A stretch of DNA of 64,000 nucleotides, taken from Clostridia bacterium. Lineage in GTDB: Bacteria; Bacillota; Clostridia; Oscillospirales; Acutalibacteraceae. The position numbers and the translations under genes are program-made. The notes below the pieces were generated by a model, which saw only the letters and a program-made list of their open reading frames with translations, ran no database searches and was not told where the DNA came from. Positions 1 through 64,000 of the stretch are shown piece by piece (position 1 is the first letter of the stretch; each line of letters opens with the position of its first letter). The stretch lies in the NCBI GenBank assembly GCA_017507805.1, contig JAFWAC010000025.1, positions 79,052 through 143,051 on the forward strand. Direction: 5' to 3'.

Positions 1-430
1 TTGTAATATCAATATGCACTGCGGGGTATGGGTGATGTGCCGGACAGGAGGATACATAAAATTTTGCAGGCTCTTTAGCATCAAGGCTTTTAAAGGTGAC
101 CTCTTTGTTACCCATACCGATGTAGATACCGTCCCTCGGGTTCATTATGTATTCCTTGCCGTCAGCTGTTATAACACCCTTACCGCCTATGTTTATGCAA
201 CCCATTTCGCGCCTTTGCAGAAAGAAATCACTTGCAAGCTCCTTTCCGCCAACAAGCTTAAGCTCGGTCTCGACAGGCATAAATCCGGCGGTTATAATAC
301 GGTCAATATGACTGTAAACCATTTTGATTTCGTCTTTACAAAATAATTTTGAAATGTGAAATTCCTCTCTGAGTCTGTCGGTTGTGTAATTTTTAACATC
401 CTTTGGGTTTGATGCGTTTCTTATTTCCAT
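1..430 (-). CDS. kduI: 5-keto-4-deoxyuronate isomerase KduI (3' end cut by window edge)
   Basis: Reading leftward from the ATG at 430 gives about 143 residues with no stop before the window edge. They match the N-terminal half of KduI, which interconverts 5-keto-4-deoxyuronate and 3-deoxy-D-glycero-2,5-hexodiulosonate during breakdown of unsaturated uronides from pectin or glycosaminoglycans. Recognisable family blocks are MVYSHIDRII (residues 38-47), the RREMGCINIGG stretch (about 73-83) and PAKFYVSSCPAHHPYP (about 121-136). The family's cupin zinc site (CHTHERR region) lies in the missing half, so it cannot be checked. The ATG shares one base with the upstream gene's TGA, which suggests translational coupling. 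It is the third gene of a leftward uronide operon. Confidence 0.93.
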   Translation of the reverse strand, partial: MEIRNASNPKDVKNYTTDRLREEFHISKLFCKDEIKMVYSHIDRIITAGFMPVETELKLVGGKELASDFFLQRREMGCINIGGKGVITADGKEYIMNPRDGIYIGMGNKEVTFKSLDAKEPAKFYVSSCPAHHPYPAVHIDIT

Positions 431-1239
431 CATAAGCTCCTCCATATTTTTTCTAAATTTTCAAAGGCTATATTTGCCTCATTTTCATTAAGCTCCTCGC
501 AAATTATCGGTATGTCTAAATTATATTGCTTCATTTGCCTGAAAACAAGCTCGTAATTGAGTAAGCCTTTTGTTGGCATCACATTTATCAGCTTGCCGTT
601 TTCTATAACAAAATCCTTTGCGTGAAGCACCGCAAGCTTATTGCTTAGCAGATCGAACATATCATTAATCATTTGGTCTTGGCTTCTGTAATTTTCAATG
701 TTTATGTAATTGACAGGGTCAAAAATAACTTTGATATTGTCCGAGTTAATATCACCGATTAAACGCGCCAGCTTTTTTGGGGTGTTAATAACAAAGCAAT
801 GCACACCTTCAATTCCCACTGTTACATTTTCTTTCTCAGCCGCCTTAACCAATTTCCTTACGGTGTTCAAAACATATTGATAAGCTTCTTCGGTATCTGT
901 CATACCGTTTTTATAAAATCCCGTCTCTGTTCCGACTACAAGTGGTTTTAACACCTTTGCATATTGAATTTTTTCCTTAAATCGGCTGATGTTATCGGAT
1001 AAAATTTTAGAATCGGTTGCAGAGGGGTCTATATAACTGCCCAACACTGCAATTTTCATATCACCAAGCTGATTTTTGATTTTTTCGGCATAGCCTGCGG
1101 AAAAAATTCCGTGCTTAAATTCAGGCACACTTTTTTCTAAAACAAGCTGTAAATGGGATATACCGCAAGCCTTACATTTTTTGAAAACGGCATCGAGATT
1201 TTTTGCTCTCACATCATGCCCACGAATTCCTTTTTTCAT
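430..1239 (-). CDS. Sugar phosphate isomerase/epimerase family TIM-barrel protein
   Basis: This 269-residue protein has the length and pattern of the AP-endonuclease-2-like (xylose-isomerase-like TIM barrel) family, which holds sugar epimerases, isomerases and dehydratases acting on sugar or uronate intermediates. Likely metal ligands are the Glu of VGIEGVH (about residue 145), the Asp of IFDPVNY (about 173), the His of VLHAKDF (about 208) and the Glu of IICEELNE (about 250). There is no signal peptide, so it should be cytoplasmic. It lies 9 bases after the GH105-type gene and overlaps the kduI start by one base, so its substrate is probably an unsaturated or keto-deoxy uronate. The exact reaction cannot be read from the sequence. 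Confidence 0.8.
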   Translation of the reverse strand: MKKGIRGHDVRAKNLDAVFKKCKACGISHLQLVLEKSVPEFKHGIFSAGYAEKIKNQLGDMKIAVLGSYIDPSATDSKILSDNISRFKEKIQYAKVLKPLVVGTETGFYKNGMTDTEEAYQYVLNTVRKLVKAAEKENVTVGIEGVHCFVINTPKKLARLIGDINSDNIKVIFDPVNYINIENYRSQDQMINDMFDLLSNKLAVLHAKDFVIENGKLINVMPTKGLLNYELVFRQMKQYNLDIPIICEELNENEANIAFENLEKIWRSL

Positions 1240-1248
1240 AAAACACCT

Positions 1249-4062
1249 TTAATTTCTGCCCCTGTATGCTTCAACAAGCATCATAAGTGCCATTGACTGT
1301 CCGTACGGCATGGGGCATATAGGTATATCCTTATATTCCTGAATAGTGGAAAATACAGGTGTTCCGTAAGATACACCGTTCACAACGCCATCGTCCGATA
1401 TTTGATTCATAACACCTTTTACTGCCTTTTCACCTACCAAAGCAAAGTGTGCAGGTAAATATCCTTTTCGTACAGCTTTTAAAATACCGTAGGCAAAGGC
1501 ACAGGTTGCAGAGGTTTCAAGATAAGAGCCTTCATCATCCAGAATTGTATGCCACAAGCCGCTTTCATCCTGACATTTTGCAAGTGCCTCCACCTGTCTG
1601 TAAAGCGTGGCAAGTAAAAAGCTTTTAACTCCGTCATTGTCTTTAAGACATTCAAGGTAGTCAACCAATCCGGCGGTGTACCATGAATTTCCGCGTCCCC
1701 AGAGTGCGTTGGCAAAATGGTGATAGCCTTTAAAGCTCCAGCCGTGGAAAAAGAGACCGGTTTTAACATCGGATAAATATTTGATGTGCACCATAAACTG
1801 ACGGATGCTTTCTTGAATACAGGCTTCGTTATTTAAAATATTGCCCATTTTTGCAATGAAAAGCACTGTCATATAAAGGGTATCGTCCCATAATTGTCCT
1901 TCATTTAAAATACCGCTTACAATATGCTGTAAGCCGCCTTCCTCTGTTCGAGGCAGCTTGTGCATAGCACCGTTTAACCACTCATTCAAGTAGGGGAGAT
2001 ACGCCTCATTTTTAGTTTCCTCATAAAGGCAAGCCAAAGTAAGCATCGGGCAAGTGGTGTTTATGTTTTGCTCGGGAAGCCCTTTTTTGAACTGTTTATC
2101 AAACCATTGCTTAAGGTATTCAAAAACGGATTTATCGCCGCTTTCCTGATAATACTGATACATTGCAAAAAGGGCAACTCCTTGTGGCCATTCCCAAGCA
2201 TCCATTGAAATAATGCTTATGGGGCAGGTTTCCTCAACAGTTCCGTCAGATTGCAAATTCTTCATTTTGTTGAGAATTAATTGAATTTGGGATTTCATTT
2301 TGTCATATTCCGGTTTATCCAAGCCTAAGGCTGTACGATAGGGAACAGCATAAGTATTTGATTTAAGCTTCATCTCTCCGCACCGCGTTTCTATATAATT
2401 TATACCTTTGTTTAGTACAATTTCATCATTTTTGTGTTTGTCAGAAAGGGTATCACAGACGGTTAGCGTAAATATTCCGTAGCTGTCCTTCAGCTTTCGC
2501 ATATCAAGTAGCTTTTTTTCGCCCTCATAGCCTTTGAGTATGACCGCTTTACCGTCCTCGGAAAGCGTAACCTCAGCTTCCTTACCGTCAAATATCCATT
2601 TTTCAATATGTAATTTTATTGTCAACTGCTTATCGCATATAACAAAGTCGTTACCGTTCTTTTGAATAAAAAGCTCATCGCAAGCTCCGGATAATTCAAA
2701 GCGAAAATAAAGCTTTTCGGTTTCATAAACTCCGCTTTTGTTTTTATCCAAAATATAATGAAAACTTCCTCTGTCGGTAACAAAGCCTAAATGACCTAAT
2801 AGTTTATTTTTTTCCTGAACAGCATATACCATTCCCGAACAAAAATCGTAATCATTATGTATTCCTCTCAGCCTGAAGCTTTTGGGGCTTTCCTTATCCC
2901 ACGAAACCATAATATTTCTCCGCTGGTTCCAACAATCACACAAAGCAAATGAGCCTAAGGAATAGCTTTTTGTTTTGTAGGAATAGGCTGTCAAATCAGG
3001 ACTATCCAATTCTCTTACGATTACGGTATCCTCACTTTTTCCCCGTAAATTATTCTTTTTGTAATATGTATCTCTGTAAAAATAATTTTCTTTCGAAAAA
3101 AGCTCCAAGCACTCCTCAGGGCATTTGGATTTTAAGTATAATATTGAGGGTAAAATATCTAAGAAAACAGTTGAAGTGCGGTCATTGCAAAACATTTTTT
3201 CAAAGTCGGGCTTTTTTCCGTACAAGCCGTTTGTGCCCTGCCATATAAGCCACGAAAGATTACCGTTATCAAAGTCTGTGTAAGCTCTTGATTGGGGACC
3301 TGTTAATTGTTCGATATAAATATTGTAATGCGCCGCTAAGGTTTTCCAGGTGTATTTATTTAATTCCTCCGCGATAAAGCGACATTCCTCATCTTGAAAA
3401 AGGAGCAACATACGGGCAATTTCGTGTAAGGCGATAATGGTATAGGTGGAGCTGTTATATTCACTTAACGCGCCGTTATATTTTGTGTATTCATATAAAT
3501 TCTTTAAGCGCTGTTTTCCAATGCAAAATATTTCCTTATCCTGCAAATATTCTCCGGCAGAAACTAACATCATACTGCTCATAATGCTTATGTTACTGTA
3601 ATCGGTCGAAGCATTCCTTTTAACGGTACATTTAACAGCGTTGCCAATCGCAACCGCCAAACGCGATTTAAGCTCAGCCGAAAGCTTGTCATTACAAAGA
3701 ATACAAAGGGTTAAAAGCTCTTTTCCGATGAAATTTGCCCAATTGTAGTCGGGCGCAAGCATTTCATCGATACTGTCCTCTAAATGGTAAGACCATAATC
3801 CAAATGTTGGACTTTCAGATCGTGTATCCTGTAAATCGCAAATGCGGTTAAGTCCTTTTATTGCGATATCATACTCCTGTGTCCGTTCTGCTATAAAGAT
3901 ATTTGCACAAAAATCAACCGTTGCCTTTGTTTCGTGCACAAAGCCGATGCGTTTTGTGTGATAACCCGGTCCTCCGTTGACTAATTTTTTGGCAATCATA
4001 CACTCTTTTTCATCAAACATTTTTTTGGATTGTTCGAATAAATAATCAATTATCTCCTTCAA
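1249..4062 (-). CDS. Two-domain protein with C-terminal GH105-type unsaturated uronyl hydrolase
   Basis: The C-terminal third (about residues 570-937) looks like glycoside hydrolase family 105 (YteR/YesR type), which removes unsaturated galacturonyl or glucuronyl residues left by polysaccharide lyases. Support includes repeated alpha/alpha-barrel helices, WEWPQGVALFAMYQYY, the probable catalytic Asp region QLWDDTLYM, and FHGWSFKGYHHFANALWGRGNSW. GH105 enzymes are usually about 370 residues, whereas this protein has 937. The first 560 residues form a separate helix-rich region (with GPQSRAY near residue 257) followed by beta-rich sequence, reminiscent of alpha/alpha-toroid lyase architecture; I could not assign a family. 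No signal peptide is visible, so action on imported oligosaccharides is likely. It is the first gene of the leftward operon with the isomerase and kduI. Confidence 0.82.
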   Translation of the reverse strand: MKEIIDYLFEQSKKMFDEKECMIAKKLVNGGPGYHTKRIGFVHETKATVDFCANIFIAERTQEYDIAIKGLNRICDLQDTRSESPTFGLWSYHLEDSIDEMLAPDYNWANFIGKELLTLCILCNDKLSAELKSRLAVAIGNAVKCTVKRNASTDYSNISIMSSMMLVSAGEYLQDKEIFCIGKQRLKNLYEYTKYNGALSEYNSSTYTIIALHEIARMLLLFQDEECRFIAEELNKYTWKTLAAHYNIYIEQLTGPQSRAYTDFDNGNLSWLIWQGTNGLYGKKPDFEKMFCNDRTSTVFLDILPSILYLKSKCPEECLELFSKENYFYRDTYYKKNNLRGKSEDTVIVRELDSPDLTAYSYKTKSYSLGSFALCDCWNQRRNIMVSWDKESPKSFRLRGIHNDYDFCSGMVYAVQEKNKLLGHLGFVTDRGSFHYILDKNKSGVYETEKLYFRFELSGACDELFIQKNGNDFVICDKQLTIKLHIEKWIFDGKEAEVTLSEDGKAVILKGYEGEKKLLDMRKLKDSYGIFTLTVCDTLSDKHKNDEIVLNKGINYIETRCGEMKLKSNTYAVPYRTALGLDKPEYDKMKSQIQLILNKMKNLQSDGTVEETCPISIISMDAWEWPQGVALFAMYQYYQESGDKSVFEYLKQWFDKQFKKGLPEQNINTTCPMLTLACLYEETKNEAYLPYLNEWLNGAMHKLPRTEEGGLQHIVSGILNEGQLWDDTLYMTVLFIAKMGNILNNEACIQESIRQFMVHIKYLSDVKTGLFFHGWSFKGYHHFANALWGRGNSWYTAGLVDYLECLKDNDGVKSFLLATLYRQVEALAKCQDESGLWHTILDDEGSYLETSATCAFAYGILKAVRKGYLPAHFALVGEKAVKGVMNQISDDGVVNGVSYGTPVFSTIQEYKDIPICPMPYGQSMALMMLVEAYRGRN

Positions 4063-4248
4063 GTGATTTCCACCTCTATGAAAATTATTAGTACATAATT
4101 AAAATTCTTTTTGCAAATTTTAAAATTATATGTATAATATGAGTAGCAGCTTTAGATAGCCGTTATGTTTATGTTATAATTTTATTGTCAATTCATTCTT
4201 GAAACAAGACAAAAACTGCACGAAAGTTAGAAAATATCGGAGAATAAT
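4063..4248. promoter_or_regulatory. Divergent promoter region between uronide operon and AraC regulator
   Basis: This AT-rich 186-base gap separates the leftward uronide operon from the rightward AraC gene. For the rightward side, TTGCAA at 4111-4116 and TATAAT at 4133-4138 are 16 bases apart, and a further TATAAT sits at 4175-4180. For the leftward side, a TATAAT read on the minus strand falls at 4129-4124, without a convincing -35. The AraC protein most likely acts here; its operator was not identified. Confidence 0.5.
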
Positions 4249-5025
4249 ATGGATTTTTTTCAAAGGAATATGTTTTTAATTGAATTAAAGCGGCAATGCA
4301 GCTTGCACACAAATCCTGAAATGGAAGTTCTTTATGTCAAAAAGGGTAAGGTTTCTTTGATATGCGGAGCAGGTGAAATGTATGAGGTCACAGAAAACAG
4401 TGTTGTTTTTATTCTGCCTTATCATATACATAAATTCATTCCGTCTGAAGATATAGAAGCCACCGTTTTTATGTTTCCCTTCAGTATTCACAGGGAATTT
4501 ACCGATGTAAACAAAAACCCTGATTTGGACGGCAAGATATTTAGACCGGATAAAATTTCAAGGAAATATATTGATAGACTTTTTTGCGATTATATAGCTC
4601 AGCCTACACCTTTTTTGGAAAAGGGATTGTTCTTTGCCTTTTTGAATTTGATTTCAATAAATGATTTTAAAAGCACAAGGTCATATTCCGGCGGCGATTT
4701 TATGCATTTGACTGCCAAGTATGTTTACGACCATATTGCTGAGGCGATAACAGCTTCTGATATATCAAAAAGCATTGGATATACTCCAAGAGAATTAAGC
4801 AATAAATTTAAGGAAACTTTGGGAATAAAGCTCGGTGATTTTATAGGAAGCGTGCGTATTCAAAAGGCTTGTGATTTGCTTTTAACCTCTGATATGAGTG
4901 TGACAGAAATATCGGGAATATGCGGCTTTGGCTCTTTGAGAAACTTTAACAGGATTTTTCTTTTAAAGGTAGGAGAGACCCCGTCCGAATACAGGAAAAG
5001 CTTGAAAAAAGTAATGGTTAAATAA
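4249..5025 (+). CDS. AraC-family transcriptional regulator of the uronide operon
   Basis: The 258-residue protein has an N-terminal cupin-like sensing domain (residues about 15-100, with MEVLYVKKGKVSLICG and the buried-His pattern LPYHIHKF). A C-terminal AraC/XylS double helix-turn-helix spans about residues 155-255. The second helix-turn-helix carries the family signature SVTEISGICGFGSLRNFNRIF followed by GETPSEYR. It probably binds a uronide intermediate and controls the divergent GH105-isomerase-kduI operon. The ATG at 4249 follows a weak CGGAGAA ribosome site. A bidirectional terminator follows at 5107. Confidence 0.9.
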   Translation: MDFFQRNMFLIELKRQCSLHTNPEMEVLYVKKGKVSLICGAGEMYEVTENSVVFILPYHIHKFIPSEDIEATVFMFPFSIHREFTDVNKNPDLDGKIFRPDKISRKYIDRLFCDYIAQPTPFLEKGLFFAFLNLISINDFKSTRSYSGGDFMHLTAKYVYDHIAEAITASDISKSIGYTPRELSNKFKETLGIKLGDFIGSVRIQKACDLLLTSDMSVTEISGICGFGSLRNFNRIFLLKVGETPSEYRKSLKKVMVK

Positions 5026-5106
5026 AAGGTTGTTCGCGTATGCAGCTTCCAATAAGACAGTATGTACACATTGCTGACATAGGGTAGTTATTGTACTGAA
5101 GGCGAT

Positions 5107-5153
5107 AAAAATTGGCGATGCCTGATTATAAAAATCAAACATCGCCAATTTTT
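5107..5153. terminator. Bidirectional intrinsic terminator
   Basis: AAAATTGGCGATG at 5107-5119 pairs with CATCGCCAATTTT at 5140-5152. A partial inner stem (TGATT/AATCA) continues towards the loop. The hairpin has A-tracts on one side and T-tracts on the other, and it lies between the AraC gene and the convergent transporter gene, so it can serve both. Confidence 0.85.
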
Positions 5154-5168
5154 ATTTTGTTCGAAAGC

Positions 5169-5732
5169 TTAGATTGCGTAAATCACAATACCTGTCATTG
5201 CAGATATTACGATCAAAAGAATGGGTGATAATTTCTTTTTGGCAAAACGCTTATACCCAAGCGTCAAAGCAAACAAAAGTGCGGTAATGGCAACAGCCTG
5301 CACATTTACTCTTACAGAGGAAATCGTTTTGAAGCAGCTTCCTAAAACCATGTAAATGCCGGTAGCTAATACAATACCAATTATGCAAGGTTTTAAACCA
5401 CGCATAACAGCCTGAACATATTTGTTATTTAATGCGGTTTTTTGTAATGCTGTTACCAACAGGATAATCAGAAAGGAAGGAAGCACAACCGCCAATGTTG
5501 CAATCACAGCACCAAGAAATCCCGCTTGGCTGTTTCCAATATAAGTAGCAAGATTGACCATTATCGGGCCGGGAGTGCTTTCGCTGACAGCAATCATATA
5601 GGTCAGCATTTCATCACTCAGCCATCCGTAGGACATTACTACATCACGGATCAGTGGAATGGCACCATAAGCTCCGCCAAACGCAAAGCATCCTACCTTC
5701 AGAAAGCCGAGAAATAAATCAAGAAAGATCAT
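5169..5732 (-). CDS. Chromate-type (CHR family) transporter, half-size subunit B
   Basis: This 187-residue integral membrane protein is of the short-chain CHR family (chromate ion transporter, ChrA halves). The hallmark near the N-terminus is FLKVGCFAFGGAYGAIPLIRD (residues about 10-30). It is followed by a SESTPGPIMVNLATYIG-type block near residue 50 and by four or more hydrophobic segments. Short-chain CHR proteins normally occur as adjacent pairs that assemble into one transporter, and its partner overlaps it upstream by four bases (ATGA). The family exports chromate in some bacteria; the natural anion in a gut anaerobe is unknown. The leftward direction ends at the terminator near 5107. 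Confidence 0.88.
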   Translation of the reverse strand: MIFLDLFLGFLKVGCFAFGGAYGAIPLIRDVVMSYGWLSDEMLTYMIAVSESTPGPIMVNLATYIGNSQAGFLGAVIATLAVVLPSFLIILLVTALQKTALNNKYVQAVMRGLKPCIIGIVLATGIYMVLGSCFKTISSVRVNVQAVAITALLFALTLGYKRFAKKKLSPILLIVISAMTGIVIYAI

Positions 5733-6307
5733 TTCTTAGCACCGCCTTTTTGGTTGGGAGCGCTATTGAGAACGAAGCTCACCAGGCTCACAACTGACGC
5801 AACCAGCATCAGACTGATTGAGGAAAAATCCCATGCAAAGAGATTGATGCAGAACATCACGATGCAGGAGCAAACCATAATTGTTCTTGACAGTTTCTTT
5901 TTATGCATTTTCTTAATCATGGTGATGGCGGCATCTAATATTAAGAGACCTACGGCAATTTTGATGCCCTTGAACGCATTGGCAATGATAGTCAACTCCA
6001 AAAAATTATTAAGGAACATTGAAAAGAGGTAAATAACGGCAAAGGACGGAACGATAATACCCAGCGTTGCTGCCAATGCACCGATAAAACCGGCCTTCTT
6101 ATATCCGGTGAAGGTTGCGCAGTTGATGGCAATAGGGCCGGGAGTAGATTCGGCAATGACCGTCACATTCATCATTTCATCGTGGGTAATCCATCGTTTC
6201 CTTTCCACACAGTTGTTTTCAATCATTGAAAGCATGGCATAACCGCCGCCAAAGGAAAAAAAGCCAATCTTGGCAAAAGTAAGGAATAAATCAAGCAAGA
6301 TATTCAT
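5729..6307 (-). CDS. Chromate-type (CHR family) transporter, half-size subunit A
   Basis: This 192-residue partner of the downstream CHR half carries the same signatures: FAKIGFFSFGGGYAMLSMIE near residue 10 and VIAESTPGPIAINCATFTGY near residue 50. At least four further hydrophobic stretches follow, and a short basic cytoplasmic tail ends in KGGAKK. Its start overlaps the upstream small gene by four bases, and its end overlaps the second half by four bases, so all three should be translated from one message. Substrate specificity is not readable from the sequence. Confidence 0.88.
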   Translation of the reverse strand: MNILLDLFLTFAKIGFFSFGGGYAMLSMIENNCVERKRWITHDEMMNVTVIAESTPGPIAINCATFTGYKKAGFIGALAATLGIIVPSFAVIYLFSMFLNNFLELTIIANAFKGIKIAVGLLILDAAITMIKKMHKKKLSRTIMVCSCIVMFCINLFAWDFSSISLMLVASVVSLVSFVLNSAPNQKGGAKK

Positions 6308-6477
6308 CTGAGTTTACTCTCCTTCCTGTATTCGCATTGGCAGACCGTCATATCATGGGCAGCAGTGAAGGCTGCGGTTCGCATTAATTCAAGCTGTTCG
6401 GCAAGATAATCCACAGCATCCTGTGAGGGCAGATAAGTTTTCTCGCCTAATACTTTTAGTATACGATCAAGTTCCAT
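6304..6477 (-). CDS. Small hypothetical protein, first gene of the CHR transporter operon
   Basis: The frame gives about 57 residues from ATG 6477. An ATG at 6486 is in frame, but the AAGAGG ribosome site directly abuts it, so the inner start has better spacing. The product is soluble, acidic to neutral, with two predicted helices and a C-terminal MTVCQCEYR containing two cysteines spaced by one residue. I do not recognise a family. The four-base overlap with the transporter gene and its position directly behind the palindromic promoter suggest a small accessory or sensing role. That is inference. Confidence 0.6.
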   Translation of the reverse strand: MELDRILKVLGEKTYLPSQDAVDYLAEQLELMRTAAFTAAHDMTVCQCEYRKESKLR

Positions 6478-6490
6478 TTTGCTCATCCTC

Positions 6491-6540
6491 TTATAATTAA
6501 GTATTAACTTAATTATAATGTCAAGTTTTAATTAAGTCAA
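6491..6540 (-). promoter_or_regulatory. Promoter with palindromic operator for CHR operon
   Basis: On the minus strand a perfect -35 TTGACA lies at 6524-6519. Just downstream is a perfect inverted repeat with 12-base arms, TTATAATTAAGT (6491-6502) and its complement (6507-6518), separated by four bases and covering the -10 area. A further TTAATTAAGT half-site sits upstream of the -35 (6529-6538). This arrangement is typical of a repressor operator; the regulator is not identified in the window. Confidence 0.65.
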
Positions 6541-6605
6541 CGCTAAATCGAAACACTGTGCATAATCAAAACCTTGTTGGGTACCTTCTGCAAATCCGGT
6601 TATAT

Positions 6606-6651
6606 AAAAACGGTAAGCAGCATGATCAAATCATGCTGCTTACCGTTTTTT
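6606..6651. terminator. Perfect 20-bp bidirectional terminator hairpin
   Basis: Positions 6606-6625 and 6631-6650 are exact complements with a five-base loop, flanked by A5 and T6 tracts. It can terminate the leftward Cys-rich peptide gene. No rightward gene ends just upstream. Confidence 0.85.
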
Positions 6652-6668
6652 GTTATACTGTTTTATTT

Positions 6669-6695
6669 GACTGCCCTCTGGGGGCAGTCTTTTTT
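6669..6695 (+). terminator. Second hairpin with T-run, rightward orientation
   Basis: GACTGCCC (6669-6676) pairs with GGGCAGTC (6682-6689), followed by T6. The orientation is rightward, yet no rightward gene precedes it. It may be a relic, or it may end a short unannotated RNA. Confidence 0.55.
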
Positions 6696-6709
6696 GATAG
6701 TGCTATGGA

Positions 6710-6844
6710 TTAGCAGCAACCACAGTTGTTGTCGCAGCCGCAACCGTTGCTTACTGCACCGGTACTGCCGCATCCGCCGCAGCAGCAGAGGATGAGGATG
6801 AGGATTATAATCCAAGTACAGTTACCACCGAAATTATTACACAT
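6710..6844 (-). CDS. 44-residue Gly/Cys-rich membrane peptide
   Basis: The short leftward frame starts at ATG 6844 behind a strong AAAGGAGG site and ends at TAA 6710. It encodes a peptide with an N-terminal MCNNFGGNCTW, a hydrophobic stretch IIILILIL and a tail unusually rich in Cys and Gly (CCCGGCG, then NGCGCDNNCGCC), with 11 cysteines in all. The layout (one short membrane span plus a Gly/Cys tail) recalls the small YjcZ-like sporulation-associated peptides of Firmicutes, but homology is not established. The strong ribosome site, clean stop and downstream terminator hairpin argue that it is a real gene despite its length. It lies divergent from ctsR. Confidence 0.72.
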   Translation of the reverse strand: MCNNFGGNCTWIIILILILCCCGGCGSTGAVSNGCGCDNNCGCC

Positions 6845-6935
6845 ATTGAAAGACCTCCTTTTTGGTTTTCATCATATACTATGCAGTTTTTAACGGGTGT
6901 GTTACAAAGCAAAGAAAAATATTTTTAAAAAAGTG

Positions 6936-6984
6936 TTTGACTTTTCCTGACTTTCGTGTATAATAAAAGTCAGGAAAGGTCAAA
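6936..6984 (+). promoter_or_regulatory. ctsR promoter with two CtsR operators
   Basis: A -35 TTGACT (6937-6942) and -10 TATAAT (6959-6964) are 16 bases apart. A CtsR-type heptad repeat read on the minus strand (AAAGTCAGGAAAAGTCAAA, 6954-6936) covers the -35. A second on the plus strand (AAAGTCAGGAAAGGTCAAA, 6966-6984) lies just after the -10. Both resemble the known CtsR box (A/G)GTCAAANANA(A/G)GTCAAA, so the operon should be autoregulated. Confidence 0.88.
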
Positions 6985-6998
6985 AAGAGGTGTTTGAA

Positions 6999-7451
6999 AT
7001 GAGAATGAGCGATTTAATAACAAGGGAAATAATCAGAATGCTTAACGAATCCGGTGAAAACACGGCCGAAATTCAAAGGAACGAATTTGCGGGAATTATC
7101 GGTTGTGCGCCAAGCCAGATTAATTATGTGTTATCCTCAAGATTTACGCCTGAACACGGATATATTATCGAAAGCCGCAGGGGCGGCGGCGGATACATCA
7201 GAATTAAAAGGGTTGTTCTAAAATCATCGGCGGCACTTATGCATATAATTAACTCGATAGGTGACAGTATAGATGCCATGAGCACCCGAATTTTAATTGA
7301 AAATTGCTTGGAATCAGGGCTTGTTTCAAGGCAAGTTGCCTCATTAATGGCGGCGGCTGTTTCTGGCGCGGTAATGCAGGCAGTACCGCCAAGCCTTAAG
7401 GATGAGGTGCGCGCGGCAATTTTGAAGCAAATGCTTTTAACACAGATTTAA
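6999..7451 (+). CDS. ctsR: Heat-shock repressor CtsR
   Basis: CtsR is a dimeric winged-helix repressor of class III heat-shock genes (clp operons), released by heat and inactivated with McsB. Family blocks are SDLITREIIRML at the N-terminus, IIGCAPSQINYVLSSRF (residues about 32-48) and the glycine-rich wing motif ESRRGGGGYIRI (about 57-68), which reads operator DNA. ATG 6999 was chosen because AAGAGGTG at 6985-6992 gives good spacing; an in-frame GTG at 6990 lies inside that site. The promoter carries two CtsR boxes. It is the first gene of the ctsR-mcsA-mcsB-clpC operon, in the order known from Bacillus and Clostridia. Confidence 0.96.
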   Translation: MRMSDLITREIIRMLNESGENTAEIQRNEFAGIIGCAPSQINYVLSSRFTPEHGYIIESRRGGGGYIRIKRVVLKSSAALMHIINSIGDSIDAMSTRILIENCLESGLVSRQVASLMAAAVSGAVMQAVPPSLKDEVRAAILKQMLLTQI

Positions 7452-7473
7452 GCTTGAAAGGTAGGAGTTATAT

Positions 7474-7965
7474 ATGTTGTGTGAAAACTGTGGAAAGAAT
7501 ACTGCAACAACCCTTGTTCGCACTGTTGTAAACGGGGTTGTGAAGGAGCAAAGACTTTGCAGTAAGTGTGCGAAGGGATATACCGGCTTACCCCATGGCG
7601 GGCTTGCAAATATGCTGGCATCTATGCTTGGCGATATTACCGATACCCATTTTATCGGTGAGGAGGCAAAATGTCCGGTTTGCTCTGCCTCCTTTTCCGA
7701 TATTGCCAAAACGGGCAGAGTTGGCTGCGCAGAATGCTATAAGACCTTTAGAAGCGAGCTTTTGCCTTATCTGAAGCGTGTGCATGGCAGTACCAAGCAT
7801 GTTGGAAAGGTTCCCAACAGTGCGCCGCTTAGCGTTGTGCCCGAAACTGAAAATTTGGAGTCCTTGCGAAGTCAGTTGAGCAGGCTTGTAAGTGAGGAAC
7901 GGTATGAGGAAGCAGCAGTTGTAAGGGATAAAATCAGAAAATTGGAGGGTGAAAATAATGGGTAA
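7474..7965 (+). CDS. mcsA: McsA, zinc-finger activator of the arginine kinase
   Basis: This 163-residue protein carries paired Cys motifs typical of McsA: CENC (residues 3-6), CSKC (about 29-32), CPVC (about 69-72) and CAEC (about 89-92), which should bind zinc. The C-terminus holds a UVR domain (about residues 128-162, RSQLSRLVSEERYEEAAVVRDKI), the segment used to contact ClpC and McsB. McsA activates McsB and acts as a ClpC adaptor. It overlaps the mcsB start by eight bases. Confidence 0.95.
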   Translation: MLCENCGKNTATTLVRTVVNGVVKEQRLCSKCAKGYTGLPHGGLANMLASMLGDITDTHFIGEEAKCPVCSASFSDIAKTGRVGCAECYKTFRSELLPYLKRVHGSTKHVGKVPNSAPLSVVPETENLESLRSQLSRLVSEERYEEAAVVRDKIRKLEGENNG

Positions 7966-8974
7966 TTGGTATAGCAATTCGAACGAACAGGGAATTGTTG
8001 TCAGCACAAGAATAAGACTTGCAAGAAATTTAAGCGGGATACCCTTTCCTTCAAGAATGACACAAGAACAAATTAACGGTTTAAAGCAAAAGGTGCGAAA
8101 TGCAATTTTGGAAAGTAACACACCCTTTGCCAAATCACTAAAATTCATCGAAATGTCAGCCGTGCCGAAAAATGAAATTTCTGCAATGGTAGAAAGACAC
8201 ATCATAAGCCCTGAGTTTGCGGCAAAGGCAGATAATCGCGCTATCATACTCTCGGATGATGAAAGCATAAGTATTATGATAGGCGAGGAGGACCATATAA
8301 GGATTCAGGTGATAAAAGACGGGCTTAAGTTAGAGGAAGCCTATGATATTGCCGAAAGAATAGATACGGTTTTATTTGATAAACTTCATTTTGCATTTGA
8401 CAGCGAGCTTGGATTTCTTACCGAATGTCCCACAAATTTAGGCACCGGCTTAAGAGCCTCCGTAATGCTTCATCTGCCGGTTTGTGAATCGGCAGGCGAA
8501 ATTCAGGAGCTTGGCGACACAGTCGGCAAAATCGGCTTCACTGTAAGAGGAATGTACGGTGAAGGCTCTAAATCGTCAGCAGGTCTTTATCAAATTTCAA
8601 ATCAGGTAACGCTTGGTATAAGCGAGAAAAACGCAATTGATAATCTTAAAATCATAACAACACAGCTAATCGAAAAAGAACGCTCTGCCGCCGCTTTGCT
8701 TGATAAAGTGCGCCTTGAGGATACTGTATACCGTGCCCTCGGAGCGCTTAAATGCTGCCGCATTTTAACCACAAAGGAAATGATGAATTTACTTTCAAGG
8801 ATTAAGCTTGGTATAAATATGGGCATACTTGATAAAGAAATAAACGCAATAAAGCTGCTGGTAGAAGGTCAGCCTTATATGCTGATGAAAAAATACGGCG
8901 AAATGTCGCCCGAGGAAAGGGATATTTGCCGTGCAAGCTTTGTGCGTGAAGCTTTGATTAATGTTCCAACTTAA
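7958..8974 (+). CDS. mcsB: Protein arginine kinase McsB
   Basis: McsB phosphorylates arginine residues, marking proteins for ClpC-ClpP degradation and inactivating CtsR. The sequence is a single phosphagen-kinase-like catalytic domain of 338 residues. It has the nucleotide-binding STRIRLARNLSGIPFP (residues about 16-31), the catalytic Cys loop LTECPTNLGTGLRASVMLHLP (about 150-170), and RGMYGEGSKSSAGLYQISNQ (about 194-213). ATG 7958 was chosen because GGAGGG at 7944-7949 is correctly spaced; an in-frame GTG at 7949 lies within it. The stop codon overlaps the clpC ribosome site. Confidence 0.95.
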   Translation: MGNWYSNSNEQGIVVSTRIRLARNLSGIPFPSRMTQEQINGLKQKVRNAILESNTPFAKSLKFIEMSAVPKNEISAMVERHIISPEFAAKADNRAIILSDDESISIMIGEEDHIRIQVIKDGLKLEEAYDIAERIDTVLFDKLHFAFDSELGFLTECPTNLGTGLRASVMLHLPVCESAGEIQELGDTVGKIGFTVRGMYGEGSKSSAGLYQISNQVTLGISEKNAIDNLKIITTQLIEKERSAAALLDKVRLEDTVYRALGALKCCRILTTKEMMNLLSRIKLGINMGILDKEINAIKLLVEGQPYMLMKKYGEMSPEERDICRASFVREALINVPT

Positions 8975-8990
8975 GGAGGTTATTTAATTT

Positions 8991-11429
8991 ATGAAATATA
9001 ATTTTAACGGATTTACGGCAAAGGCAAATCAGGCTCTTAATCAGGCAATCAATTCTGCCGAGGGCTTGGGGCACACCTATGTCGGTAGTGAGCATCTGCT
9101 TTTGGGACTTTTGCGAATCGGAAGCGGAGTGGCTTCTGCAGTGCTTAATAAAAAAGGGGTTACTGCCGAAAAAATTGAGGAGCTTATCCGCCGCGAAATC
9201 GGCTTCGGAACGCCCACAAAACTTTCTCCGGATTACTTCACCCCACGCGCCAAACGGGTTATAGAAACGGCTATAAGCGGCTGTAACAATATGGGTAAAA
9301 AATATGTTGGCACAGAGCATCTGCTTATTGGTATTTTGAGTGAGGGTGATAACTACGCTGTCCGCTTTTTAGGCGCGTTAGGGGTAGATGTTGCCTCGCT
9401 TACAGGTGAAGCCTTAAATGCTTCGGGAATTAATCCTAACGATGCCGCCAACGATAACAGACCAACTTCCGAAAAGGCAAAAACCCCCAATCTCGAAAAA
9501 TATGGAATTGACCTTACTTCTCAGGCTAAAAACGGTAAGCTTGACCCCTGCCTGGGCAGGGAAACCGAAATTGAAAGGGTTATACAGATACTTTGCCGCA
9601 GAACAAAAAATAACCCTTGCCTTATCGGTGAGCCCGGTGTTGGTAAAACGGCTGTAATTGAGGGCTTGGCTCAAAAAATTGCAGAGGGAAATGTGCCTGA
9701 AATTTTACAGAATAAGCGAATTTTCACCCTCAATCTTACAGGTATGGTTGCGGGTACTAAATACCGTGGTGATTTTGAGGAGCGCATAAAATCCATTATA
9801 GACGAGGTAACTAAATCTAAAGATGTTATCCTCTTTATTGATGAGGTGCACACCATCATAGGCGCAGGCTCGGCAGAGGGCTCTACCGATGCCGCAAATA
9901 TTTTAAAGCCTGCATTGGCTCGCGGTGAATTTCAGCTTATAGGCGCTACAACCATTACAGAGTATAGAAAAAATATCGAGAAGGACTCTGCTTTGGAACG
10001 CCGTTTTCAGCCTGTGAATGTGGGAGAGCCCTCTGAAAGCGATGCGATTTTAATTCTTAAGGGCTTGCGCGATAAATACGAGGCTCACCACAAGGTTAAA
10101 ATCACCGATGATGCAATTGACGCGGCGGTAAAGCTTTCCGCAAGGTATATAAGCGACAGATTTTTACCTGATAAGGCAATTGACCTTGTTGACGAGGCGG
10201 CTTCAAGAGTGAGATTGGCTTCAAGCTCTGTGCCGCCCGAGCTTAAGGAGCTTGAAGCGGAGATAGCAAACACCGAGTCCGAAAAGGAGGAGGCAATTAA
10301 TTCTCAGGAATTTGAGCGCGCCGCTTCGCTTCGTGACACGGAAAACAAGCTAAAAGAAAATTATAATGAAGCTAAGAAAAAATGGCAGGAAAAGAATAGC
10401 CACACAAACGGCGAGGTTACTGCCGAGAGCATCGCCGAAATTGTTTCTTTGTGGACGGGAGTCCCCGTTGCCCAATTGACAGAGGAGGAAAGCGCACGCC
10501 TTTTAAGACTTGAAGCCGAGCTTCATAATCGAATAATTGGACAACACGAAGCTGTAACAGCAGTTGCAAAGGCAATCCGCCGAGGCAGAGTGGGATTAAA
10601 GGACCCCAAAAGACCGATAGGCTCATTTATATTCTCAGGTCCGACAGGTGTTGGTAAAACCGAGCTTTGCAAGGCTTTGGCACAAACTATGTTCGGCAGT
10701 GAAAATATGATGATAAGACTCGATATGTCGGAATATATGGAAAAGCATACCGTTTCCCGTCTAGTTGGCTCGCCCCCGGGATATGTCGGCTTTGAGGAGG
10801 GCGGTCAGCTTACCGAAAAGGTGCGGAGAAATCCTTACTCGGTGGTCCTTTTTGACGAGATTGAAAAGGCTCACCCCGATGTGTTCAATATGCTTCTGCA
10901 GATATTGGAGGACGGTATTTTAACCGATTCTCAAGGTAGAAAGGTAGATTTTAAAAACACCGTAATTATTATGACCTCTAATGTCGGAGCCAGAAAAATC
11001 ACCGATAAAAAGCTGACCTTCGGATTTGTTGAGGGAAGCGGCACTGATGATAATCAAAATGTCAAGGAGCAGGTTTTGGCAGAGCTTAAAAATACCTTCA
11101 GACCTGAGTTTATAAACCGTGTTGACGATATTATCGTGTTCACAAAGCTAAGCTCTGATGAGATTGAGCAAATCGCTGAAAAGATGCTTGATAATTTGAA
11201 TGCAAGATTATCTGAAATGAATATCATTTTGAAGTGTGAGCCTGAGGTAAAAACCGCGCTTGCTCAAAAGGGCTTTGACCCGATTTACGGCGCAAGACCT
11301 TTAAGAAGGGAAATCCAGAATAAAATTGAGGATGCTTTGAGCGAAAAACTTCTTGACGGCAGTATCAATAAGGGCGATACAGTGGTTTGCAGCTATAAAG
11401 ACGGTAGCTTTGAGTTCATGGTAGAATAG
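8991..11429 (+). CDS. clpC: AAA+ unfoldase ClpC
   Basis: The 812-residue Hsp100 unfoldase feeds proteins to ClpP. Domains in order are an N-terminal double Clp_N repeat (residues about 3-145, with [14 protein letters not shown] and [14 protein letters not shown]), the first AAA+ module with Walker A GEPGVGKT near 214 and Walker [11 protein letters not shown], a UVR motif in the middle domain (about 430-465, [18 protein letters not shown]), and the second AAA+ module with Walker A GPTGVGKT near 552 and [11 protein letters not shown]. The C-terminal [15 protein letters not shown] sensor-2 region is intact. The ribosome site AAGGAGGT (8973-8980) is strong. A terminator follows at 11484. Confidence 0.97.
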
Positions 11430-11483
11430 TAAAAGGTGCTGTAAAAAACAAAATCCGCAAAAATCTTGTAAAACAATAAAAAT

Positions 11484-11525
11484 AAAAATGTGACAGAAGC
11501 GAAAAAAAGCCCTGTCACATTTTTT
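11484..11525 (+). terminator. Terminator of the ctsR-clpC operon
   Basis: AAAAATGTGACAG (11484-11496) pairs exactly with CTGTCACATTTTT (11512-11524), giving a T-rich 3' side about 60 bases after the clpC stop. Confidence 0.85.
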
Positions 11526-11552
11526 ATCGTATCCGCTGTTAAAATACCTTGC

Positions 11553-11772
11553 AAATTATAGTTTGCCGCGCTAATTTAATTGACCTTTCGTAGGGGACGA
11601 TGCCTACATCGTCCCGTTTGGTTTCTGCAAATTTTGGAGGGACGATGTGGGCATCGTCCCCTACGAACAACCCCAATAAACTATAATTTAGCTGTATCTA
11701 CACCATTGTGGTATCGTGTTGTAATTTTGCAGAATAAAAAGGCGGACTGACCGCCGCGGCAAACTATAATTT
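11553..11772. repeat. Composite REP/MITE-like element with 18-bp terminal inverted repeats
   Basis: The 18-base AAATTATAGTTTGCCGCG at 11553-11570 is the exact reverse complement of 11755-11772, bounding 220 bases without a gene. Inside are two near-palindromic modules in opposite orientation (11589-11615 and 11639-11665), each built of GGGGACGATG facing CATCGTCCC. A third AAACTATAATTT lies at about 11678. A further copy of the module occurs at 46144-46169, so the module is dispersed. TATCCGCT occurs just outside both ends (11530-11537, 11772-11779). No transposase is present. Confidence 0.75.
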
Positions 11773-11788
11773 ATCCGCTATTCGTAGG

Positions 11789-11807
11789 GTGGGGGCTTGC
11801 TCCCACC
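11789..11807. repeat. Short GC-rich palindrome downstream of LMW phosphatase gene
   Basis: GGTGGGGGCTTGCTCCCACC-type palindrome preceded by CGTAG, in the same style as the other short palindromes nearby. It sits just past the leftward phosphatase stop and could act as a weak transcription end, though a T-run is lacking. Confidence 0.5.
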
Positions 11808-11831
11808 GAAATAATGCAAGTAATCAGTTTT

Positions 11832-12293
11832 TTACAGCCCTTTTTCTAAAATATAGCTTAAAAGTGAATTGCAACCTTGGTCTATGTCGTGTTCTGTGCT
11901 CGCAAAATCTCCCGTATACCAAGGGTCGGCAACATCGGAAGGGCAATCTGTAAAATCCATTAAGCGGTAAACCTTTTTATCGGTGTCGTTACCTATGATA
12001 TAGGAAAGATTGCGCAGATTGTTACCGTCCATGCATATCAGGTAATCGTAATAGCTGTAATCACTTTTTGTAACCCTGCGCGCCCTTTTGCCGTCACAGT
12101 ATATACCGCGTTTTTGCAGTAACCGCTTTACGGGCGGATATACGGGATTTCCGATTTCCTCGTTTGAGGTAGCGGCAGAGGCTATTTCAAAGCTACCGCT
12201 AAGCCCTTTTTTTGAAACTAAATCCTTCATAACAAACTCTGCCATCGGACTGCGGCATATATTGCCATGGCAGATGAACATTATTTTTATCAT
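11832..12293 (-). CDS. Low molecular weight protein-tyrosine phosphatase
   Basis: This 153-residue cytoplasmic phosphatase has the P-loop CHGNICRS at residues 8-15 (nucleophile Cys8, Arg14) directly after the first strand MIKIMFI. The general-acid loop VADPWYTGDF contains the catalytic Asp, near residue 122. The length is normal for the family. Members dephosphorylate phosphotyrosine or phosphoarginine proteins; with mcsB close by, an arginine phosphatase role (YwlE type) is conceivable but not shown. A frame-interrupted copy of its first 12 codons is found at 14515-14553, part of a local duplication. Confidence 0.92.
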   Translation of the reverse strand: MIKIMFICHGNICRSPMAEFVMKDLVSKKGLSGSFEIASAATSNEEIGNPVYPPVKRLLQKRGIYCDGKRARRVTKSDYSYYDYLICMDGNNLRNLSYIIGNDTDKKVYRLMDFTDCPSDVADPWYTGDFASTEHDIDQGCNSLLSYILEKGL

Positions 12294-12344
12294 AATTTTA
12301 CCCCTTTGTTTTTGAGAAAATATTTTTTAAATGTTGGGTGTAGC

Positions 12345-12746
12345 TTATCTCTTGGCTCCCTCTGATGAGGGAGCTGTCAGCGAAGCTGACTGAGGGAGAG
12401 ATTTTTTAACACTCAAATCTATATATTCACATACACCACTGAAATTACGGTCAATATCTAAATTGCAAATTCTTAAAACTGTTAAATTCATATTCTCTAA
12501 GTCTTTTGTGCGAATTTTATCTTTTTCTAATTGCTCTGAGGTGTAATGCCCGCCGCCATCAAGCTCAACAACAAGTCTTGCTTTAGCACAATAAAAGTCT
12601 ACAATATAATCGCCAATGGCTTTTTGTCTTTGAAATCTTATGGGGTAATTTCTTAAAAAAACATACCATAGTTTTCGTTCCCAAGGTGTTGGGTTTTTTC
12701 TTAAAGCTTTTGCAAGAGGGATATTAGATTTATTGTATTCTTTCAT
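12345..12746 (-). CDS. DUF559 (Vsr-like PD-(D/E)XK) nuclease carried in a palindrome-ended element
   Basis: The 133-residue protein belongs to the DUF559 group of small endonuclease-like proteins related to Vsr. Family blocks are NPTPWERKLW (residues about 19-28), FQRQKAIGDYIVDFYC (about 38-53, with candidate catalytic Asp), ARLVVELDGGGHY (about 56-68, with Glu/Asp) and VLRICNLDI (about 90-98). ATG 12746 was chosen because the GGAGGGAGA ribosome site (12759-12751) is correctly spaced; that site is itself part of the terminal repeat. The last residues (SLPQSASLTAPSSEGA) are translated from the opposite terminal repeat, and the stop lies nine bases beyond it. Function is unknown; possibilities are mobility of the element or DNA repair/defence. 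Confidence 0.85.
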   Translation of the reverse strand: MKEYNKSNIPLAKALRKNPTPWERKLWYVFLRNYPIRFQRQKAIGDYIVDFYCAKARLVVELDGGGHYTSEQLEKDKIRTKDLENMNLTVLRICNLDIDRNFSGVCEYIDLSVKKSLPQSASLTAPSSEGAKR

Positions 12747-12798
12747 TTTCTCTCCCTCCGTCACGCTACGCGTGCCACCTCCCTCGTCAGAGGGAGGC
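12354..12798 (-). mobile_element. DUF559 element with imperfect palindromic terminal repeats
   Basis: The 445-base unit is bounded on the plus strand by GGCTCCCTCTGATGAGGGAG at 12354-12373 and, in inverse orientation, by CTCCCTCGTCAGAGGGAGGC at 12779-12798. Each end has a second inner hairpin (GTCAGCGAAGCTGAC at 12376-12390; CACGCTACGCGTG near 12762-12774) and then GAGGGAGAGA facing the gene. Comparison with the gene-less paralogous site at 14516-14750 and with the short relative at 48271-48399 indicates a discrete insertion unit. I see no clear target-site duplication. Confidence 0.72.
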
Positions 12799-12818
12799 TA
12801 TGGTGACTACTATATTTA

Positions 12819-12928
12819 AACATAATATAACATTTTATATCGAAAATTTCAAGGTGTATGTTGTTCCAAGGGCGTACCCCTGCACCCCCTAATATTACTT
12901 TTTGTTCCAAAAGTAATATAGAACACAT
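12819..12928. repeat. Right flank copy A of a duplicated locus
   Basis: About 110 bases are closely repeated at 14638-14750 in direct orientation. Both start AACATAATATAACATTT, continue through CAAGGGCGTA and CTGCACCCC, and end in an imperfect AATATT-centred hairpin. The spacing of shared blocks is conserved, with scattered substitutions. No coding potential is evident. Confidence 0.75.
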
Positions 12929-12938
12929 CCGAATTGGC

Positions 12939-12967
12939 TTTACATTTCAAACAATTCGTGATATAAT
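12939..12967 (+). promoter_or_regulatory. Promoter of zinc-ribbon gene
   Basis: TTTACA (12939-12944) and TATAAT (12962-12967) are separated by 17 bases. The expected transcript start, near 12974, is exactly where the long leader stem begins. Confidence 0.75.
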
Positions 12968-12973
12968 GTGTTC

Positions 12974-13156
12974 ACCACACTTAAACTCAATATCTCTATT
13001 TCACTAGGAGTCGCTTTTTACTTCGGTAAAAATGCGGACTTCACTTTTCGCATTTCTAGTGAATGTTGAGAGAGTTTTTGTGTGGTAGCAAAACGGAGTT
13101 TCGCGTTTTTCGGTGTGTGCGACTTCGCGTTGCACACACTTTTTTATAATTGGGGG
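12974..13156 (+). promoter_or_regulatory. Structured 5' leader with terminator-like hairpin (candidate riboregulator)
   Basis: From the predicted transcript start, ACCACAC (12974-12980), AAACTC and TTCACTAG (13000-13007 region) pair with CTAGTGAA (about 13055-13063), GAGTTT and GTGTGGT (13080-13086). This closes a stem of about 113 bases with an inner TTTTTACTTCGGTAAAAA hairpin. A linker with CGGAGTTT follows (13094-13101). Then comes a stem GTGTGTGC/GCACACAC (13113-13139) with a T6 run, and directly after it the GGGGG ribosome site. The layout resembles transcription-attenuation riboswitches. A similar leader precedes the gene at 49099. Confidence 0.6.
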
Positions 13157-13163
13157 ATTTATG

Positions 13164-14378
13164 ATGAAATGTAAAAAATGCGGTACGGAATTTGAGGGTA
13201 ATTTTTGCTCTAAATGTGGAGAAAAATCAACAACACAGTGTAAAAAATGCGGTGCAGAATACATAGGTGATTTTTGCACTAATTGTGGAGCAAAAAGCAT
13301 TCAACCCAAAAAGTTGTTGGGTTTTCGTTCTAATAAAACTTGGAAAAAGGTTTTATCTATAATTTACTTAGTTTTCACAGGACTAGCTATATTGGGGAGT
13401 GTTACGTCTATAACCTCAATGAGCGATTTCGTCACAACACTAAGTATGATAATAAGTTTGTTAGTGCCATACATATTTTTATCTAACTTTAAATTTAGAA
13501 AGAAAATCCCTCTGTTTAATAAGTATAGCGCAGGTATGAGTGCTCTTGGTTTGGTTTGCGTATATATCGCTATCGCTATAATTTTTTCTGTTTTTTTAAA
13601 TCCTGCAAACTTTTGTGATCATAAATGGATCGAGAAAGAAAATGTAAAATCTACTTGCACGGAACAAGGATATATCAAATCACATTGTGATTTATGTGAT
13701 ACCGATAACACAGAGTATATAGACAAGTTAGAGCATACTTTTGAAATTATTGAAGATACCGAAGAAAAGACTGTAAAAAAATGTTCTGTATGTAGTGAGA
13801 CGATAACGGATAAAAAACAGGTTGAGAAAGAAAATACTACAACCGATAAGGATAGTAAAGAGGACACCTCAACAGAAAGCAAAGCAGAAAAGCATAAACA
13901 CAAATATAGCAAAGCGACTTGTGATAAACCCGAAACTTGCAGTTGTGGAGAAGTTAAAGGCGAGCCTTTAGGACATACAACCGACTGCGGTATATGTTCT
14001 CGTTGTGATAAAGAATTTAGAAAGCAATCTCCTATAACCATTATCAATTGGACTTACAACATAGATTCAGCAGGCGGTGTTGAATGGAATATGAACATTA
14101 AAAACAATACCGACAAACAAATTAAATATGTAACGCTAGAATGGAATTGCTATAATGCGGTCGGAGATTTGATTCGTGATGAAATCGGTTGGGAAACATA
14201 TTATAGGTTAAGATTTACGGGACCGTTGGATGCGCATGCCACATCAACAAGATTTTGCAATGCTACAAAGTTTTACAACCACAGTTTTAAGAGCAGCAAA
14301 TTAACAGAGGCTGTAGTTGAGTATATGGACGGCACAACAGAAAAGGTTACGGCATACCATGACAACGTAATTCAGTAA
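13164..14378 (+). CDS. Zinc-ribbon, membrane-anchored protein with HxW/CxxC repeats
   Basis: This 404-residue protein has two zinc ribbons at the N-terminus (CKKCGTEF...CSKCG and CKKCGAEY...CTNCG, residues about 3-46). Three or so hydrophobic segments follow between residues about 60 and 155. An external-type region has Cys/His motifs (CDHKW, CTEQGYIKSHCDLC, KKCSVC) and a Lys/Glu/Thr-rich linker. The C-terminal domain (about 300-404, starting near INWTYNIDSAGG) has a beta-rich pattern like FxLYD-type domains. ATG 13164 fits the GGGGG site best; an ATG at 13161 is also possible. The HxW...C...C pattern is frequent in surface proteins of gut Clostridia. Function is unknown. Confidence 0.75.
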   Translation: MKCKKCGTEFEGNFCSKCGEKSTTQCKKCGAEYIGDFCTNCGAKSIQPKKLLGFRSNKTWKKVLSIIYLVFTGLAILGSVTSITSMSDFVTTLSMIISLLVPYIFLSNFKFRKKIPLFNKYSAGMSALGLVCVYIAIAIIFSVFLNPANFCDHKWIEKENVKSTCTEQGYIKSHCDLCDTDNTEYIDKLEHTFEIIEDTEEKTVKKCSVCSETITDKKQVEKENTTTDKDSKEDTSTESKAEKHKHKYSKATCDKPETCSCGEVKGEPLGHTTDCGICSRCDKEFRKQSPITIINWTYNIDSAGGVEWNMNIKNNTDKQIKYVTLEWNCYNAVGDLIRDEIGWETYYRLRFTGPLDAHATSTRFCNATKFYNHSFKSSKLTEAVVEYMDGTTEKVTAYHDNVIQ

Positions 14379-14383
14379 AAACA

Positions 14384-14410
14384 AAAGCACTCCAATCGGA
14401 GTGCTTTTTC
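14384..14410 (+). terminator. Terminator of zinc-ribbon gene
   Basis: AAAGCACTCC pairs with GGAGTGCTTT around a four-base loop and is followed by T's, six bases after the stop codon. Confidence 0.85.
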
Positions 14411-14514
14411 GTCATGTTCAAGGCTTTTTTGCTTATTTCAAAAGTAGTAAAAAAGTAGTAAAATCTTTGATTATCTTTGCAAGTCGTGGTATAAGGCGGC
14501 ATAGATTGGCAAGT

Positions 14515-14553
14515 TCATATGGTGCCGTGGCAGATGAATAGTATTTTTATCAT
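14515..14553 (-). pseudogene. Remnant of the LMW phosphatase gene start (duplicated, truncated)
   Basis: Read leftward from ATG 14553, the codons give MIKILFICHGTI and then a stop. The intact phosphatase at 12293 begins MIKIMFICHGNI. The upstream bases (ATAATT, ACACC/ACCCC) also match. Only the first 12 codons survive. The surviving fragment lies at the left edge of the duplicated locus that carries no DUF559 gene. Confidence 0.75.
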
Positions 14554-14592
14554 AATTACACCTTTTTTGTATTTAATAGTAATTCAATCTTT

Positions 14593-14623
14593 GGCTCCCT
14601 CTGACAGGGGAGCTCTTAGGGAC
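14593..14623. repeat. Solo end-repeat of the DUF559 element family
   Basis: GGCTCCCTCTGACAGGGGAG (14593-14612) matches the left terminal palindrome of the DUF559 element at 12354 with minor changes. It is followed after about 25 bases by the duplicated right flank. No gene is inserted here. Confidence 0.7.
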
Positions 14624-14637
14624 TTTAGTGTTCTTTG

Positions 14638-14750
14638 AACATAATATAACATTTCCCATCAAAATTTTCAAGGTATATGTTTCGGCAAGGGCGTACTCCT
14701 GCACCCCTCAATATTGCTTTTGTTTTACAAAAACAATATAGACAGAAACA
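14638..14750. repeat. Right flank copy B of the duplicated locus
   Basis: Direct repeat of 12819-12928 with scattered substitutions. It carries an imperfect AATATTGCTTTTG...CAAAAACAATAT hairpin near its end, as in copy A. Confidence 0.75.
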
Positions 14751-14777
14751 CTAATACTTTATATAAAGCAGTGCGTA

Positions 14778-14806
14778 TTGATATTTGTAGCGAAATATTA
14801 TATAAT
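14778..14806 (+). promoter_or_regulatory. Promoter of the 219-residue membrane protein gene
   Basis: TTGATA (14778-14783) and TATAAT (14801-14806) are 17 bases apart, about 40 bases before the start codon. Confidence 0.75.
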
Positions 14807-14847
14807 TTAATTAACGATAAATTGGAATTTAACAAAAGGAGCAATTC

Positions 14848-15507
14848 ATGAAAACAAAAATAATAAATATTTTTAAATACTCTTTATTCGCAATAATTCC
14901 CTTAACTTCCGTGCTTTTATGTTTGATTTTTAGTGTTGCACAAGGTGAAAAAAATGAAGAAATTGTTTTCGGTGTATTGTTAGGAATTGCTATAGATTTA
15001 ATTTATTCTATGTATCTTTTGGTAGCAAATAAAATTTCAAAGACTAAAAAAGTAATAGTATTCGTGTTTTTTTCTTTAATTGTTATTGCTATTGCCGGAC
15101 TTGTTCTTTCAAATTCTTTTACTACATTTGGAGAACATACTTATCAATCAGCAAAGGACTTTTCGGAAGCGTTTTTGAAACATAATCAAAAAGAATTAGA
15201 ATGCATTGCACAAGACATATTAAAAGATAAGCAAACTTCTATAAGTGAATATAAAATAGCATACGAAATTAAATATGATGAACACGAAGAAGCGGTGAAT
15301 TTTGAAATTGGATCCCAAGGTATGCTTGGCGGTCAATATTGGAGATTAGTTTATACTGAAAAAGGGAATTACCGAGGAAAAACAGAAAAATACACTTATT
15401 ATGAAGAGGATGGCAATAATATCGCATTTGCTGAAAAAATAAATGAAAATTGGTACTTTTATTGGATCGATTATGATGGCAGAGAAGATTTGAGTAATAT
15501 TAAGTGA
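14848..15507 (+). CDS. Hypothetical membrane protein, 219 residues
   Basis: I do not recognise a family. Three hydrophobic segments (about residues 10-31, 40-60 and 67-90) are followed by a soluble C-terminal domain of about 125 residues. The domain contains GQYWRLVYTEKG and ENWYFYWIDYDG, aromatic-rich strands that look like a small beta/alpha fold. The AAAGGAGC ribosome site is good, a promoter lies just upstream, and a terminator follows at 15531. The A+T content is higher than that of the housekeeping genes, in line with an accessory locus. It is monocistronic and lies between duplicated repeats and another orphan gene. Confidence 0.7.
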   Translation: MKTKIINIFKYSLFAIIPLTSVLLCLIFSVAQGEKNEEIVFGVLLGIAIDLIYSMYLLVANKISKTKKVIVFVFFSLIVIAIAGLVLSNSFTTFGEHTYQSAKDFSEAFLKHNQKELECIAQDILKDKQTSISEYKIAYEIKYDEHEEAVNFEIGSQGMLGGQYWRLVYTEKGNYRGKTEKYTYYEEDGNNIAFAEKINENWYFYWIDYDGREDLSNIK

Positions 15508-15530
15508 TTTTTTAAATTCTGTCTTACAAA

Positions 15531-15566
15531 GAAACCGTTTCCGTTGTGGGAAATGGTTTCTTTATT
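15531..15566 (+). terminator. Terminator of the 219-residue protein gene
   Basis: GAAACCGTTTCC (15531-15542) pairs with GGAAATGGTTTC (15549-15560) with one mismatch or wobble, then TTTATTTA. Confidence 0.75.
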
Positions 15567-15620
15567 TATATTTAGGGTTATTTTTTGTTTTTCAGAAATA
15601 GTAAATAGAATTTTATCATA

Positions 15621-15649
15621 TTGAATTCAGTCAGGTGTTGTGGTATAAT
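15621..15649 (+). promoter_or_regulatory. Promoter of the small exported protein gene
   Basis: TTGAAT (15621-15626), 17 bases, then TATAAT (15644-15649), about 39 bases before the start at 15688. Confidence 0.7.
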
Positions 15650-15687
15650 TCAGTTCGATAAATAAGAATTTGAAAGGAGATTATTCT

Positions 15688-15954
15688 ATGAAAAAATATG
15701 TAAAAAGAATAATACTTATTTTGACAATTCTCATTTTTATTTTATTAATAGATACGGCACAAGCATTAGTTTTTAATAATAGTCCATTATTTAGGGTTAG
15801 AGAATACTATAATGGCGGTGACTTGAATTATAGGGATAAAGGGTTGTTGGTAGATACTTGGTGTGGGACTAACGGCAATAAAGATACCGTTATAAAAGGA
15901 TTTAGTTATTCAATTTCTGATGATACCTATGATGACATAAATAAAGGAAATTAA
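15688..15954 (+). CDS. Small membrane-anchored or exported hypothetical protein
   Basis: The 88-residue product begins MKKYVKR, followed by a hydrophobic run (residues 8-27) that may be a signal or anchor. The rest is a short polar domain with two Gly/Asn/Asp-rich stretches and a single Cys (DTWCGTNGN). ATG 15688 is preceded by GAAAGGAG at good spacing; earlier in-frame codons are less likely. No family is recognised. It ends 32 bases before the PAP2 gene. Confidence 0.65.
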   Translation: MKKYVKRIILILTILIFILLIDTAQALVFNNSPLFRVREYYNGGDLNYRDKGLLVDTWCGTNGNKDTVIKGFSYSISDDTYDDINKGN

Positions 15955-15986
15955 AAAATATTATATCCGGTAAAAGAGGTAATGAA

Positions 15987-16913
15987 ATGCAAATTCTACG
16001 GTTTTTAGAGGGAATAAGGACACCCTTTGGAGATATTGTTTTTTCGCTTATAACACAGTTTGGTGAGGAAATGCTATTTATCTTATTGGGGCTTATATTC
16101 TTTTGGTGTGTCAATAAACGCGAGGGATATTATTTATTTGCCGTTGGCTTTGTGGGTACGGTTGCCAATCAGTTTTTAAAGCTCATATTCAGAATACCCC
16201 GTCCTTGGGTTCGGGACAGTGAATTTACTATCGTTGAAGCCGCAAGAGAGGAAGCGACCGGTTATTCCTTTCCAAGCGGTCATACACAGTCCTCTGTGGG
16301 TGTTTTCGGCGGTATTGCCCGCTGGAATAAGCAGGCTTGGCTTAGAATTATTTGCATTGCGCTGTGTGTTCTGGTTCCCATATCCCGAATGTATTTAGGT
16401 GTTCATACACCGCTTGATGTAATAGTTTCTGTCGCGATTGCATTAATACTTATTTTCGGTATTTATCCGATAATGCACAAAGTCTGTGAAAGCAACAAAG
16501 CCATACGAATGGTTTTCGCTTTAATGACCTTGTTTTCTTTGAGCTATCTGCTGTTTGTAAGTCTTTATAATTTCCCTGCAGATATTGACGCGTCTAACCT
16601 TGAAAACGGAACAAAAAATGCCTATAAAATGCTTGGCTGCACGTTGGGAATTGTATTTACCTTTGAAATTGATACCCGTTTTATTAAATTTGAAACCAAA
16701 GCCACCCTGCCTGCACAGATACTTAAGCTTGTGATAGGGCTGCTTCCTATTCTTGCGATAAAATCAGGGCTCAAAGCTCCGTTAGCGCAAGTTTTCGGCA
16801 CATTTCCGGCTGACGGAATACGCTATTTCCTTATAGTGATTTTTGCAGGCTGTATCTGGCCGCTTACCTTCAAATTCTTTTCAAAACTGTTTCGCAAAAA
16901 AGTTGATAATTAA
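15987..16913 (+). CDS. PAP2-family membrane phosphatase
   Basis: This 308-residue polytopic membrane protein is a PAP2 (type 2 phosphatidic acid phosphatase) family member. The three catalytic motifs are present: KLIFRIPRPW (about residues 63-72), YSFPSGHTQ (about 92-100) and SRMYLGVHTPLDV (about 132-144). They contain the catalytic His pair and Arg. The family includes undecaprenyl-diphosphate and phosphatidylglycerophosphate phosphatases. A C-terminal half with four more hydrophobic segments extends beyond the core domain. The ribosome site is GAGGTAATG-like and adequate. A bidirectional terminator follows. Confidence 0.9.
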   Translation: MQILRFLEGIRTPFGDIVFSLITQFGEEMLFILLGLIFFWCVNKREGYYLFAVGFVGTVANQFLKLIFRIPRPWVRDSEFTIVEAAREEATGYSFPSGHTQSSVGVFGGIARWNKQAWLRIICIALCVLVPISRMYLGVHTPLDVIVSVAIALILIFGIYPIMHKVCESNKAIRMVFALMTLFSLSYLLFVSLYNFPADIDASNLENGTKNAYKMLGCTLGIVFTFEIDTRFIKFETKATLPAQILKLVIGLLPILAIKSGLKAPLAQVFGTFPADGIRYFLIVIFAGCIWPLTFKFFSKLFRKKVDN

Positions 16914-16917
16914 ATTG

Positions 16918-16967
16918 AAAAACGGACGCATCATTTGGATAAATCCTTAAATGATGTGTCCGTTTTT
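16918..16967. terminator. Bidirectional terminator between PAP2 and the convergent lipoprotein gene
   Basis: AAAAACGGACGCATCATTT (16918-16936) pairs with AAATGATGTGTCCGTTTTT (16949-16967) with one mismatch or wobble; both sides are A/T flanked. Confidence 0.9.
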
Positions 16968-16968
16968 G

Positions 16969-18459
16969 CTATTCTGATTTAACAATAAATGCAAAATCTA
17001 TGTATCCGTTTCCTTTGTCAATGAAAATATTGCTTAAGGAATGGGAGTAGGCGATTACGGTTTTCTGGAACATAACAGGAACAATACTGTTATCCTTAAG
17101 CAACTGTGATTGAATATCTGCAAGTGACTTGCCGTTATATTTAACACCGAATTTTTTGAGGTATTCTGCCACCAAAGCACTATCCGCCTTGACGGGGAAA
17201 AGTGCCATGGCGTAGGTCTGGTCTTTTAATTGTGAGGTTAAAAGCTCGGCTTCGGAAGCGGCTTCTATATTGACAAAGGCAGAAAAATTACTTTGCCAAT
17301 GCCCGACAATATCGGTTACAGCGTTTTTAACATAGCCGTCATCATAATAGTAAAGAACTATGTCAGAAGGGAATTTTTTACCTTGAAGCTTATTAAGCTC
17401 TTGCAGATAAAGCTTTTTTGCAGCCTCTGGATTATATGCCGCAATACCGTTGCTGATTTTTATATCAAAGCATCCTATCGGGAATATCGATGCGGCGGGG
17501 GAATAACCGTTTTCAAGGCTTTTGGAAAACACTTCGCCGCCCAAAAGCAAAGAAAAGGATTTTCTCATATTCGGTGAAAGCTTGTCGGACATGGTAAGAA
17601 ACCAACAAATATTTTCAAATTCATAGGTTTTAAGACCTTCGGTTGCCGCCTCGTCTGTAAGGGCGCAATCTATAAAGGAAATATCAACGCTGTTTTTCTT
17701 AAGCTTTTCAAATGCGGCTTCGTCCTTGTCACAGGTTAAAAATACTGCGGCATTTTCCGAAACAAATTCTCCGGAATATTCATCGTTTCTGTAAAGCCTT
17801 ATTCCGAACGGGTCCTTGCGCCAACGGGTGAGCTTGTAGCTACCGTTGCTTAAAATGTTGTTTGCAAACAAACCGTATTTACCGGCGGCTTCCTCAAAAA
17901 ACTTTTGATTGCACGGCATTGAAATAGAGGTGGTAAGTGTCTCTAAAAAATATTCATCGTTGGTTTCAAGATTAATAACGAGTGTGGTTTCATTTACTGC
18001 TTTAACTCCAAGTGAGTCTGCCTTTGACCTTCCGTTATATATATCCTCGGCATTTTTAATGCAAAACAAACGGGATACAAATGGCGCGTTTGTTTCAGGA
18101 CTGACGGCTCTTTTAAAGGCAAACTCAAAGTCTGCGGCGGTAAGCGAATCGCCGTTGTGCCATTTAATGTCATTGCGTAAAATAAATGTGTAGTTAAGAC
18201 CGTCTGTCTCATACTCTTTTGCAGCACCGCAAACTATTTCGCCCTTCGCATTTTTTCTGAGCAAGCCTTCAAAGGCATTTTTAATTATCAGTAATTCAGA
18301 GTCCTGCGAGGCGGTTTGCGGGTCAAGTGTTGCAGGCGGGGAAGGTAATTCAAAATATATGTAAGCATCCTTGGTGCTTGAGCAGGCGGAAAAGGAAAGC
18401 AGAAGTGCAAGCACAAGCAAAAGGGAAAAAAGCCTATATTTAAATCCCGTAACAATCAC
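16969..18459 (-). CDS. Peptide-type ABC transporter substrate-binding lipoprotein (family 5), orphan
   Basis: This 496-residue solute-binding protein of the OppA/DppA family (SBP_bac_5) has a lipoprotein signal: a basic start, a hydrophobic run and lipobox LSFSAC with Cys near residue 26. Family blocks include LDPQTASQDSELLIIKNAFEGL (about 41-62) and YTFILRNDIKWHNGDSLTAADF (about 90-111). It should capture peptides or similar solutes outside the membrane. No permease or ATPase gene lies nearby, so it must share a transporter or act as a sensor. The start is uncertain: the GTG at 18459 directly abuts a GAAAGG site, and no ATG is available. Confidence 0.88.
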   Translation of the reverse strand: MIVTGFKYRLFSLLLVLALLLSFSACSSTKDAYIYFELPSPPATLDPQTASQDSELLIIKNAFEGLLRKNAKGEIVCGAAKEYETDGLNYTFILRNDIKWHNGDSLTAADFEFAFKRAVSPETNAPFVSRLFCIKNAEDIYNGRSKADSLGVKAVNETTLVINLETNDEYFLETLTTSISMPCNQKFFEEAAGKYGLFANNILSNGSYKLTRWRKDPFGIRLYRNDEYSGEFVSENAAVFLTCDKDEAAFEKLKKNSVDISFIDCALTDEAATEGLKTYEFENICWFLTMSDKLSPNMRKSFSLLLGGEVFSKSLENGYSPAASIFPIGCFDIKISNGIAAYNPEAAKKLYLQELNKLQGKKFPSDIVLYYYDDGYVKNAVTDIVGHWQSNFSAFVNIEAASEAELLTSQLKDQTYAMALFPVKADSALVAEYLKKFGVKYNGKSLADIQSQLLKDNSIVPVMFQKTVIAYSHSLSNIFIDKGNGYIDFAFIVKSE

Positions 18460-18541
18460 CCTTTCAAAGTGTTTTGTTTATTATAAGTCATTTCGACAAA
18501 AAATTCAACAGGCATATTTTTAGTATCAAAATTTTATGCAA

Positions 18542-18614
18542 TTTTAACTATGTTAAAAAATTATCAATTTTTTTGATAAAAGGGCTTTTCAAATGCAAAA
18601 AGATGTGATATAAT
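18542..18614 (+). promoter_or_regulatory. Hydrogenase operon promoter with two upstream palindromes
   Basis: A -10 TATAAT (18609-18614) lies 17 bases from a moderate -35 TTTTCA (18586-18591). Upstream are two inverted repeats: TTTTAAC-TAT-GTTAAAA (18542-18558) and TTATCAA-TTTTT-TTGATAA (18561-18579). They are plausible operators. The orientation TTAAC..GTTAA is the reverse of the usual Rex box, so a Rex assignment is not supported. Confidence 0.55.
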
Positions 18615-18718
18615 ACAGTGGTATATGTGCGTGCTTTTGTAGATAGGTGTCGAAAAACAGCTTTTTCGCTCCTTTTTACAGTGCGTGCTTACAATTATTC
18701 AGAGGAGGATTCAGTTTC

Positions 18719-19222
18719 ATGCTAAAAAAACTCAGTAAACTCCCTTTTAAGGGAACAGCTGAACAGGAAAAGAAGCTGATGGAAGTAATCGATGCTAACA
18801 AGCATGACAAAAGCCTTTTGATGGCAGTTATGCAGCAAGCACAGGATATTTACGGTTATCTTCCTATCGAGGTCCAGACCAAAATCGCGGAGGGAATGGA
18901 TGTTCCCCTTGAGAAGGTTTATGGCGTTGCTACTTTCTATGCTCAGTTCTCACTCACACCTAAGGGTGACTACAACATTTCTGTATGCCTTGGTACGGCT
19001 TGCTATGTTAAGGGTGCCGGTGACATCTTTGACAAGCTGAGCGAGCGTCTCGGTATCGGCGCTGACGAATGCACAGAGGACGGTAAGTTTTCTCTTACTG
19101 CCTGCCGCTGTATCGGTGCTTGCGGTTTGGCTCCGGTTCTTACGGTTAATGAAGAGGTTTACGGTCGTCTTACTGTTGATGATGTAGACGGTATACTTGA
19201 AAAATACGGGTTTGGTAAATAA
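18719..19222 (+). CDS. hndA: NuoE-like [2Fe-2S] subunit of NAD(P)-linked hydrogenase (HndA/HydC)
   Basis: The 167-residue protein matches the 24-kDa NADH dehydrogenase subunit family (NuoE, HndA, HydC). It has an N-terminal helical region (YGYLPIEVQTKIAEG near residue 42) and a thioredoxin-like [2Fe-2S] domain with ligands in CLGTAC (about 91-96) and CRCIGACGLAP (about 129-139). It passes electrons within the soluble hydrogenase complex. ATG 18719 is preceded by GAGGAGG at about 10 bases; earlier in-frame codons lack a ribosome site. It is the first gene of the operon but is separated from its partners hndBCD by six signalling-type genes. Confidence 0.93.
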   Translation: MLKKLSKLPFKGTAEQEKKLMEVIDANKHDKSLLMAVMQQAQDIYGYLPIEVQTKIAEGMDVPLEKVYGVATFYAQFSLTPKGDYNISVCLGTACYVKGAGDIFDKLSERLGIGADECTEDGKFSLTACRCIGACGLAPVLTVNEEVYGRLTVDDVDGILEKYGFGK

Positions 19223-19250
19223 TAAAATTTCCCAGAAGGGATAAGACTTT

Positions 19251-19607
19251 ATGAAAATCAGTACAATCAAGGATTTGCTTGATGCCAAGGTTGTTTGTGG
19301 CGAGGAAGAGCTTTCCCGTCATGTATATTCAGCCTGCGGCAGCGATATGATGAGCGATGTTTTAGCTTATGTTAAGGACCAGGCGGTTTTACTGACAGGA
19401 CTTATTAATTCGCAGGTGATACGCACTGCTGAAATGATGGATATGAATTGCATTGTATTCGTCCGCGCAAAGCTTCCTACTGCCGAGATGATTGAGCTTG
19501 CGCGCGAAAGCGGAATAGTATTGCTTGCAACCGAAAAGCGTATGTATGAAGCTTGCGGTATACTTTATAATAACGGTCTTGTAGGAAACAGGGTTAAAAA
19601 TGTCTGA
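19251..19607 (+). CDS. DRTGG-domain protein
   Basis: This 118-residue protein resembles the DRTGG domain found in phosphotransacetylase, CBS-DRTGG and hydrogenase-associated proteins. It starts with a short alpha/beta unit (STIKDLLDAKVVCGEE) and has a conserved-type core YSACGSDMMSDVLAYVKDQAVLLTG (about residues 26-50). It has no membrane segment. The family is presumed to be a ligand-sensing module; the ligand is unknown. It overlaps the next gene by eight bases and lies two genes before the sensory hydrogenase. Confidence 0.75.
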   Translation: MKISTIKDLLDAKVVCGEEELSRHVYSACGSDMMSDVLAYVKDQAVLLTGLINSQVIRTAEMMDMNCIVFVRAKLPTAEMIELARESGIVLLATEKRMYEACGILYNNGLVGNRVKNV

Positions 19608-20025
19608 GTTGCTTAATTTCCATTTTGTGGTAGACGGTGACGATTTCACCTGCGCCGGTCAGGCATCGGTTCAAGTGAAAAAAAATCTACGGCAGTTAGG
19701 TTTGCCCCCCGAAATAATAAGGCGAGTTTCAATAGCTATGTATGAGGGCGAAATCAATATGGTTATTCATGCAGGCGGCGGTGTTGCCGATGTTAATATA
19801 ACCGAGGATTTTGTTGAGATAATTCTTGCCGACAAGGGTCCCGGAATAAAGGATATTTCTCAGGCGATGCAGGAGGGATATTCCACGGCAACGGATAATA
19901 TCCGTTCATTGGGATTTGGCGCCGGTATGGGCTTGCCCAATATGAAGCGTTATACCGATTATATGTCTATCGACTCGGTTGTAGGCGAGGGTACCACCAT
20001 TACCATGAAGGTTAATATTAATTAA
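19600..20025 (+). CDS. Anti-sigma-factor-like GHKL ATPase (RsbW type)
   Basis: This 141-residue protein consists of a single HATPase_c domain. The N-box is MYEGEINMVIHAGG (about residues 47-60), the G1 box LADKGPGIKD (about 77-86) and the G2 region FGAGMGLPNMKRYTD (about 106-120). Stand-alone GHKL proteins of this size are RsbW/SpoIIAB-type serine kinases or anti-sigma factors. No phosphoacceptor His domain is present. It overlaps the DRTGG gene by eight bases and precedes the HydS gene by 19, so it likely acts in the same signalling path. Confidence 0.85.
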   Translation: MSELLNFHFVVDGDDFTCAGQASVQVKKNLRQLGLPPEIIRRVSIAMYEGEINMVIHAGGGVADVNITEDFVEIILADKGPGIKDISQAMQEGYSTATDNIRSLGFGAGMGLPNMKRYTDYMSIDSVVGEGTTITMKVNIN

Positions 20026-20044
20026 TTTTCGGCAGGTTTTTGTA

Positions 20045-21322
20045 ATGAATACTTATGAACATTCTGTTTACTTAGATGTTGAAAAGTGTAACGGTTGTAC
20101 TACCTGTTTAAAGCATTGTCCCACCGAGGCTATCCGCATACGCGATAATCATGCTGTTATTAATCAGGAACGCTGTATTGATTGCGGCGAATGTATACGG
20201 GTTTGCCCAAATAATGCTAAAAAAGCAAATTGCAGTAAATTTTCCGTTATGGATAAATTCAAATGGAAAATTGCATTACCCGCACCGACTCTTTACGGTC
20301 AGTTTGAAAATCTGGATGATGTGGATTATGTGCTTGACGGATTGCTGAAAATCGGTTTTGACGATGTTTTCGAGGTTTCCGCCGCGGCAGAAATTGTTTC
20401 GGCTTATACAAGGCTTTACCTTAAAAATGAGTTAACAAAGAAGCCTGCAATCAGCTCGGCGTGTCCGGCTGTTTTAAGGCTTATAGGTTTAAGATTTCCT
20501 TCGCTTAAAGAAAATATAATTCACCTTCTGCCTCCGATGGAGGTTGCGGCGAAGCTGGCAAGAGAAAAGGCATTGTCTGAGCATCCCGAGCTTAGACCTG
20601 GGGATATAGGTGTGTGCTTTATATCACCCTGTCCCGCCAAGGCAAGCTATGTTAAAAACGGCTTTGCAGACTATAAAAGTCAGGTAGATGCTGTAATTTC
20701 CGTAAAGGATGTTTATTTTCAGCTTATTGCAAAGATGAAATACGGAAGTGAGGTAAAATCACTTTCAAATTCGGGAGTAATAGGTATCGGCTGGGCTTCC
20801 TCCGGAGGAGAAGCAACCGCCATTTTCAATGAAAAATATTTGGCGGCAGACGGTATTGACAATGTAATAAAGGTGCTTGACCAGATAGAAAACGGCAACA
20901 TACCTCAGCTTGAATTTATTGAGCTTAATGCCTGTACGGGTGGTTGCGTAGGCGGTGTTCTGACCATTCAAAACCCGTTTATTGCCAAAGCCCGACTTCA
21001 AACTCTGAGGCGTTATTTGCCGGTTTCGCAAAATTTTGTTTCGTCCGATGATGAATTATCCTTGCCGGATGAAATTGTGTTTGAAAATCTGCCTGTTTAT
21101 AAGCCGATTTCAAGGCTTAGTGACAGTATGGCAGAGTCAATGCGGATGATGTCCGAAATACAAAAGCTCAGAAAAGAGCTTCCCTGTATTGACTGTGGCT
21201 CTTGCGGAGCGCCTAATTGCCGCGCTTTTGCAGAGGATGTTATCAAAAAGCAGGCAAAGATAGAGGATTGTCTTATAAAATTGCATAAATCCGGAAAGGA
21301 CGGCGCAGAGAATGACAGTTAA
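20045..21322 (+). CDS. HydS-like putative sensory [FeFe]-hydrogenase
   Basis: The 425-residue protein starts with two [4Fe-4S] ferredoxin motifs (residues about 15-60, CNGCTTCLKHC and CIDCGECIRVC). It continues with an H-cluster-type domain: L1 SSACPAV near 137, L2 ISPCPAK near 192, L3 NACTGGCVGG near 295. It ends with a four-Cys FeS domain (CIDCGSCGAPNC, about 380-392). The first Cys of the usual TSCCP L1 motif is Ala here, as reported for the sensory hydrogenase HydS of Thermotoga maritima; this position is the proton-relay Cys in catalytic enzymes. L3 is also shortened. A sensory rather than catalytic role is therefore likely. PAS domains, present in some group C enzymes, are absent. Confidence 0.85.
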   Translation: MNTYEHSVYLDVEKCNGCTTCLKHCPTEAIRIRDNHAVINQERCIDCGECIRVCPNNAKKANCSKFSVMDKFKWKIALPAPTLYGQFENLDDVDYVLDGLLKIGFDDVFEVSAAAEIVSAYTRLYLKNELTKKPAISSACPAVLRLIGLRFPSLKENIIHLLPPMEVAAKLAREKALSEHPELRPGDIGVCFISPCPAKASYVKNGFADYKSQVDAVISVKDVYFQLIAKMKYGSEVKSLSNSGVIGIGWASSGGEATAIFNEKYLAADGIDNVIKVLDQIENGNIPQLEFIELNACTGGCVGGVLTIQNPFIAKARLQTLRRYLPVSQNFVSSDDELSLPDEIVFENLPVYKPISRLSDSMAESMRMMSEIQKLRKELPCIDCGSCGAPNCRAFAEDVIKKQAKIEDCLIKLHKSGKDGAENDS

Positions 21323-21638
21323 GCAATTGACAGAGCTTGAATTTTTTAGCTCGGTAACCTTGCCCGACCCCGAACGCAGTATTGACGGTGTTTACATCGG
21401 TGATTTACTCAGTTGGGTGATGGGACGCGCTTCTTCGGGAGACGCCTGGATTACCATAATGTCAAATGTCAATATTCTTGCTGTTGCCTCCCTTGCTGAT
21501 ACAGCCTGCATAATAGTTGCGGAGAATGTTAAGCTTGACGATGTGGTAATAAAAACTGCTGAGGAAAAAAATATTAATATTATTTATTCTGCAGTGGGCG
21601 CTTATGAAACCGCCCTTGCACTCAGTAAAGCTTTATGA
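21312..21638 (+). CDS. Second DRTGG-like protein of the sensory block
   Basis: This 108-residue alpha/beta protein is similar in size and predicted pattern to the DRTGG-type protein at 19251: YIGDLLSWVMGRASSGDAWIT, then NVNILAVASLADTACIIVAENV, then a C-terminal alpha/beta tail. It overlaps the HydS gene by 11 bases and the following PHP gene by four, so all are translationally linked. A paired role with the first DRTGG protein is plausible. The ligand is unknown. Confidence 0.65.
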   Translation: MTVKQLTELEFFSSVTLPDPERSIDGVYIGDLLSWVMGRASSGDAWITIMSNVNILAVASLADTACIIVAENVKLDDVVIKTAEEKNINIIYSAVGAYETALALSKAL

Positions 21639-22369
21639 AAAGCTATTATTACGATTTGCACATTCACTCTTGTCTGTCACCCTGCGGAGATAATGATTCC
21701 ACACCTGACAGTATTGCCGGAATGGGTGAGCTTAACGGGCTTGATATTATGGCGCTTACAGACCATAATACCTGCAAAAACTGCCCTGCTTTTTTTGAAG
21801 CGGCTCACAGGCACGGTATTCTGCCGATTGCCGGAATGGAGCTTACCACTGCTGAGGATATTCACGCGGTTTGCCTGTTTGCTGATTTAGCACAGGCTAT
21901 GGAATTTGATAAAGAAATTCAAAAGCGGCGTATTTTAATACCTAATAGGGTGGATATTTTCGGCGACCAGATTATTTGTGATTCTCAGGATAATGTTACA
22001 GCAAGTGAGCAGTTTCTGCTTTCAAATGCTACGACCATAGGTCTTGACGAAGCACCGTCCCTGGTGGAAAGCTTTGGAGGGATTTGTTATCCGGCGCACA
22101 TTGACCGTTCTTCAAACGGTGTGATTTCGGTTTTGGGTGTTTTCCCCGAAACACCGTATTTTCACTGCGCTGAGGTTCACAACAGAGAAAAGCTGGAGGA
22201 ATGCTCCGATTTAAGCGGATTACCCACAAAAAAATTACTTATAAGCTCTGATGCCCATTTTTTATGGGATATTAAAGAAAAAAGTGATTTTATTGTTATG
22301 GATGAAATTCCGCCGTACAGCAACAATGCAGGGGAGTATCTGATTAAGTATCTGAGGGAAATGTTATGA
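21635..22369 (+). CDS. PHP-domain phosphoesterase
   Basis: The 244-residue protein belongs to the PHP family (TrpH/YciV-like). Metal-binding motifs are DLHIHSCLSPCGDNDST (about residues 6-22), LTDHNTC (about 41-47), an internal GMELTTAEDIHAVCLF with Glu/His ligands (about 67-82), CYPAHIDR (about 150-157) and SSDAHFLWDI near the C-terminus. The family hydrolyses nucleotide or phosphate esters. In this operon it could turn over a signalling nucleotide, but that is inference. It overlaps both neighbours by four bases. Confidence 0.85.
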   Translation: MKSYYYDLHIHSCLSPCGDNDSTPDSIAGMGELNGLDIMALTDHNTCKNCPAFFEAAHRHGILPIAGMELTTAEDIHAVCLFADLAQAMEFDKEIQKRRILIPNRVDIFGDQIICDSQDNVTASEQFLLSNATTIGLDEAPSLVESFGGICYPAHIDRSSNGVISVLGVFPETPYFHCAEVHNREKLEECSDLSGLPTKKLLISSDAHFLWDIKEKSDFIVMDEIPPYSNNAGEYLIKYLREML

Positions 22370-22911
22370 AGGAAATATCTTTAAATATTCTTGATATTGC
22401 CGAAAATTCGGTAAAAGCAAATGCGGCTCTTACCGAAATCGACATCACCGAGGATAATGAAAGAATTATCCTTACTATTACAGACAACGGCAACGGTATG
22501 ACAGAGGAAACGCTTAAAACCGTTACCAATCCCTTTTATACAACCCGCACAACCCGTAAGGTTGGAATGGGACTTCCGCTTTTAAAGCTTGAAGCTGAGC
22601 AGACGGGCGGCAGTCTTGAGATTTCCTCAAAGCATATTTCGCAATTTCCCGATAACCACGGAACAGTTGTCCGTGCAACATTTTATAAAAATCATATTGA
22701 CTGCACACCTTTGGGTGATGTGGTTGCAAGTATAACCACTTTGATTCAAGGTCATCCGGACCGTGATTTTCTCTTTACACATAGCTTTGGTGAAAAAACG
22801 GTTTCCCTTGATACAAGACAGCTTCGTGAGGTACTTGAGGATGTACCCCTTGACAGCTATGAAGTAATCAAGTGGGTAGGAGAGTATCTAAAAGAGCAAT
22901 ATACAGCTTAA
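22366..22911 (+). CDS. GHKL-type ATPase (histidine-kinase-like)
   Basis: This 181-residue protein contains one HATPase_c domain: N-box LNILDIAENSVKANA (about residues 6-20), G1 ITDNGNGMTEE (about 37-47), F-box NPFYTTR (about 57-63) and G2 KVGMGLPLLK (about 66-75). A C-terminal extension of about 70 residues follows. It lacks a His-containing dimerisation domain, membrane segments and receiver. It overlaps the PHP gene by four bases and ends the sensory block, 26 bases before the hndB start. Confidence 0.85.
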   Translation: MKEISLNILDIAENSVKANAALTEIDITEDNERIILTITDNGNGMTEETLKTVTNPFYTTRTTRKVGMGLPLLKLEAEQTGGSLEISSKHISQFPDNHGTVVRATFYKNHIDCTPLGDVVASITTLIQGHPDRDFLFTHSFGEKTVSLDTRQLREVLEDVPLDSYEVIKWVGEYLKEQYTA

Positions 22912-22937
22912 AATAGCTGTCAGAAAGGAAGATATTA

Positions 22938-23309
22938 ATGAAATCATTGGCTGAATTACAGGCAATCAAGGAAAAAATGAAGGATAAGGTTGTTTTGCGT
23001 GAAGGCAGCAACGAAATTCGTGTTGTTGTCGGAATGGCTACCTGCGGTATTGCGGCAGGCGCAAGACCTGTTCTCAACGCATTTGTTGAGGGTGTGAACA
23101 ATAACGGTCTTTCAGAAAAGGTTTCGGTTTCTCAGACAGGTTGTATTGGTATTTGCCAATATGAGCCCATTGTGGAAATTTTTGAGGCCGGAAAAGAAAA
23201 GGTTACCTATGTTAAGGTAGATGCCGAAAAGGCTGATAGGATTGTAAAAGAGCATCTCAAGGGCGGCAAGGTTGTAGCTGAATACACCTTGGCTTCTGTG
23301 AATGCATAA
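22938..23309 (+). CDS. hndB: HndB-like thioredoxin-fold [2Fe-2S] protein
   Basis: The 123-residue protein has a thioredoxin-like ferredoxin fold with cysteines in MATCGIAAGARP (about residues 33-44) and TGCIGICQYEP (about 69-79), the expected four ligands of a [2Fe-2S] cluster. It corresponds to HndB of HndABCD-type NADP-linked hydrogenases, an electron-transfer subunit. The GAAAGGAAG ribosome site is good. It precedes hndC by 16 bases. Confidence 0.88.
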   Translation: MKSLAELQAIKEKMKDKVVLREGSNEIRVVVGMATCGIAAGARPVLNAFVEGVNNNGLSEKVSVSQTGCIGICQYEPIVEIFEAGKEKVTYVKVDAEKADRIVKEHLKGGKVVAEYTLASVNA

Positions 23310-23325
23310 TTTGGAGGTATAATTT

Positions 23326-25149
23326 ATGATTCGTGCACATGTACTTATTTGCGGCGGTACGGGTTGTACTTCCTCAGGAAGTCTTGATATTCAAAAGGCA
23401 TTTGCTCAGAATATTGAAAACTGCGGACTTTCTGATGAAGTGAAAATCGTACAGACCGGATGCTTTGGTCTCTGCGCATTAGGTCCCGTTGTAATCGTTT
23501 ACCCTGACGGCACCTTCTATAGCCGCGTAACACCTGATGATGTTAAGGAAATTGTAGAAGAGCATCTTCTCAAGGGTAGAATTGTTGACCGCTTGGTTTA
23601 TACCGATGTAAGTGAGGATACCGTAATTGCTGAGGGCGCCACCATTGCTCTTAACGATACAACCTTCTATAAGTCTCAAAACCGTGTGGTTCTCCGCAAC
23701 TGCGGTGTTATCGACCCCGAGAGCATTGATGAATATATTGCAATGGACGGTTACGCAGCCCTCGGTAAGGTTCTTACCGAAATGACACCCGAGGATGTTA
23801 TTAAGGTTGTAACCGATTCAGGTCTCCGTGGTCGTGGAGGCGGCGGCTTCTCCACAGGTCGTAAGTGGGCGTTGACTGCTCCTAATAAGGCTGACCAGAA
23901 GTATGTTGTTTGTAACGCAGATGAGGGTGACCCCGGTGCGTTTATGGACCGTTCTGTTCTTGAGGGTGATCCGCACTGCCTTATCGAGGCTATGGCTATT
24001 GCCGGTTATGCTATCGGTGCTACCAAAGGCTATGTTTATGTTCGTGCTGAGTATCCTATCGCTGTAAGACGCTTGCAGAAGGCTATTGACGATGCGCGTG
24101 AGTATGGACTTTTAGGTAAGGATATATTCGGCTCCGGCTTTGATTTCGATTTGTTCATTCGTTTGGGTGCCGGCGCATTCGTTTGCGGTGAGGAAACTGC
24201 TTTGATGACCTCTATTGAGGGTAATCGCGGTGAGCCCAGACCCCGTCCGCCTTATCCGGCTGTTAAGGGTCTTTACGGCAAGCCTACCGTTGAAAACAAT
24301 GTTGAAACCTTTGCTAACATTCCCCAGATTATTCTCCGCGGCGCTGATTGGTTTGCTTCTATGGGTACAGCAACCTCCAAGGGTACTAAGGTATTCGCAC
24401 TTGGCGGTAATATCGAAAATACCGGTCTTGTTGAAATCCCCATGGGTACAACCCTCCGTCATATAATTGAGGACATCGGCGGCGGTATTCCTAACGGTAA
24501 AAAGTTCAAGGCTGCTCAAACGGGCGGTCCCTCAGGCGGATGTATTCCTGCAAGCCTTATTGATACCGAGGTTGATTATGATAACCTCGTAGCTATCGGC
24601 TGTATGATGGGCTCAGGCGGTCTTATCGTAATGGATGAGGATAGCTGTATGGTTGATATGGCTAAATTCTTCCTTGAGTTTACTGTTGACGAATCCTGCG
24701 GTAAATGTACTCCTTGCCGTATTGGTACTAAGCGTTTGCTTGAATTGCTTGATGATATTACTAAGGGTAAGGGAACACTTGAGGATATTGACCGTCTTGA
24801 GGAACTCTGCCATTATATTAAGCAGAATTCTCTCTGCGGTCTCGGTCAAACTGCTCCTAACCCTGTATTGGCAACACTTAATTTCTTCCGTGATGAGTAT
24901 GTAGCTCACGTTGTTGATAAGAAGTGTCCTGCAGGTGTATGTAAAGACCTTTTGACCTTCACCGTTGATAAAGAAAAGTGTATCGGTTGCGGTATGTGCG
25001 CAAGAAACTGCCCTGTTAATGCTATCGTAAAGACCGATTATATTGCTCCCGGTCATAAGCTGCCTTCTTATGAAATTGATGCTGAAAAGTGCGTTAAGTG
25101 CGGAGTATGTATGGGCAACTGTAAGTTTAAGGCAATTGAGAAAATATAA
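23326..25149 (+). CDS. hndC: NuoF-like flavin subunit of hydrogenase (HndC/HydB)
   Basis: The 607-residue protein has an N-terminal thioredoxin-like [2Fe-2S] domain (cysteines in ICGGTGCTSSG and TGCFGLCALGP). The NuoF core binds FMN and NADH (SGLRGRGGGGFSTGRKW about residues 165-181; GAGAFVCGEETALM about 282-295). A [4Fe-4S] motif follows (ESCGKCTPCRIG about 459-470), and two more ferredoxin-type clusters lie at the C-terminus (CIGCGMCARNC and CVKCGVCMGNC). It exchanges electrons between NAD(P)H and the iron-sulfur chain. Such complexes may be electron-bifurcating with ferredoxin. Codon use is strongly biased, suggesting high expression. Confidence 0.95.
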   Translation: MIRAHVLICGGTGCTSSGSLDIQKAFAQNIENCGLSDEVKIVQTGCFGLCALGPVVIVYPDGTFYSRVTPDDVKEIVEEHLLKGRIVDRLVYTDVSEDTVIAEGATIALNDTTFYKSQNRVVLRNCGVIDPESIDEYIAMDGYAALGKVLTEMTPEDVIKVVTDSGLRGRGGGGFSTGRKWALTAPNKADQKYVVCNADEGDPGAFMDRSVLEGDPHCLIEAMAIAGYAIGATKGYVYVRAEYPIAVRRLQKAIDDAREYGLLGKDIFGSGFDFDLFIRLGAGAFVCGEETALMTSIEGNRGEPRPRPPYPAVKGLYGKPTVENNVETFANIPQIILRGADWFASMGTATSKGTKVFALGGNIENTGLVEIPMGTTLRHIIEDIGGGIPNGKKFKAAQTGGPSGGCIPASLIDTEVDYDNLVAIGCMMGSGGLIVMDEDSCMVDMAKFFLEFTVDESCGKCTPCRIGTKRLLELLDDITKGKGTLEDIDRLEELCHYIKQNSLCGLGQTAPNPVLATLNFFRDEYVAHVVDKKCPAGVCKDLLTFTVDKEKCIGCGMCARNCPVNAIVKTDYIAPGHKLPSYEIDAEKCVKCGVCMGNCKFKAIEKI

Positions 25150-25168
25150 GAAAGGAGCCTGAAAGTAA

Positions 25169-26920
25169 ATGGATATGATAAATGTTAAGATTAACGGTAT
25201 TGCAATAAGTGTACCCAAGGGCTCTACTGTTTTAGATGCCGCCCGTGTTGCAGGCGTTGAAATTCCCACCCTTTGCTTTATGAAGGAAAAGAACGAAATC
25301 GGCGCTTGCCGTATCTGCGTTGTTGAGGTAAACGAGGGCAGAGGCTTCCGTATAGTTACCGCCTGTGTATATCCCTGCACAGAGGGTATGGAGGTTCTTA
25401 CCAATACCGAGAAAATTCAAAAAGCAAGAAGAACTACCTTGGAGCTTATTCTTTCCACACACGATAAGAAATGTCTCTCCTGTGTTCGTTCCACAAATTG
25501 TGAGCTTCAGAAGCTCTGCCGCGATTACGGTGTAGAGGAGTCTGCCTTTGAAGGCTTCAAGCCCGAATATGAGCTTGATAATTCCACTCCTCACCTTGTA
25601 AGAGATAACAACAAATGTATTCTTTGCCGCCGTTGTGTTGCTGCTTGTGAAGAACAGTATGTAGGCGTTATCGGCGCTAATAACCGCGGTATTGATACTG
25701 CTATCGGCACACCCTTCGAGGTTGGTCTTGCAAATGTTCCCTGTATCTCCTGCGGTCAGTGTACCGTTGTATGTCCTACCGGCGCCTTGGTTGAAAAGGA
25801 TGATACCGATAAGATTTGGGAAGCTTTGGCTGACCCCACAAAGCATGTTGTTGTTCAGACTGCTCCTTCAATCCGCGCCACATTGGGCGAGTGCTTCGGT
25901 ATGCCGATTGGTACTAATGTTGAAGGCAAGATGGTTGCCGCACTCCGCAGACTTGGCTTTGACAAGGTATTTGATACCAACTTTGCCGCCGACCTTACTA
26001 TCGTTGAGGAAGCTAACGAGCTGGTTGAGCGTATTAAGAACGGTGGCACATTGCCGATGATTACCTCTTGCTCACCCGGATGGGTTAAGTTCTGTGAGTA
26101 TTATTATCCTGATATGCTTGCACACTTATCCTCCTGTAAGTCGCCTCAGCAAATGGCAGGTGCCGTTATTAAGACCTACTATGCTGAGAAGGCAGGAATT
26201 GACCCGAAGGATATCGTAAGTGTTTCTGTAATGCCCTGTACTGCAAAGAAATTTGAAATTGGCAGAGATGACCAGAGCGCAGCAGGTGTTCCGGATGTTG
26301 ATATTGCTATCACCACCCGTGAGCTTGCCCGTATGATTGAGCGCGCAGGTCTCCATTTCGATTGGCTGCCTGACGAGGAATTTGATAATCCTCTCGGTGA
26401 AGATACAGGTGCGGCAGTTATATTCGGTGCAACCGGCGGTGTTATGGAGGCAGCACTTCGTACTGCTAACGATTGGCTTACAGGCAAGGATAACACCGAT
26501 ATAGACTTTACAGCCGTTCGCGGCACTCAGGGACTTAAGGAAGCAACCGTCAATATCAACGGCAGCGACATTAAGGTTGCAGTAGCTTCCGGTGCGGCAG
26601 CTGCTAAGTATGTAATGGATACCATGAAAAATGGCAATCCCAACGGTTGGACATTTATCGAAATTATGGGATGTCCCGGCGGTTGTGTAAACGGCGGCGG
26701 TCAGCCCATTCAACCTCAGTATGTTCGTGATACCGTTGATCTTAAGGCAGTTCGTGCAAAGGCTCTTTACGATCAGGACAAGGCTTCTGTAATAAGAAAG
26801 TCTCATGAGTCTCCTGTAATTAAAAAGCTTTACAGCGAGTGGTATGACGGTTTTGGCGGTCACAAGGCTCACCATGACCTTCACACAAGCTATGTTGCCC
26901 GTGAAAAGTACGGTAAATAA
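25169..26920 (+). CDS. hndD: Catalytic [FeFe]-hydrogenase subunit (HndD/HydA)
   Basis: The 583-residue enzyme evolves or consumes H2. Domains in order are a plant-type [2Fe-2S] domain (about residues 1-78), a His-Cys [4Fe-4S] motif (HDKKCLSCVRSTNCELQKLC, about 98-117), two ferredoxin clusters (CILCRRCVAAC and CISCGQCTVVC, about 150-210) and the H-cluster domain. The last has L1 TSCSPGW near 300, L2 MPCTAKKFE near 354 and L3 MGCPGGCVNGGGQP near 500. A C-terminal small-subunit-like tail follows (SHESPVIKKLY). L1 reads TSCSP rather than the textbook TSCCP, a variant I believe is common in NAD(P)-linked enzymes. With hndA, hndB and hndC it makes a soluble multimeric hydrogenase. Confidence 0.96.
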   Translation: MDMINVKINGIAISVPKGSTVLDAARVAGVEIPTLCFMKEKNEIGACRICVVEVNEGRGFRIVTACVYPCTEGMEVLTNTEKIQKARRTTLELILSTHDKKCLSCVRSTNCELQKLCRDYGVEESAFEGFKPEYELDNSTPHLVRDNNKCILCRRCVAACEEQYVGVIGANNRGIDTAIGTPFEVGLANVPCISCGQCTVVCPTGALVEKDDTDKIWEALADPTKHVVVQTAPSIRATLGECFGMPIGTNVEGKMVAALRRLGFDKVFDTNFAADLTIVEEANELVERIKNGGTLPMITSCSPGWVKFCEYYYPDMLAHLSSCKSPQQMAGAVIKTYYAEKAGIDPKDIVSVSVMPCTAKKFEIGRDDQSAAGVPDVDIAITTRELARMIERAGLHFDWLPDEEFDNPLGEDTGAAVIFGATGGVMEAALRTANDWLTGKDNTDIDFTAVRGTQGLKEATVNINGSDIKVAVASGAAAAKYVMDTMKNGNPNGWTFIEIMGCPGGCVNGGGQPIQPQYVRDTVDLKAVRAKALYDQDKASVIRKSHESPVIKKLYSEWYDGFGGHKAHHDLHTSYVAREKYGK

Positions 26921-26937
26921 TAAGTTAAATTAAGCTA

Positions 26938-26966
26938 TTGAAAAAAATGTCCGATATGGCTATAAT
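26938..26966 (+). promoter_or_regulatory. Promoter of ttcA-like gene inside the hydrogenase terminator
   Basis: TTGAAA (26938-26943), a 17-base spacer and TATAAT (26961-26966). The -10 occupies the loop of the hnd terminator. Transcription starting near 26973 contains only the 3' arm, so the hairpin cannot form on the new RNA. Confidence 0.7.
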
Positions 26967-26993
26967 GTAATTAGCCGTATCGGACTTTTTTTA
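26943..26993 (+). terminator. Terminator of the hydrogenase operon
   Basis: GTCCGATA-type arm (26949-26960) pairs with TAGCCGTATCGGAC (26972-26985), preceded by A7 and followed by T7. It lies 23-73 bases after the hndD stop. Confidence 0.88.
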
Positions 26994-27009
26994 TAAAGGA
27001 AAATTTGTT

Positions 27010-27846
27010 TTGGGCAAAAGAGAACTTGAAAAACATATTGAAGTACAAAGAAGCATCATAAAAAAATACCGTAAATCAATCTGGAATAATTTCGTTGCCG
27101 CAGTGCAGGAATATGAGCTTATTAAGGAAAACGATAAAATTGCAGTTTGTATTTCAGGCGGTAAGGATTCTGTGCTGTTAGCTTGCTGTATGCGTCAGCT
27201 TCAGCTTCACAGTAATGTTCCTTTTTCTTTGGTTTATTTGGTTATGGACCCGGGTTATAATTCCGAAAACCGCAAGCTGATAGAAAAAAATGTGGAAACA
27301 CTTAGGCTTGATGTAAATATTTTTGAAAGTGATATATTTGAGGTGACAGATAGAGTTGGCGGCGCGCCCTGCTACCTTTGCGCACGCATGAGACGAGGCT
27401 TTCTTTACAGTAAGGCAAAGGAATTGGGCTGTAATAAAATCGCGTTGGGACACCACTTTAATGATGTTATTGAAACTGTGCTTATGAGTATGATGTATTC
27501 CTCGGAAATCAAAACCATGCTTCCAAAGCTTCACAGCACAAATTTTGAGGGTATGGAGCTTATACGCCCATTATATAAGGTAAAAGAAAAAGACATTATT
27601 TCCTGGGCGGAATATAACGGATTTAAATTTTTGCAGTGTGCCTGCAAAATGACCGAAAAGAATTCCGACTTGGAATTAATGTCTAAAAGAAAAGAAATCA
27701 AGGCTTTAATTGAATATATTAAAACTCAAAATATTGAAGCGGATGATAATATTTTCAGAAGCCTGCACAATGTTAATCTTGCCACAATTCCCGGATGGCG
27801 CGATAAGGATAACGGTGAAACACACTCTTTTTTGGAGTGGTATTAA
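27010..27846 (+). CDS. TtcA-family PP-loop tRNA-thiolation-like protein
   Basis: The 278-residue protein carries the PP-loop CISGGKDSVLLACCM (about residues 45-59) of ATP pyrophosphatases. It also has CYLCARMRRGFLY (about 122-134) with the CxxC pair and ALGHHFNDVIETVL (about 145-158), as in TtcA/TtuA proteins that thiolate tRNA. A further Cys pair (QCAC) occurs near residue 218. The TTG start at 27010 is supported by AAAGGA nine bases upstream. The gene ends in a four-base overlap with the convergent OGG gene. Its promoter is nested in the hydrogenase terminator. Confidence 0.88.
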   Translation: MGKRELEKHIEVQRSIIKKYRKSIWNNFVAAVQEYELIKENDKIAVCISGGKDSVLLACCMRQLQLHSNVPFSLVYLVMDPGYNSENRKLIEKNVETLRLDVNIFESDIFEVTDRVGGAPCYLCARMRRGFLYSKAKELGCNKIALGHHFNDVIETVLMSMMYSSEIKTMLPKLHSTNFEGMELIRPLYKVKEKDIISWAEYNGFKFLQCACKMTEKNSDLELMSKRKEIKALIEYIKTQNIEADDNIFRSLHNVNLATIPGWRDKDNGETHSFLEWY

Positions 27847-28676
27847 AGGCTAAGCTTTGTTTCGCGCGCATAAAAGAATATATATTGCTGAACAATTCCG
27901 GCGTAGGGGAGGGCTTCTGCCGGCAGCTCTCCGTCAAACAACACCTGCATTGCTCTTTTAATCCAGACATCCTTTGGGAATGCAGAAATATGCTTGTGTG
28001 AAAATAAAAGAGCGCAGTCAGCAACCTTCGGTCCCACACCGTTAATTTTCATAAGCTCATTTCGCGCATCGTCAATGGAAAGTGATTTAAGGTTAAAAAG
28101 GTCAACCTCGCCGCCTGCAACCTTTTTGGCGGCATCTAAAATATATTTAGCTCTGAAGCCGGAGCGCAAGGGTGCCAAATCCTCTAAGGATAAGCCCGCT
28201 ATTCTCTCGGCTGACGGAAAGGTGTAAAACCCGTTAAATTCTTCACCAAAGCATTCACAAAGTCGGTTTATAATACCTTTAATTCTCTTTATGTTGTTGT
28301 TTTGCGAAATTATAAAGGAGCAAAGTGTTTCCCACGGCTCCTGATTGAGCACGCGTATTCCTTTGCCATATTCCGCTGCATTTTTCAGGATTTCATTGCC
28401 CGATATGCCGACTATGATTTCACCATAATCGCGGTCAAGGTCAAAATAATCACGCCAAACGCAGTCGAATGTTTCTTTATCTGTGTTGTAAAGAATAATT
28501 GTACCGTTTTCAAGCTTTTCAAGCTCTAAGTATTTGTTATAGGCTACACCGCGCCATCTGCCCTTTTCGTCACATTCCCAACGAAATGCCTGACCGCAAT
28601 CTAAGGTGTGCGGCAGGTCGAAATGTTCAATTCCTTCTATATAAACACAGTTGTTTTTAAATATTAAATTATACAT
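27843..28676 (-). CDS. ogg: 8-oxoguanine DNA glycosylase (OGG1-like, HhH-GPD)
   Basis: This 277-residue base-excision repair enzyme has an N-terminal OGG_N-like domain (FDLPHTLDCGQAFRW, about residues 19-33) and the HhH-GPD region. The helix-hairpin-helix is LMKINGVGPKVADCALLF (about 210-227); its Lys should be the Schiff-base nucleophile. The catalytic Asp lies in FPKDVWIKRAM (about 234-244). It removes oxidised guanine and cuts the strand. Its 3' end overlaps that of the ttcA-like gene by four bases, with no terminator between. It is divergent from the DUF6062 gene. Confidence 0.93.
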   Translation of the reverse strand: MYNLIFKNNCVYIEGIEHFDLPHTLDCGQAFRWECDEKGRWRGVAYNKYLELEKLENGTIILYNTDKETFDCVWRDYFDLDRDYGEIIVGISGNEILKNAAEYGKGIRVLNQEPWETLCSFIISQNNNIKRIKGIINRLCECFGEEFNGFYTFPSAERIAGLSLEDLAPLRSGFRAKYILDAAKKVAGGEVDLFNLKSLSIDDARNELMKINGVGPKVADCALLFSHKHISAFPKDVWIKRAMQVLFDGELPAEALPYAGIVQQYIFFYARETKLSL

Positions 28677-28755
28677 TTTTCTGCTCCAATCAAGTTTGTA
28701 AGTTTATTATAACTGCCATTCGGAAAAATGTAAATATAAATTTAGGAGTTAAATT

Positions 28756-29442
28756 ATGAGAGATGATATTTGTACCATACCTGTCAGTGAGGTATTCGAG
28801 GTTAATGACGGCTGTCCCATTTGCAGAATGAGGGATACCATTGAAAAAAGGATTATCGATTACATTATGGGGGACGCAATGATGGAGCCTGATGTGCGCA
28901 TTGAAACCAATCGTGTCGGTTTTTGCGAGCATCACTATGACGAGATGTTGTCTCACAGGGGCCGCCTTCAATTGGCACTTATGCTGCAAACCCATCTTGA
29001 CGAAATAAATAAAAATGTATTTTCAAAAAGCTTGTTTAATACCGCCGCAAAAAAAGGGGAAAAAGCTTCGAGAATTTCGGAAACCTGCTTTATTTGCGAT
29101 AAAATCGAATACGGTATTTCGCGTATGATAGACACGGTTTACCGTTGCTATGAGAATGAACGCGATTTCCGTGATATGTTTAATTCCCAAAGTATGTTTT
29201 GTCTGCCTCATTTTGAGCGATTGATTTCAGGCGCGCAAAAGCGGAATATGCGTAACCACGGAAGTGAATTCACAAAAAATCTCACACGGATAACCACTGA
29301 ATATTCCAACGGACTTTATAAATTAATCTCTGAATATTGTACGATTTATGATTACCGTTCCAATAAAGGCGAAACACAAAGTCCGGAGTGCCGCGAGTCT
29401 GTAGAAAAAACTGTTGCATTTTTAACCGGCAGATTTACATAA
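28756..29442 (+). CDS. DUF6062 family protein
   Basis: This 228-residue soluble protein matches a family of Clostridia proteins of unknown function (DUF6062). It has two repeats of a Cys/His pattern: CPICRMRD (about residues 20-27) with FCEHHYDEML (about 56-65), and CFICDKIE (about 112-119) with FCLPHFERLI (about 145-154). Each CxxC...CxxH set could bind a metal. The ribosome site TAGGAG is adequate. A weak hairpin (CTCG...CGAG, T5) near 29477-29497 may end transcription. Confidence 0.8.
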   Translation: MRDDICTIPVSEVFEVNDGCPICRMRDTIEKRIIDYIMGDAMMEPDVRIETNRVGFCEHHYDEMLSHRGRLQLALMLQTHLDEINKNVFSKSLFNTAAKKGEKASRISETCFICDKIEYGISRMIDTVYRCYENERDFRDMFNSQSMFCLPHFERLISGAQKRNMRNHGSEFTKNLTRITTEYSNGLYKLISEYCTIYDYRSNKGETQSPECRESVEKTVAFLTGRFT

Positions 29443-29617
29443 TTCGACTTTTTTTGCTGTCGGTTGATAGTTTTTCCTCGTAAAATGGCGAGTTTTTAGA
29501 CTTTTCCACCGAGTTATCCACTTTTTTATGTCAACCTGTATAACTTTTCCTTTTTTTGACTAAAATAAAAATATGTAAAAAATACATTGAATTTCAGTAG
29601 CATCAAAGGGGAAAGAT

Positions 29618-29893
29618 ATGGTTAAGGGTGTAAGTAAAACCGTAATTGTTGTCAATAATACCGGTAGTAAATTATTTGAAAAAATTGTTTTTTATGTAAC
29701 ACCGGAGTATGGCAATCTGAGCGCCAAGCAATTAAAAAAGGCGGCAAGCGCTTTTTCGTTTAATTATGATTTCAATCCGCCGAAAAACGGAAGCCTGCGC
29801 GCAAGCTATGTACGCAAGCGAAAAATAAGAATTATAGCGTTTTCACTTGCGATTGTTGCGTTGTTGGCGGTGGCTTTGGTTTTGATATTGTAA
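29618..29893 (+). CDS. Small tail-anchored hypothetical protein
   Basis: This 91-residue protein has a polar N-terminal domain (TVIVVNNTGSKLFEKIVFYVTPE, then LSAKQLKKAASAF), a basic hinge (YVRKRKIR) and a single C-terminal hydrophobic segment of about 20 residues. This indicates a C-tail membrane anchor with the domain in the cytoplasm. The AAGGGGAAAG ribosome site is good, and a terminator follows at 29904. No family is recognised. Confidence 0.7.
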   Translation: MVKGVSKTVIVVNNTGSKLFEKIVFYVTPEYGNLSAKQLKKAASAFSFNYDFNPPKNGSLRASYVRKRKIRIIAFSLAIVALLAVALVLIL

Positions 29894-29903
29894 ATAAATT
29901 ATT

Positions 29904-29948
29904 AAAAATGCAAGAAGTGTGCTTTAATTCTTGCATTTTTCTTTTTTT
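29904..29948. terminator. Terminator of the tail-anchored protein gene
   Basis: AAAAATGCAAGAA (29904-29916) pairs exactly with TTCTTGCATTTTT (29928-29940), then a long T-tract. Confidence 0.9.
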
Positions 29949-29994
29949 TCGACTATAATCAATAAGTATGCTATTATGTAAAAAAGGTGAGTTA

Positions 29995-30717
29995 ATGAAA
30001 GAATATTTTAAAATAGGTCTTAAAGACTTTGGAAGAAGCATCATCGTTAATTTTATGTGCCTTATAATTGTTATTTCTATGAGCGTGCTTGCAAGCGCCG
30101 CCTTCTCGGAGGATATCGGATATATTGCCTACGGTACAAAAGAGGATAGCGAGCAATCCGAACAGCTTTATACATACTATTATGAGGACGGCGAGGATAC
30201 AAAGCTTTCTGAATATGAAGCGCAGGGCTATACTGTTACAAAGTCCGATTTGTCTGAGATAACCAAAACGGGAGACACCGTATTTCTTGTTACAGTTCAG
30301 ATCTTCACCTTGCTTTTATTGGTATCCTTCCTGTATCCCGAGTTTTGGAATTACGGTACAAAGGATAATAATCTTGTCAACTTCAAGCACAAAGAGGCTG
30401 ATTTATATAAGGGGCTTAAATGTGGTGCTGTTTCAATCATCCCTTATGCATTATTACTTTTATTTTTCCTGTTCACCAAAAATACGGTTTGCGCAAGCTT
30501 TCCGACTGCATTGTTGAAATTTATTAATCCTTCGGTTTATACATTTACACAATTAATTGTGGGAACTCCTACGGTATTAAGCAAGCTTGCTGTTTGGAGA
30601 ATACTGTTGTTGTTTGCGTTACTTTTGGTAACTCCGATAGCGGCGCAGATTGGATATACCTTGGGTTATAAAAATATCTCAATTTCTGAAAAGCTGATTT
30701 ATAAAAAGAAAAAGTAA
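29995..30717 (+). CDS. Polytopic hypothetical membrane protein
   Basis: About 240 residues with an N-terminal hydrophobic segment (residues about 15-37), an external acidic/Tyr-rich loop (SEQSEQLYTYYYEDGED) and at least three later hydrophobic segments (about 92-112, 135-160, 193-220). ATG 29995 is preceded by AAAAAGGTGAG at good spacing. It is followed 29 bases later by a DUF624-type membrane protein gene, with which it is probably co-transcribed. The protein may be a distant relative of that family; I do not recognise it otherwise. Confidence 0.7.
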   Translation: MKEYFKIGLKDFGRSIIVNFMCLIIVISMSVLASAAFSEDIGYIAYGTKEDSEQSEQLYTYYYEDGEDTKLSEYEAQGYTVTKSDLSEITKTGDTVFLVTVQIFTLLLLVSFLYPEFWNYGTKDNNLVNFKHKEADLYKGLKCGAVSIIPYALLLLFFLFTKNTVCASFPTALLKFINPSVYTFTQLIVGTPTVLSKLAVWRILLLFALLLVTPIAAQIGYTLGYKNISISEKLIYKKKK

Positions 30718-30745
30718 AATTGTTATTAAGGTAGGGTGATATATT

Positions 30746-31594
30746 ATGGCTGGTTTTTTCGGCTTGTTTAATTATGAGAAGGAGGGTCCCGGAATTTCAA
30801 AAAATGCTCCCAAAAAGAAAACAATTGTTGTTTTCTTTGAGACCTTTTTCAGAAATTTCTGGAAATTCATTACAATTAATTTAGTTTTTTCAATTCTTTC
30901 TGTTCCCGTTGTGACTAACGGTCTTGCTGCCGCAGGTATGACAAATGTTACCCGTAATACAGCGCGGGACAAGCATTCCTTTGGATTGAGCGACTTTTTT
31001 GATACAATCAAAAAAAATTGGAGGCAGGCTTTGCCGGCAGGTATAATCAATGTTTTGGTTTATGCTGTTTTGATTTTTGATGCCTTCTATTTTTATAATG
31101 CAGGCACAGGTATAATGTCTACGGTGGGTTTGGGTATCACTTTTGCCATTTTTCTTGTTTTTTCAATGGCAAATTATTTTATCTGGACCCTGATGATAAC
31201 CTTTAAATTCAGATTAAAGCAAATTTATACAAACAGCTTAAAATTTGCTATAATTAATTTAAAGAAAAATCTCCTTTGCTTTTTTACAATACTTTTAGTT
31301 CATGCTATATATGTACTTATTGCCGCTTTACTGTTTAAATATATTTTCTTTGTAATCACCGTTGAGCTTATTATTTATATCATAACCTTTCCGGCATTCA
31401 AATTTTTACTTATACAGTATTGTGTTTTCCCCGCAGTTAAAAAATATATTATTGATCCTTATTACCTCGAGCATCCCGATGAGGACATACAAAAGCGCCG
31501 TGATTTAGGCATTGAGGTCGATGAACCGAAGCCTGTTAAACCCGAGGGCGCAGAGGACGAGGATGAAGAACCCGAAAATGTTTTTAATGATTAA
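30746..31594 (+). CDS. YesL-like DUF624 membrane protein
   Basis: The 282-residue protein resembles the DUF624/YesL family. It has an N-terminal FGLFNYEKEGPG-type start, a segment KFITINLVFSILSVPVVTNGLAAAGMTN (about residues 41-68), FWxTxKxNWRQA-like KKNWRQALPAGI (about 90-101) and four or five more membrane spans. The cytoplasmic tail is strongly acidic and Glu/Asp-rich. The function of the family is unknown, though members sit near carbohydrate-uptake genes. The GGTAGGGTGAT ribosome site is good. Confidence 0.8.
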   Translation: MAGFFGLFNYEKEGPGISKNAPKKKTIVVFFETFFRNFWKFITINLVFSILSVPVVTNGLAAAGMTNVTRNTARDKHSFGLSDFFDTIKKNWRQALPAGIINVLVYAVLIFDAFYFYNAGTGIMSTVGLGITFAIFLVFSMANYFIWTLMITFKFRLKQIYTNSLKFAIINLKKNLLCFFTILLVHAIYVLIAALLFKYIFFVITVELIIYIITFPAFKFLLIQYCVFPAVKKYIIDPYYLEHPDEDIQKRRDLGIEVDEPKPVKPEGAEDEDEEPENVFND

Positions 31595-31637
31595 TAAATT
31601 TTAAATGCAACACATATATATTGTATCGGTGATATAT

Positions 31638-31919
31638 ATGTGTTGCAGAATAGCAGATTTAAAGAACAAGCAGGTTGTTTGTATTAAAAACGGTTGTGTT
31701 CTGGGATTTGTTTCGGATATCGAAATGAATACCTCGGACGGTTGCCTTGAAGCTATCGTAATTTACGGAAAACCGCGTTTTTTCGGGCTTTTGGGCAGAG
31801 ATGAGGATATTGTTATTCCTTGGACTGAAATAAGTGTTATCGGGCAGGAAACGGTGCTTGTTAAAACCGACCCCGAGCCCTACCTCAGATTGCTGAAACG
31901 CAGTCGCTATTTAGCCTAA
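31638..31919 (+). CDS. YlmC/YmxH-type PRC-barrel protein
   Basis: The 93-residue protein carries the motif of the YlmC/YmxH sporulation-associated family: MCCRIADLKNKQVVCI at the start, GFVSDIEMNTSDG, then RFFGLLGRDEDIVIPWTEI (about residues 50-68). The fold is a PRC-barrel. ATG 31638 was chosen because family members begin at this Met; in-frame codons upstream extend into the intergenic hairpin-like TATATATG sequence. The ribosome site is weak (GGTGAT). A long terminator hairpin follows. Confidence 0.85.
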   Translation: MCCRIADLKNKQVVCIKNGCVLGFVSDIEMNTSDGCLEAIVIYGKPRFFGLLGRDEDIVIPWTEISVIGQETVLVKTDPEPYLRLLKRSRYLA

Positions 31920-31924
31920 AATTT

Positions 31925-31991
31925 GCACATTCGGTTTTCCTTTTAAGGCAAGGAGCAGCCAATTTCAAAGGAAAGCCGGATGTGCTTTTTT
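31925..31991 (+). terminator. Long terminator after the ymxH-like gene
   Basis: GCACATTCGGTTTTCCTTT (31925-31943) pairs with AAAGGAAAGCCGGATGTGC (31967-31985) with one mismatch, loop of 23 bases, then T6. Confidence 0.85.
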
Positions 31992-32098
31992 ATTTAGAGA
32001 TATATTCTTGCGAAAAATATTATTATATGATAAAATATTTTTAAAGTTTTAAAATTAATTTTTCTTTTTGTGGTAATATATTTTTAAGGTGATATGAA

Positions 32099-33019
32099 TT
32101 GTTTTTTGTAATTGTTTTGTTTGTTTTAATTTTAATATTTGCCGCAGTGCTGATGTATTTTTTCAATCTGGCTTTTATCGGACATAATATCGGTGATTTG
32201 GATGATATAAATTCTCCGCTTAATAAGCCACTGTGGAAATATAAGGATATAATTGGTCCATGCATCGAGCAATTAAATAAGACGAGCTATGAACGCGTTT
32301 ATACCCAAAGCTTTGACCGATTGCGTCTTTCGGCCAGATATTTTGATAACTCCTGCAAAAAAACAATAATTCTTTTTCACGGTTACCGTGCTTCTGCCGC
32401 AAGAGATTATGCCTGTGCTTTAAAGGAATATTTTGATTTGGGATTTAATGTTTTGCTTGTTGACCAGAGAAGTCACGGCGAGAGCGAGGGCAGACTTATA
32501 ACCTTCGGGGTGAAGGAAAGCCGTGATGTACTTTCGTGGATAAATTTTGCTACAGAAAATTTAGGTGCTGAAAAAATCGTTTTGGGCGGAATTTCCATGG
32601 GTGCGACTACTGTTTTGTTAAGCTGTGCACACGGGTTACCTGATTGCGTTGTTGGCATAACTGCTGACAGCGGATATTCTTCGCCCGAGGAAATTATAAA
32701 GCTTGTAGCCAAAAAGTTTATGAAGCTTAATGCATCGTTTTTTATACCGTTTCTCAATCTCCTTTGCAGACTTTTTGGGAATTTTTCTATTTACAATGCA
32801 AATGTTCTTGATGCAATAAAAAATACTGATATTCCTATTTTGTTTATTCACGGTAAAAATGACGGCTTGGTGCCTTATGAAATGTCTGTAACGGCATATA
32901 ACAGTATAAACGAGAGAGGCCGTATAGTTCTTGTGGACGGTGCAGACCACGGCTTGTCATATCTTATAGATAAAAATAAGGTTTCAGGTGAGATGAAAAG
33001 CTTTTTAAGTAATCTTTAA
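32099..33019 (+). CDS. Membrane-anchored alpha/beta hydrolase
   Basis: This 306-residue protein has an N-terminal membrane anchor (about residues 1-22) and an alpha/beta-hydrolase core. It shows the oxyanion motif ILFHGYRASAARDY (about 90-103), nucleophile elbow GGISMGATT (about 161-169), acid LFIHGKNDGLVPYE (about 249-262) and catalytic His DGADHGLSY (about 280-288). The start is TTG at 32099 behind AAGGTGAT; the nearby ATG at 32094 is out of frame. Substrate is unknown, and an esterase/acylhydrolase of the BAAT/bem46-like group is plausible. Confidence 0.85.
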   Translation: MFFVIVLFVLILIFAAVLMYFFNLAFIGHNIGDLDDINSPLNKPLWKYKDIIGPCIEQLNKTSYERVYTQSFDRLRLSARYFDNSCKKTIILFHGYRASAARDYACALKEYFDLGFNVLLVDQRSHGESEGRLITFGVKESRDVLSWINFATENLGAEKIVLGGISMGATTVLLSCAHGLPDCVVGITADSGYSSPEEIIKLVAKKFMKLNASFFIPFLNLLCRLFGNFSIYNANVLDAIKNTDIPILFIHGKNDGLVPYEMSVTAYNSINERGRIVLVDGADHGLSYLIDKNKVSGEMKSFLSNL

Positions 33020-33063
33020 GCTGTTTTTTTTAAAAAAATTAATATTTATAATATAAATCCTTA

Positions 33064-33092
33064 TTGACTTTTTATGTCTTTGATAATACAAT
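33064..33092 (+). promoter_or_regulatory. Promoter of the lipoprotein gene
   Basis: TTGACT (33064-33069), 17 bases, TACAAT (33087-33092); start codon 26 bases later with GGAAAGGAAG. Confidence 0.7.
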
Positions 33093-33117
33093 TAATTATG
33101 GAAAGGAAGTGACTGTT

Positions 33118-33867
33118 ATGCAAAATATTAAAAGGATAATTTGTGCTTTGATTTCTTTGTGCTTGCTGTTAAGCTTTGCCGCCTGCAGTGAGGTTGATAA
33201 TTCTTACGGTGTTTCTTCCGAAAAGGAAATCTCAACCGCAGATACAGCAAAGGCAGAGGATGATGCTGATGTTGGAGAAACCCCGATTATGTCTTCTGAC
33301 AGGGTAATGTCAAAATATTTTGATATCAGTCTTTTTGACGAGGAAAACTATGCCGATATTTATCTTGGCAAAAAGTTTAAAATAGATGCTCGTTTTATGG
33401 ATGGTGACCTCGAGGTTCCCAACAAGCTTAGTGAGCTTGCAGAAAGCGGTTGGACACTTGCAGAGGGTAATATTTATGACAAAAACGCCTTGGTTTTTGC
33501 CTATGAGACGGTTGACGCACTTTTTGTCAATGAGAACGGTGTTACTATTGCGGCACAGCTTTACAATTCCTCCCGTTCAACCGTAAAGCTTTCGGAGTGT
33601 TATGTTGTTAAGTTCCGCCTTGAAAACGATTTTTATACCAATTCTGAGGATTATAAGCAATTCAATATTAACGGAATTACAAATACCATGGCTTTGACAG
33701 ATATTATCAATACACTCGGAACACCCTCGCATTTTTATAAAGTATCTGATACCTGTTATTATCTCGATTATTTCATCACAAAAAAGGATAGGCGCAATGG
33801 AATAACGGTATATATCAACCCGGTTGAAGATATGATTATGGCAATCGAATTTTCTTATTATAAATAA
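33118..33867 (+). CDS. Hypothetical lipoprotein
   Basis: This 249-residue exported lipoprotein has a basic start MQNIKR, a hydrophobic run and the lipobox LSFAAC with Cys at about residue 22. An acidic Ser/Thr/Asp-rich linker follows, then a globular domain of about 170 residues (IYLGKKFKIDARFMD to the C-terminal VYINPVEDMIMAIEFSYYK). Similar two-part lipoproteins are common in gut Clostridia; no function is known. ATG 33118 was chosen for its strong ribosome site. Confidence 0.8.
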   Translation: MQNIKRIICALISLCLLLSFAACSEVDNSYGVSSEKEISTADTAKAEDDADVGETPIMSSDRVMSKYFDISLFDEENYADIYLGKKFKIDARFMDGDLEVPNKLSELAESGWTLAEGNIYDKNALVFAYETVDALFVNENGVTIAAQLYNSSRSTVKLSECYVVKFRLENDFYTNSEDYKQFNINGITNTMALTDIINTLGTPSHFYKVSDTCYYLDYFITKKDRRNGITVYINPVEDMIMAIEFSYYK

Positions 33868-33873
33868 AACAAT

Positions 33874-33893
33874 CGGCTGTCCTTTAGGGACAG
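33874..33893 (+). terminator. Hairpin after lipoprotein gene
   Basis: GGCTGTCC and GGACAGCC pair around a short loop; the downstream T-tract is weak, so termination may be partial and extend into the DUF1015 gene. Confidence 0.5.
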
Positions 33894-33923
33894 CCAATTT
33901 GATTGAAGGGGAGTACATATAAG

Positions 33924-35120
33924 ATGAAAGAAAAGAAGTATTTTTATCCTGCAGACATACTTTTACCAAAAAATAATTTTGAAAGGTGGGCGGTTATTGC
34001 TTGCGACCAATATACCTCGGAGCCGGCTTATTGGCAGAAAACCGAGGAAATTGTAGGGGAAAATCCGTCTGCACTTAAGATTATTTTACCGGAGGTTTAT
34101 CTCGAGAAGAATAATTCTGCAAGGATTGAAGCCATAAACGCAGAAATGAACGAATATCTTAATTCTGATGTGTTTGAGTGTGTTTCCAATACAATGGTTT
34201 ATGTTGAAAGGACCTTAAAGGACGGCAGAGTGCGCAAGGGACTTGTCGGCTTAATTGATTTGGAGGATTACAGCTATCAAAAGGGTGCCGATACTCCAAT
34301 TCGAGCCACCGAGGAAACTGTTGAAAGCAGAATACCCCCAAGGGTTGAAATCAGACGCAATGCCACACTTGAAATTCCCCATATAATGCTTTTAATAAAC
34401 GATTTTGATAATTCGGTTATTGAGCCTTTGAAGGATAAAACTGCTTCCTTTGAAAAGCTTTATGATTTTTCGCTTATGCAAAACGGCGGTCGCATAAAGG
34501 GTTATGCTTTGGATCAAAAAGAGATTGCTAATGTTCAAGGCTTATTTTCTGATTTGATGGACAAAAGCTCTGACGGATTGCTTTTTGCAATGGGTGACGG
34601 CAATCATTCGCTTGCCACCGCTAAAGAATGTTATAACCTGGGCATAGGTCCCCGTTATGCTTTGGTTGAGGTTGTGAATATTCACGACAGCTCTCTCGAA
34701 TTTGAGCCTATCTACCGTGTCCTTTTCGGTGTAGACCCTGAAAAGGTAATAGCAGATATTTTGGACGCTTTCGGCGGTCAGTATGACGGCGATGATAAAC
34801 AGGAATTTATATGTGTTTACGGGGAAAAAGAAATCACTTTATCCTTAAAACCCACTGCAGAGCTTTGTGTGGCAACCTTGCAGACCTTCCTTGACGGTTA
34901 TATAAAAGAAAATCCCGAGATAGAAATTGATTATATACATGGAGTAAGCTCTGTGAGGGAGCTTTCTAAAAAAGAGAATACATTAGGGTTTATTTTTAAA
35001 GGTATGGAAAAATCAGAGCTGTTTGCCGCAGTTTCGGCTGACGGTTCACTACCTCGAAAGACCTTCTCGATGGGCTGTGCCGATGACAAGCGTTTCTATT
35101 TGGAAGCGAGGAAATTATAA
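33924..35120 (+). CDS. DUF1015 family protein
   Basis: The 398-residue cytoplasmic protein matches the DUF1015 family: FYPADILLPKNNFERWAVIACDQY at the N-terminus, IPHIMLLINDFDNSVIEPL (about residues 148-166) and a signature GDGNHSLATAKECY (about 228-241), which in other members reads DGHHRYETA. The biochemical role is not established. ATG 33924 is preceded by GAAGGGGAG at about 10 bases. The stop lies directly before a terminator that is shared with, and partly encodes, the convergent AraC gene's tail. Confidence 0.82.
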   Translation: MKEKKYFYPADILLPKNNFERWAVIACDQYTSEPAYWQKTEEIVGENPSALKIILPEVYLEKNNSARIEAINAEMNEYLNSDVFECVSNTMVYVERTLKDGRVRKGLVGLIDLEDYSYQKGADTPIRATEETVESRIPPRVEIRRNATLEIPHIMLLINDFDNSVIEPLKDKTASFEKLYDFSLMQNGGRIKGYALDQKEIANVQGLFSDLMDKSSDGLLFAMGDGNHSLATAKECYNLGIGPRYALVEVVNIHDSSLEFEPIYRVLFGVDPEKVIADILDAFGGQYDGDDKQEFICVYGEKEITLSLKPTAELCVATLQTFLDGYIKENPEIEIDYIHGVSSVRELSKKENTLGFIFKGMEKSELFAAVSADGSLPRKTFSMGCADDKRFYLEARKL

Positions 35121-35161
35121 AAAAATCTGCTTCAACCGAGTGCGGTTGAAGCAGATTTTTT
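35121..35161. terminator. Bidirectional terminator overlapping the convergent araC-type gene
   Basis: AAAAATCTGCTTCAACC (35121-35137) pairs exactly with GGTTGAAGCAGATTTTT (35144-35160), a 17-bp stem. Its right part is also the last nine or so codons of the leftward AraC gene (stop 35132-35134). Confidence 0.88.
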
Positions 35162-35896
35162 ATACTTGTTATATGCTTCGTAAAAAAAGGACATATTATT
35201 GAAGCCAACTAAAAATGCGGCTTCCGTTACTGTGAATTCGCCGCTGTTCAGCATTTTGCTGACCTCTGCGCAACGGAGAATATTTCTGTATTCAATGGGT
35301 GAAACACCCTTATACTCTTTAAATACTTTCCTGAAATTTGATTCACTCATATCGCACATATCAGCATAATAGCATATTTTCCGGTTTTCAAAATACTTGT
35401 TTGTTATTTCGTTGATAGCCGGTAAAATTTTTTTGTATTTTGAGGAGATGTTGAGACCTTCGTTTTGTATACAGTAAAAAATCTCATAAATTTTTGATAT
35501 TAAGAAAAGAATATGATTAGCATTATAGCTTGAAATGCTCGAAAAAATCTTGCGGATATCCGGCGATATTTTGTGAAATGGCAGGGAGGAACAAAAAGAA
35601 ACATCGGTTCTTGAAAGGTCAAATATTATTGTTTTGATCTTCGTTTTATTTTTTAAATATTTGGTTTTATACGGAAAAGCTTTTGGAATAAAAAGCAGAG
35701 TTCCTTTTTCCGTTTTTATCCTTTTTTTAGTTTCGTAAAAATAAAATTCAAGTTCACCGTTTTCAACATAAATAAACGAATTAAGCTCCTTGCCGTTTTT
35801 GTATTCAAAAGTGAAATTTTCATCTCGCATCACGCTGACAAAGCCCACCTTGTTGACAGAAAACTCTGAATTTCCACCAAAACGAATATCCTCCAT
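35132..35896 (-). CDS. AraC-family regulator of the hexuronate operon
   Basis: The 254-residue protein has an N-terminal cupin-like domain (FIYVENGELEFYFYE near residue 41) and a C-terminal AraC double helix-turn-helix (about 150-250). The latter carries DMCDMSESNFRKVFKEYKGVSPIEYRN and FTVTEAAFLVGFNNMSFFYEAYNKY. ATG 35896 was chosen because GGAGG lies six bases upstream; a TTG at 35908 overlaps that site. It is divergent from uxaC and probably senses a uronate. The C-terminal codons are part of a terminator hairpin. Confidence 0.9.
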   Translation of the reverse strand: MEDIRFGGNSEFSVNKVGFVSVMRDENFTFEYKNGKELNSFIYVENGELEFYFYETKKRIKTEKGTLLFIPKAFPYKTKYLKNKTKIKTIIFDLSRTDVSFCSSLPFHKISPDIRKIFSSISSYNANHILFLISKIYEIFYCIQNEGLNISSKYKKILPAINEITNKYFENRKICYYADMCDMSESNFRKVFKEYKGVSPIEYRNILRCAEVSKMLNSGEFTVTEAAFLVGFNNMSFFYEAYNKYKKSASTALG

Positions 35897-36020
35897 AATT
35901 TCCTCCAAATTAAGCGAATACCATACATTATTACGGTATTGCGCCTACTTTTTGATTGATTATTATTGTATACTAAATATGCTTCAATGTCAATGAATTG
36001 TTTGTGGGGAGTATATGTAT
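35897..36020. promoter_or_regulatory. Divergent control region of the hexuronate operon
   Basis: This AT-rich gap of 124 bases holds a short inverted repeat AATACC (35917-35922)/GGTATT (35935-35940) near the AraC start, and TTGATT...TATACT-like sequences near 35955-35975 that could serve uxaC. Operator identity is a guess. Confidence 0.4.
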
Positions 36021-37391
36021 ATGATTGATAAAGTTTTTTTATTAAACAGTTCTACAGCAAAAAAATTGTACCGTTTTGCGAAAAATCTGCCTATAATTGA
36101 TTATCACAATCATTTGTCATTAAACGAAATTAAAACCAATAAGCGATTTACCGATGTTTATGAGCTTTGGGTAGAAGCTGATCCGTATAAGCACCGCGCT
36201 ATGCGTATGTGCGGGGTAAGCGAACGGTATATAACCGGCGATGCCTCACATGAGGAGAAATTTGTGAAATGGTGCGAGGTTATACCCTTGCTGATCGGTA
36301 ACCCTTTATATTTCTGGTCGTTGATGGAGCTTAAAACGATTTTCGGTGTATCACAGCTTCCGGACAGAGAAAATGCATTGGATATATATCGGTTATGTAA
36401 TAAATATCTTGCAGATAACATAATTACTGTGAATAAAATGCTTGATGATTTTAATGTGGAGCTTGCGTGTCCTTGTGTGTCAATAACTGATGATATTTCA
36501 TTTCTTGAAAATAGTTCGCGTTTTTCTCCATCGCTTCGTGCTGATGATATGTTAAATCCAACAAAGGATTTTATAAAAAAACTCGAAAAATGCTCTCAGA
36601 CATCTATTAAAGATCTCAAAGCCTTTAAATGTGCTATTAGCAAAAGATTGGATTATTTTCAAGAGCATGGTTGCGTTTTTGCAGACCACGCAATAGATAA
36701 CGGTTTCAGGTTTTTTGATGATGACGGACTCAATGACCAAAGGTTTGTTTCTCTGATGGAAAATGGACTTGATAAAGAAAACAAAGAAAAATTTTCCATA
36801 CATATATTGCTTTATCTCGGGCAAGAGTATGCAAAACGCCGTTTTGTCATGCAATTACATATAGGCGCAGAGCGTTATACAAGCACAAGCTTAAGAAATA
36901 TGGTAGGACCTGCAGGCGGTTTTGCCGGGATAGGAAACAGTGTTGACATCTGTTCGCTTGTTAAGCTTTTGGATACCTTAGATTTCAGTGAGAACGGCTT
37001 GCCGAAAACCGTTCTTTTTACCTTAAATCCGGCGGATAATGCTTCTATGTCTGTGCTTTCAGGCTCCTTTAGCAAGGATGGCGTAAATGGTCTTATAACA
37101 CAAGGGCCTGCTTGGTGGTGGTGTGACCACAAGACAGGGATTGAGGAAATGCTTGAAGCCACTGCGGCATACAGCGTCCTTTCAAATTTCATCGGTATGA
37201 CAACCGATTCAAGAAGCTTTTTATCCTTTGTGCGCCATGATTATTTCAGGAGGATACTGTGCAATTGGTTGGGTGATAAGGTGAAAAAAAGTGAATTGCC
37301 TTGCTATGAAAAGCAACTTAAAAATTTGATTATGAATTTGTGCTACGGTAATGCAAAAGCGGAAGTGAAAAGCAGGAGGTTGCTGAAATGA
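36021..37391 (+). CDS. uxaC: Glucuronate isomerase UxaC
   Basis: The 456-residue enzyme converts D-glucuronate to D-fructuronate and D-galacturonate to D-tagaturonate. UxaC-type blocks are LPIIDYHNHLSLNEI (about residues 22-36, with metal-binding His), DVYELWVEADPYKHRAMR (about 43-60), MQLHIGAERYTSTSLRNM (about 277-294) and GPAWWWCDHKTGIEEML (about 364-380). ATG 36021 has better spacing from GGGGAG (36006-36011) than ATG 36015. It overlaps the next gene by four bases (ATGA). Confidence 0.95.
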   Translation: MIDKVFLLNSSTAKKLYRFAKNLPIIDYHNHLSLNEIKTNKRFTDVYELWVEADPYKHRAMRMCGVSERYITGDASHEEKFVKWCEVIPLLIGNPLYFWSLMELKTIFGVSQLPDRENALDIYRLCNKYLADNIITVNKMLDDFNVELACPCVSITDDISFLENSSRFSPSLRADDMLNPTKDFIKKLEKCSQTSIKDLKAFKCAISKRLDYFQEHGCVFADHAIDNGFRFFDDDGLNDQRFVSLMENGLDKENKEKFSIHILLYLGQEYAKRRFVMQLHIGAERYTSTSLRNMVGPAGGFAGIGNSVDICSLVKLLDTLDFSENGLPKTVLFTLNPADNASMSVLSGSFSKDGVNGLITQGPAWWWCDHKTGIEEMLEATAAYSVLSNFIGMTTDSRSFLSFVRHDYFRRILCNWLGDKVKKSELPCYEKQLKNLIMNLCYGNAKAEVKSRRLLK

Positions 37392-39367
37392 TTTTATTTG
37401 ATAAAAGTAACTGTGTAGATATATGCTTAAAAAATACAAACAAGTATGTTGCGTTAGCGGTAGCGGACATGCAAAGAGATTTTCAAAGGAGAAGTTTAAG
37501 CTGTTTAAAACCGCAAATTATCAAGGAGGAAAGTAACTGTTGCATTGTAATAGAAAGGAATAAAACCGACTGTTGTGACCCAATTGCCGATGAAGGCTTT
37601 GTTATCAGAAGCAAGGGTAGCAAAATTGTGATTACCGCTGACGGTTATCTCGGAACAATGTGGGGAATTTATACCTTCTGTGAACAATATTTGGGTATTG
37701 ATCCTTGCTATTTATTCAATGATTTTGAAACGGAAAAGGTTGAGGCTTTAGAGGTCGGGGAAATATACATAAAGGAAAACCCAAAGAGCTTTCAATTCAG
37801 GGGAATATTTATCAATGATGAGGATTTGCTGACAGGCTGGAAAAACGGCGGCGGAATTAGATATGTTGATTTTCCTTGGTATTATCTTACCGTTGAGGAA
37901 AATGTAATGAATATGGTTGTTGAAACTGTCCTTCGTTTAAAGCTGAACCTTGTAATTCCTGCTTCCTTGCTTGATATTGACAATCCCCCCGAGAGGCTTT
38001 TGGCAGATTGTGTTGCCAAAAGGGGAATATATCTTTCTCAGCATCATATAGAACCTCTTGGATTATCTTCCTTTACATTTGCAAATTATTGCAGAAAATA
38101 TAACAAAACAGGTGAATTTTCATACATAAAAAATCCTGAAGTAATTGAGAAAGCCTGGGAATTTTATGCAGGAAAATGGGCTGAGTATGATAATGTCGTA
38201 TGGCAAATAGGACTTCGCGGCAACGGTGACAGACCTGTGTGGCAGGAAGCCCGTCCAACCGAAGCAGAGCTTGAAAGATACGGTAGTTTTATAAGTAAAG
38301 CATATGCTAAGCAAAAAGAGATTGTTGTGAAAGCAACCGGAGGCAAAGCTAAATATTTTACCTCTACTTTATGGATGGAGGGATCGGAATTAACCGAAAA
38401 GGGATTTTTGAAATTCCCTGAAAACACAATAGTTGTTTTCGCGGACGCAGGTTTGAATCAAATGTACGGTAACGAGTATTATACCGTACCGAGAAACAAA
38501 ACAGGTAAATACGGTATATATTACCATCTCCAGTTTTTTACAAGTGGTCCGCACCTTGCTCCACAAACCGGTATTGATAAGCTTTACTATAATATGAAGC
38601 TTGCATACGAAAACGGCGATAACGCGTATTGCATTTTAAATTCCTCAAATATAAGGGAGTTTGTCTTTGAGCTTAAGGCATACTCTGAAATGCAGTGGGA
38701 TATTAACAGCTTTTCAAAACATAGTTATTTGGACGCTTATTGTGATAGGTTCGGTTTTTTTGCAGAAGAAATTAAAATGCTTATAACACAATATTATAAC
38801 CGCTTGCCTTGGCTTGATGAAAAATATCTTTCTGAACACTGTCAAAACCAACTCTTTAATTTCTATGAGGGAAATGATTTGAAGGATGCTAAAAATTATA
38901 TCTTGAAGGAAGGGGACATTTTAGAACACGGGCAGAAAATTATTAATTGTTTTCATAAAAAGCTCAGTTGGGGTATATGCGAGAAATATTATGAGGTGCT
39001 TAAGCTCACAATACCGCAATATCAAGACCTGTGTCGGAATTTTGAAGCTCTTGCGGAAAAATTGCCGGAGCCGTTAAAGAAAAATATTCAGGTTAAATGG
39101 TTATTGTTTGCAAAAACCTTGCTTTATATTTACGAATGGTACGTTGCGCTTTTCGAGGCTAAAAAGTATTGCGATTTGTATCAAAGTGAGGAAATGAAAA
39201 AAACTCTGAACAACGCTTGTGAAAGCCTTGAAAAATACCTTAATTACCGTAAATGTGCGGAGTACGGTATTTTCGAAAATTGGTACAGAGGCGATTTGAA
39301 AATGAATATAAAACAAATACTTTATGATACAAGGCGCCTTTTAGGACAAACACCAAACTATGATTAA
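37388..39367 (+). CDS. GH115-like alpha-glucuronidase
   Basis: This 659-residue protein resembles glycoside hydrolase family 115, which removes (4-O-methyl)glucuronic acid side chains from xylan. Family-like parts are GFVIRSKGSKIVITADGYLGTMWGIYTFCE (a GH115-type N-terminal region, about residues 70-99), SFQFRGIFINDEDLLTGWKNGG (about 131-152), NVVWQIGLRGNGDRPVW (about 260-276) and YYHLQFFTSGPHLAPQTG (about 378-395). No signal peptide is present, so it should act on imported oligosaccharides. GH115 enzymes are often 800-1000 residues, so this is a short form lacking the C-terminal region. It is translationally coupled to uxaC. Confidence 0.78.
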   Translation: MILFDKSNCVDICLKNTNKYVALAVADMQRDFQRRSLSCLKPQIIKEESNCCIVIERNKTDCCDPIADEGFVIRSKGSKIVITADGYLGTMWGIYTFCEQYLGIDPCYLFNDFETEKVEALEVGEIYIKENPKSFQFRGIFINDEDLLTGWKNGGGIRYVDFPWYYLTVEENVMNMVVETVLRLKLNLVIPASLLDIDNPPERLLADCVAKRGIYLSQHHIEPLGLSSFTFANYCRKYNKTGEFSYIKNPEVIEKAWEFYAGKWAEYDNVVWQIGLRGNGDRPVWQEARPTEAELERYGSFISKAYAKQKEIVVKATGGKAKYFTSTLWMEGSELTEKGFLKFPENTIVVFADAGLNQMYGNEYYTVPRNKTGKYGIYYHLQFFTSGPHLAPQTGIDKLYYNMKLAYENGDNAYCILNSSNIREFVFELKAYSEMQWDINSFSKHSYLDAYCDRFGFFAEEIKMLITQYYNRLPWLDEKYLSEHCQNQLFNFYEGNDLKDAKNYILKEGDILEHGQKIINCFHKKLSWGICEKYYEVLKLTIPQYQDLCRNFEALAEKLPEPLKKNIQVKWLLFAKTLLYIYEWYVALFEAKKYCDLYQSEEMKKTLNNACESLEKYLNYRKCAEYGIFENWYRGDLKMNIKQILYDTRRLLGQTPNYD

Positions 39368-39399
39368 TTGTATTTAATTTTAAGAAGGGAGAAATTATA

Positions 39400-40239
39400 A
39401 TGTTAAAAGAAAAGGTTGTAGTAATAACAGGGGCGGCAGGGGTTATTTGCTCCGAAATTGCACGGGATTTTGCATCGCGCGGGGCCTTTGTTGTGCTTGT
39501 TGATTTACTTGTTGAAAACGCAGAGAAGCTTGCAGACAAAATCAGAACTGAGGGTGGGAAATGCAAATGCTATGCCTGCGATGTTACTGACAAGACCGCT
39601 GTTGATAAGCTTGCTGACGAGGTGATTGCCAACCACGGCAGGTGCGATATTCTTATTAACGGTGCAGGCGGTAACAGTGCAAAAGCACAACCGAAGATTA
39701 TAAAATTCGATCCGCGTGAGCTTGAGGATGATCGCCCCGAGGATATAGTCGGCATTTATAATGTGGATATGGAGGCTTTTGAGGGAGTTTTAAGGCTGAA
39801 TACAATGGGCACGGTTTATCCGTTACTTGCTTTCGCCAAATATATGGTTAAGCAGGGGGGAGGAAATATTGTTAATTTTGCTTCCATGAATACATATTGT
39901 CCTCTCACAAGAAACTTTGCTTATGCCATGGCTAAGGCGGCGGTTGCCAATTTCACACAAGCCTTTGCGGCATATTTTGCAGAAAGCGGTATTCGTATAA
40001 ACGCAGTTGCTCCGGGATTTATTCTCAATCCCAGAAGCCGTCTTATTTTGGGTACTGTTGAGGAAGGTCTTACCAAGAGAGGTAAGGATGTTATTGACCA
40101 TACTCCCATGGGTAAATTCGGAACGGCTAATGATATATGTGGTTGTGTCCGTTGGCTTGTTGACGATACTTCGTCCGGCTTTGTAACAGGTATTACCGTT
40201 CCGGTTGATGGTGGCTTCTTAACGCTTAGCGGTGTGTAA
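39400..40239 (+). CDS. uxuB: SDR-type fructuronate reductase (UxuB)
   Basis: The 279-residue short-chain dehydrogenase has the NAD(P)-binding TGAAGVICSEIARDFA (about residues 10-25), NGAGG (about 87-91), the catalytic Ser in NFASMNTY and the YxxxK pair AYAMAKAAV (about 174-182). It closely follows the Bacillus-type UxuB/YjmF layout, including a long insertion after NGAGGN. It should reduce D-fructuronate to D-mannonate. It lies between the GH115 gene and uxuA, fitting the pathway order. Confidence 0.85.
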   Translation: MLKEKVVVITGAAGVICSEIARDFASRGAFVVLVDLLVENAEKLADKIRTEGGKCKCYACDVTDKTAVDKLADEVIANHGRCDILINGAGGNSAKAQPKIIKFDPRELEDDRPEDIVGIYNVDMEAFEGVLRLNTMGTVYPLLAFAKYMVKQGGGNIVNFASMNTYCPLTRNFAYAMAKAAVANFTQAFAAYFAESGIRINAVAPGFILNPRSRLILGTVEEGLTKRGKDVIDHTPMGKFGTANDICGCVRWLVDDTSSGFVTGITVPVDGGFLTLSGV

Positions 40240-40254
40240 TAAGGAGGCGGTACT

Positions 40255-41211
40255 ATGATACTTACTGATTATTTCAGAAGCTATTATGATGCAACATGGG
40301 ACTTTGCTTTACAATCCGGTGTTACGCATGGAGTAATCCGTTTGCCGGAAGACGAGGCTTTTGATTTGACGGATGCATCACATTGGAAAACCGTATATAA
40401 AAAATTTACCGATTTTGGAATAAAGCCTGTTGTGATAGAGCCGATGCCAAACAGCGTTCATGACCATATTAAAAGCGGTGATGCTTTTAGAGATGAAAGC
40501 ATTGAAAAGGTAATTAAGATGTTTCCGATAATGAGAGAAAATGATATTAATATGATATGCTTTAATTGGATGGCTCATATAGGCTGGTATCGCACGGCTT
40601 CAGATTATCCCGAAAGAGGCGGCGCTAAGGTTACAGAATTTAATATGGCGGATTTTAAGCCATCAAAGGCTTGCATCACTGCCGATAAGCTGTGGAATAA
40701 CTATAAATATTTTCTTAATGCAGTAATTCCGGAGGCAGAGAAATATGGCATCAGGCTTGCCTTACATCCCGATGACCCGCCGGTTCCTAAATTGGGAGAG
40801 GTAGAGCGAATAATGGTAAGCAAGGCCAATATTGAAAAGGCGGTTTACGGCATTATAAAGAGTGAAAGCCTTGGATTAACAATGTGTCAGGCGAATTTTT
40901 ATATTATGGGGGAAGACCTCGAAAAGACTATTGCCGATTTTGCTGATAAGATTTATTTTATACATTTCCGCAACACAAAGGGGACACACGAACATTTCCG
41001 CGAAACCTTTCACGATAACGGAGAGCTTGATATGGCGCGATTGATAAAGACATATATCAAAAATGGAATAAATGTTCCGATACGCGTTGACCATGTTCCA
41101 ACCATGGCAGGAGAAAAATCAGTGTTACCGGGATATGATTCAATGGGAAGACTTTTTGCAATAGGATATTTAAAAGGCATTTTAGATGCGGTTCAAGGAG
41201 AAAAAATATGA
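40255..41211 (+). CDS. uxuA: Mannonate dehydratase UxuA
   Basis: The 318-residue TIM-barrel enzyme dehydrates D-mannonate to 2-keto-3-deoxygluconate. UxuA-type motifs are MICFNWMAHIGW (about residues 101-112), RLALHPDDPPVP (about 171-182), LTMCQANFYIMGED (about 207-220), IYFIHFRNTKGT (about 231-242) with FRETFHDNGELDM, and VPIRVDHVPTMAGE near the C-terminus. The length is shorter than the 394 residues of E. coli UxuA, as in other Firmicute forms. It overlaps the next gene by four bases. Confidence 0.93.
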   Translation: MILTDYFRSYYDATWDFALQSGVTHGVIRLPEDEAFDLTDASHWKTVYKKFTDFGIKPVVIEPMPNSVHDHIKSGDAFRDESIEKVIKMFPIMRENDINMICFNWMAHIGWYRTASDYPERGGAKVTEFNMADFKPSKACITADKLWNNYKYFLNAVIPEAEKYGIRLALHPDDPPVPKLGEVERIMVSKANIEKAVYGIIKSESLGLTMCQANFYIMGEDLEKTIADFADKIYFIHFRNTKGTHEHFRETFHDNGELDMARLIKTYIKNGINVPIRVDHVPTMAGEKSVLPGYDSMGRLFAIGYLKGILDAVQGEKI

Positions 41212-42110
41212 AACTTAACGATAGAGAAACTATAATTGAGCTTACACCTTTGTGGAAAGGGGAGCGATTTCCTGACGGCAGACCCAAAGTGCCGCAAAAA
41301 TACTTGGATGAAATGCAAAAAATGACACTTGAGGAGCTTTGGAAGCCGGTGTTCCTTAAGGGCTATGAATCGCAATTTGAAGGTGAGCTTAAAACCTTAC
41401 ACGATGATGGCAGAAAACTGATAGGACGCGCTGTAACGGCAACCTTTGTTCCAACACGCCCTGATTTGCACGATGTAATGTTTGGTGTCGGCGCCGCTGA
41501 GGGACGCAAGGGGAATTATAACCAATGGGTAATCGATTCGCTCGTTGAGGGCGATGTTGTGGTTGCTGATATGTATGATAAAATATATAAGGGTACATTT
41601 CTTGGCGGAAATTTAACCACTGCCATTAAAACCAAGACCAAGACGGGCGGCGGTGTGATTTGGGGTGGTATCCGTGATGTTGAGCAGATGAAGCTTGTGC
41701 CTGATGTGCAGGTGTATTATAGGGGTATAGACCCAACACCGATTCGCGAATTTGTTATGAAGGATTTTAACGGTATTACCCGAATTGGGAAAGCCACGGT
41801 TTTGCCGGGTGATATAGTGTATGGAGCAGGCGGAGGGGTGCTTTTTATTCCCAGCCATTTGGTTCAAGAGGTCGTTGAAGGTGCTGCCAAAACCCATGTA
41901 AAGGATGATTTCGGTTTTGAAATGATAGCACAGAATAAGTTTACAACGGCTCAAATTGACCGAGCTACATGGACAGAGGAAATGCTTGATATGTTGCTCG
42001 ATTGGATTGAAAACGACCCTCGAGGAGAGAAATACCGTGATCTTGATTGGTCAAAGGAATATGAGCTTGCAAGGAACGGTGATCCTGACGATACTCAGAC
42101 AGCATTGTGA
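41208..42110 (+). CDS. RraA-family protein in the hexuronate operon
   Basis: This 300-residue protein belongs to the RraA/HMG-aldolase-like superfamily. It shows GRAVTATFVPTRPDLHD (about residues 62-78), EGDVVVADMYDKIYKGTFLGGNLTTA (about 94-119) and the signature GGGVIWGGIRDVEQM (about 126-140), whose Arg-Asp pair binds pyruvate and metal in aldolase members. It is larger than RraA itself (about 160 residues) because of N- and C-terminal extensions. Its place after uxuA hints at a keto-acid step such as 2-keto-3-deoxy sugar acid cleavage or dehydration. That is inference. Confidence 0.8.
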   Translation: MKLNDRETIIELTPLWKGERFPDGRPKVPQKYLDEMQKMTLEELWKPVFLKGYESQFEGELKTLHDDGRKLIGRAVTATFVPTRPDLHDVMFGVGAAEGRKGNYNQWVIDSLVEGDVVVADMYDKIYKGTFLGGNLTTAIKTKTKTGGGVIWGGIRDVEQMKLVPDVQVYYRGIDPTPIREFVMKDFNGITRIGKATVLPGDIVYGAGGGVLFIPSHLVQEVVEGAAKTHVKDDFGFEMIAQNKFTTAQIDRATWTEEMLDMLLDWIENDPRGEKYRDLDWSKEYELARNGDPDDTQTAL

Positions 42111-42120
42111 TAATAACAGA

Positions 42121-42159
42121 AAAACACAACTACCGACAAAAAACGGTAGTTGTGTTTTT
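42121..42159. terminator. Bidirectional terminator after the hexuronate operon
   Basis: AAAACACAACTACCG (42121-42135) pairs exactly with CGGTAGTTGTGTTTT (42144-42158), then T's. It sits four bases from the convergent dapB stop. Confidence 0.9.
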
Positions 42160-42162
42160 AGA

Positions 42163-42918
42163 TTATTCAAAGCTCATAATGCTGTTCATATCATACATAC
42201 CCGGAGCTTTTCCGGATAAGAATTTTGCGGCTCTTACAGCACCAACTGCGAAAACCTCGCGTGATTGTGCCGAGTGTGAAATAGTAATAACCTCATCGTG
42301 ACCGGCAAATATAACATCGTGTTCGCCAACAATGGTGCCGCCCCGTACCGAATGTATACCAATTTCACTTTTGGAGCGTTTTTGACGCTTTGAATGTCGG
42401 TCATACTCATAAATCTTGGTGTCATCAAACTCGCTGTTTACAGCATTTGCAAGCATTATAGCAGTACCAGACGGAGCATCTAACTTTTGATTGTGATGCT
42501 TTTCAATTATTTCAATGTCAAAGCCGTCTCCTAAGATAGAAGCCGCTTTTTTAGCAAGACTGCAAATAAGATTAACGCCGAGCGACATATTAAAGGAGAA
42601 AAAAATCGGAATAATTTTAGAAGCACTGTGTATTTTTGCAATCTGCTGTTCACTGTATCCTGTTGTTGCAAGAACGGCAGGTATTTTTTTTTCGCAAGCA
42701 AACTTTAATAAATCATCAAGTAAGGCAGGGTTTGAAAAATCAATAATCACATCTGCATCTGCAGTAATGCTTGAAAAGCTGTCAAAAACAGGAAACCGTT
42801 GTCCGTTATTAAATTTGTCAACACCGGCAACGATTTGCAAATCGGCATCTTTAGAAACCGCATCTGCAACAAAAGCGCCCATTTTGCCGCCTGAGCCGCA
42901 AAGAATAACATTAATCAT
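42163..42918 (-). CDS. dapB: 4-hydroxy-tetrahydrodipicolinate reductase DapB
   Basis: The 251-residue enzyme of lysine/diaminopimelate synthesis has the Rossmann start INVILCGSGGKMGAFVAD (residues about 2-19). It also has VIIDFSNPALLDDLL (about 57-71), ATTGYSEQQI (about 84-93) and the catalytic-type EIIEKHHNQKLDAPSGTA (about 136-153). Next is RGGTIVGEHDVIFAGHDEVITISHSAQSREVFA (about 192-224). It is the last gene of a leftward asd-dapA-dapB operon. Confidence 0.96.
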   Translation of the reverse strand: MINVILCGSGGKMGAFVADAVSKDADLQIVAGVDKFNNGQRFPVFDSFSSITADADVIIDFSNPALLDDLLKFACEKKIPAVLATTGYSEQQIAKIHSASKIIPIFFSFNMSLGVNLICSLAKKAASILGDGFDIEIIEKHHNQKLDAPSGTAIMLANAVNSEFDDTKIYEYDRHSKRQKRSKSEIGIHSVRGGTIVGEHDVIFAGHDEVITISHSAQSREVFAVGAVRAAKFLSGKAPGMYDMNSIMSFE

Positions 42919-42947
42919 TTTTTCACATCCTAAAATGTTTTATAAGC

Positions 42948-43838
42948 TTACAGTGAAAAACCGCACTCCCTGAGCTTCTCTTTGAGATTGGAAAGGGTAG
43001 CTTCATTCATTGGATAAAGCGGCAATCTGCAGGGACCGACATCCATTCCAACAAGGTTCATCGCTGTTTTCACAGGTACAGGATTAACATCGCTGAACAA
43101 AGCGTTTATAAGACCTGTATATTTAATTTGCATTTCGCAAGCCTTTTGAATATTGCCGTTAAGATATTCCTCGCACATATCGTGGGTTTCCTTCGGCAAT
43201 AAATTGGATAGCACAGAAATTACACCAAGACCGCCCAAAGACATAATCGGAACAATCTGGTCATCGTTTCCCGAATAAAAATCCAATTTATCACCGCATA
43301 AATAACGCGAGGTTGCAACCGATGATAAATCGCCATTAGCCTCTTTAACAGCAACAAGCCGCTTGTGTTCAGCAAGCCTTGCGTAGGTTTCAGGCTTTAT
43401 GGAAACACCCGTGCGAGAGGGAACATTATAAATAATAATCGGTTTATTAACCCTGTCTGCAATATAGCTGTAATGAGCCACAAGACCGTCCTGAGAGGTT
43501 TTGTTGTAATATGGAGTTACCATTAAGAAGGCATCAGCACCCGCTGTCTCGGCATCCTCACAAAGCTCCACCGAATAAACGGTGTCATTACTGCCTGTGC
43601 CTGCGATAATGGGCACTCTTTTTGAAGCCGCCTTTGCAGCAACCTCAATCACCTTTACATGCTCGTCATAACGCAGGGTTGATTTTTCGCCCGTAGTACC
43701 GCATATCACCAGCGCATCTATACCGGCAATTATCTGTTGGTCAACAAGCGATTCAAGTCTTTCAAAATTTACACTTCCGTCCTCTTTCATAGGGGTAACA
43801 AGAGCAGTAGCTGCTCCCTTGAATAAGGGTTGCTTCAT
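42948..43838 (-). CDS. dapA: 4-hydroxy-tetrahydrodipicolinate synthase DapA
   Basis: The 296-residue TIM-barrel aldolase condenses pyruvate with aspartate semialdehyde. Motifs are GAATALVTPM (about residues 7-16), ICGTTGEKSTL (about 45-55), YYNKTSQDGLVAHY (about 109-122), IIIYNVPSRTGVSI (about 133-146) and VAVKEANGDLS (about 159-169), which contains the Schiff-base Lys, then SGNDDQIVPIMSLGGLGVISV. The length is normal. It lies 36 bases after asd. Confidence 0.96.
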   Translation of the reverse strand: MKQPLFKGAATALVTPMKEDGSVNFERLESLVDQQIIAGIDALVICGTTGEKSTLRYDEHVKVIEVAAKAASKRVPIIAGTGSNDTVYSVELCEDAETAGADAFLMVTPYYNKTSQDGLVAHYSYIADRVNKPIIIYNVPSRTGVSIKPETYARLAEHKRLVAVKEANGDLSSVATSRYLCGDKLDFYSGNDDQIVPIMSLGGLGVISVLSNLLPKETHDMCEEYLNGNIQKACEMQIKYTGLINALFSDVNPVPVKTAMNLVGMDVGPCRLPLYPMNEATLSNLKEKLRECGFSL

Positions 43839-43874
43839 AATTTATCAGCTCCTAACGGAAATATTATAAAATTT

Positions 43875-44954
43875 TTAGTCCATATATCCCTTTGCGCAAA
43901 GCAACTCGGCTAACAGCACAGCTCCGCCGGCGGCGCCTCTGAGGGTATTATGGGAAAGGCAAACGAATTTATAGTCGTATTGACTGTCCTCGCGGAGTCT
44001 GCCCACAGATACTGCCATACCGCCCTCCAGATCGCGGCAAAGCTTTGTTTGGGGCATATTATCCTCCTCATAGTAGTGTATAAACTGCTTGGGCGCGTGG
44101 GGAAGCTCCAATTCCTGAGGCACACCTGCAAATTCAGCCCATGTATTTAAGATTTCCTCCTTAGAGGGTTTGTTCTTGAATGTAACGAAAACTGCAGCCA
44201 TATGACCGTCAGAAACGGGAACGCGCAAGCATTGTGCAGTGAATTTTGGGCTTTGTGCAGGAACGATTTCGCCGTCCTTAATTTCTCCCCAAATTTTGAG
44301 GGGCTCTTTTTCGCTTTTTTCCTCCTCGCCGCCGATGTAGGGGATAACATTGTCAATCATTTCGGGCCAACGCTCAAAGGTTTTGCCCGCACCTGAAATT
44401 GCTTGGTATGTGCAAACAAGACATTTTTCAACTCCGAATTTATCAAGAGGATAAAGGGCAGGAACATAGCTTTGAAGTGAGCAGTTTGATTTTACAGCTA
44501 CAAATCCGCGCTTTGTACCAAGTCGTTTTCTTTGAGCCTCGATAATTTCGGTGTGCTGAGGATTGATTTCAGGAATAATCATAGGCACATCGGGAGTAAA
44601 TCTGTGGGCGCTGTTGTTTGAAACAACAGGGCACTCGTGCTTTGCATAAGCCTCCTCAAGGGCTTTTATCTCATCCTTTTTCATATCAACGGCACAGAAA
44701 ACAAAATCAACCTTTGATACAATTGCTTCAATATCAGCTACGGCATCGTAAATAACAAGGTCTTTTAAATTTTCGGGCATAGCATCCTTCATTGCCCAAC
44801 GGTTTCCTACAGCCTCCTCGTAGCTTTTACCGGCACTTCTGGGACTTGCCGCAAGTGCTGTAACATTAAACCAAGGATGGTCAGCAAGCAATAAAGCAAA
44901 GCGCTGACCTACCATTCCGGTAGCACCTATTATACCTACATTATATTTTTTCAT
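43875..44954 (-). CDS. asd: Aspartate-semialdehyde dehydrogenase
   Basis: The 359-residue enzyme is of the archaeal/fungal-like ASADH class. It starts MKKYNVGIIGATGMVGQRFALLLADHP and has the catalytic Cys in KSNCSLQSYVPALYPL (about residues 157-172) and QAISGAGKTFERWPE. The second His-containing region is ARHAPKQFIHYYEEDNMPQ-like. It produces aspartate semialdehyde for dapA. ATG 44954 gives the usual N-terminus, but it is 12 bases from GAAGGA; a TTG at 44960 is better spaced, so the start may be six bases earlier. The promoter and a palindrome lie just upstream. Confidence 0.94.
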   Translation of the reverse strand: MKKYNVGIIGATGMVGQRFALLLADHPWFNVTALAASPRSAGKSYEEAVGNRWAMKDAMPENLKDLVIYDAVADIEAIVSKVDFVFCAVDMKKDEIKALEEAYAKHECPVVSNNSAHRFTPDVPMIIPEINPQHTEIIEAQRKRLGTKRGFVAVKSNCSLQSYVPALYPLDKFGVEKCLVCTYQAISGAGKTFERWPEMIDNVIPYIGGEEEKSEKEPLKIWGEIKDGEIVPAQSPKFTAQCLRVPVSDGHMAAVFVTFKNKPSKEEILNTWAEFAGVPQELELPHAPKQFIHYYEEDNMPQTKLCRDLEGGMAVSVGRLREDSQYDYKFVCLSHNTLRGAAGGAVLLAELLCAKGYMD

Positions 44955-44993
44955 GTGCAATCACATTCCTTCTTTAAAAAATTTACTTGCTAT

Positions 44994-45062
44994 ATATTGC
45001 AAATTGCAATATAATAACTTAAGTTTATTATTAATTATAACATTTGCAGTATGGTTAGTCAA
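44994..45062 (-). promoter_or_regulatory. asd-dapA-dapB promoter with downstream palindrome
   Basis: On the minus strand TTGACT (45062-45057), 17 bases and TATAAT (45039-45034) form a near-consensus promoter. The 19-base palindrome ATATTGCAAATTGCAATAT (44994-45012) lies just after the expected transcript start and could be a repressor site. No lysine riboswitch fits in the short leader. Confidence 0.75.
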
Positions 45063-45112
45063 ACTATTTTATGCTGAAAATAACTATAAATTACTGAAAG
45101 ATATTGGTGAAA

Positions 45113-46135
45113 ATGAAAACAAGTGATTTTTTTTATAACCTACCCGAGGAGCTTATCGCACAAACACCCCTTGAAAAAAGGGATAATTCGCGGCTTTTGA
45201 TTATGGATAAGAAAAGCGGAGAATTAACACATTCTGTTTTTTCCGAGCTTGAAGGCTTTTTGAAGCCGGGCGATTGTCTTGTTATGAACAACACCCGTGT
45301 TTTACCTGCGCGCCTTTACGGGAAAAGGATTGATACCGGTGCTGTTGTAGAGTTTGTATTATTAAAGCAACGCGGCAATAATTTGTGGGAATGTCTTGCA
45401 GGTCCGGGAAAGAAAGCCAAAACAGGTTATACTTTTGAATTTTCGGACAAGCTGTCAGCGGTAGTAACCGAGGTTTTAGAGGACGGAAACCGTATTTTAC
45501 AGTTCGATTGTAAGGAAAACTTTTTTGCTTGCCTTGATGAAATCGGTCAGATGCCCTTACCACCGTATATTAAAGAAAAGCTTGCGGACAAGGAACGCTA
45601 TCAAACTGTTTATTCAAAGGAGCTTGGCTCCGCGGCGGCACCAACCGCCGGTCTGCATTTTACAAAGGATATGCTCGAAAATTTAAAGAATTACGGTGTT
45701 AAAATTGCTTATGTCACATTGCATGTTGGGCTTGGAACATTTCGCCCTGTCAAGGTTGATGATGTCACTCAGCACAAAATGCATTCTGAGTATTATTCAG
45801 TGACGGCGGAGGCGGCGGAAATTATCAATCAGACAAAGGCACAGGGCGGCAGAGTTATTTGTGTGGGGACTACAAGCTGCCGCACAATCGAGAGTGTTGC
45901 TCAAAAATACGGTGAAATTGTTGAGTGTCAAGGTGACACCGAAATTTTTATTTATCCGGGCTATAAATTTAAATGTATGGATGCACTAATCACAAATTTT
46001 CATCTGCCTGAAAGTACCTTAATAATGTTGGTTTCTGCCTTTGCCGGTTTTGAAAACACAATGAACGCTTATAAAACCGCTGTTAATGAGAAATACAGAT
46101 TTTTCAGCTTCGGTGACGCGATGTTGATTGTATAG
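45113..46135 (+). CDS. queA: S-adenosylmethionine:tRNA ribosyltransferase-isomerase QueA
   Basis: The 340-residue enzyme makes epoxyqueuosine in tRNA. Motifs are [24 protein letters not shown] at the N-terminus, [16 protein letters not shown] (about residues 56-71), [13 protein letters not shown] (about 171-183), [14 protein letters not shown] (about 198-211), [13 protein letters not shown] (about 246-258) and [19 protein letters not shown] (about 290-308). ATG 45113 fits the family start; TTG/GTG codons just upstream are in frame. It is followed by tgt, completing a queuosine pair. Confidence 0.96.
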
Positions 46136-46143
46136 GTGATTTT

Positions 46144-46169
46144 GTAGGGGACGATGCCCACATCGTCCC
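46144..46169. repeat. Dispersed near-palindromic module (copy)
   Basis: GTAGGGGACGATGCC then CACATCGTCCC, identical in plan to the two modules at 11589-11665. It sits nine bases after the queA stop and before tgt, so it lies within the transcript. Confidence 0.8.
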
Positions 46170-46198
46170 GCTTATTCAATAAAAGATTTATTTAGTAA

Positions 46199-47347
<1,149 letters not shown>

Positions 47348-47423
47348 TTTGACATTTTCTGCTTGAAATAAAAGGATATTTGAGTTATAATCATAGCAAT
47401 AGTTTTTTTGGAGGTTAAAATCA

Positions 47424-47768
47424 ATGGAATTAAATCCTATTTTGTTGGCAGAGGCTTCTGCCGATGCAGCCGGTAACGGCGGTAACAGCATTATCTTTAT
47501 GGTAATTTATTTAGTTATCATTTTTGGTGCAATGTATCTTTTGCTTATCCGTCCTCAGCGCAAAAAGCAAAAGGAAGAAAAGAAAATGCGCGAGAACCTT
47601 CAGGTTGGCGATGAAATTGTCACCATCGGCGGTATTTACGGTCGCGTTATTTCTCTTAAAGAGGATGCAATTGTAATTGAGTCTCAGAGCGACCACAGCA
47701 AGCTTACAATTGCCCGCTGGGCATTGCAGAGCAATCTCACTGTTCATGACGATGCTCCGTCCAAATAA
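47424..47768 (+). CDS. yajC: Preprotein translocase subunit YajC
   Basis: The 114-residue single-span membrane protein accompanies SecDF. It has a short external N-terminus rich in Ala/Gly/Asn, one membrane segment IIFMVIYLVIIFGAMYLLLI (about residues 23-42), the conserved RPQRKKQKE, and a cytoplasmic domain with LQVGDEIVTIGGIYGRVI (about 60-77). GGAGG at suitable distance supports ATG 47424. The terminator after it contains the next gene's ribosome site. Confidence 0.95.
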   Translation: MELNPILLAEASADAAGNGGNSIIFMVIYLVIIFGAMYLLLIRPQRKKQKEEKKMRENLQVGDEIVTIGGIYGRVISLKEDAIVIESQSDHSKLTIARWALQSNLTVHDDAPSK

Positions 47769-47794
47769 TTGCTACAACTGTTCATAAAAATTAT

Positions 47795-47834
47795 CCCTCC
47801 CGAATATATATGTATTGTTCGGGAGGGGTTTTTT
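47795..47834 (+). terminator. yajC terminator whose 3' arm is the next gene's Shine-Dalgarno
   Basis: CCCTCCCGAA (47795-47804) pairs exactly with TTCGGGAGGG (47818-47827), followed by T7. GGGAGGGG is also the only ribosome site for ATG 47836. Confidence 0.85.
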
Positions 47835-47835
47835 T

Positions 47836-48240
47836 ATGAAAAACGATTTGATAAATAAAGGAACAAATAACTATCCTTCAATAATAAAAGGTGCAATTTT
47901 ACATATTCTTGTAACTGCCGTATTTGTCTTTTTGTTTGCTTTGGTTATGTATTTCACAGAATCGGGTTATGATTATGCAACACTTTTTGCAACAATATCG
48001 GTTGCGGCAGGAACACTTGCCTCTGCTTTTTATATCGGTAGAAAAATTGGAAGCAAGGGATTGCTTTTGGGCGCTGCGACAGGAGGTATAACCTTTGCAC
48101 TTGTAACACTCGTTTCCCTGATTGTTGATAAGGGCGGAATTACATCAAATACACTGTTTCATTTTATAATTATTCTGCTTTCCGGCCTTATCGGCGGAGT
48201 GCTTGGCGTAAACCGCACGCAAAATAAAAAGTATATTTAA
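47836..48240 (+). CDS. TIGR04086 family membrane protein
   Basis: The 134-residue protein has four hydrophobic segments (about residues 16-36, 48-66, 73-92 and 103-121), with YIGRKIGSKGLLLGAATGG between the second and third. It matches the small TIGR04086 membrane family often found next to yajC in Clostridia. Function is unknown. ATG 47836 follows the GGGAGGGG arm of the yajC terminator; readthrough RNA would bury that site in the hairpin. Confidence 0.82.
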   Translation: MKNDLINKGTNNYPSIIKGAILHILVTAVFVFLFALVMYFTESGYDYATLFATISVAAGTLASAFYIGRKIGSKGLLLGAATGGITFALVTLVSLIVDKGGITSNTLFHFIIILLSGLIGGVLGVNRTQNKKYI

Positions 48241-48270
48241 GTAATGAATGATGAATATTGAAAGCAGTCC

Positions 48271-48399
48271 GCCTCCATCTGATGAGGGAGGTGGATTTTT
48301 GCCGTAAGGCAAAAAGACGGAGGTAGAGAAAGAAAATCCTATCAAACTACCCCTCAGTCAAAACCTTTGGTTTTGACAGCTCCCCTGACAAGTGGAGCC
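48271..48399 (+). mobile_element. Gene-less (MITE-like) relative of the DUF559 element
   Basis: The 129-base unit begins GCCTCCATCTGATGAGGGAG (48271-48290), has an inner hairpin TTTTTGCCGTAAGGCAAAAA and then GACGGAGGTAGAGAAAG. This is the same order as the promoter-proximal end of the DUF559 element at 12798. After about 17 bases it continues CCCTCAGTC, inner hairpin GTCAAAACC...GGTTTTGAC, GCTCCCCTGACAAGTGGAGC, matching the distal end at 12354. It therefore has both ends in the same relative order with no gene between them. Confidence 0.7.
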
Positions 48400-48441
48400 T
48401 ACCGCTGCGGCGGGATTACTTATCGGCAAAAGCCTCTTTGG

Positions 48442-48466
48442 AACCACTCGCTTAGTGCAAGTGGTT
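48442..48466 (+). terminator. Hairpin with T-run
   Basis: AACCACT...AGTGGTT stem with CGC/GCA inner part, then TTTTC; lies between the mini-element and the tRNA gene. Which transcript it ends is unclear. Confidence 0.45.
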
Positions 48467-48477
48467 TTCTTGTATCC

Positions 48478-48516
48478 AAAATAAAATCCGTTCTCTTTTG
48501 AGAACGGATTTTATTT

Positions 48517-48517
<1 letters not shown>
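48478..48517. terminator. Perfect 18-bp terminator of the tRNA-Gly gene
   Basis: AAAATAAAATCCGTTCTC (48478-48495) pairs exactly with 48500-48517 around TTTT. It abuts the CCA end of the leftward tRNA. Confidence 0.85.
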
Positions 48518-48590
<73 letters not shown>

Positions 48591-48718
48591 GTTTGAACAA
48601 AAGCTATTATACCACAAAAAAACAAATAGTCAAGAGTTTTTTGAAACTTTTTTCTATAAAAAATTTTTCTATAAAGAGAAATAAATTACAATTTAGCCCA
48701 CAAATCAAATTCACCTTT

Positions 48719-48745
48719 GTAGGGACAGGCGTCCTCGACTGTCCG
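48719..48745. repeat. Short dispersed-type palindrome
   Basis: GTAGGGACAGGC, GTCCTC, GACTGTCCG: a GGGACAG/CTGTCC palindrome of the same style as the GACGATG modules but with a different core. It lies in a 500-base gap between the tRNA and the secreted-protein gene. Confidence 0.55.
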
Positions 48746-48779
48746 CTTACAATGACTTTAATTTTTATATAAATCCAAC

Positions 48780-48828
48780 GGAGCAAAAACGGAACAAAAT
48801 TGGAAAAATCGTTATAAATATTTATTTC
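48780..48828. repeat. Direct repeat (left copy) flanking the RCC1/dockerin gene
   Basis: GGAGCAAAAACG ... AAAATC..TATAAATATTTATTTC; the same two blocks recur at 53194-53229 with the intervening 13 bases missing. Confidence 0.6.
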
Positions 48829-48857
48829 TTGACTGTTACTTTATAAAGTGGTAAACT
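48829..48857 (+). promoter_or_regulatory. Promoter of the RCC1/dockerin gene
   Basis: TTGACT (48829-48834), 17 bases, TAAACT (48852-48857). Expected start near 48864, where the leader's closing stem begins. Confidence 0.65.
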
Positions 48858-48864
48858 AATAAAT

Positions 48865-49094
48865 GCCAAATCAACTTTAAAAATAGAATAATCTGATTTT
48901 TTCTTAAACGGGTGTATTATACCCTTTTAAGTACAAAAACTTACTCTATATGAATTTGATAAAAATGCAAATTCCACTCGGGTAGGTTTTGTGCTATGTC
49001 ATATTGTTCTATTTGAGTTGGTTTGGCGACTGTCGGAGTTTGTGTTTTTTGTGCGGTTACTTCGATAGCCGCACTTTTTAAATTGGGGGGAGAA
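48865..49094 (+). promoter_or_regulatory. Structured 5' leader, second example (candidate riboregulator)
   Basis: GCCAAATCAACT (48865-48876) pairs with AGTTGGTTTGGC (49016-49027) apart from one G-U, and ATAGAA with TTCTAT further in. This closes about 163 bases that include a GGGT...ACCC hairpin near 48910. A linker with CGGAGTTT (49034-49041) follows, then GTGCGGTTA-CTTCGA-TAGCCGCAC (49052-49075) with T5, then AATTGGGGGG as ribosome site. The plan is the same as the leader at 12974. Confidence 0.6.
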
Positions 49095-49098
49095 TTTT

Positions 49099-52000
49099 AT
49101 GAAAAAATTAATTGCGGTTATTTTGGTTTTAACAACTTTGTTTTCTTTCTTGGTGATACCAACAAATGCCGAAGGCACTGCTGATACTGTAACTCCTGCG
49201 TTAGAAAATAATATTTCTGTAGATTCCACTAACTCCTTTGGAGGATTGTTATCTCAAACAATTAATTCTGAGATGGAAAAACAGCTTGAAAACAACGGTT
49301 TTAATGTTTTTTCTGTAGAATACAGCGATGGCGAAGCTTTAGTGGAATTAGAGGCTTTGCAGGATTGCACCCTTTTTGTTGGTATTTACAGTGAGGATGG
49401 CACAAAGCTTATTACCTCTCAAAATTTAGATATTACAAGGGATGACACTTTAGTTACATTAACTTTTGATATATCCGTTGTGCCTACATATTTTATTATT
49501 CAGGCTTACTTGATAAATACTGACGATTTAAAACCGCTTTGCAGTGTTTATAATTCAAATATGTATACACAAGAAATGCAGGAATTTTTATCTAAAACTA
49601 CCGATGATTTTGAACAAGACAAGGTTTTGCAGTTTGATGATGATAAAACCAATAACTTTGCGGTTTTTAATAATACTGTTGAACTTATAGATAATAACGC
49701 TCAAATGACCGTTACTGCAGACGAGGAAAACGGTGTTTATACTATAACCAACCCTACAGACGAGGTTAAGGCTTTGCAGGTAGGGGATATTTTTTCATAT
49801 AATTACGAAAATGGTGAGGTTTTAATTGTAAAAATCGCCTCGATTTCTGCTGACGAAAATGGCACTATTACATATACTGAAAGCGAGTTAGAGCTTGAGG
49901 ATGTTTTTGATTATGTAAAGATTGACTCTACAGCTTCTACAGAAGATTCTACAATAGATACCTCTAATTTAGGAGATGGTATCGTTTATAATGGGCTTGT
50001 TGAAAAACCAACTACTTATGCTATTGATTTAGAGGGTTCAAAAGGATATTCACATAGTTATGATTTTATCGATCACGATTTTGTAGAAAAAGATAATATA
50101 AAAGTAACTTTAAATGGTTCGGTAGAATTTAGTTTAGAATTAAAATTAAAGGTATATATTTCATTAAAAGAGGCTTATGTAGAATTTCAAATTGAATATC
50201 AATTAGAAGTAGGGGTAGAACTTTCCGGAAAAATCAGTAAAACCTTTGTTGATTTAGGTGGTTTACATATAGTCATTGTTCCGGGAGTGATTTTTGTTGC
50301 AAGACCTTCGGTTGTGCTTGAAGCTACAGGCAAAATAGGGTTATATGGCAGAATGAAAGGTTCAATAGGATTTAAGGTTAGCACCAAAGAAGGTGTCACA
50401 AATATTTCTAAAACACCCAAATTTGAAGCTGAGTTTAAAATTGAAGCAACCGTTTTCTTAGGAATTTCACTTAAGCCTGCATTAGAGATAATTGATGAAA
50501 AAATTGCTGAAGCTTCGCTCGAAGGAGTTGCCGGTGTTGAGGTTAAAGGCGCGCTTTCAAAAAAAGCTACTACCGATGATGAACATCACACCTGTTCTGC
50601 CTGTATAGAGGGTGAATTTAATGCTAAGGTATCTTTAGGGTATAAAATTTCCTTGCTAAATAAAGAAAAGTGGACTTATGAAAGAGATATATTTGAAATA
50701 AAACTTAAAATAACCGATTTTTATTTTTCTTTTGAATATTTAGAATTTGATTTTACCAAATGCCCACACAAAGAATATAGATTAACGGTAAATGTTAAGG
50801 ATAGTGGCGGTAAAAACTTAAAGAATATAGCGGTTAATATCGGCAACAAAAGCGATACTACAAATACATTTGGCAACGTGAGTGTTTTCTTGCCTGATGG
50901 CAACTATACGGTAAGTATTGTTAATGATAAATATGTACCTATTTCAAAGAGCGTTACTATAAATGGCGCACCACAAAAAATCACAAGAAACCTATATCCA
51001 ATCAACAATTCTTCAGGGGGTGATTCGAGTAGCGGTGTCGTTTCAATAGGTGCCAATAAATTAAGTTTTGGCAGTTATCATAGTGCAGTAATTACTGAAG
51101 ATGGAAATCTTTATATTTGGGGATATAATAACGATAGGCAACTTGGTAACGGTTCAACAACTAATAGCAAGAAACCTATAAAAATAATGGATAATGTAGC
51201 AACAGTTAGTTTGGGTATTGATTATAGTGCAGCAATAACAAAAGATGGCACTCTTTGGACTTGGGGTTGGAATATTAACGGTCAACTTGGCAACGGAACA
51301 ACAGCGGTTAGCTTTACACCTCAAAAAATTATGGATAATGTAGTAACGGTTAGTTTAGGAGGTTATCATAGTGCAGCTATAACAAAAGATGGCAACCTTT
51401 ATACTTGGGGTAGTAATGAATATGGTCAACTCGGCAACGGTTCAACAACTAATAGCGAGAAACCTATTAAAATAATGAATAATGTAGCAGCAGTTAGTTT
51501 GGGTTGGGAACATAGCGCAGCAATAACAAAGGATGGTAGCCTTTATACTTGGGGATATAACTACATAGGACAACTTGGCAACGGAACAACAACTGATAGC
51601 TATAAACCAATAAAAATAATGGATAATGTGGCATCTGTTAGTTTAGGCGCCTATCACAGTGCCGCAATAAAAAAAGACGGCACTCTTTGGACTTGGGGTT
51701 GGAATATTAACGGTCAACTTGGCAACGATTCAACAACTAATAGCAAGAAACCTATTAAAATAATGAATAATGTAGCAGCAGTTAGTTTGGGTGGGGAACA
51801 TAGCGCAGCAATAACAAAGGATGGTAGCCTTTATACTTGGGGATATAACTACATAGGACAACTTGGCAACGGAACAACAACTGATAGCTATAAACCAATA
51901 AAAATAATGGATAATGTAGTAACGGTTAGTTTAGGAGGTTTTCATAGTGCCGCAATAACAAAGCACGGCAGCCTTTATACTTGGGGATATAATGACAGTG

Positions 52001-53148
52001 GTCAGCTTGGTAACGGTACAACAACCAAAAGTTCAATACCCATAAAAATCAATCTGCCGAAAATAGCTACATACTCGTTAAGAAACACGACTGTAAATCC
52101 CAACGAATTTAGCGGTTTAATACCTAATTTTATTTATAATTATTACGTAATGGAATCTGACGCAGTTACAAACCCGCTTAATAATCAAAACCTAAAATTT
52201 ATAGGTCAGGCTATCAGTGATGAATACGGCAATTTGAAGTTGCCTGAATATACTGCTGATATTGCATCAACCGAGCCTACAATAGTTTTAAAAGAATTCA
52301 CTCGTGTTTCGGGTGAATTGGAATATTTGATTTCAAGTGAATGTACGGCAATTATTACAGGCTGTACTGCTGAAAACGCGGTTTCAATACCCGACAGTTT
52401 AGGTGATTATATACCTACCGCAATTGCTGATATGGCTTTTGAAGGCTGTTATAATTTAACAGATGTTACTTTGGCAAACAGTATAACCGAAATTGCGGAC
52501 GGTACTTTCTATGCTCAAGAAAATTTAATTATTCATAGTAATTGCAAAAACGATAATACATATTTTGAAGCGTTTGCAAATGAGCAGGAAATTGATTTTA
52601 GCATAATACATAACTTTGGAGAAATTTCATTAAATAAAATTCCGACCGAGGGGAAAGATGGAAGTGTTATGCATATATGCGCAGACTGCAATCACAACGA
52701 AACACTTTTACTGCCATATCTGAAATTTAAACCTGCATTAGAAATTGTGGATGGAACGCTTTTGATAAAGTTTAAATTACCTGATAGCGTTTTTATTGGT
52801 AGTGGATATGAGAATATAGGTATTACACTTAACGGTGAAGCTGTAGAACCCAATCAAGAAAATAAATATTTTTATATCTATTCTACGGTTGATTACAATA
52901 ATTATAATTCCAAGCTTTCGGCAGACATTATCGCAGAGGTTGGCGGTCAAAGCTTTGAGGCAAATTGTTCTGAAAGTATAAGCAGTATTGCGGATGTTAA
53001 TTCCGATACAAAATTCAACATTGTTGATTTAGTAAGAATAAAGAAAAATATTGTATCGATGAAAGAATGTGATATTAACGGAGACGATAGCACTAACTCT
53101 GCCGATTTGGTACTATTAAGAAAACTTTTGTTGCTTAAACAAAATTAA
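49099..53148 (+). CDS. Secreted RCC1-repeat protein with C-terminal dockerin
   Basis: This 1349-residue exported protein has a signal peptide (MKKLIAVILVLTTLFSFLV..NAEG). A beta-rich region to about residue 560 is followed by a carboxypeptidase-regulatory-like module (about 560-635, VNVKDSGGKNLKNIAVNIG). Seven RCC1-type repeats of about 48 residues span about 650-995, each with HSAAITKDG, YTWG and GQLGNG motifs. A BspA-like leucine-rich segment is near 1115-1150. The last 55 residues form a type I dockerin with two calcium loops (DVNSDTKFNIVDLVRIKK and DINGDDSTNSADLVLLRK). The dockerin indicates docking to a cohesin scaffold. RCC1 propellers bind proteins; the partner is unknown. Confidence 0.88.
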   Translation: MKKLIAVILVLTTLFSFLVIPTNAEGTADTVTPALENNISVDSTNSFGGLLSQTINSEMEKQLENNGFNVFSVEYSDGEALVELEALQDCTLFVGIYSEDGTKLITSQNLDITRDDTLVTLTFDISVVPTYFIIQAYLINTDDLKPLCSVYNSNMYTQEMQEFLSKTTDDFEQDKVLQFDDDKTNNFAVFNNTVELIDNNAQMTVTADEENGVYTITNPTDEVKALQVGDIFSYNYENGEVLIVKIASISADENGTITYTESELELEDVFDYVKIDSTASTEDSTIDTSNLGDGIVYNGLVEKPTTYAIDLEGSKGYSHSYDFIDHDFVEKDNIKVTLNGSVEFSLELKLKVYISLKEAYVEFQIEYQLEVGVELSGKISKTFVDLGGLHIVIVPGVIFVARPSVVLEATGKIGLYGRMKGSIGFKVSTKEGVTNISKTPKFEAEFKIEATVFLGISLKPALEIIDEKIAEASLEGVAGVEVKGALSKKATTDDEHHTCSACIEGEFNAKVSLGYKISLLNKEKWTYERDIFEIKLKITDFYFSFEYLEFDFTKCPHKEYRLTVNVKDSGGKNLKNIAVNIGNKSDTTNTFGNVSVFLPDGNYTVSIVNDKYVPISKSVTINGAPQKITRNLYPINNSSGGDSSSGVVSIGANKLSFGSYHSAVITEDGNLYIWGYNNDRQLGNGSTTNSKKPIKIMDNVATVSLGIDYSAAITKDGTLWTWGWNINGQLGNGTTAVSFTPQKIMDNVVTVSLGGYHSAAITKDGNLYTWGSNEYGQLGNGSTTNSEKPIKIMNNVAAVSLGWEHSAAITKDGSLYTWGYNYIGQLGNGTTTDSYKPIKIMDNVASVSLGAYHSAAIKKDGTLWTWGWNINGQLGNDSTTNSKKPIKIMNNVAAVSLGGEHSAAITKDGSLYTWGYNYIGQLGNGTTTDSYKPIKIMDNVVTVSLGGFHSAAITKHGSLYTWGYNDSGQLGNGTTTKSSIPIKINLPKIATYSLRNTTVNPNEFSGLIPNFIYNYYVMESDAVTNPLNNQNLKFIGQAISDEYGNLKLPEYTADIASTEPTIVLKEFTRVSGELEYLISSECTAIITGCTAENAVSIPDSLGDYIPTAIADMAFEGCYNLTDVTLANSITEIADGTFYAQENLIIHSNCKNDNTYFEAFANEQEIDFSIIHNFGEISLNKIPTEGKDGSVMHICADCNHNETLLLPYLKFKPALEIVDGTLLIKFKLPDSVFIGSGYENIGITLNGEAVEPNQENKYFYIYSTVDYNNYNSKLSADIIAEVGGQSFEANCSESISSIADVNSDTKFNIVDLVRIKKNIVSMKECDINGDDSTNSADLVLLRKLLLLKQN
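51461..51915 (+). repeat. Near-identical internal repeat within the RCC1 coding region
   Basis: The stretch starting at 51461 recurs at 51749 (offset 288 bases, two RCC1 units) with very few differences over about 165 bases. That is far less divergence than among the other RCC1 units, pointing to recent duplication or gene conversion. Confidence 0.75.
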
Positions 53149-53193
53149 ATAGCTCTCGTTTTTTTTGAGGCATAATTATTATTAAAAAATTTT

Positions 53194-53229
53194 GGAGCAA
53201 AAACGAAAATCACTATAAATATTTATTTC
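53194..53229. repeat. Direct repeat (right copy) flanking the RCC1/dockerin gene
   Basis: GGAGCAAAAACG then AAAATC..TATAAATATTTATTTC, matching 48780-48828. It lies between the secreted-protein stop and the convergent regulator gene. Confidence 0.6.
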
Positions 53230-53236
53230 CGGACCT

Positions 53237-54076
53237 TTATTGATTGCGTGCGCTTCTGTAGTGCTTTGGGGATTTGCCGTAGGTCTTTTTATATACTCTG
53301 CTGAAATAATTATAATCCGAAAAGCCAACTGCAGCGGAAATTTCAGGTATTGACATTTCGGTGGTTTTAAGCAGCTTTTTGGCGCGGTGCATTCTGCGGC
53401 GCAAAATGTATTTTGAAATGCCTGTTTTCAGCTCATTGCGGAATATTTCATAAAGCCTTGTTCGTCCGATTTTTATTTCCTTGCATAGCTCATAAATGTT
53501 TATATCCTCTGAAAGATGATTTTCAATATAGCTCTTGGCGGCTTCAAGAATTTTGTCGTTTTCGGGTATTATCAGCTCCTTGTAAATTATATACGAGGTG
53601 CAGGCTTCCATTATTTTTGCCGCTGATTTTATTTCAAATTCACTTTTATAGGTGATGCTTTCTATACTGCTTTTGAGCTTGAATTCATCAAGCTGATAGC
53701 TCTCCTTCCAAAAAGGTATCTTATCCAAAAAAGCTTTTTTATCGGGATTATCGGTTATCTGACCAAACATCAGATAACCGATAATTTTTTCATTTTCGTG
53801 CAAGGGAATAACCGCCTCAACCAAGCCGGCATGACATTTATATATAACAAGCTTGTTTTCTTTTTCGCACTTTTCAAAGGAACGGCGGTCTGCGTAATTA
53901 CATTTCCGTCTTGTTTTCGGACAGCCTTTCATTAATTTGCAGAAGTCACAGTTTTCTTTTGGATATGAAATTATTTCTCTGAAATCTGCCCCGAATAAAA
54001 CAAAACGAATACCCGAAAGTGTGAAAAAGGATTTCATCAGCTCCTCAATTTGTTTTGCATCAAGCTGCAAGTCCAT
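53237..54076 (-). CDS. PocR-domain AraC-family regulator
   Basis: The 279-residue regulator has an N-terminal PocR-type sensory domain (about residues 8-165) with cysteines CDFCKLMKGC and CNYADRRSFEKC and the segment YKCHAGLVEAVIPL. A C-terminal AraC double helix-turn-helix follows (about 180-278, SIPEISAAVGFSDYNYFSRVYKKTYGKSPKHYR). PocR domains are known from the propanediol-utilisation regulator and are thought to bind small hydrocarbon-like or sugar-derived ligands. It is divergent from the sugar isomerase operon, and an inverted repeat TAACACT(54134-54140)/AGTGTTA(54158-54164) lies between them. Confidence 0.9.
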   Translation of the reverse strand: MDLQLDAKQIEELMKSFFTLSGIRFVLFGADFREIISYPKENCDFCKLMKGCPKTRRKCNYADRRSFEKCEKENKLVIYKCHAGLVEAVIPLHENEKIIGYLMFGQITDNPDKKAFLDKIPFWKESYQLDEFKLKSSIESITYKSEFEIKSAAKIMEACTSYIIYKELIIPENDKILEAAKSYIENHLSEDINIYELCKEIKIGRTRLYEIFRNELKTGISKYILRRRMHRAKKLLKTTEMSIPEISAAVGFSDYNYFSRVYKKTYGKSPKHYRSARNQ

Positions 54077-54133
54077 AAAAATACGCCTCCCCGTACAAAT
54101 TTACCATTTTTAGTATTAATTTGACTTTAATTA

Positions 54134-54164
54134 TAACACTGAAAAGGGTAAAATTAAAGTGTTA
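54134..54164. promoter_or_regulatory. Inverted repeat between PocR/AraC gene and sugar operon
   Basis: TAACACT and AGTGTTA arms, 17 bases apart, 20 bases before the isomerase ribosome site. This is a plausible operator for the divergent regulator, though AraC proteins more often use direct repeats. Confidence 0.45.
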
Positions 54165-54185
54165 ATTTTTATTGGAGGTAGTTTT

Positions 54186-55589
54186 ATGAAAAAACAGACT
54201 TTTGCATTGTTTTTCGGCAATCGCGGTTTTATGCCTGCCGAGCTTATTGAGGGCGCGCGCGAGGATATGGTTAAGGCAGTAACCGATGCGGGCTATGATT
54301 ACATCATTATGGACAAAGATGCCACACGCTACGGTGCGGTTGAAACAAGAGATGAGGGCAGAGCTTATGCCAAATGGCTCAAATCTCACGAGGGTGAGTA
54401 TGACGGGGTTATCCTTTGTATGCCTATTTTTATTGATGAAAACGGAGCTATTGCGGCATTGCAGGATGCAGGAGTTCCCATCCTGATGCAGGCTTATCCC
54501 GATGAAATCGGAAAAATGGACTTTAAGCACCGCAGAGATGCTTATTGCGGTAAATTCTCTGTAACAGATGTTTTCGAGCAGTACAGAGTACCTTACACTG
54601 TAATGAAGCCCCATGTTGTAAATCCTTTGACACCTGAGTTCACACAGAATTTGCACGATTTTGCCGCTGTTTGCCGCGTTGTTAAGGGAATGAAGCGCTT
54701 TACAATCGGTTGCATCGGAGCGCGTACAACCGCCTTCAAAACCGTTCGCTTTGACGAGATTACTATGCAAAGACACGGTATAAATGTAGAAAGCTTTGAT
54801 TTGTCCGAGCTTTTTGAATTTGTAAGAGCAAAAGCCGACACCGATGATAAGGTGATTGCAAAAATTGCAGCCCTTGAAAAATATACGGATTTCAGTAATG
54901 TTCCTCAGGACAAGAAAATAATGCTTGCAAAGATAAGTGTGGTTATCGATGAATACATAGAAACCTATCACCTTGACGCAATAGCGCTTCGTTGCTGGAA
55001 TGAGATGGAGACATACCTGAGAGTTTGTCCCTGTGTTCTTTTGTCCGAGCTTAACGACAGAGGCATTACCGCATCCTGCGAAATTGATATGTGCTCTGCT
55101 ATCACAATGCGCGCATTATCACTTGCAACCGAAGGTCCTGCCGCTTGTCTTGATTGGAATAATAATTACGGTGATGACCCCGACAAGGTTATACTTTTCC
55201 ATTGCGGATCAACTGCTCAGAAGCTGATGGCAGGTAAGGGGACGGTAACCTCGCACAAAATGTTTGATAAGGGAGACCCCGGTAGCGGTTGGGGTACAAA
55301 CGAGGGCAGAATTGCCGCTTTCCCAATGACCTTCTCGAACTGTAAGACAGAGAACGGAAAAATCACCATTTACTTCAGCGAGGGCGAATTTACTGACGAT
55401 AATATCGAAAAGGAATTTTTCGGTTGCGGCGGTGTGGCTAAGATCAGCAATTTGCAGGATAAGCTCATAAAGCTGGCACGCGGCGGATTTAAGCATCACA
55501 CAACCGTTGCTAACGGTCATGTTAAGGGTATACTTGAAGAAGCATTTAAGTATTATCTCGGCTATGATGTTGTAAGTATTGAGGATTAG
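54186..55589 (+). CDS. L-fucose/L-arabinose isomerase-family protein
   Basis: The 467-residue protein belongs to the fucose/arabinose isomerase-like superfamily. Its N-terminal Rossmann-like part (FALFFGNRGFMPAELIEGAREDM) is followed by the central domain GCIGARTTAFKTVRFDEITMQRHGI (about residues 179-203). Metal-site candidates are RCWNEMETYLRVCPC (about 274-288, Glu), SCEIDMCSAITMRAL (about 303-317) and the His of HHTTVANGHVKGIL near the C-terminus. It would interconvert an aldose and ketose; the sugar is not readable. ATG 54186 follows TTGGAGGTAG. It is the first gene of a four-gene sugar operon. Confidence 0.85.
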   Translation: MKKQTFALFFGNRGFMPAELIEGAREDMVKAVTDAGYDYIIMDKDATRYGAVETRDEGRAYAKWLKSHEGEYDGVILCMPIFIDENGAIAALQDAGVPILMQAYPDEIGKMDFKHRRDAYCGKFSVTDVFEQYRVPYTVMKPHVVNPLTPEFTQNLHDFAAVCRVVKGMKRFTIGCIGARTTAFKTVRFDEITMQRHGINVESFDLSELFEFVRAKADTDDKVIAKIAALEKYTDFSNVPQDKKIMLAKISVVIDEYIETYHLDAIALRCWNEMETYLRVCPCVLLSELNDRGITASCEIDMCSAITMRALSLATEGPAACLDWNNNYGDDPDKVILFHCGSTAQKLMAGKGTVTSHKMFDKGDPGSGWGTNEGRIAAFPMTFSNCKTENGKITIYFSEGEFTDDNIEKEFFGCGGVAKISNLQDKLIKLARGGFKHHTTVANGHVKGILEEAFKYYLGYDVVSIED

Positions 55590-55592
55590 GCT

Positions 55593-57071
55593 ATGATTTT
55601 TGGTGGACTTGATGTAGGTACAACAGGCTGTAAAATTACTCTTTACAACGAAAAATGCGAGCTACTCGCTACCTACTATAATGAGTATAATGCCGTTCAT
55701 AAAAACGGTCAGCATGAAATTGATTTTACAGATGTTAAATGTGGTGTTTTATCCTTGCTGAAAATGGCTGTTGCAGAGTATCAGGTGGAGGCTTTGGGTG
55801 TTACAAGCTTTGGCGAGACCTTTGCCATGCTTGACGATGACGACAATATTTTAACACCGTCAATGCTTTATACTGACCCCAGAGGCAAAGAGGAATGTGA
55901 ATATCTTTGCGAAACCATTGGGACGGAAAGGCTGACCTTGCTTACAGGTGTAAAGCCTCATCCGATGTATAGCATTTCAAAAATAATGTGGCAAAAAAAT
56001 AATAATTTTGGAGCCTTTTCAAAATGCAAACGCGTACTTTTAGGCGAGGATTTCATTATTTATATCTTAACGGGTACGGCTCAGATAGATTACTCGCTTG
56101 CCGCCCGTACAGCCGCATTTGATATTGAGAAAAAATGCTGGATTAAAGAGGTTTTCGATGCCGCTGATATTGATGTGAACCTTATGTCAACTCCTGTTCC
56201 CACAGGAACGGTTGCCGGGAAAACAACCGATGAAATCAAAAATATCCTTGGTATAGATTATGATATTACTGTTGTGAACGGCTGTCACGACCAGGTTGCC
56301 GGAATGATAGGAGCAGGTGTATTCAAATCCACTCAGGCAATGGACGGAACGGGCACTGTTGAGTGTATTCCCGTTATTTTAAAGGAAAAGCCCACCGACA
56401 TAAAATTTTATGAGGGTGGATATTCTGTTGTGCCGTATATTAATGATTTGTATGCTTGCTATGCATTGTCATTTACAGGTGGTGCAACCCTTAAATGGTT
56501 TAGAGATAACTTTGCCGAGCTTGAGTGGCATAGCGCCGAAAAACAAGGCAAAAATGTTTATTCTGAGCTTGATAAGGCTGTAAGTGATAAGCCTACCGGT
56601 ATACTCGTTATGCCTCACTTTGCGGGCGCGGCAACACCTTATATGGATAATGACTCTAAGGCGGCATTTATAGGCATTACCCTTGAAACAACAAAATACG
56701 ACCTCTACAAGGCTTTAATGGAGGGCACCTCCTATGAAATGCTTCTTAATTTTGAGACTATGAAGGAGATGACAGGAGAAATTAAGGAGATAAGAGCAAC
56801 GGGCGGCGGTGCGGCTTCGGATGTATGGCTGCAGATAAAAGCAGATATTTTAGATACCGAAATCACTGCACTTTCCTGTAAAGAGGTAGGAGCCGCAGGG
56901 ACTGCCGCACTTACCGGAATTTGCATTGGAGCTATTGACAATCTAAGCGGTGCTGTGGAAAAAATGTCTGTGGTACGCAAAATATTTACACCGCAAAAGG
57001 AAAACAAAAAAATTTATTATTCGCTTTACAAAAAGTATTCCGGGCTTTATAATGCAATAAAGAGCTTATAG
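55593..57071 (+). CDS. FGGY-family sugar kinase
   Basis: The 492-residue kinase has the phosphate-1 motif GLDVGTTGCKITLY (about residues 5-18), a substrate region SFGETFAMLDDDDN (about 70-83), GCHDQVAGMIGAGVF (about 230-244) with the catalytic Asp, and the C-terminal FGGY signature region GEIKEIRATGGGAASDVWLQIKADI (about 393-417). It should phosphorylate the ketose from the isomerase. It starts three bases after the isomerase stop and ends 11 bases before the DUF4432 gene. Confidence 0.93.
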   Translation: MIFGGLDVGTTGCKITLYNEKCELLATYYNEYNAVHKNGQHEIDFTDVKCGVLSLLKMAVAEYQVEALGVTSFGETFAMLDDDDNILTPSMLYTDPRGKEECEYLCETIGTERLTLLTGVKPHPMYSISKIMWQKNNNFGAFSKCKRVLLGEDFIIYILTGTAQIDYSLAARTAAFDIEKKCWIKEVFDAADIDVNLMSTPVPTGTVAGKTTDEIKNILGIDYDITVVNGCHDQVAGMIGAGVFKSTQAMDGTGTVECIPVILKEKPTDIKFYEGGYSVVPYINDLYACYALSFTGGATLKWFRDNFAELEWHSAEKQGKNVYSELDKAVSDKPTGILVMPHFAGAATPYMDNDSKAAFIGITLETTKYDLYKALMEGTSYEMLLNFETMKEMTGEIKEIRATGGGAASDVWLQIKADILDTEITALSCKEVGAAGTAALTGICIGAIDNLSGAVEKMSVVRKIFTPQKENKKIYYSLYKKYSGLYNAIKSL

Positions 57072-57082
57072 GAGTGGTTAAA

Positions 57083-58081
57083 ATGAAAAATTACATAGGT
57101 AATCCTTTGCAGACAAGGGGTGCTGAACAGTATGTTTTGCAGGGCGGAAAGGGAAGCGGTATGCATTTTCTCTATGTCCGTAACGGTTTGGGACTTGAAG
57201 CATGGCTTTCTCTCGACAGGGCAGGAGATATATCACGCGTTATTTTCAAGGGCGATAATATGGGTTATTTTGCGCCTTGCGGTTATGTTGCACCGCAATA
57301 CTATGACGGCGTGGGTGCAGGCTTTCTCAAGTCATTCACTGCCGGCTTTTTCACAACCTGCGGTTTAACGGCTGTGGGCTCGCCTTGCAGTGATGACGGT
57401 GAGGATTTACCGTTACACGGTACAGTTTCGAACATTCCCGCAGAATTGAAGGCTATTGAGGAGGACGAAACCGGACTGACGGTAAAACTTGCTGTGAGCG
57501 ATGCTGTGCTTTTCGGCAGAAAGCTTGTGATGAACAGGACATATACCTTTTCTTATACCGAAAACTCCTTTGAGGTAAGGGATACTGTAACTAATGAAGC
57601 GGATACCAAGTCGCCGTATATGCTTCTTTATCATTGCAATATGGGCTATCCTTTGCTTAGTGAAAACAGTTTGGTGAATATACCTAATAACGGAATTATT
57701 GCAAGGGATGAAAATGCAGAAAAGTATATTGAAACGGCACTTGAAACCGAAAAACCGCAAGCCGGCTATCAGGAACGCTGTTATTATTACGATGTTAAAG
57801 AAAATAACGGTGTTGCAAGGGTTGGAATATATAACGGCGATATATCCAAAGGGGTTTACCTCACCTATAATAAGTCGGCTTTGCCTTGCTTTACAGAGTG
57901 GAAAATGATGGGAAAGACCGACTATGTTTTAGGGCTTGAACCCGGAAACTGCACACCTGACGGCAGGGATGTTTTGCGTAAAAACGGTGCATTGAAATTT
58001 TTAGAGCCGGATGAGAACTGCACCACTACAATCAAATTTACTTTTATGGATAATATCAACGATTATGAAGAGGTTTTTTAA
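57083..58081 (+). CDS. DUF4432 (aldose-1-epimerase-like) protein
   Basis: The 332-residue beta-rich protein matches DUF4432, a family related to aldose 1-epimerases. It has GLGLEAWLSLDRAGDISRVIFKGDNMGYFAPCG (about residues 37-69), LPLHGTVSNIPAE (about 112-124) with the His, MLLYHCNMGYPLL (about 181-193) and CFTEWKMMGKTDYVLGLEPGNC (about 271-292). It may speed anomer exchange of the operon's sugar. ATG 57083 was chosen for its AGGAGTGG site. Confidence 0.85.
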   Translation: MKNYIGNPLQTRGAEQYVLQGGKGSGMHFLYVRNGLGLEAWLSLDRAGDISRVIFKGDNMGYFAPCGYVAPQYYDGVGAGFLKSFTAGFFTTCGLTAVGSPCSDDGEDLPLHGTVSNIPAELKAIEEDETGLTVKLAVSDAVLFGRKLVMNRTYTFSYTENSFEVRDTVTNEADTKSPYMLLYHCNMGYPLLSENSLVNIPNNGIIARDENAEKYIETALETEKPQAGYQERCYYYDVKENNGVARVGIYNGDISKGVYLTYNKSALPCFTEWKMMGKTDYVLGLEPGNCTPDGRDVLRKNGALKFLEPDENCTTTIKFTFMDNINDYEEVF

Positions 58082-58936
58082 ATGTTAGTGAATTTAAAAG
58101 AAATATTAAAAATAGCAGAGGAAAGGTCAGTAGCAATCGGTTGCTTTAATGGTCCTGATTTAACAAGCATAAAGGCTGTTATAAAGGCGGCTGAGGAATT
58201 AAATCAGCCGGTCTGCCTAACACATGCTCAGTTACATGAGGAAAAGGGCCTTTGCACAATGGAGGAGATTGCTCCTATAATGCTTATGTTTGCCAAAAAA
58301 GCAAGCGTTCCGGTATGTGTGCATTTGGATCACGGAACGGATTTGAATTACATTAAGCGTGGATTAGAATTAGGCTTTACCTCTGTTATGTATGATGGCT
58401 CTGAGCTTGAGTTAGAGGAAAACATTAAAAACACAAAATTAGTTGTTGAAATGTCTAAGGCTTACGGTGCTTCGGTTGAGGCAGAGCTTGGTTCCATGGG
58501 CGCCCGCGGCGGCGGTTTTGGCGGAGCTACTACCGTAAGTAAGGACGACACCCGTGTTTCAATTTATACCGAGCCGGATGTTGCAGAGTATTTTGTTAAG
58601 GAAACAGGTGTGGACGCTTTGGCTTGTGCCTTTGGTACTGCTCACGGTTTTTACAGTTCGGCACCAAAGCTTGATTTTGAAAGGGTATCTGCTATACGCG
58701 AAGCAATAAACAAACTGCCTATTGTTATGCATGGAGGCAGCGGTGTTAGCAAAGAAGATTATTATGAGGTAATCAAACGCGGCGTTCGTAAGGTTAATTA
58801 TTATACCTATATGGCAAAGGCAGGCGGTGCAGCAGTTTCCAATAAGGAATACTCACAGTTCCATGATGTGCTTATTGATGCCGAAAAAGCCATTAAAGAA
58901 AATGTTATGGAAGCAATTAAAATATTCAGCGAATAA
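58082..58936 (+). CDS. Class II ketose-bisphosphate aldolase
   Basis: The 284-residue zinc aldolase is of the FbaA/GatY/KbaY type. It shows VHLDHGTDLNYIKRGLELGFTSVMYDGS (about residues 80-107, with His and Asp of the metal/catalytic site), VEAELGSMG (about 137-145), ACAFGTAHGFY (about 180-190, zinc His) and MHGGSGVSKEDY (about 219-230, zinc His). It would split the phosphorylated ketose into triose units. It starts immediately after the previous stop. The stop abuts the convergent permease stop with no terminator. Confidence 0.93.
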   Translation: MLVNLKEILKIAEERSVAIGCFNGPDLTSIKAVIKAAEELNQPVCLTHAQLHEEKGLCTMEEIAPIMLMFAKKASVPVCVHLDHGTDLNYIKRGLELGFTSVMYDGSELELEENIKNTKLVVEMSKAYGASVEAELGSMGARGGGFGGATTVSKDDTRVSIYTEPDVAEYFVKETGVDALACAFGTAHGFYSSAPKLDFERVSAIREAINKLPIVMHGGSGVSKEDYYEVIKRGVRKVNYYTYMAKAGGAAVSNKEYSQFHDVLIDAEKAIKENVMEAIKIFSE

Positions 58937-60331
58937 TCAAGCTCTGCTTTCTGAGCATTTCTCTTTGTAAAAAATCAATCCTATCAGCATTATTGCGATA
59001 AAAACCAACAAATAAAAAAGTATCGGACAGGAAAATTCACCTCTTTCCGCGGCGGCTTTATATGGTGCTATGCCATGTGCATAAATTGCGCAAAACAGCA
59101 TAAAAACCGATGCCGCCGCGGCAGAAAGCGGCATTATAATATTTTTTTTACCTTTTTTAATCGCAAACATAACAAAAATGGGTATATAAAAGGAGTATAC
59201 GGTTATTACCGGAAGCTCCGAGGAATCGAAGCTGAAAAGTCCGAAAATTGGGTTGGTAAGATTGGCTGAATAATAGTAAAACAGCCACAGCCAACAAACA
59301 ACAAGTCCCATAATTGATGAATTGGTTGGCATTTTTGTGATGCTGTCAACCTGTGAAAAAATTCTCGGTGACGGTCCCTGACCTCTAAGGGCAATTGAGT
59401 AAAAGCCCCGCGTGCTGGCAAGCATAACTCCGTTAAGCGTACCCAAACAGGAAACAACGATAAAGGCATTGAGAATGTTGCCTGCCACAGAGCCGAAAAT
59501 ATTTTTGAATGCGGCAATAGCTCCCTCATTCTGCAAAACCTCTATCGGTGCTGCCCCCGAAAGCCCGATATAATAACTTATATATACTGTTATGATAATT
59601 AATGTTCCAACTGTTAAGGCAATTGGGAGATTTTTTTTTGCATTTTTAAGCTCTGCATTTATCGATGTCGCTATAATCCAACCCTCGTATGCAAAAGCGG
59701 CGGCGGCAACACCCGAAAAAAGGCTTTTGAAGCCTATGTGTGAATGTGTGACTGCAGTTTCAAAAGCTGAGTTCAGGTTGCCGCTTTTAATTCCGTAAAC
59801 AGTACCGATTAATGCCATTAAAATTAATGGTATTAATTTTATTATAGTAGTGCTGACCTGTATTTTTCCGGCAAGCTTAGGGGAGAGGGTGTTAAAAGCA
59901 TAGGATAGCGTCATTAAAAGACCTGCAAGTGTCATACACATACCTCCCGTGGCATCATAATTTCCCAAAAGAGCTAAGGTGTATTTTGCTGATATATATG
60001 CTAATACAGAAGTAAGAGACGGGTAGAGCATTACCGATAAATACCAACCCGTCAAATAGGCATATTTTTTACCTACTGTTGCTTCTGCATAGTCCACAAT
60101 GCCGTTGATTTTTTCATACATAGCGGCAAAATTTGCAAAAGTAACGGCGCAGATTATCATAACTGCGCCGCCGATTATCCAAGCAAGTATGCCAAGCGGC
60201 ATATTACCCTCTGTGTAATTAAGAATGTCCTGTGCCTTAAAAAATACACCTGAGCCTATGACAATGCCTGAAACCATGCAAATAGCTGTAAACAGACCGT
60301 ATCGCTTTTCAAGTGTTGCGTTGTTTTCCAA
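58937..60331 (-). CDS. APC-family amino-acid permease
   Basis: The 464-residue membrane protein with about 12 hydrophobic segments starts with the APC hallmark YGLFTAICMVSGIVIGSGVFF (residues about 11-31). It also has AAAFAYEGWIIATSINAELKNAKKNLP (about 210-236) and resembles the SteT/LAT-like exchanger group. It should carry amino acids across the membrane; the substrate is unknown. It lies 18 bases downstream of dut on the leftward strand and may be co-transcribed with it. Confidence 0.9.
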   Translation of the reverse strand: MENNATLEKRYGLFTAICMVSGIVIGSGVFFKAQDILNYTEGNMPLGILAWIIGGAVMIICAVTFANFAAMYEKINGIVDYAEATVGKKYAYLTGWYLSVMLYPSLTSVLAYISAKYTLALLGNYDATGGMCMTLAGLLMTLSYAFNTLSPKLAGKIQVSTTIIKLIPLILMALIGTVYGIKSGNLNSAFETAVTHSHIGFKSLFSGVAAAAFAYEGWIIATSINAELKNAKKNLPIALTVGTLIIITVYISYYIGLSGAAPIEVLQNEGAIAAFKNIFGSVAGNILNAFIVVSCLGTLNGVMLASTRGFYSIALRGQGPSPRIFSQVDSITKMPTNSSIMGLVVCWLWLFYYYSANLTNPIFGLFSFDSSELPVITVYSFYIPIFVMFAIKKGKKNIIMPLSAAAASVFMLFCAIYAHGIAPYKAAAERGEFSCPILFYLLVFIAIMLIGLIFYKEKCSESRA

Positions 60332-60348
60332 AAAAACTCCTCCGAAAA

Positions 60349-60789
60349 TTAAACTTTACCGGTAGAGCCAAATCCGCCTTTTCCGCGTTCGGTTTCGGTG
60401 AGAGTATCGGCCTCAGTGTATTCCACCTTTAAAAAGGGAGTAATAACAAGCTGGGCAATGCGCTCACCGTCAGCAATAGCTTGAGCTTCCGCAGAATGGT
60501 TGAAAAGCGAAACCATTATTTCGCCCCTGTAATCACTGTCAATTACACCAACCTTATTCGCGGGTGCCAGACCTCTTTTCGTTGCAATTCCGCTTCGGGC
60601 ATAAATAAGTCCGGCATATCCTTCGGGAATTTCAAGCGATAACCCGGTATGTATTATTCGGGTTTCACCCGGATTAATCGTAACCTCGCCACCTTCGCAG
60701 GCATACAAATCTGCACCGGCAGAAAAATCTGTCCCGTAGGTCGGCATTTTGGCGTCCTCTTTAAGCTTTATATATTTCACCTTAAGCAT
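60349..60789 (-). CDS. dut: dUTP diphosphatase
   Basis: The 146-residue trimeric dUTPase has all five motifs: SAGADLYA (about residues 24-31), ARSGIATKRGL (about 64-74), NKVGVIDSDYRGEI (about 78-91), RIAQLVITPF (about 107-116) and the C-terminal GKGGFGSTGKV (about 136-146). It removes dUTP and supplies dUMP. ATG 60789 is preceded by GAGGAG at seven bases; a TTG 15 bases upstream overlaps that site. Confidence 0.95.
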   Translation of the reverse strand: MLKVKYIKLKEDAKMPTYGTDFSAGADLYACEGGEVTINPGETRIIHTGLSLEIPEGYAGLIYARSGIATKRGLAPANKVGVIDSDYRGEIMVSLFNHSAEAQAIADGERIAQLVITPFLKVEYTEADTLTETERGKGGFGSTGKV

Positions 60790-60851
60790 TTTACCACTCC
60801 TCAAGCACTGAATAGTATTATTATAAGCTTATATTATATAAAAATCAATGG

Positions 60852-61706
60852 TTATTTCAATGCTTTGAAGCCCTCGCCGATGATTTCTCCGGCATCGCTT
60901 ACCACTATAAATGCGTTACGGTCATATTTGTCTATAATGGAATAAACTGCAGAAACCTCATATCGGCGCACGGTGCAAAGTAAAAGCGAACGCGTAATCC
61001 CGGTGTAACCGCCTTTTGCGCTTAAAACTGTCACACCCCGTCTTAGGTCGCTGTTGATATCCTTGCATATTTCTTTCGGAAATTCGGTAACAATATAAAT
61101 CATTTTGCCTTTGTCCGAGCCGTATAAAACTGCATCCATAACGCGTGATGTGGCATACATAGCTATAACAGAATAAAGCGCACTTTCTATATTGCGGTAG
61201 GCGATTGTTGCAATAGAGATTACAAATGCATCCATCAAAAGAATGAGCTTTCCTACCGTTATGTGTCTGAAACGCCTGTTTACAAGCTTTGCTAATATGT
61301 CAACACCGCCGGTAGTGGCACCCCTCAGCATAACCAGACTTAAACCCACACCCATAAGAATACCTCCAAAAACCGCCGCCAACACTTTATCTATGTGAAA
61401 CTGCGGTAATACGGTGTCTGTTATTGTGAGAGACACGGAAAGAAAAAATGTCACAAATGCAGTTTTAAAAATAAAAGCTCCGCCGAATTTTATAAAACCG
61501 ATTATAAGAATCGGAATGTTAAGAATTAGCAGCATGATACCGCTTGGAAGCGCAAATAAAAAGTTTAACGCTGTTGCAATACCTGTAAGTCCTCCCGGAG
61601 AGATTTCATTGCTTGAAATAAACATTGTCACGGCAGTAGAATAGAGGAAGCAACCTGCAATGTAAAATAAGACATCAGTAGTAATTCCAATAATTTTTTT
61701 GCGCAT
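60852..61706 (-). CDS. YitT-family membrane protein
   Basis: The 284-residue protein has five or six N-terminal membrane segments with EISPGGLTGIATALNFLFALPSG (about residues 34-56) and LRGATTGGVDILAKLVNRRF (about 126-145). A C-terminal soluble DUF2179 domain follows (about 205-284, GKMIYIVTEFPKEI, RGVTVLSAKGGYTG, RNAFIVVSDAGEIIGEGF). It matches the YitT family, of unknown function. The leftward gene ends 63 bases before dut. Confidence 0.92.
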   Translation of the reverse strand: MRKKIIGITTDVLFYIAGCFLYSTAVTMFISSNEISPGGLTGIATALNFLFALPSGIMLLILNIPILIIGFIKFGGAFIFKTAFVTFFLSVSLTITDTVLPQFHIDKVLAAVFGGILMGVGLSLVMLRGATTGGVDILAKLVNRRFRHITVGKLILLMDAFVISIATIAYRNIESALYSVIAMYATSRVMDAVLYGSDKGKMIYIVTEFPKEICKDINSDLRRGVTVLSAKGGYTGITRSLLLCTVRRYEVSAVYSIIDKYDRNAFIVVSDAGEIIGEGFKALK

Positions 61707-61881
61707 AATGTATTCCTTTCGGCGTTCTTAAGTGTAGTATATCCCTTTTTGCCTGAAATTTAACTAAATTAATGCCAAAAAATAGGAAATAGACTATTAA
61801 TTTTAACTTTTTTTCAGAGTTTTGGCAGTTTGATGAAAAAAATCCTTTATTTTTTTAAAAAAAGCTGTTATAATGGTTTGG

Positions 61882-61907
61882 ATACTTAAAAGTTGGTTAA
61901 GTATAAT
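61882..61907 (+). promoter_or_regulatory. ppdK promoter with palindrome over the -10
   Basis: ATACTTAA (61882-61889) and TTAAGTAT (61897-61904) form a perfect inverted repeat overlapping TATAAT (61902-61907). TTGGAT (61878-61883) is a moderate -35. Another TATAAT occurs at 61869-61874. A repressor could block the -10 here. Confidence 0.6.
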
Positions 61908-61958
61908 ATTGTTAATAATGGATAGTATCCATAAAAAAATTCAGGAGGTTGATTCTTA

Positions 61959-64000
61959 ATGAGTCACAAGTTTGTTTACCTGTTCTCAGAAGGCGATGCA
62001 AGTATGCGTGAGCTTCTTGGCGGTAAAGGTGCTAACCTTGCAGAAATGACCAAAATCGGTCTTCCTGTTCCCCAGGGCTTCACTGTTACAACAGAGGCTT
62101 GCACACAGTATTATGAGGATGGCAGAAAGATTAACGATGATATTCAGGCAGAAATCATGGAATACATCGACAAAATGGAAGGCATCACCGGCAAAAAGTT
62201 TGGTGACAAGACTAATCCTCTTCTCGTTTCCGTTCGTTCGGGTGCTCGTGCTTCTATGCCCGGTATGATGGATACTATTCTCAACCTTGGTCTTAATGAA
62301 GAGGTTGTTGAGACAATGGCTGCTCAGTCAGGCAATGCTCGTTGGGCTTATGACTGCTACAGAAGATTCATTCAGATGTATTCTGATGTAGTTATGGAAG
62401 TTGGTAAGAAGTATTTTGAAGAGCTTATCGACAAAATGAAGGAAGAAAAGGGTGTTACTCAGGACGTTGAGCTTACTGCTGATGACCTTAAGACCCTTGC
62501 TAATCAGTTCAAGGCTGAATATAAAAACAAGATCGGTAAGGATTTCCCCTCTGATCCTAAGGAGCAGTTGATGGGCGCTGTTGAGGCTGTTTTCCGTTCG
62601 TGGGACAACCCCCGTGCAAATGTTTACCGTCGTGACAACGATATTCCTTATTCTTGGGGTACCGCTGTTAATGTTCAGATGATGGCATTCGGTAACATGG
62701 GTGATGATTGCGGTACAGGTGTTGCCTTTACCCGTGACCCCGCTACCGGTGATAAGGGACTTATGGGTGAGTTCCTTACAAACGCTCAGGGTGAGGACGT
62801 TGTTGCCGGCGTTCGTACTCCTATGCCTATCGCTGAAATGGCTAATAAGTTCCCCGAGGCTTTCGAGGAATTCAATAGAGTTTGCGCTATCCTTGAAGAT
62901 CACTATCGTGATATGCAGGATATGGAGTTCACCGTTGAACACGGTAAGCTCTTTATGCTTCAGACCCGTAACGGTAAGAGAACAGCAAAAGCTGCTCTTA
63001 AGATTGCTTGCGACCTCGTTGATGAGGGCATGATCGATAAGAAGCAGGCTGTTGCTATGATCGACCCCAGAAACCTCGATACACTTCTCCATCCGCAGTT
63101 TGATACTAAGGCTCTTAAGGCTGCAACACCTGCAGGCAAGGGCTTGGGTGCTTCTCCCGGTGCCGCTTGCGGTAAGGTTGTATTCACTGCAGAGGATGCT
63201 GAGGCTTGGAATAACCGTGGCGAGAAGGTTATCCTTGTTCGTCTTGAGACCTCACCTGAGGATATTACAGGTATGAAGGCTTCTCAGGGTATTCTTACCG
63301 TTCGCGGCGGTATGACCTCACACGCTGCCGTTGTTGCTCGCGGTATGGGTACTTGCTGCGTATCCGGTTGTGGCGACATTATTATGGATGAAGAAAATAA
63401 GAAATTCACCCTTGCAGGCAAGACCTACACTGAGGGAGACTATATTTCTATTGACGGTTCTACCGGTAATATCTATGACGGTATTATCCCCACAGTTGAC
63501 GCTGAAATCGCAGGCGAGTTCGGCAGAATTATGGAGTGGGCTGACGAGTTCAGAACCCTTAAGGTTCGCACCAATGCGGATACTCCTGCTGACGCTAAGA
63601 AGGCTCGTGAGCTTGGCGCTGAGGGTATCGGTCTTTGCCGTACAGAGCACATGTTCTTTGAGGCTGACAGAATTGCAGCTTTCCGTGAGATGATTTGTTC
63701 TGATACTGTTGAGGAGAGAGAAGCAGCTCTTGCTAAGATTCTTCCTTATCAGCAGGGCGACTTTGAGAAGCTTTACGAAGCTCTTGAGGGCAACCCCGTT
63801 ACCATCCGTTTCTTGGATCCTCCGCTTCACGAGTTCGTTCCTACCGAGGAAGCTGACATTGAAGCTTTGGCTAAGGCACAGGGCAAGACCGTTGCTGATA
63901 TCAAGAACATCATCACCGGTCTCCACGAGTTCAACCCCATGATGGGCCATCGTGGTTGCCGTCTTGCAGTTACCTATCCTGAAATTGCAAAGATGCAGAC
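61959..64000 (+). CDS. ppdK: Pyruvate phosphate dikinase (3' end cut by window edge)
   Basis: About 680 of the usual 880 residues are present. PPDK interconverts PEP, AMP and PPi with pyruvate, ATP and Pi. The N-terminal ATP-grasp domain starts with LFSEGDASMRELLGGKGANLAEM and includes LVSVRSGARASMPGMMDTILNLG (about residues 88-110) and GTGVAFTRDPATG (about 252-264). The phospho-His domain has GGMTSHAAVVARGMGTCCVSG (catalytic His about residue 455). The start of the PEP-binding barrel reads EGIGLCRTEHMFFE (about 556-569). ATG 61959 follows AGGAGGT at nine bases. Codon use is strongly biased, as in the hydrogenase genes. Confidence 0.97.
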   Translation, partial: MSHKFVYLFSEGDASMRELLGGKGANLAEMTKIGLPVPQGFTVTTEACTQYYEDGRKINDDIQAEIMEYIDKMEGITGKKFGDKTNPLLVSVRSGARASMPGMMDTILNLGLNEEVVETMAAQSGNARWAYDCYRRFIQMYSDVVMEVGKKYFEELIDKMKEEKGVTQDVELTADDLKTLANQFKAEYKNKIGKDFPSDPKEQLMGAVEAVFRSWDNPRANVYRRDNDIPYSWGTAVNVQMMAFGNMGDDCGTGVAFTRDPATGDKGLMGEFLTNAQGEDVVAGVRTPMPIAEMANKFPEAFEEFNRVCAILEDHYRDMQDMEFTVEHGKLFMLQTRNGKRTAKAALKIACDLVDEGMIDKKQAVAMIDPRNLDTLLHPQFDTKALKAATPAGKGLGASPGAACGKVVFTAEDAEAWNNRGEKVILVRLETSPEDITGMKASQGILTVRGGMTSHAAVVARGMGTCCVSGCGDIIMDEENKKFTLAGKTYTEGDYISIDGSTGNIYDGIIPTVDAEIAGEFGRIMEWADEFRTLKVRTNADTPADAKKARELGAEGIGLCRTEHMFFEADRIAAFREMICSDTVEEREAALAKILPYQQGDFEKLYEALEGNPVTIRFLDPPLHEFVPTEEADIEALAKAQGKTVADIKNIITGLHEFNPMMGHRGCRLAVTYPEIAKMQ

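Follow-up and report, generated by a model that had tools for sequence, protein, structure and literature searches.

A 445-bp unit with a DUF559 nuclease gene between inverted hairpin ends looks like a minimal mobile element of Clostridia

Some families of palindromic repeats in bacterial genomes have been explained by RAYTs, and CGTC-tagged REPs have been described without a dedicated enzyme (PMC3733652). As for DUF559, a gene with this domain was assigned to the EDxHD homing family in 2022 (PMC9403480), and a 2026 paper links a Caulobacter DUF559 protein to Vsr-like repair (PMC12907096). Flanking palindromes are not mentioned for DUF559 genes in the excerpts of these two papers (PMC9403480, PMC12907096). 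Here, we describe a DUF559 gene of a Clostridia bacterium (GCA_017507805.1, contig JAFWAC010000025.1) that is boxed by two inverted hairpin ends. It lies in the window, the whole 64,000-nucleotide stretch of DNA that was analysed, and its features are collected in Table 1.

Table 1. Features of the DUF559 unit in the window.
Feature	Position	Strand	Description and basis
Whole unit: two inverted hairpin ends and one gene	12354..12798		445 bp; sequence and inverted repeats; layout shared by both further DUF559 genes in the genome
Distal (CTG-type) end	12354..12404	+	GG, outer palindrome, inner hairpin, tail; structural scan (locus L003); single-stranded DNA fold z -5.3
Gene-proximal (GTG-type) end	12749..12798	-	GC, outer palindrome, inner hairpin, tail GGAGGGAGAGA; structural scan (L003); single-stranded DNA fold z -4.2
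DUF559 gene	12345..12746	-	133 aa from ATG; conserved residues; dN/dS of relatives

A sequence-only reading of the window had described two palindromic ends converging on a single small gene at 12354..12798, and both the sequence and an inverted-repeat search agree with it to the nucleotide. The inverted arms pair 12356-12379 with 12773-12796, and 12387-12401 with 12749-12763. The outer palindrome of each end is 18 bp long (CTCCCTC-TGAY-GAGGGAG), and the tail of each end repeats the 3' arm of that palindrome (GAGGGAGAGA). In the distal end, GG (12354-12355) and the outer palindrome (12356-12373) are followed by the inner hairpin GTCAGC-GAA-GCTGAC (12376-12390) and a GAGGGAG tail from 12392, while in the gene-proximal end the outer palindrome spans 12779-12796 and GC occupies 12797-12798. 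As single-stranded DNA, both window ends and the two ends of locus L027 fold far more stably than shuffled sequences (z -4.2 to -6.7). A match to Rfam sR24 was below threshold (22.6 bits against a gathering score of 36) and was treated as chance.

The only gene inside the unit is DUF559, with no known transposase there. Its start is ATG 12746 with GGAGGGAG directly upstream, and the gene-proximal tail GGAGGGAGAGA also resembles a ribosome site. The earlier proposal of a ribosome site inside the promoter-proximal end is right for the window copy. An alternative GTG start further upstream (12764) would give 139 aa. Across loci, a ribosome-site-like sequence preceded 65 of 80 scored starts. At the other side, the distal end encodes residues SLPQSASLTAPSSEGAK, and the last residue and the stop extend beyond its edge. 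The stop codon fell inside the distal end at 37, beyond it at 24 and before it at 31 of the 92 loci scored. An end-encoded C-terminus, which had been read from the window alone, is thus common (61/92) and not universal: it holds for the window copy and fails at the 31 loci where the stop comes first. Read-through of the end may have produced it incidentally.

The window protein matched PF04480 (DUF559) in a Pfam profile search with an E value of 3.1e-26 and 91.8 bits against a cut-off of 20.6; it also matched PF18741 below its cut-off, and the same search gave no Y1_Tnp match in the boxed gene. When a profile of 32 relatives was compared with solved structures, it matched 3hrl (endonuclease-like, E 6.3e-25) and 3r3p (a mobile intron protein, E 1.2e-5). 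Residues D50, E61, D63, H67 and D76 are invariant in two alignments, of 32 and of 48 sequences, which suggests that the active site is intact; the motif name EDxHD follows PMC9403480. On the profile relationships and the intact acidic and histidine residues, the protein belongs with the Vsr/EDxHD-type PD-(D/E)XK nucleases. The DUF559 gene of the unit is under purifying selection, with a median dN/dS of 0.13 over 29 pairs of relatives (7 of 36 pairs were dropped because dS was undefined). PADLOC and PHROGs searches returned weak partial matches only.

The layout recurs within the source genome (G000), in which all three DUF559 matches are boxed by convergent palindromes 423-426 bp apart. The same genome contains six gene-less end pairs, 102-113 bp apart, as well as solo outer palindromes. 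Two of the solo palindromes, L078 and L082, read as left-right hybrids, the form expected from a deletion between GAGGGAG repeats. In the family set, 42 of 120 genomes had a DUF559 match. We used 56 family loci whose domain was intact or near-intact, leaving out three near-complete matches at contig edges and matches with E >1e-19, and the best 80 of 581 relatives from GTDB. An inverted flank score of at least 14 was reached by 36 of the 56 family loci versus 2 of 512 control intervals taken within those loci, and by 42 of the 78 GTDB loci with usable flanks (among the best 80 of 581) versus 3 of 987 control intervals from GTDB and viral loci.

We then relied on structure alone (palindrome, hairpin and repeated arm) at loci where both flanks were readable. 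Both ends were found at 22 of the 54 loci from the family and at 40 of the 77 from GTDB (among the best 80 of 581 relatives), versus 3 of 831 control intervals, where an upstream end was present in 47 and a downstream end in 53. When the scan was run in reversed orientation, both ends appeared at only 2/54 and 3/77 loci. Viral contigs contributed 11 DUF559 relatives, and one of the eight that were readable had both ends. Among palindromes of the CTCCCT form, to which this count is limited, the upstream end was of GTG type in 47 of 59 cases and the downstream end of CTG type in 53 of 58, so the unit is polar. The association between the ends and DUF559 is not chance; it is real, specific, polar and class-matched. 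The sequence-only reading had proposed looking for the ends in related genomes, and DUF559 is indeed flanked by at least one structural end at 42 of the 54 family loci and 66 of the 77 GTDB loci, the remainder having none. Within Clostridia, the ends are therefore neither unrelated to DUF559 genes in other genomes nor generally missing from them; elsewhere, inverted flanks often escaped detection, with scores below 14 at 9 of the 21 plasmid-record loci.

The ends also vary in step with the protein. We defined nine end classes (A to I) by regular expressions, giving two mixed loci their downstream class. The class was the same on both sides of 50 of the 52 genes with both sides labelled. On the DUF559 protein tree, the nine classes required 13 changes over 97 labelled tips, versus a mean of 57.6 and a minimum of 50 in 300 shuffles (12 changes over 96 tips with L050 left out). 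Labelled gene pairs within single genomes differed in class in 9 of 12 cases, which argues that end class is not simply a host signature. In the GTG-type inner hairpin, 78 distinct inserts pair at a mean of 5.9 of 7 positions versus 3.6 for cross-paired halves, and 61 CTG-type inserts pair at a mean of 5.1 versus 3.8. Pairing in the inner hairpin is thus kept while its sequence turns over. At the downstream end of L034, one hairpin end appears by eye to be lodged in the inner-hairpin loop of another. The proposal that ends and gene are co-adapted in the manner of REP/RAYT systems, a DUF559 protein taking the part of the tyrosine transposase, gains support from the agreement of class with clade, from gene-less inverted pairs and from a site found both filled and empty (see below). 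Mobilisation of the repeats by DUF559 had been put forward there as an inference and stays one.

The palindromes might instead serve regulation, termination or repair, with DUF559 as a resident nuclease that collects them by chance. Some DUF559 genes do have one end or none, and the Caulobacter DUF559 protein works in Vsr-like repair (PMC12907096). This is nevertheless highly improbable given the fixed polarity and spacing of the ends, their class matching with the protein, the DUF559 sites inside operons and the difference between filled and empty sites.

Gene-less copies of the ends were sought with exact motifs of two end classes in the 120 family genomes, which gave 120 and 51 sites in 17 and 15 genomes, respectively; control motifs read backwards had no sites in these genomes. 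Neighbouring ends within 600 bp formed convergent pairs of one CTG and one GTG end in 34 of 40 cases. Most close pairs are gene-less and approximately 99-136 bp apart. A spacing of 420-426 bp was seen in eight pairs, every one of which coincides with a DUF559 match (broken in one case). Two wider pairs (approximately 2.4 and 1.8 kb) were considered as carriers of cargo other than DUF559; by eye, they span apparent host genes and are thus read as separate copies. DUF559 was present in 19 of 27 motif-bearing genomes versus 23 of 93 others in the family, leaving 8 of 27 motif genomes without a DUF559 match. Within the genus, it was found in 15 of 16 genomes with at least four class A ends versus 22 of 54 others, and the link was weak at a threshold of at least one copy (21/32 versus 16/38, p 0.059).

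In G000 and G016, gene-less copies are often embedded centrally in larger inverted repeats, with which many of them may have spread. Three gene-less copies of G081 and one from each of other genomes have other flanks. At L072-L077 and L232-L239, the gene-less pairs are often central in the larger inverted repeats R1 and R3, as though they had landed at the tip of a hairpin or travelled with the repeats. In the window, R3-like repeat arms (AAATTATAGTTT / AAACTATAATTT; 11553-11772) adjoin the upstream neighbour of the unit and enclose another inverted repeat.

A comparison of filled and empty sites, also suggested by the sequence-only reading, was made by searching the joined flanks of eight elements against 70 genomes of the genus. 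One site was filled in G179 (L326) and G182 (L329) and empty in G134, G145 and G170, that is, in two species versus three. At the empty sites, the flanks align up to the junction, and what is missing is the element plus roughly 20 bp on each side; no palindrome is left at these three sites. No target-site duplication was noticed by eye at the printed boundaries. Further, the host repeat R2 holds a DUF559 unit at L195, L199, L200 and L204 (by eye also at L001 and L002), and elsewhere a shorter hairpin pair (e.g., L197, L201, and L203) or a single hybrid palindrome (L196). On these genome comparisons, mobility of the unit on an evolutionary time scale is well supported. Copies of R2, a multicopy host repeat of the genus, differ at one internal place, which can be occupied by a DUF559 unit, by shorter hairpin pairs, by a lone palindrome or by an open frame unrelated to these (G000:C7, G000:C18, L195-L208, L224-L231).

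Such sites also bear on a homing-type spread, in which DUF559 would cut a solo palindrome and the break would be repaired from a filled copy, thereby bringing in the boxed gene or a gene-less pair; the solo hybrids would then be targets and not scars. The profile match to 3r3p (E 1.2e-5) and the placement of a DUF559 gene among EDxHD homing genes (PMC9403480) are in line with it, as are solo palindromes (GGCTCC..GAGGGAGGC) at L196, which belongs to a host repeat with filled copies elsewhere, and at L078 and L082 in G000. However, the empty sites in G134, G145 and G170 carry no palindrome, and because both palindromes stay whole in a filled unit, the enzyme would have to discriminate to avoid cutting its own product. 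We regard homing as fairly unlikely.

A different host enzyme, such as a Y1 (IS200/RAYT-type) tyrosine transposase, might move the hairpin pairs, with DUF559 as cargo or accessory. Y1 genes do co-occur with the two scanned motifs, in 20 of 27 motif genomes versus 33 of 93 other family genomes, and among DUF559 genomes the motif was found in 17 of 22 with Y1 versus 2 of 20 without. In genomes lacking Y1, the association between DUF559 and the motifs is gone (DUF559 in 2 of 7 motif genomes versus 18 of 60), so that the two motifs track DUF559 only where a Y1 gene is also carried. Against this stands the absence of class A/B-like palindromes or both structural ends from all 19 Y1 loci examined, which were hand-chosen from the Y1 matches (L324 is at a contig edge), as well as the tracking of end class with DUF559 clade. 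DUF559 genomes without Y1 often carry end classes other than the two, of nine labelled, that were scanned, and a lineage effect is therefore a possible source of the co-occurrence. We rejected Y1 as the source of the palindromes on the 0/19 result, with its co-occurrence with the motifs left unexplained, and find it distinctly unlikely that DUF559 is a mere passenger. A two-enzyme system of DUF559 and Y1 is possible.

Beyond Clostridia, compact DUF559 genes are rare in a phylum sample, with a match below 1e-20 in 4 of 249 genomes, including the source genome. Among 21 plasmid-record loci, which were hand-chosen and not random (L294 was left out because its domain is within a large protein), 12 had a flank score of at least 14 and 9 fell below, versus 5 of 144 control intervals at or above it. 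DUF559 genes with inverted flanks were also seen in Sphingomonads and Deinococcus, some within operons. In plasmid records (L254, L290, and L256), they sit within core-metabolism operons, between transhydrogenase genes, between sufB and sufC and between paaD and paaZ; Deinococcus sp. QL22 has paaD-paaZ without a DUF559 gene. Several of the palindromes here are plain C/G-rich REP-like repeats, possibly frequent in the host genomes, and the evidence is thus weaker than in Clostridia. In Escherichia coli, at least 80% of the ycjD query was present in 3333 of 5426 genomes. The sapF-fabI gap holds, depending on the strain, ycjD, efflux genes or an SMI1/KNR4 gene (L303, L304, and L305; see also PMC12817139), and with such varied contents it offers no clean empty site. 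More broadly, and somewhat short of even odds, DUF559 might be the founding enzyme of a separate, cross-phylum class of minimal mobile DNA. In this class, a single Vsr-like nuclease would cut structured palindromes and so mobilise, with no transposase involved, both its own gene and swarms of REP-like hairpin pairs; the C/G-rich REP-like repeats near DUF559 in Clostridia, Sphingomonads, Deinococcus, rhizobia and cyanobacteria would descend from it.

For the unit itself, we favour, with a probability of about 0.6, a minimal REPIN/RAYT-like mobile element whose sole gene, a DUF559 nuclease, would act on the hairpin ends and mobilise them. Two inverted polar ends, usually GTG at the gene start and CTG at the gene end, would bracket the gene. 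The nuclease would most likely recognise its cognate outer palindrome and tail, presumably in hairpin or cruciform form, and nick or cut there. The bracketed DNA would then be excised or copied and joined elsewhere, probably by host replication or repair. Acting in trans, DUF559 would also move gene-less pairs (approximately 120-150 bp) of the same end class. This reading draws on the frequency of both ends, class matching, convergent pairs, the eight of eight pairs at 420-426 bp on DUF559 matches, the filled and empty site, copy number in the genus and the 3r3p match. DUF559 as mobiliser is opposed by the Y1-dependent motif link, the weak genus link at one or more copies, the motif genomes without DUF559 (8/27), the many gene-less copies in mid-repeat, the relatives with one end or none and the relative in Vsr-like repair (PMC12907096). 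If true, DUF559 would be a second, unrelated maker of REP-like repeats, a domain of unknown function would gain a role, and orphan palindromic repeats would gain a testable origin. A mobile element with a PD-(D/E)XK nuclease as its sole gene would also lengthen the list of DNA-moving chemistries, and the 445-bp unit with its matched ends is small enough for direct laboratory testing.

The titles and abstract openings searched, whose scope excludes most subscription papers and bioRxiv preprints, contained no report of DUF559 with palindromic ends, and the unit seems to represent a type of jumping element absent from that literature. E. coli YcjD belongs to the same family, PF04480 (PMC1189080), but its gene is flanked by a REP-like repeat on just one side. 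As with insertion sequences and their MITEs, short gene-less copies share the ends of a gene-bearing element, whereas here the parent gene is no known transposase and target duplication was not noticed by eye. EDxHD/Vsr-type homing endonucleases resemble the unit in nuclease fold family by profile (3r3p), in a small free-standing gene and in presence or absence at orthologous sites; the unit differs in its matched inverted hairpin ends, its gene-less copies, the lack of an intron or intein and the absence of a recognisable target from the empty sites found. The unit also resembles REPIN/REPtron systems with RAYT (TnpA-REP), which have short palindromic ends in inverted pairs with gene-less copies in the same genomes (PMC3116915, PMC8266576, PMC3733652), and a small gene matched to the class of its flanking palindromes. 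The gene of the unit, however, encodes a DUF559 nuclease and that of RAYT an HUH tyrosine transposase; neither of the two window ends, on which this comparison was made, has a GTAG tag; and the source genome has three closely similar boxed genes, whereas RAYTs are described as single copy. With the defining enzyme and the GTAG tag absent, the unit is not a member of REPIN/RAYT, and each of its ends has a further distinguishing build of two hairpins and a repeated arm.
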